Source of the DNA: Halobacteriales archaeon SW_10_68_16
Lineage (GTDB): Archaea > Halobacteriota > Halobacteria > Halobacteriales > Haloarculaceae
NCBI GenBank assembly: GCA_003023485.1
Contig: PXSG01000018.1
Location: 1-12,473 of the forward strand
Direction of reading: 5' to 3'
Length of the DNA: 12,473 nt
Below, one piece after another: positions 1 to 12,473 of the stretch; the stretch's first letter is position 1, and each line of letters begins with the position of its first letter. The notes beneath the pieces were generated by a model, which was not told where the DNA came from, did no database searches, and saw only the letters and a list, made by a program, of their open reading frames with translations. The translations under genes were made by a program, and so were the position numbers.

Positions 1-1
1 C

Positions 2-1222
2 GACGAGGGACTGGGCGAGATGAATGAGGGCGGTGGTGGCGGCAACGTCGACGAACTCGAACACCGGCTGGACGAACTCGAAAACGAGGTCGGCAGCCTC
101 TCCTCGACGGTCAACACGGTGCGCAACGAGAACGAACAGATCTCCGAGAGCGTCGACGAGGTCGAGGAGAACGTCCGGAAACTGCTCGACATCTACGAGA
201 TGGTCACCCGCGGGGTCAACCCCTTCGCGGACGACATCGACGCCGGCATGGGCGGCATGGCCGAGGACGGTTCCTTCGGTCTGTTCGACGACGACGGCGG
301 TGGTGGCGAGGAGGAACAACTCGACGAGGACATCGCCGAGGCCGACGCCGAGGGCTTCTTCGACGACGACCTCGTCGAGGACGAGGGCATGAGCACTGAC
401 GCGGACGTCGACGACGTGCTCGGCGACTCGGGCGGCGGTAGCTCGGGCGGCGGCGCGGATTTCGAGGACAGTTTCGAGGACGGCTTCGACGCCGGCGGCG
501 ACGACCTCGACGGTTCGGACGCTGGGGGCGACGACGACGCCGGCGGGAAGTCCTTCGCGGAACTCAAAGACGAGTACGAGTCCGGCGAGGCAGACTGGGC
601 CGAGGAAGAGGACACGGGCGAGAAAGCGACCGACGGAGAGCCGGCCGAAAGCGACGCGGACGCCGGCGAGGAACTCTTCGACGACGCCGGCGAGGACTTC
701 GAGGGGGACCTGGGCGACGACGACCTGTTCGACGAGGTGATCGAAGAATCGGACGACACGGCGGACGCTGTTCCGGAAGCGCCCGCGGAGACAGCGGCCA
801 CCGACGCACCCGAACCGGAACCGTCGACCGGGGCGACGACCGCAGATGCGGCGGCCGCGTCCCGCGGTGCAGCAGAGACAGAGGCGGACGCCGCGGACGA
901 CGGCAAGCCCTACATCGGGACGCTCCCCGACGGGTTCGCGGCGGAGTTGATCGTCGTCGAGTGGCTGGAGTTCCTCGTGAGCGAGGCGGGCGTCCGCGAG
1001 ACCGCGAGGGCGATCGACTACTACGAGGACATCGACTGGATCGACGAGGGGGTCGCCGAGGACCTCCAGTCGTACCTCCGCGGGTTCGAGGGCGGGGGCG
1101 ACGGCACGCTGACCATCGACCACCACACGCAGAGCTTAGAGTTCATCGGCCAGCTCAACGGCGACGCCGTGGCGGCGAGCCGACTCCACGCGGGAGGTGG
1201 TGCCGATGGGCTTCAGCGTTAG
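2..1222 (+). CDS. arlCE: Archaellum motor/switch protein ArlCE (FlaCE), 5' end possibly outside the window
   Basis: This is a cytoplasmic archaellum component. In euryarchaea ArlC/D/E proteins form a ring at the base of the motor and, through CheF, link it to chemotactic CheY. Numbering from the first ATG in the window (position 20), three parts are visible. Residues 9-70 are a heptad-rich coiled coil ending in LLDIYEMVTRGVNPF, which is typical of the FlaC domain. Residues 70-295 are a low-complexity Asp/Glu/Gly linker. Residues 296-392 begin KPYIGTLPDGF and contain VVEWLEFLV and the DHHTQSLEFI segment, matching the FlaD/FlaE domain. The frame is open to the window edge with no upstream stop and there is no clear ribosome binding site before the ATG at 20, so the real start may lie upstream. 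The stop (TAG, 1220-1222) overlaps the next gene by 17 nt. The C+E fusion is usual in haloarchaea. The family call is firm; the start is not. Confidence 0.88.
   Translation, partial: DEGLGEMNEGGGGGNVDELEHRLDELENEVGSLSSTVNTVRNENEQISESVDEVEENVRKLLDIYEMVTRGVNPFADDIDAGMGGMAEDGSFGLFDDDGGGGEEEQLDEDIAEADAEGFFDDDLVEDEGMSTDADVDDVLGDSGGGSSGGGADFEDSFEDGFDAGGDDLDGSDAGGDDDAGGKSFAELKDEYESGEADWAEEEDTGEKATDGEPAESDADAGEELFDDAGEDFEGDLGDDDLFDEVIEESDDTADAVPEAPAETAATDAPEPEPSTGATTADAAAASRGAAETEADAADDGKPYIGTLPDGFAAELIVVEWLEFLVSEAGVRETARAIDYYEDIDWIDEGVAEDLQSYLRGFEGGGDGTLTIDHHTQSLEFIGQLNGDAVAASRLHAGGGADGLQR
1193..1199 (+). promoter_or_regulatory. Shine-Dalgarno site deciding the first arlF start
   Basis: GGAGGTG lies 6 nt before the ATG at 1206. 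GTG codons at 1197 and 1200 are also in frame but overlap or abut this site. The same heptamer with the same 6-nt spacer precedes the paralogous gene downstream, which favours the ATG at 1206 over the upstream GTGs. Confidence 0.7.
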
Positions 1223-1643
1223 CGGCGCCGCAGCCATCATCTTCGCCAGCCTGTTCATCGCCTTCGGCATGTGGTACAGCGCGGGGATGAACAGCTTCGA
1301 GCGAGTCACCGAGGCCCAGAACGACCGCACCGACACGGTCCTCGAGACCAGCAACACCGACATCGAGATCGTCTCGACGACCTACGCCGCGAGCGAGGAC
1401 AACCTCACCGTGCGGGTCAACAACACGGGCACAGCCCAGCTGTCGGTCTCGGACACCGACCTCATCGTCGACGGCGAGTACCGGACGGACTGGGCCGAGA
1501 GTTCGGTCGCGGGCGACCGCGAGACCGACCTGTGGCTGGCCGGCGAACAGCTGAAGATCAACGTCTCGGCGTCGTCCCAGCCCGACCGCGTCAAGGTCGT
1601 GGCCGACACCGGCGTCGCGGATACAGCGGAGGTGTCGGGCTGA
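1206..1643 (+). CDS. arlF: Archaellum stator protein ArlF (FlaF), first copy
   Basis: ArlF is an envelope protein of the archaellum stator. Its extracellular beta-sandwich binds the S-layer and works with ArlG to hold the motor. The 145-residue product starts MGFSVSGAAA with one hydrophobic anchor helix at about residues 7-28. A beta-rich domain follows, with LTVRVNNTG, VDGEYR, WLAGEQL and RVKVVADTGVAD, which are typical ArlF segments. The ATG at 1206 was chosen over in-frame GTGs at 1197 and 1200 because of the Shine-Dalgarno spacing and alignment with the paralogue downstream. The start lies inside the end of arlCE, so translation is probably coupled. The next gene begins 18 nt after the stop. 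It is co-transcribed with the other arl genes. Confidence 0.85.
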   Translation: MGFSVSGAAAIIFASLFIAFGMWYSAGMNSFERVTEAQNDRTDTVLETSNTDIEIVSTTYAASEDNLTVRVNNTGTAQLSVSDTDLIVDGEYRTDWAESSVAGDRETDLWLAGEQLKINVSASSQPDRVKVVADTGVADTAEVSG

Positions 1644-1648
1644 TGTCC

Positions 1649-1655
1649 GGAGGTG
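1649..1655 (+). promoter_or_regulatory. Shine-Dalgarno site deciding the second arlF start
   Basis: GGAGGTG is followed by a 6-nt spacer and GTG at 1662. It is exactly 456 nt downstream of the equivalent site of the first arlF copy. An in-frame GTG at 1653 overlaps this site and is unlikely to be the start. Confidence 0.65.
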
Positions 1656-1661
1656 AGACCG

Positions 1662-2114
1662 GTGGGGTTTAGCACCAGCGGGAGTCTCCTGCTGGTCTTT
1701 TTCGCGCTGTTCGTCGCGGTCGGGACGCTCTACTCCGTCTCGGCCAACACCACCGAGGAACTGACCGAGGCGACGGACGACCAGCAGGAACGGATCGACG
1801 ACGTCCAGCAGTCGCGGGTCAACGTGACCGCGGCGACCTGGGACCCGTCTGTGGGGAATCTCACCATCCGCGTGAACAACACCGGCGAGACGAGGCTGGA
1901 CGCGGCCGACGTCGACGTCATCGTCGACGGCGAGTACCGCGACACTACCGACTTCGAGCGCGTCGAGGTCGCGGGCACGGACTCGACGGTCTGGCTGCCC
2001 GGCGAACAGCTCGTCCTCGAGGACGCCGACGTCGCAACCAAGCCCACCCGGGTGAAAGTCGTCACCGGCCCCGGCGTGGCCGACATCGCGTTCGTCACGG
2101 AGGTGAGTGGCTGA
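1662..2114 (+). CDS. arlF: Archaellum stator protein ArlF-like (FlaF), second tandem copy
   Basis: This is a second ArlF-type protein of 150 residues, starting with GTG as (M)GFSTSGSLL. It has a single N-terminal hydrophobic helix (about residues 7-26) and an envelope-exposed beta domain. It aligns with the preceding gene over its full length: [13 protein letters not shown] against [21 protein letters not shown] against LIVDGEYR, WLPGEQL against WLAGEQL, and RVKVV...GVAD near the C terminus. The two therefore look like a tandem duplication that has since diverged. Its likely role is the same, as stator/S-layer contact. Whether both copies are needed or one is specialised cannot be told from sequence. 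The stop overlaps the arlG start (TGATG). An arlG-type identity is less likely because the next gene fits ArlG better. Confidence 0.8.
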
Positions 2115-2593
2115 TGGCCAGCGTCTCCGTCTCGCACCTGATCTTGTTCATTGCGAGCATGCTCATCGCGGCCAGCGTCGCGGGCGTGTTCACCAGCAGC
2201 GTCGACCGGCTGAGCGGCGCCATCGACGACCAGGGCGTGCAGGTCAGCGACGACGTCCGGACCGACGTCGAGATCATCAGCGACAACGGCACCGGCGCCT
2301 GCGTCTACGACTGCGACGGCAACGACAACCTCACCCTCCACATCAAGAACACGGGAACGACGACGTTACCGGCCGAGAGCGATCAGATGGACGTCTTCGT
2401 CAACGGTCAGTTCCAGGGCGAGTCGTCTGTCAGCGTCCAGGTCGTCGGCGACGCAGACCGGTGGCGGCCGGGCGAGGTCGTCCGGGTGAACGTCAGCGTC
2501 GACCGGTCGCAGCTGCGGACGGACAACCGCGCGAAGGTCATCGTGAACGGGGACGAAGAAGTGTTCGAGTTCAGAACGCCAGGGATAGCATGA
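2114..2593 (+). CDS. arlG: Archaellum stator protein ArlG (FlaG)
   Basis: ArlG partners ArlF in the archaellum stator. It is membrane-anchored with its beta-sandwich domain outside the cell membrane. The 159-residue product has an anchor helix at about residues 7-27 ([17 protein letters not shown]). A soluble domain follows, with [33 protein letters not shown] and a C-terminal RAKVIVNG segment, giving the same general fold signature as ArlF. Two cysteines near residue 60 (CVYDC) could form a disulfide. The start is supported by GGAGGTG at 2099-2105, 8 nt upstream. The start overlaps the preceding stop as TGATG, and its own stop overlaps the arlH start as ATGA. Confidence 0.82.
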
Positions 2594-3351
2594 GTGTCGC
2601 AGAGACCGACCTCTTCTCGATCGGCCTGAAAGAGCGGGACCGTCTCGACAAGGAACTGGGCGGCGGCCTCCCGCCGGGCAGTATCGTCCTCATCGAGGGC
2701 GACTACGGCGCCGGCAAGTCCGCGCTCAGCCAGCGGTTCTCCTATGGCCTCTGTGAGGAGGGCCACACCGTCACGCTGCTGTCGACGGAGCTGACCGTCG
2801 GCTCGTTCTTAGAGCAGATGCACTCGCTCGATTACAGTATGGTCGACCACATGCTCGACGAGAACATCCTCTTTTTGCACGCGGACATCGGCGACTCGAA
2901 GAACACCTTCTCCGAGGGCGACGAGGGCGACCGGATGGACCTCCTCAAGCGGCTGATGGACGCGGAGGTGATGTGGGACTCGGACGTCATCATCGTCGAC
3001 ACGTTCGACGCCATCCTCCGCAACGACCCCAAATTCGAGGCCCTGGTCCGGCAAAACGAGGAGCGCCAGGCGGCCCTGGAGATCATCTCCTTTTTCCGGG
3101 ACGTCATCTCGCAGGGAAAGGTGATCGTCCTCACCGTGGACCCGACGACCTTAGAGGAGGAGGCGCTCGGTCCCTTCCGGTCGATCGCGGACGTGTTCCT
3201 CGAACTGGAGATGGTCGAGGTCGGCAACGACGTCCGCCGCCAGATCAGCGTCCTCCGGTTTGCGGGCATGGGCGAACAGGTCGGCGACACCATCGGCTAC
3301 TCGGTGCGCTCGGGCACCGGCATCGTCATCGAGAGTCGGAGCGTCACATGA
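2590..3351 (+). CDS. arlH: Archaellum motor regulator ArlH (FlaH), KaiC/RecA-like ATP-binding protein
   Basis: ArlH is a cytoplasmic KaiC-like protein that sits on the ArlI hexamer and regulates motor assembly and function through nucleotide binding. The product has 253 residues, a usual length for the family. Walker A is GDYGAGKS at residues 37-44. The hydrophobic Walker B strand DVIIVDTFD spans 132-140. [11 protein letters not shown] and the later VIVLTVDP strand are typical of the RecA fold. The start ATG at 2590 overlaps the arlG stop (ATGA). The frame is open further upstream, but that extension lies over arlG and reads as non-acidic Arg/Gln-rich shadow sequence. The stop overlaps the arlI start, again as ATGA. 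No missing key residue is seen. Confidence 0.93.
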
Positions 3352-4948
3352 CAGACCACGGCACCCCGAACCCGTCGGACGAACTCCGGCAACACGCCGC
3401 CAGGCGTCCCCACCTGCGGGAGCACCTCCAGAAGTTCAAGCAGATCACGGGGGAGTTCCCGCTGTTCATCGAGGAGGCCGACGACGAGTACGAGTCCGAC
3501 CGGCCGAACGTCCTCTACCCGGTCGGCGGGCCCATCTACACGCACATCTACGGCGACGTCGGCCAGGACACCAAGTACTACGCCATCGAACCGGAACTCG
3601 ACGAGGAGGAGCATGCCGTCTTCGGAAAGGTCCGCGACCGGCTGCTCGAACGGAGCGTCACCAAACCCGCTCCCCAGGACGAGGCCGAGTACGACGACCG
3701 CATCGAGGAACTCCTCCAGGAGACCACCCGCGTCAAGACCCGCGAATCGGGCGGGGGCGTCCTGACGCGGCTCTCGAAGCTCACCGACGTCGGGAAAGTC
3801 GAGGTGAAAGAGGGGACCTACGAGAACATCCGCTACCGGCTCAACCGCGACATCGTCGGCCTGGGGCCGCTGGAACCGGTGATGCGCGACCCGGCAAACG
3901 AGGACATCCACGTCGTCGGCCGCGACCAGTGTTTCGTCGATCACTCGGTGTACTCGATGCTCGAGACCACCGTCGAGTGGGAGAGCGAGGAGGCCTTCGA
4001 CCAGTGGCTGCGCAACATGGGCGAGCGCATCGGCGACCCCCTCTCGGATTCGGACCCCATCGTCGACTCGACGCTGCCCGACGGGTCCCGGTTGAACGTC
4101 ATCTACTCCGACGACGTCTCGGTCCAGGGCCCCTCGCTGACCATCCGCCAGGGCGACGAGGTCCCCCTCTCGATCTTCCAGATCACCAAGTGGGGCACGC
4201 TCAGCCCCGAACTCGCCGCGTACCTCTGGCTGTGCCTCGAGAACGAACAGACGATCTTCGTCGTCGGGGAGACCGCCTCCGGGAAGACCACGACGCTCAA
4301 TTCGATCATGGCGTTCATTCCCCGCGACTCGAAGATCTACACGGCCGAGGACACCGCCGAGGTTATCCCGCCCCACGACACCTGGCAGCAACTGCTCACC
4401 CGCGAGGGCGAAGACGAGTCGACGAGCGTCGACATGTTCGACCTGGTGGCCGCAGCCCTCCGTTCGCGGCCCGACTACATCATCGTGGGTGAGGTCCGTG
4501 GCGAGGAGGGCCGGATGGCCTTCCAGGCCGCCCAGACCGGCCACCCCGTGATGTTGACCTTCCACGCCTCCGACATCGTCTCGATGATCCAGCGGTTCAC
4601 CGGCGAGCCCATCAACGTCCCCGAGACGTTCATGGACAACGCCGACGTGGCGCTGTTCCAGAACCGCGTCAAGCAGGGCGACGAGGTGTTGCGCCGGGGG
4701 ACCCCGTCGAGGACGAGATCGTCTTCCAGGGGATGAACAACTCCTACGTCCTCGAGGAACAGATCGCGACCCTGCTCGGTTACGCGGACACCCGTGACAT
4801 CTACGACGACCTGCAGTTCCGGGCCCGCGTCATCGAGCGCGCCATCCAGGAGAACATCCTCGACTACTACGAGGTCAACGAGATGATCGCCGACTTCCAG
4901 CGCGACGGCGTGGAGGGGTTGCCCTTCGACATCTACAGACAGGACTGA
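3348..4948 (+). pseudogene. arlI: Archaellum motor ATPase ArlI (FlaI), frameshifted with an internal deletion
   Basis: ArlI is the hexameric secretion-type ATPase that drives archaellin assembly and rotation. The first frame runs 3348-4736 and keeps all core motifs: Walker A GETASGKT at residues 307-314, the Asp box YTAEDTAEV from 331, Walker B DYIIVGEVRGEE at 376-387 and the His box GHPVMLTFHASD at 398-409. After VLRR (residues 447-450, to 4697) the frame changes to a meaningless Arg/Ser-rich tail that stops at 4736. From 4700, in another frame, typical ArlI sequence resumes (DPVEDEIVFQG...) and runs 82 codons to the stop at 4946-4948. From memory of the family, about 25 residues (the VTS..E..GY ... 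F.W stretch) normally lie between RR and DP. The phase change fits loss of about 73 nt. The ATPase core is present, but the C-terminal part is broken. It could be a genuine mutation or an assembly error. Confidence 0.85.
4733..4948 (+). CDS. C-terminal ArlI fragment, possibly translated by reinitiation
   Basis: This 71-residue segment begins MNNSYVLEEQI and ends DIYRQD, the normal end of ArlI (helical C-terminal region). Its ATG overlaps the TGA that ends the shifted first frame (ATGA at 4733-4736). It could in principle be made by termination-reinitiation, like the ATGA-coupled arlH and arlI starts. The methionine is probably just an ordinary internal residue of intact ArlI. The fragment lacks any catalytic motif and the beta-strands just before it. 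The stop overlaps the arlJ start as TGATG. Confidence 0.35.
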   Translation: MNNSYVLEEQIATLLGYADTRDIYDDLQFRARVIERAIQENILDYYEVNEMIADFQRDGVEGLPFDIYRQD

Positions 4949-6702
4949 TGGCGACCGAAGAGACCGACTCGACGCTGGAGTTGACCGCCTCGGGGGTCGC
5001 CGAGGACCTCCTCGAGTCCTACCGCCAGATGCACATTCCGATGGGGCGGTACGTCACGTTCATCCTCCTGCCGTCGCTCGGCTTTCTCCTGCTGACGACC
5101 GTCGCGGCGCTCCTGCTGGACCTGCCGCTGATGATCAAGCTCCCGATCCCGCTTCTGGGACTGCTCGCGTTCGTCTCGGCGGTGTTCTACCCGCAGATCC
5201 TCCTCTCCCAGCGCAGGCGCCAGCTCAACAACCGGTTTCACCTGCTGGTGACACACATGACGGTGCTGGCGACGACGAAGATCGACCGCATGGAGGTGTT
5301 CCGGACGCTGGCCGAGGAGGAGGAGTACGGCGAACTGGCGAACGAGATGCACCGGATCGTCGAACTGGTCGACACCTGGAACCAGAGCCTGGACGACGCC
5401 TGCCGGCGCCGCGCCAAGGAGGTCCCAAGCGAGACGGTTTCGGACTTCTTCGAACGCCTCGCCTACACGATGGGGGCCGGTCAGGCGCTGGACGACTACC
5501 TGCTCTCCGAGCAGGAACAGATCATCCAGAACTACAAGACGGTCTACGAGGGGACGCTTGGCAACCTCGACGTGATGAAGGACCTCTACCTGTCGATGAT
5601 CCTCGCGATGACGTTCGCGCTCGTGTTCGCGGTGGTGTTGCCCGTCCTGACCGGGACCGATCCCACGCTGACGGTCAGTGCCGTCATCGTCATGTACATT
5701 TTCGTCCAGTCGGGGTTCTTCCTGGCCATCCGGTCGATGGCGCCGTACGACCCGCTGTGGTACCCCCCCCAGAAGTACGACTCCCCGGTCGACGACAGAG
5801 TCAGGAACAGCTTCATCGCCGGCGTTGGCCTCTCGGCGCTGCTGTTTTTCATCTCGCTGGGTGGGCTCGTCGGTATCCTCCCGGTTCGCCTCGGCGACCT
5901 CGTCCCCTTCCTCTCGGCACCGCTCCCGCTTCCCTTGCTCGCGGCCATCCCGATGACGCCGCTGCTCATCCCCGGGGTCGTCATCCGTCAGGAGGAGGGG
6001 CGCGTCAAGGGCCGCGACGAGGAGTTCCCGAGTTTCATCCGCGCGCTCGGGGCCACCGAAGGGGCCAAACAGTCGACGACGGGGACGGTCCTCCAGTCGC
6101 TCCGGACCAAGGACTTCGGGCCGCTGACCCCCGCCGTCGACAACCTCTACAAGCGGCTGAACCTCCGGATCGAACCCGCCGACGCCTGGCGCCACTTCAC
6201 CGCCGACTGCCGGTCCTATCTCGTCCAGACGTTCTCCGAGATGTACCTGGTGGGCCGCGAGATGGGCGGCTCGCCGAAACTGTTGGGCGAACTCATCGCC
6301 GAGAACATGAACGAGGTGCTGAAACTCCGCCAGCAGCGCCAGCAGGCCACCGTGACGCTCATCGGCCTCCTCTATGGCATCACTGCCGCCTCGACGTTCG
6401 CGTTCTTCATCGGCCTCCAGGTCGTCAACCTCCTCTCGCAGATGAGTCTCGATCTGGAGTCCAACGCCGTCAACTTCGACGTCGCGTCGCTGATCAACAC
6501 CGAGGTCTACAACATCCCGCTCGTCGAGTTCCTGCTGGTCGTCGTCATCATGTTCTCGGCGATGCTCTCGGCGCTGATGATCCGGACCGTCGACGGCGGC
6601 CACAAGATGAACACCTACATGCACTTCGTGTTGCTGACCTGGATCGGCGCCATCGTTGCCATCGGTACGAAGGTGCTTGTCGCCACGGTGATCTCGATTT
6701 AG
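4948..6702 (+). CDS. arlJ: Archaellum membrane platform protein ArlJ (FlaJ)
   Basis: ArlJ is the polytopic membrane core of the archaellum motor, on which the ArlI hexamer docks. It is homologous to type II secretion/type IV pilus platform proteins (T2SSF domain, twice). The 584-residue product has hydrophobic segments at about 35-58 and 62-80, then a cytoplasmic basic/helical domain. Further segments lie at about 213-235 and 240-262, at 289-345 (two or three), then a second cytoplasmic domain (about 346-465), and finally at about 467-495, 527-547 and 558-583. Charged cytoplasmic loops containing the GQALDDYL and GGSPKLLGELIAENM segments match the family. The start overlaps the arlI stop, so expression is translationally coupled. 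No disruption is seen. It is the last gene of the operon; stem-loops follow. Confidence 0.93.
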   Translation: MATEETDSTLELTASGVAEDLLESYRQMHIPMGRYVTFILLPSLGFLLLTTVAALLLDLPLMIKLPIPLLGLLAFVSAVFYPQILLSQRRRQLNNRFHLLVTHMTVLATTKIDRMEVFRTLAEEEEYGELANEMHRIVELVDTWNQSLDDACRRRAKEVPSETVSDFFERLAYTMGAGQALDDYLLSEQEQIIQNYKTVYEGTLGNLDVMKDLYLSMILAMTFALVFAVVLPVLTGTDPTLTVSAVIVMYIFVQSGFFLAIRSMAPYDPLWYPPQKYDSPVDDRVRNSFIAGVGLSALLFFISLGGLVGILPVRLGDLVPFLSAPLPLPLLAAIPMTPLLIPGVVIRQEEGRVKGRDEEFPSFIRALGATEGAKQSTTGTVLQSLRTKDFGPLTPAVDNLYKRLNLRIEPADAWRHFTADCRSYLVQTFSEMYLVGREMGGSPKLLGELIAENMNEVLKLRQQRQQATVTLIGLLYGITAASTFAFFIGLQVVNLLSQMSLDLESNAVNFDVASLINTEVYNIPLVEFLLVVVIMFSAMLSALMIRTVDGGHKMNTYMHFVLLTWIGAIVAIGTKVLVATVISI

Positions 6703-6767
6703 CTCCCTCGTTTCACTCGGTCGCTAACCCGGTTGTATCCGGTGTTTTGGATCCTTCCAGTCGTGCT

Positions 6768-6847
6768 CGTCACGCTCGCGGTGCTCGCGTGACGCCCTGG
6801 TCCGGCATCTGGCTGTGCCGGCCGTCGAGCATTTGCCTTTTCCCTCT
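6768..6847 (+). terminator. Likely transcription terminator of the arl operon
   Basis: Two stem-loops lie in the 165-nt gap after arlJ. CGTCACGC (6768-6775) pairs with GCGTGACG (6787-6794) around an 11-nt loop. CCGGCA (6802-6807) pairs with TGCCGG (6816-6821) around an 8-nt loop. A pyrimidine-rich tract (TTTGCCTTTTCCCTCTT, about 6831-6847) follows. T-rich tracts are the main archaeal termination signal; the hairpins may add stability. The same tract could alternatively serve as a weak promoter element for the next gene. Confidence 0.4.
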
Positions 6848-6867
6848 TGATCGGTTCGTTGGGAACG

Positions 6868-7311
6868 ATGACAGCCGACGACCGCGCGGCGTTCCTCGCC
6901 GGCGACCGGCCCGACGACGTCCTCGTGTACCTCTCCGCGGAGGCAGTCTCCGACCCGGCGGCACTCGAAGCACACGGCGAGCGCGTCGATGGCGGCCTCG
7001 TCCTCGTGTTGTCCGGCGAGCGGGCTCGGGGGGTCTTCCAGCGGGCGGCAGGTATCGATCCGATGGCGTTCGCCAGGGAGGCGATGGACACTGCGGGCGA
7101 GATCCGCCGGGACTGCACCGGCGGGGTCTGTCCGGCCAGCGACTCGGACGGCGGGTCGGATCACACCGCGCGGTTCGTCTTCGCGTTCGCCGAGGCGCAA
7201 AACGAGGACGTGGGCGGACTGTACGCCGAAGGGGACGTCATCCACGCCTACGTCGCCTGCACCTGCGGCGAGCGGTACTCGGACAAGTGGGTGGCCGGGG
7301 AACGGTCGTGA
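6868..7311 (+). CDS. DUF5807-like haloarchaeal small protein with four cysteines
   Basis: This is a 147-residue acidic cytoplasmic protein of unknown function, starting MTADDRAAFLAGDRPDDVLVY. From memory it resembles the haloarchaeal DUF5807 family; this was not searched. A conserved-looking core near residues 105-140 includes FAFAEAQNEDVGGLYAEGDV and then ACTCGERYSDKW. Cysteines at 83 and 88 (CTGGVC) and at 131 and 133 (CTC) could together bind a metal such as zinc. The ATG at 6868 was preferred over a TTG at 6847 because the TTG lies in the T-rich intergenic tract and would add a non-acidic stretch. It follows arlJ by 165 nt and is probably a separate transcript. It converges on sucD with an 86-nt gap. 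Nothing in the sequence ties it to motility. Confidence 0.8.
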   Translation: MTADDRAAFLAGDRPDDVLVYLSAEAVSDPAALEAHGERVDGGLVLVLSGERARGVFQRAAGIDPMAFAREAMDTAGEIRRDCTGGVCPASDSDGGSDHTARFVFAFAEAQNEDVGGLYAEGDVIHAYVACTCGERYSDKWVAGERS

Positions 7312-7339
7312 AATCGTTCAGGATACCGTCGAGAAAGCT

Positions 7340-7396
7340 CCCGGCCGCTCGACCGCTCCGGGCCTCGCTGCGGCCCTCGACCTGCGGCCTGCGGTC
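7340..7396. terminator. GC-rich inverted repeats between convergent genes, possible bidirectional terminator
   Basis: The 86-nt gap between the DUF5807-like gene and sucD holds several short inverted repeats: CCCGG (7340-7344) with CCGGG (7358-7362), GGGCC (7360-7364) with GGCCC (7372-7376), and GACCGC (7351-7356) with GCGGTC (7391-7396). They are mutually exclusive in part, and no long T-tract is present. Transcription of both genes must end about here, but these repeats may simply reflect the high GC content. Confidence 0.25.
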
Positions 7397-7397
7397 C

Positions 7398-8264
7398 TTA
7401 CAGGATGTCCTCGACGTAGTCGGCGACCTCCTCGGGCGTGTCACCGACGGGGACGCCGACGCTTTCGAGCGCGTCGATTTTCGACTCGGCGGTCCCAGTC
7501 CCAGACCCGGAGACGATGGCGCCGGCGTGGCCCATCCGCTTGCCCGGTGGTGCGGTCCGGCCGGCGATGAACCCCGCGACCGGCGTGTCCATGTTCTCGC
7601 CGATGTACCGCGCGGCCTCCTCCTCGTCCTCGCCGCCGATCTCGCCACACATCACGACGGCGTGGGTGTCGGGGTCGTCCTCGAACAGCTGGAGTGCGTC
7701 GATGAAGTCCGTCCCGATGATGGGGTCGCCGCCGATACCGATGGCCGTCGACTGGCCCAGGCCCCTGTTGGTGAGGTTGTCGACGATCTGGTAGGTGAGC
7801 GTCCCCGACCGGGAGATCAGCCCGACGTTGCCCGACGAGAAGATGTTGCCGGGGAGGATGCCGAGTTTGGCCGCGCCGGGCGTGATGACGCCGGGGCAGT
7901 TCGGCCCGACGAGGTACGTGCTGGTTTCCTCCTCGGCGCGCTTGACCCGGGCCATGTCCTGGGTGGGAATGCCCTCGGTGATGGCAACGACGAGGTCAAG
8001 CGGCGCGTCCAGCGCCTCGAACAGCGCGTCCGCGGCGAAGGCCGGCGGGACGAACACGACCGAGGCGTCGGCCTCGGCCTCGCGGGTGGCGCGGTCGACG
8101 GTGTCGTAGACCGGCACGCCCGCGACCTCCTGGCCGCCCTTGCCCGGTACCGCGCCGGCGACGACGTCCGTGCCGTAGTCGAGCATCTGCTCGGTGTGGA
8201 ACTTCCCCTCGCCGCCCGTGATGCCCTGCACGACGACCCGGGTGTCGTCGACGAGCACGCTCAT
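7398..8264 (-). CDS. sucD: Succinyl-CoA synthetase (succinate-CoA ligase) alpha subunit SucD
   Basis: The alpha subunit of succinyl-CoA synthetase interconverts succinyl-CoA plus NDP and phosphate with succinate, CoA and NTP in the TCA cycle (cytoplasm). It carries the CoA-binding fold and the phosphorylated histidine. The 288-residue length is usual. Visible motifs are the N-terminal [16 protein letters not shown] (CoA-binding Rossmann segment), [41 protein letters not shown], and GHAGAIVSG with the active His at residue 246. The ATG at 8264 overlaps the sucC stop as ATGA, so the two subunits are translationally coupled and made together. The stop is TAA (7400-7398). Whether ADP or GDP is preferred cannot be read from the sequence. 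Confidence 0.97.
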
Positions 8265-9406
8265 GCCGACACCTCCTCGGCGGCCGCGACGGCGGCCTGG
8301 ACGGCGTCCTCCAGCGTGGCCTCGACCTGCACGAGGTCGGTGTTCAGTATCTCCATGCCTTCCTCGGACTTGGTGCCGGCCAGGCGGACGATAACCGGCT
8401 TGGGAATCTCCTCGAACTGTTCGAGCGCGTCGTTGATGCCGTTTGCCACCTCGTCGCCGCGGGTGATGCCCCCGAAGATGTTGAACACGACCGTCTCGAC
8501 GTTGTCGTCGGAGAAGACCATATCGAGCGCGTTGGCGACGCGCTCGGCCTTGGCGCCGCCGCCGACGTCCAGGAAGTTCGCGGGCTCGCCGCCGTAGTGG
8601 TCGACGAGGTCGAGCGTCGTCATCACCAGGCCTGCGCCGTTGCCGATGATGCCGACGTTGCCCGACAGTCTGACGTAGTCGAAGCCGTACTCGTTGGCCT
8701 TTGCCTCCAGGTCGTCCTCGGCGGCCTCCTCCTCCATTTCCGCAAGGTCGGGCTGGCGAAAGAGTGCGTCCCCGTCGATGTTGAGGACGGCGTCGGCCGC
8801 GATGACCTCGTCGTCGGCTGTGACCATCAGGGGGTTGATCTCGGCGTCGCTGCCGTCTTTCTCGTCCCAGAGGTCGTACAGCGTCCGCAGGATGGACGCG
8901 ACGTCACCGGCGACGGCGCGGTCGACGCCGGCGTCGTAGACGGCTTTGCGGGCCTGGTAAGGGTGCATCCCGAACGCGGGGTCGACGTGCTCGCGGGTGA
9001 TGGCGTCGGGCTCGGAGACGGCGACTTCCTCGATGTTGACCCCGCCACGCGTCGAGACCATCGCGACCGGCCGGCCGGCCCCGCGGTCCATCGTCACGCC
9101 GACGTACAGTTCGTTCGTGAAGTCGACGGCAGACTCGACGAGGACGCGGTCGACGGTGTGGCCCTTGAGATCCATCCCGATGATGTCCCCGGCGGCCTCG
9201 CGGGCCTCGCTCTCGCCCTCGACGAGCTTGATGCCGCCCGCCTTCCCTCGGCCGCCGACGTGGACCTGTGCCTTGATCGCACAGGGGTAGCCGACCGACT
9301 CCGCCGCGGCGACCGCTTCTTCGACGGTCCCCGCGAGTTGGGCCGCTGGCGTCGGAATGCCGGCCTCGGCGAACACCTCCTTGGCTTGGTATTCGTGTAA
9401 TCTCAT
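8261..9406 (-). CDS. sucC: Succinyl-CoA synthetase (succinate-CoA ligase) beta subunit SucC
   Basis: The beta subunit carries the ATP-grasp nucleotide-binding domain and pairs with SucD. The product has 381 residues, a normal length, and starts [20 protein letters not shown]. Other family segments are [15 protein letters not shown] (nucleotide binding), EINPLMV (metal ligand region), [23 protein letters not shown] and [19 protein letters not shown]. The ATG at 9406 was chosen over an in-frame GTG at 9415: family members begin at this point, and a TATA-like element about 31 nt upstream of the ATG suggests a leaderless or near-leaderless mRNA. It is the first gene of a sucC-sucD operon, with the stop overlapping the sucD start. 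Confidence 0.96.
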
Positions 9407-9431
9407 ACGTCCCACTGGGTGTCTGGGAGGC

Positions 9432-9441
9432 GCATAAATCT
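9432..9441 (-). promoter_or_regulatory. TATA-box promoter of sucCD
   Basis: On the minus strand the sequence reads GATTTATGCG, a TATA-like hexamer TTTATG centred about 31 nt upstream of the sucC ATG. This spacing places the transcription start within a few bases of the start codon, as is common for leaderless haloarchaeal mRNAs. No ribosome binding site is seen in the short interval. Confidence 0.55.
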
Positions 9442-9496
9442 CCCCCTTCTGTGTGACGCCGGGGCCAGACGCGAACAGCGTCGCGGAGGCGGCCGA

Positions 9497-10367
9497 TCAG
9501 TCGTACTCGTCGTGGAGGCTGTCGGCGTCGGCCGCGTAGTCCTGTGCCACGTCGAGGACGTCGTCGACGAGCCCCTCGAACGCGTCGGCTCGCGACGGCG
9601 GGTCCTCGCTGAGGTCCTCCAGGTCTTCGACCGTCCCCTCGAGCGTGTCGGCCGCCCGCTCGGCCGCGTCCTCGGCCTTGTAGTAGTCGCCCTTGTCGGC
9701 CATCGCGCGGGCGGCGTCGAGTTCCTCCCTGGCGGACTGGACGGTCGAGAGCGCGTCGTGGAGCTGTTCCAGTACGTCGTGCTCGTGCTTGAACTGTGTT
9801 CGCTTCCCTTCGAACTCCTCTTTCCCGATGACGTCGGTCGTCGTGGTCGCGGCAAGGTCGACCCCCTCGGTGATTACCTCCAGGGATTGACTCGTCTCCT
9901 CGAGGACCCGCTTGGTGTCGTCGAGTGCGCTGGAGTTCCCGCAAGGAGGCGACGGTCTCGGCCTGCTCGTCGGTCACCGCGACCCGCTCTGCCTCGTTGA
10001 TCGCCGTCTGGGCGTCGGACAGTTTCAGCAGGACCGACCGGTCGCCGAACTCGGCGGTGTCCGCCGAGACGTCGAGCAGGTCGTTCGACACACCGCCGGT
10101 GTAGATGTAGACCGCCTCCCGCAAGCGGTCCTGTGCGGTGTCGATCTGCTCGATGGCCGCCGTCCGGTCGCCGGATGGGGTCGGCTCCGGCGTCTCGGTC
10201 GGCGTCTCCTCGGGCGTCTCGGTCGGCGTCTCTTCGGGTGTCGGCGTCGGTGTCTCCTCGGGCGTCGGCGTCGCCGGTTCCGTCTCGCCTGTCGTCTGTG
10301 CGCCGGTGGCGCCGAAGCAGCCTGCGGTCAGTGGCGCGAGCGCGGCCAGGAGGGCCCGTCGTTTCAT
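9497..10367 (-). pseudogene. Tat-type secreted lipoprotein, frameshifted by one extra base
   Basis: The start MKRRALLAALAPLTAGC has an Arg pair, a hydrophobic stretch and a lipobox LTAGC with Cys17. This fits a haloarchaeal Tat-exported lipoprotein anchored on the outer face of the membrane. A Thr/Pro/Glu linker made of PEETPTET-like octads follows (about residues 25-67), then a helical acidic domain. At about 9938-9940 the frame breaks after ...AETVASLR. The natural continuation NSSALDDTKRVLEETSQSLE is read after skipping one base, and runs without stops to HDEYD and TGA at 9499-9497. Correcting one extra base in the CCC run gives 289 residues. Without correction the first frame runs on antisense to sucC as an unlikely 487-residue product. 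Function is unknown; no family was recognised. It could be an inactivating mutation or a sequencing indel. Confidence 0.75.
10191..10275 (-). repeat. 24-nt tandem repeat coding for the Thr/Pro/Glu linker
   Basis: Three consecutive 24-nt units (10191-10214, 10215-10238, 10239-10262) and a partial fourth are present on the + strand as CGTCTCGGTCGGCGTCTC plus TCGGG-type units. Units 1 and 2 differ at one base. Each unit encodes eight residues of the PEETPTET type, an extended, probably O-glycosylated-type spacer between the lipid anchor and the folded domain. The repeat number can change by slippage without shifting the frame. Confidence 0.8.
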
Positions 10368-10389
10368 GCCCCCTACTGGACCGCACGTA

Positions 10390-10400
10390 ACAATAAAAGT
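10390..10400 (-). promoter_or_regulatory. TATA-box promoter of the lipoprotein gene
   Basis: On the minus strand ACTTTTATTGT contains a TTTTATT element centred about 28 nt upstream of the ATG at 10367. That spacing predicts a leaderless transcript. The element sits between the start codon and the palindrome at 10408-10429. Confidence 0.6.
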
Positions 10401-10407
10401 ATAGGTG

Positions 10408-10429
10408 ATGTATGACGCGCGTCAGACAT
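10408..10429. promoter_or_regulatory. 22-nt near-perfect palindrome, candidate regulator binding site
   Basis: The two 11-nt arms ATGTATGACGC and GCGTCAGACAT are reverse complements at 10 of 11 positions, with a perfect 12-nt core TGACGCGCGTCA (10413-10424). There is no spacer, as expected for a dimeric DNA-binding protein rather than an RNA hairpin. It lies just upstream of the lipoprotein TATA element (about 10 nt) and about 45 nt from the TATA region of the divergent membrane-protein gene, so it could control either or both. Confidence 0.5.
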
Positions 10430-10464
10430 AGAACAGACGTTTTGGCTTCTCTACCTCCGTAATT

Positions 10465-10498
10465 CGAAATATAGTTTTTAATATATATAATTTATATG
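10465..10498 (+). promoter_or_regulatory. AT-rich promoter of the membrane-protein gene
   Basis: CGAAAT (10465-10470, BRE-like) is followed by ATAGTTTTTAATATATATAA, the only strongly AT-rich block in the window. With the TATA element centred near 10479, transcription would begin around 10505. That is downstream of the ATG at 10496 and about 30 nt before the ATG at 10538, which supports the latter as the start codon. Confidence 0.6.
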
Positions 10499-10511
10499 GA
10501 AAAGATATACG

Positions 10512-10531
10512 TGGCTGCCGACGTGCAGCCA
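10512..10531 (+). promoter_or_regulatory. Leader stem-loop just before the membrane-protein start codon
   Basis: TGGCTGC (10512-10518) pairs perfectly with GCAGCCA (10525-10531) around a 6-nt loop CGACGT. It ends 6 nt before the ATG at 10538 and lies within the predicted short 5' leader, where a ribosome binding site would be expected but is not seen. It could regulate translation, or it could be a DNA operator site. Confidence 0.4.
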
Positions 10532-10537
10532 AAACGT

Positions 10538-11272
10538 ATGCCAACACAGCTGGATTCGACCCGGACGGAGGTCACGACGGGCCGGCGGGGACACCCCGCA
10601 GTCCCGGCCCTCTCGTTTGTCGTTCTGGTCGCCGTCGTGAACGGCGCGTTGAACGGCGTCCTCGCCGGCGTTCGGTCGGTGTTGCCGCCCGCACTGCAGT
10701 CCGAGTTCGCGGTCACGGTCCCGCTTTCCCCACTCGGGGCCGGGCTCGTCTCGGTCGGTGCAGGGCTGCTGGCGGTCGGGGCGCTCGCGTTGTTCGTCCG
10801 CGCGGTCGGCGAGACCGACAGCACCGAACGTGGCCCACCGTCCGTGACGGAAACCGTCCGTCGGTTCGCACGCGCGACGGCGGTGGCGGTCGGGGGCGTC
10901 CTCGCGTTCGCCCTCGGCCTCGCGCTGTTCGTCGTTCCCGGACTGGTGGTCCTGGTGTATCTCCCGTTCGTCTTCGTCGCTGTCGTGCTCGACGGACGGA
11001 CGGTCGCCGGGGCCATCGAGGCGAGCCACGACCGGATCGTGTCCCGACCCGCCCCGGTCGCGGCGACGGCGCTCGGGACGGCACTGGCGCTGGTCGCGGT
11101 CGGCCTGGCCGGCGTCGCCTCGACGGTCCTCCCGCCCGCCGCCGAGTTCGTCGTCGGGACTGTCTGTAGCGCGCTCGTCGTACTCTTCGGTATGTACCTG
11201 CTGACCGGACTCTACGGGCGGCTCCCTCGCCAGCAGTCCCGGTCCTCGTCCGCGTCGGCAGGCGCGCTGTGA
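10538..11272 (+). CDS. Polytopic haloarchaeal membrane protein of unknown function
   Basis: The 244-residue integral membrane protein has about six hydrophobic segments: near residues 22-42, 64-86, 113-130, 131-150, 172-192 and 203-226. The motif FVVPGLVVLVYLPFVFVAVVLDG, followed by a short amphipathic stretch AIEASHDRIV, is reminiscent of the haloarchaeal DUF7847/DUF4013-like membrane families; this is from memory and uncertain. No catalytic motif is visible. An in-frame ATG at 10496 would add 14 residues (MEKIYVAADVQPKR), but it lies inside the TATA region, so the ATG at 10538 is preferred. It is transcribed divergently from the lipoprotein gene. The next gene on the same strand starts 92 nt after the stop. 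Confidence 0.7.
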   Translation: MPTQLDSTRTEVTTGRRGHPAVPALSFVVLVAVVNGALNGVLAGVRSVLPPALQSEFAVTVPLSPLGAGLVSVGAGLLAVGALALFVRAVGETDSTERGPPSVTETVRRFARATAVAVGGVLAFALGLALFVVPGLVVLVYLPFVFVAVVLDGRTVAGAIEASHDRIVSRPAPVAATALGTALALVAVGLAGVASTVLPPAAEFVVGTVCSALVVLFGMYLLTGLYGRLPRQQSRSSSASAGAL

Positions 11273-11364
11273 GACTTCCGGCTGGAACTGTTTTCTCCCT
11301 GGCGTGCCAACGCTCCGTATTGACGAACTTTCAATACCGCCGACGCGAAAGGGACAACCGTACC
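11273..11364 (+). other. 92-nt intergenic spacer with weak signals
   Basis: TGTTTTCTCCCT (about 11288-11299) is a modest pyrimidine tract that may terminate the upstream transcript. TTTCAATAC (about 11328-11336) is a weak TATA-like element about 32 nt before the ATG at 11365. Neither is convincing alone. An in-frame GTG at 11269 would extend the next gene across this spacer, but the added 32 residues are basic and unlike the acidic protein that follows. Confidence 0.3.
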
Positions 11365-11664
11365 ATGGGAATCCAGGAAGACCTCAAGGACGCGATCGAA
11401 GCGGGACGGGAGGACGTCGTGCGCGTGCTGGCCGAACACCGGGTACTCCCGGTGACTGTCGAGTACGAGAGTTCGGACCTGCTGGGCGGCTCGAAGACCC
11501 CCGACTTCGAGTTCCAGCGCCAGTACGAGTCCGAGACCGGACACGTCGCCGACCGACAGACACGGCGGCTCGTCGTCGACACGCTCGGGATGACCTCCGA
11601 GGAGGAGTGTGAGGATGTCCAGTCGGAGATCCGGAACCACGACGACTGGGGTGCGAAGGCCTAG
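11365..11664 (+). CDS. Small acidic hypothetical protein
   Basis: This 99-residue acidic soluble protein begins MGIQEDLKDAIEAGREDVVR. No family was recognised. It appears to have an N-terminal amphipathic helix (about 2-25), a central YESSDLLGGSKTPDFEFQRQY segment and a C-terminal charged helix (EEECEDVQSEIRNHDDW). There is no signal peptide or membrane segment. The ATG at 11365 was chosen because acidic haloarchaeal composition begins there. Its TAG stop (11662-11664) overlaps the TAG stop of the convergent gene on the other strand within the tetranucleotide CTAG. Confidence 0.65.
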   Translation: MGIQEDLKDAIEAGREDVVRVLAEHRVLPVTVEYESSDLLGGSKTPDFEFQRQYESETGHVADRQTRRLVVDTLGMTSEEECEDVQSEIRNHDDWGAKA

Positions 11665-12092
11665 AGTTCGACGCCGCTGGGGATGAGACTGTCCGTGCGC
11701 CGGAGGTTCCCGTCGGCGTCGTAGACGAGCAACGTTCCGCTCTCCAGGACGACTGCCTCGGCGTCGGGACGCTCGATGCGGATGCGGTAGGTGTCCCCCC
11801 AGGCGCGGGCGGCGTCGACGAGCGAGCGGACGGCCGAGACCTCGGCGACGGCCTCGAGGAGGTACTCGCCGGTGAGCCGGCGGGTGAGGCTGAACACGCC
11901 CCGTGCGTCGTCCGCGTCGGCGGACTCTTGCAACCGGAACGCGGGGTCGACGTCCTCGCCCTCGGGGACCGACCCCTCGGCGGTGAGCCGCTCGGTGAGT
12001 TCGCCCGCCGGGCCGTCGTAGGACAGAACGAGCGACGGGGGGGCCTCCTCGCCGGCGTCGTCGACAGTCAGCGTGAAGTGGTCGCGCCGCAT
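11661..12092 (-). CDS. DUF5793-like haloarchaeal protein
   Basis: This 143-residue acidic soluble protein of unknown function starts MRRDHFTLTVDD. From memory the start, the LVLSYDGPAGELTERL segment, GVFSLTRRLTGEYLLE and the ending DADGNLRRTDSLIPSGVEL match the haloarchaeal DUF5793 family; this was not searched. Composition suggests an alpha/beta domain. There are no cysteines, membrane segments or catalytic motifs. The ATG at 12092 has a TATA-like element about 27 nt upstream, giving a leaderless-type transcript. It is convergent with the preceding + strand gene with a 4-nt overlap at the stops. Confidence 0.8.
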   Translation of the reverse strand: MRRDHFTLTVDDAGEEAPPSLVLSYDGPAGELTERLTAEGSVPEGEDVDPAFRLQESADADDARGVFSLTRRLTGEYLLEAVAEVSAVRSLVDAARAWGDTYRIRIERPDAEAVVLESGTLLVYDADGNLRRTDSLIPSGVEL

Positions 12093-12109
12093 CTACCCGA
12101 GGTAGCGAC

Positions 12110-12132
12110 GGCGTGGTTATGAACGTCACGCC
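12110..12132 (-). promoter_or_regulatory. Promoter of the DUF5793-like gene inside an inverted repeat
   Basis: On the minus strand GTTCATAAC forms a TATA-like element about 27 nt upstream of the ATG at 12092. It is flanked by the inverted repeat GGCGTG (12110-12115) and CACGCC (12127-12132), and the element itself is palindromic (GTT-ATG-AAC on the + strand). A regulator bound here would block TATA recognition. The TATA match is imperfect. Confidence 0.35.
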
Positions 12133-12157
12133 ACGGGGCAGGGGCCGCCGGAGCCGA

Positions 12158-12167
12158 TACTTTTTAC
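12158..12167 (+). promoter_or_regulatory. TATA-box promoter of the last gene
   Basis: TACTTTTTAC is centred about 29 nt upstream of the ATG at 12192, the spacing expected for a leaderless haloarchaeal transcript. It supports this otherwise open-ended reading frame as a real gene. Confidence 0.55.
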
Positions 12168-12191
12168 CCCCGCCGTTGCGGGCACGTTCCC

Positions 12192-12473
12192 ATGTGGGTC
12201 AAATCGGAGTACGCGGGGGCGCTCGCTGTCGTCTCGACGTGGGTGTGTGGGTTGCTCCCGTGGTCGGTGACGCTCTTCCAGGAGGAACTCGAACCGGGCG
12301 TGTCGGTCACCGCGGTCTGGATCCGCTTTCTCCCCGGGCGCTTCCTCTACGTGTTCGGCATCGGGTTCTCCGAGGACTCCCCGTACCGGTGGGTCTGGGA
12401 GGTGCCGGAGTTCGTGGGAACGCGCGGTGAGACCATCGCCAGTTACGTCTGGCTGGCCGGCGTCGCCGTCTTC
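12192..12473 (+). CDS. Membrane protein of unknown function, 3' end outside the window
   Basis: The frame is open from ATG at 12192 to the window edge (94 codons), starting MWVKSEYAGALAVVSTWVCG. A first hydrophobic segment lies at about residues 9-28 (ALAVVSTWVCGLLPWSVTLF). An aromatic-rich stretch with RFLPGRFLYVFGIGF follows at about 47-61, and a new hydrophobic segment begins near residue 84 (ASYVWLAGVAVF). From memory the WVKSEYAGxLAVxSTW start followed by LLPW resembles a haloarchaeal membrane family (DUF7549-like), with low certainty. A good TATA element stands 29 nt upstream. It is divergent from the DUF5793-like gene. The overlapping frame 12113-12430 has shadow-like composition. Confidence 0.65.
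   Translation, partial: MWVKSEYAGALAVVSTWVCGLLPWSVTLFQEELEPGVSVTAVWIRFLPGRFLYVFGIGFSEDSPYRWVWEVPEFVGTRGETIASYVWLAGVAVF

Follow-up and report, generated by a model that had tools for sequence, protein, structure and literature searches.

A frame-breaking gap in the arlI gene of a haloarchaeal archaellum operon, probably a defect of the sequence record

The closest described counterparts of the gene analyzed here are the ArlI/FlaI motor ATPases of the archaellum, represented by the NCBIfam family NF058587 and by the FlaI ATPase structures 4ii7 and 4ihq in the PDB, which we take to be those of the S. acidocaldarius protein. As in the described system, the haloarchaeal arlI lies between arlH and arlJ and encodes the N-terminal and ATPase parts of the protein as far as residue 450; in contrast to it, the gene loses its frame at a gap of 73 nt, and its product covers only positions 1-426 of the 527 in the NF058587 profile, short of full-length coverage in one frame. 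A near-identical intact protein, P0003, differs from ours in having one continuous frame that includes the 25 residues absent here, and its residues 159-547 align with residues 114-504 of the FlaI chain in 4ii7. In P. furiosus, the C-terminal domain of FlaI binds FlaH (PMC6011876). Passages of PMC6011876, PMC1855051 and PMC5198076 describe no comparable case.

The window, by which we mean the whole stretch of 12,473 nucleotides that was analyzed, opens with part of a haloarchaeal archaellum operon on the plus strand. Its first gene, arlCE (2-1222, +), is cut at the left by the window edge, carries FlaC and FlaD/E domains (Pfam FlaC_arch and Arch_fla_DE) and is 97% identical to P0153. It is followed by arlF (1197-1643, +; NCBIfam ArlF, 179.8 bits against a cut-off of 110), a second arlF-like gene (1653-2114, +; ArlF, 135.9 bits, cut-off 110), arlG (2114-2593, +; ArlG, 192.1 bits, cut-off 110), and arlH (2617-3351, +; ArlH, 324.4 bits, cut-off 215), the last counted from its first profile-matched residue, with the true start slightly upstream. 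Downstream of arlI, an intact arlJ (4948-6702, +) scores 755.7 bits with NCBIfam ArlJ (cut-off 550) and aligns end to end (1-584) with relatives such as L007. Beyond arlJ lie a DUF5807 gene, three minus-strand genes (sucD, sucC and a lipoprotein-like gene) and some small genes. Seven of the genes in the window (arlF, the arlF-like gene, arlG, arlH, arlJ, sucC and sucD) match their families over nearly the full length, without small indels. The initial annotation had described arlI as broken in an otherwise intact archaellum operon; this holds for the archaellum genes arlF, arlF-like, arlG, arlH and arlJ, but it overlooked a second frame-broken gene, the lipoprotein-like one. The two arlF-like genes of the window, both above the ArlF cut-off, stand in tandem ahead of arlG, and L006 and L036 have a similar arrangement.

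The arlI reading frame (3348-4736, +; 462 residues) begins with an ATG at 3348 that overlaps the arlH stop codon and ends at a premature TGA at 4734-4736. Its residues 1-450 are identical to residues 1-450 of P0003, a protein of 557 residues (450/450), and codon 450, at 4695-4697, is the last to encode a family residue in this frame; the final 12 residues are out of frame and are not ArlI. From 4700 on, ArlI is encoded again but in another frame, with 82 codons (4700-4945) that match P0003 residues 476-557 at every position and a stop at 4946-4948, so that this 3′ remnant (4700-4948, +) ends at the native arlI stop, which overlaps the arlJ start. Between the two matched parts P0003 has 25 residues, or 75 nt, of which the window retains two bases, and 73 nt are therefore missing, a loss of the form 3n+1. 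These results agree exactly with the initial annotation, which had the frame leaving ArlI after 4697 and resuming at 4700, and had proposed a loss of about 25 family residues and, for example, 73 nt; its statements that the 82 downstream codons contain no stop and that the ATPase motifs are kept were likewise correct. GETASGKT, presumably the nucleotide-binding loop motif of ArlI, is present in the translation together with the ATPase part downstream of it, where intact P0003 aligns with the FlaI structure 4ii7, and the truncated protein scores 718.4 bits with NF058587, above the curated cut-off of 550. Outside the gap all 532 ArlI residues are identical to those of intact P0003; the initial annotation was also right in calling the loss recent. 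P0004, another intact ArlI, from a 19,086-base contig, disagrees with the window at a single residue apart from the gap.

At the junction itself (4695-4702, +), codon 450 is followed by the two left-over bases and by codon 476 in the other frame, and the bases at 4696-4700 form a run of five G. As judged from the protein and from the codons of relatives, the two sides of the junction would have at most one base in common: codon 450 is CGG in 42 of 79 relatives, and if it were CGG in the intact allele too, one base would be shared. A scan of the region 4500-4900 showed no repeat of at least 10 nt over the junction. The premature stop forms an ATGA (4733-4736, +) with an overlapping ATG that is in frame with the 3′ remnant, and re-initiation there, if it occurred, would read 71 codons; this ATG is a native methionine codon of the intact gene. 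In L003, an intact relative, a perfect 8-nt inverted repeat starts at arlI codon 450 and ends inside the segment missing from the window.

How ArlI is spaced in relatives bears directly on whether the gap is a family trait. A search of about 5.8 billion proteins, with 8,000 candidates scored, gave 5,818 with E≤1e-50, and in each of the best 120 listed the 25-residue spacing is present. Of 80 fetched loci, taken as the best among 187 confirmed relatives, 79 have the same spacing; the exception, L016, ends at the edge of its own contig. This is the result anticipated by the initial annotation, which expected an alignment gap of 24-26 residues and held that relatives naturally lacking the stretch would speak against a deletion; among the 80 loci and the 120 best-listed proteins no such relative was seen. 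The stretch is largely invariant in 25 aligned proteins. Of 146 genomes of the family, 49 lack an ArlI match at E≤1e-100; in 95 of the 97 that have one, the protein is spanned essentially whole without an internal stop. The other two matches are partial. That of G012 covers residues 1-481 only, and that of G104 adjoins a run of N: residues 341-555 align at positions 1852-1208 of L111, and 20 N at 1856-1875 end the match, so that G104 was rejected as a naturally broken arlI. A split or frame-broken arlI was seen in none of the 97 matched genomes. The best named match for ArlI among those listed is P0007, from Salinibaculum, at 91%; plasmid-borne relatives, at least 5,000 records, all fall below 60% identity among the matches listed, and neither the junction nor the right flank had an exact match in IMG/VR. 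Because the 25-residue spacing is found in the relatives' loci and in the listed proteins, and the matches in family genomes are whole, the ArlI gap, at the level of sequence, is a lesion of the window's record and not a natural variant of the family.

The lipoprotein-like gene (10367-9497, −), so named from a reading of its N-terminus and without a Pfam family at the Pfam cut-off, has its own frame-breaking gap of 113 nt at about 9927/9928. Over 147 codons the 5′ part (9927-10367, −) keeps to conserved family sequence; this frame is lost at 9927, and from 9928 the family sequence continues in another frame as a 3′ part (9497-9928, −) of 143 codons and a TGA at 9499-9497. The intact counterpart is P0123, a protein of 327 residues, which differs in possessing the 37 residues (148-184) that are absent from the window across the junction (9926-9930, −), a loss of 113 nt; its residue 147 ends at 9927 and its residue 185 starts at 9928. 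Identity to P0123 is 146 of 147 residues in the 5′ part and 142 of 143 in the 3′ part, or 288 of 290 outside the gap. Both substitutions, D108G and P199S, fall at places where 22 of 24 aligned proteins agree (P0123-P0146, 24 of the 30 matches, the six weakest omitted), as errors or relaxed constraint would give, and the 37-residue segment is present in all 24. A scan of the region 9750-10100 likewise showed no repeat of at least 10 nt across this junction.

We favor the explanation that the arlI gap is a defect of this sequence record, which we consider fairly probable, and we infer that both gaps arose in sequencing or assembly rather than in cells. The 73-nt gap would stem from a local misjoin, or from a stretch that is chimeric or thinly covered by reads, in a contig that is probably metagenomic, and the organism, a haloarchaeon, would then most likely have a normal arlI and an ordinary archaellum. 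An assembly artefact was one of three causes offered by the initial annotation, and it gains over an event specific to motility because a second frame-breaking gap is present in an unrelated gene and because both genes apparently exist whole on one contig. P0003 and P0123 are both jgi proteins, for each of which the longest contig is given as 49,006 bases, and P0003 has two contigs as its source; from the equal size and the same source, a single 49,006-base contig apparently carries both intact genes. The two gaps, of 73 and 113 nt, lie within 12.5 kb in functionally unrelated genes, and at the protein level only 2 of 822 residues differ between the window and the intact forms (0 of 532 in ArlI, 2 of 290 in the lipoprotein-like protein), a divergence so small that two large gaps seem disproportionate. 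A fault of the record would explain both gaps by a single cause; if they are real, both are very recent in one lineage. An artefact is also favored by the position of both substitutions in the lipoprotein-like protein at largely conserved sites, by the absence of internal stops from all 97 family matches, 95 of them near-complete, by the wholeness of the gene in 79 of the 80 loci, and by the fact that the only short protein among the 120 best-listed of the 5,818, with 481 residues, is labelled partial. An unrelated break elsewhere in the record and intact counterparts in other records, as a faulty record should show, were both found, but a decaying genome would show them too, and we regard the second break together with intact P0003 and P0123 as suggestive of an artefact.

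Several observations weaken the artefact explanation or speak for a recent real mutation that removed 73 nt from arlI and 113 nt from the lipoprotein-like gene in a strain or minority variant, an alternative that we consider less probable. K-mer assemblers normally produce only such junctions as are present in their reads. The seven other genes give clean, near full-length matches to their families, and a junction with at most one shared base, as predicted for arlI, resembles those of real short deletions such as end joining may leave. Variants do exist among close relatives, as is seen in the single ArlI difference of P0004 and in the differences between arlCE and P0153 described below, and the latter may reflect real length variation in or near the population. 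The inverted repeat seen at codon 450 in L003 could favor skipping of the segment, if this strain has it too, and the lost part aligns with the C-terminal part, up to chain residue 504, of the FlaI ATPase structure 4ii7. Against a real mutation stand the need for two large frame-breaking deletions in unrelated genes at very little protein divergence and the lack of any frame-broken arlI in the 97 matched family genomes (49 of the 146 gave no match). As to how an artefact might form, MDA chimeras joined nearby segments in direct orientation in 11 of 475 cases (PMC1855051); given this rarity we set the MDA chimera aside as the specific artefact and claim no specific mechanism.

A narrower form of the real-mutation account, in which both deletions are genuine and a viable motility-negative subpopulation lives beside near-identical intact cells, possibly with residual product from slippage on the five G or re-initiation at the ATGA, seems to us improbable; relief from phage or from an energy burden would be, for instance, an advantage of losing the archaellum under that account. 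A reversible contingency locus, the second of the causes first offered, finds no support, since the region 4500-4900 shows no repeat of at least 10 nt across the arlI junction, whose sides would share one base at most. Also very improbable is a compensated gene, in which a −1 slip on GGGGG at 4696-4700 or re-initiation at the ATGA would yield a shortened or split but working ArlI. Such a slip would indeed enter the downstream frame, and the premature stop does overlap an ATG in the frame of the remnant; yet the conserved 25-residue stretch, present in the sampled relatives, would still be lost, the ATG is explained as a native methionine codon, and a split arlI occurs in none of the 97 family matches. 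Least credible of all, to the point of being nearly negligible, is that a clade has a naturally shorter ArlI whose frame was misread, which is refuted within the sampled relatives by the spacing counts (79 of 80 loci, the other cut; 120 of 120 best-listed proteins) and by P0003, in which the otherwise identical sequence includes the stretch.

A real deletion would amount to no more than an ordinary loss-of-function allele of a known gene. The truncated ArlI would lack native residues 451-557, the last 107, which by alignment with 4ii7 belong to the C-terminal part, and archaellum assembly and rotation would be expected to be lost, leaving the cells non-motile; re-initiation at the ATGA, or a −1 slip at the G run of the junction, could still give some product, without the conserved stretch. 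There is nothing new in kind here: the gene is known, and its lesion probably has no biological origin. The practical caution is that, where one metagenomic record contains a broken gene, its neighbors and any intact sister contigs should be checked before a loss of motility is inferred.

Two smaller length differences were also seen in the window. Relative to P0153 (jgi, from a 5,431-base contig), arlCE lacks 9 residues (27 nt, in frame) of an acidic stretch at about 659-700, and 2 of 396 other residues differ; the left edge (2-40) differs as well. The N-terminus of P0153 is unlike that of the other ArlCE proteins compared (those of P0154-P0189 in which the motif was found) and finds no counterpart among the 80 fetched loci. 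The 9-residue gap could equally be natural length variation or one more defect, and we do not count it as a third defect because ArlCE proteins vary much in length. Similarly, the DUF5793 protein, in an alignment with four relatives, is 9 and 10 residues shorter than the nearest of them, L094 and L095; it too was not counted as a further defect, since it is at least as long as L096 and L099 at that site.
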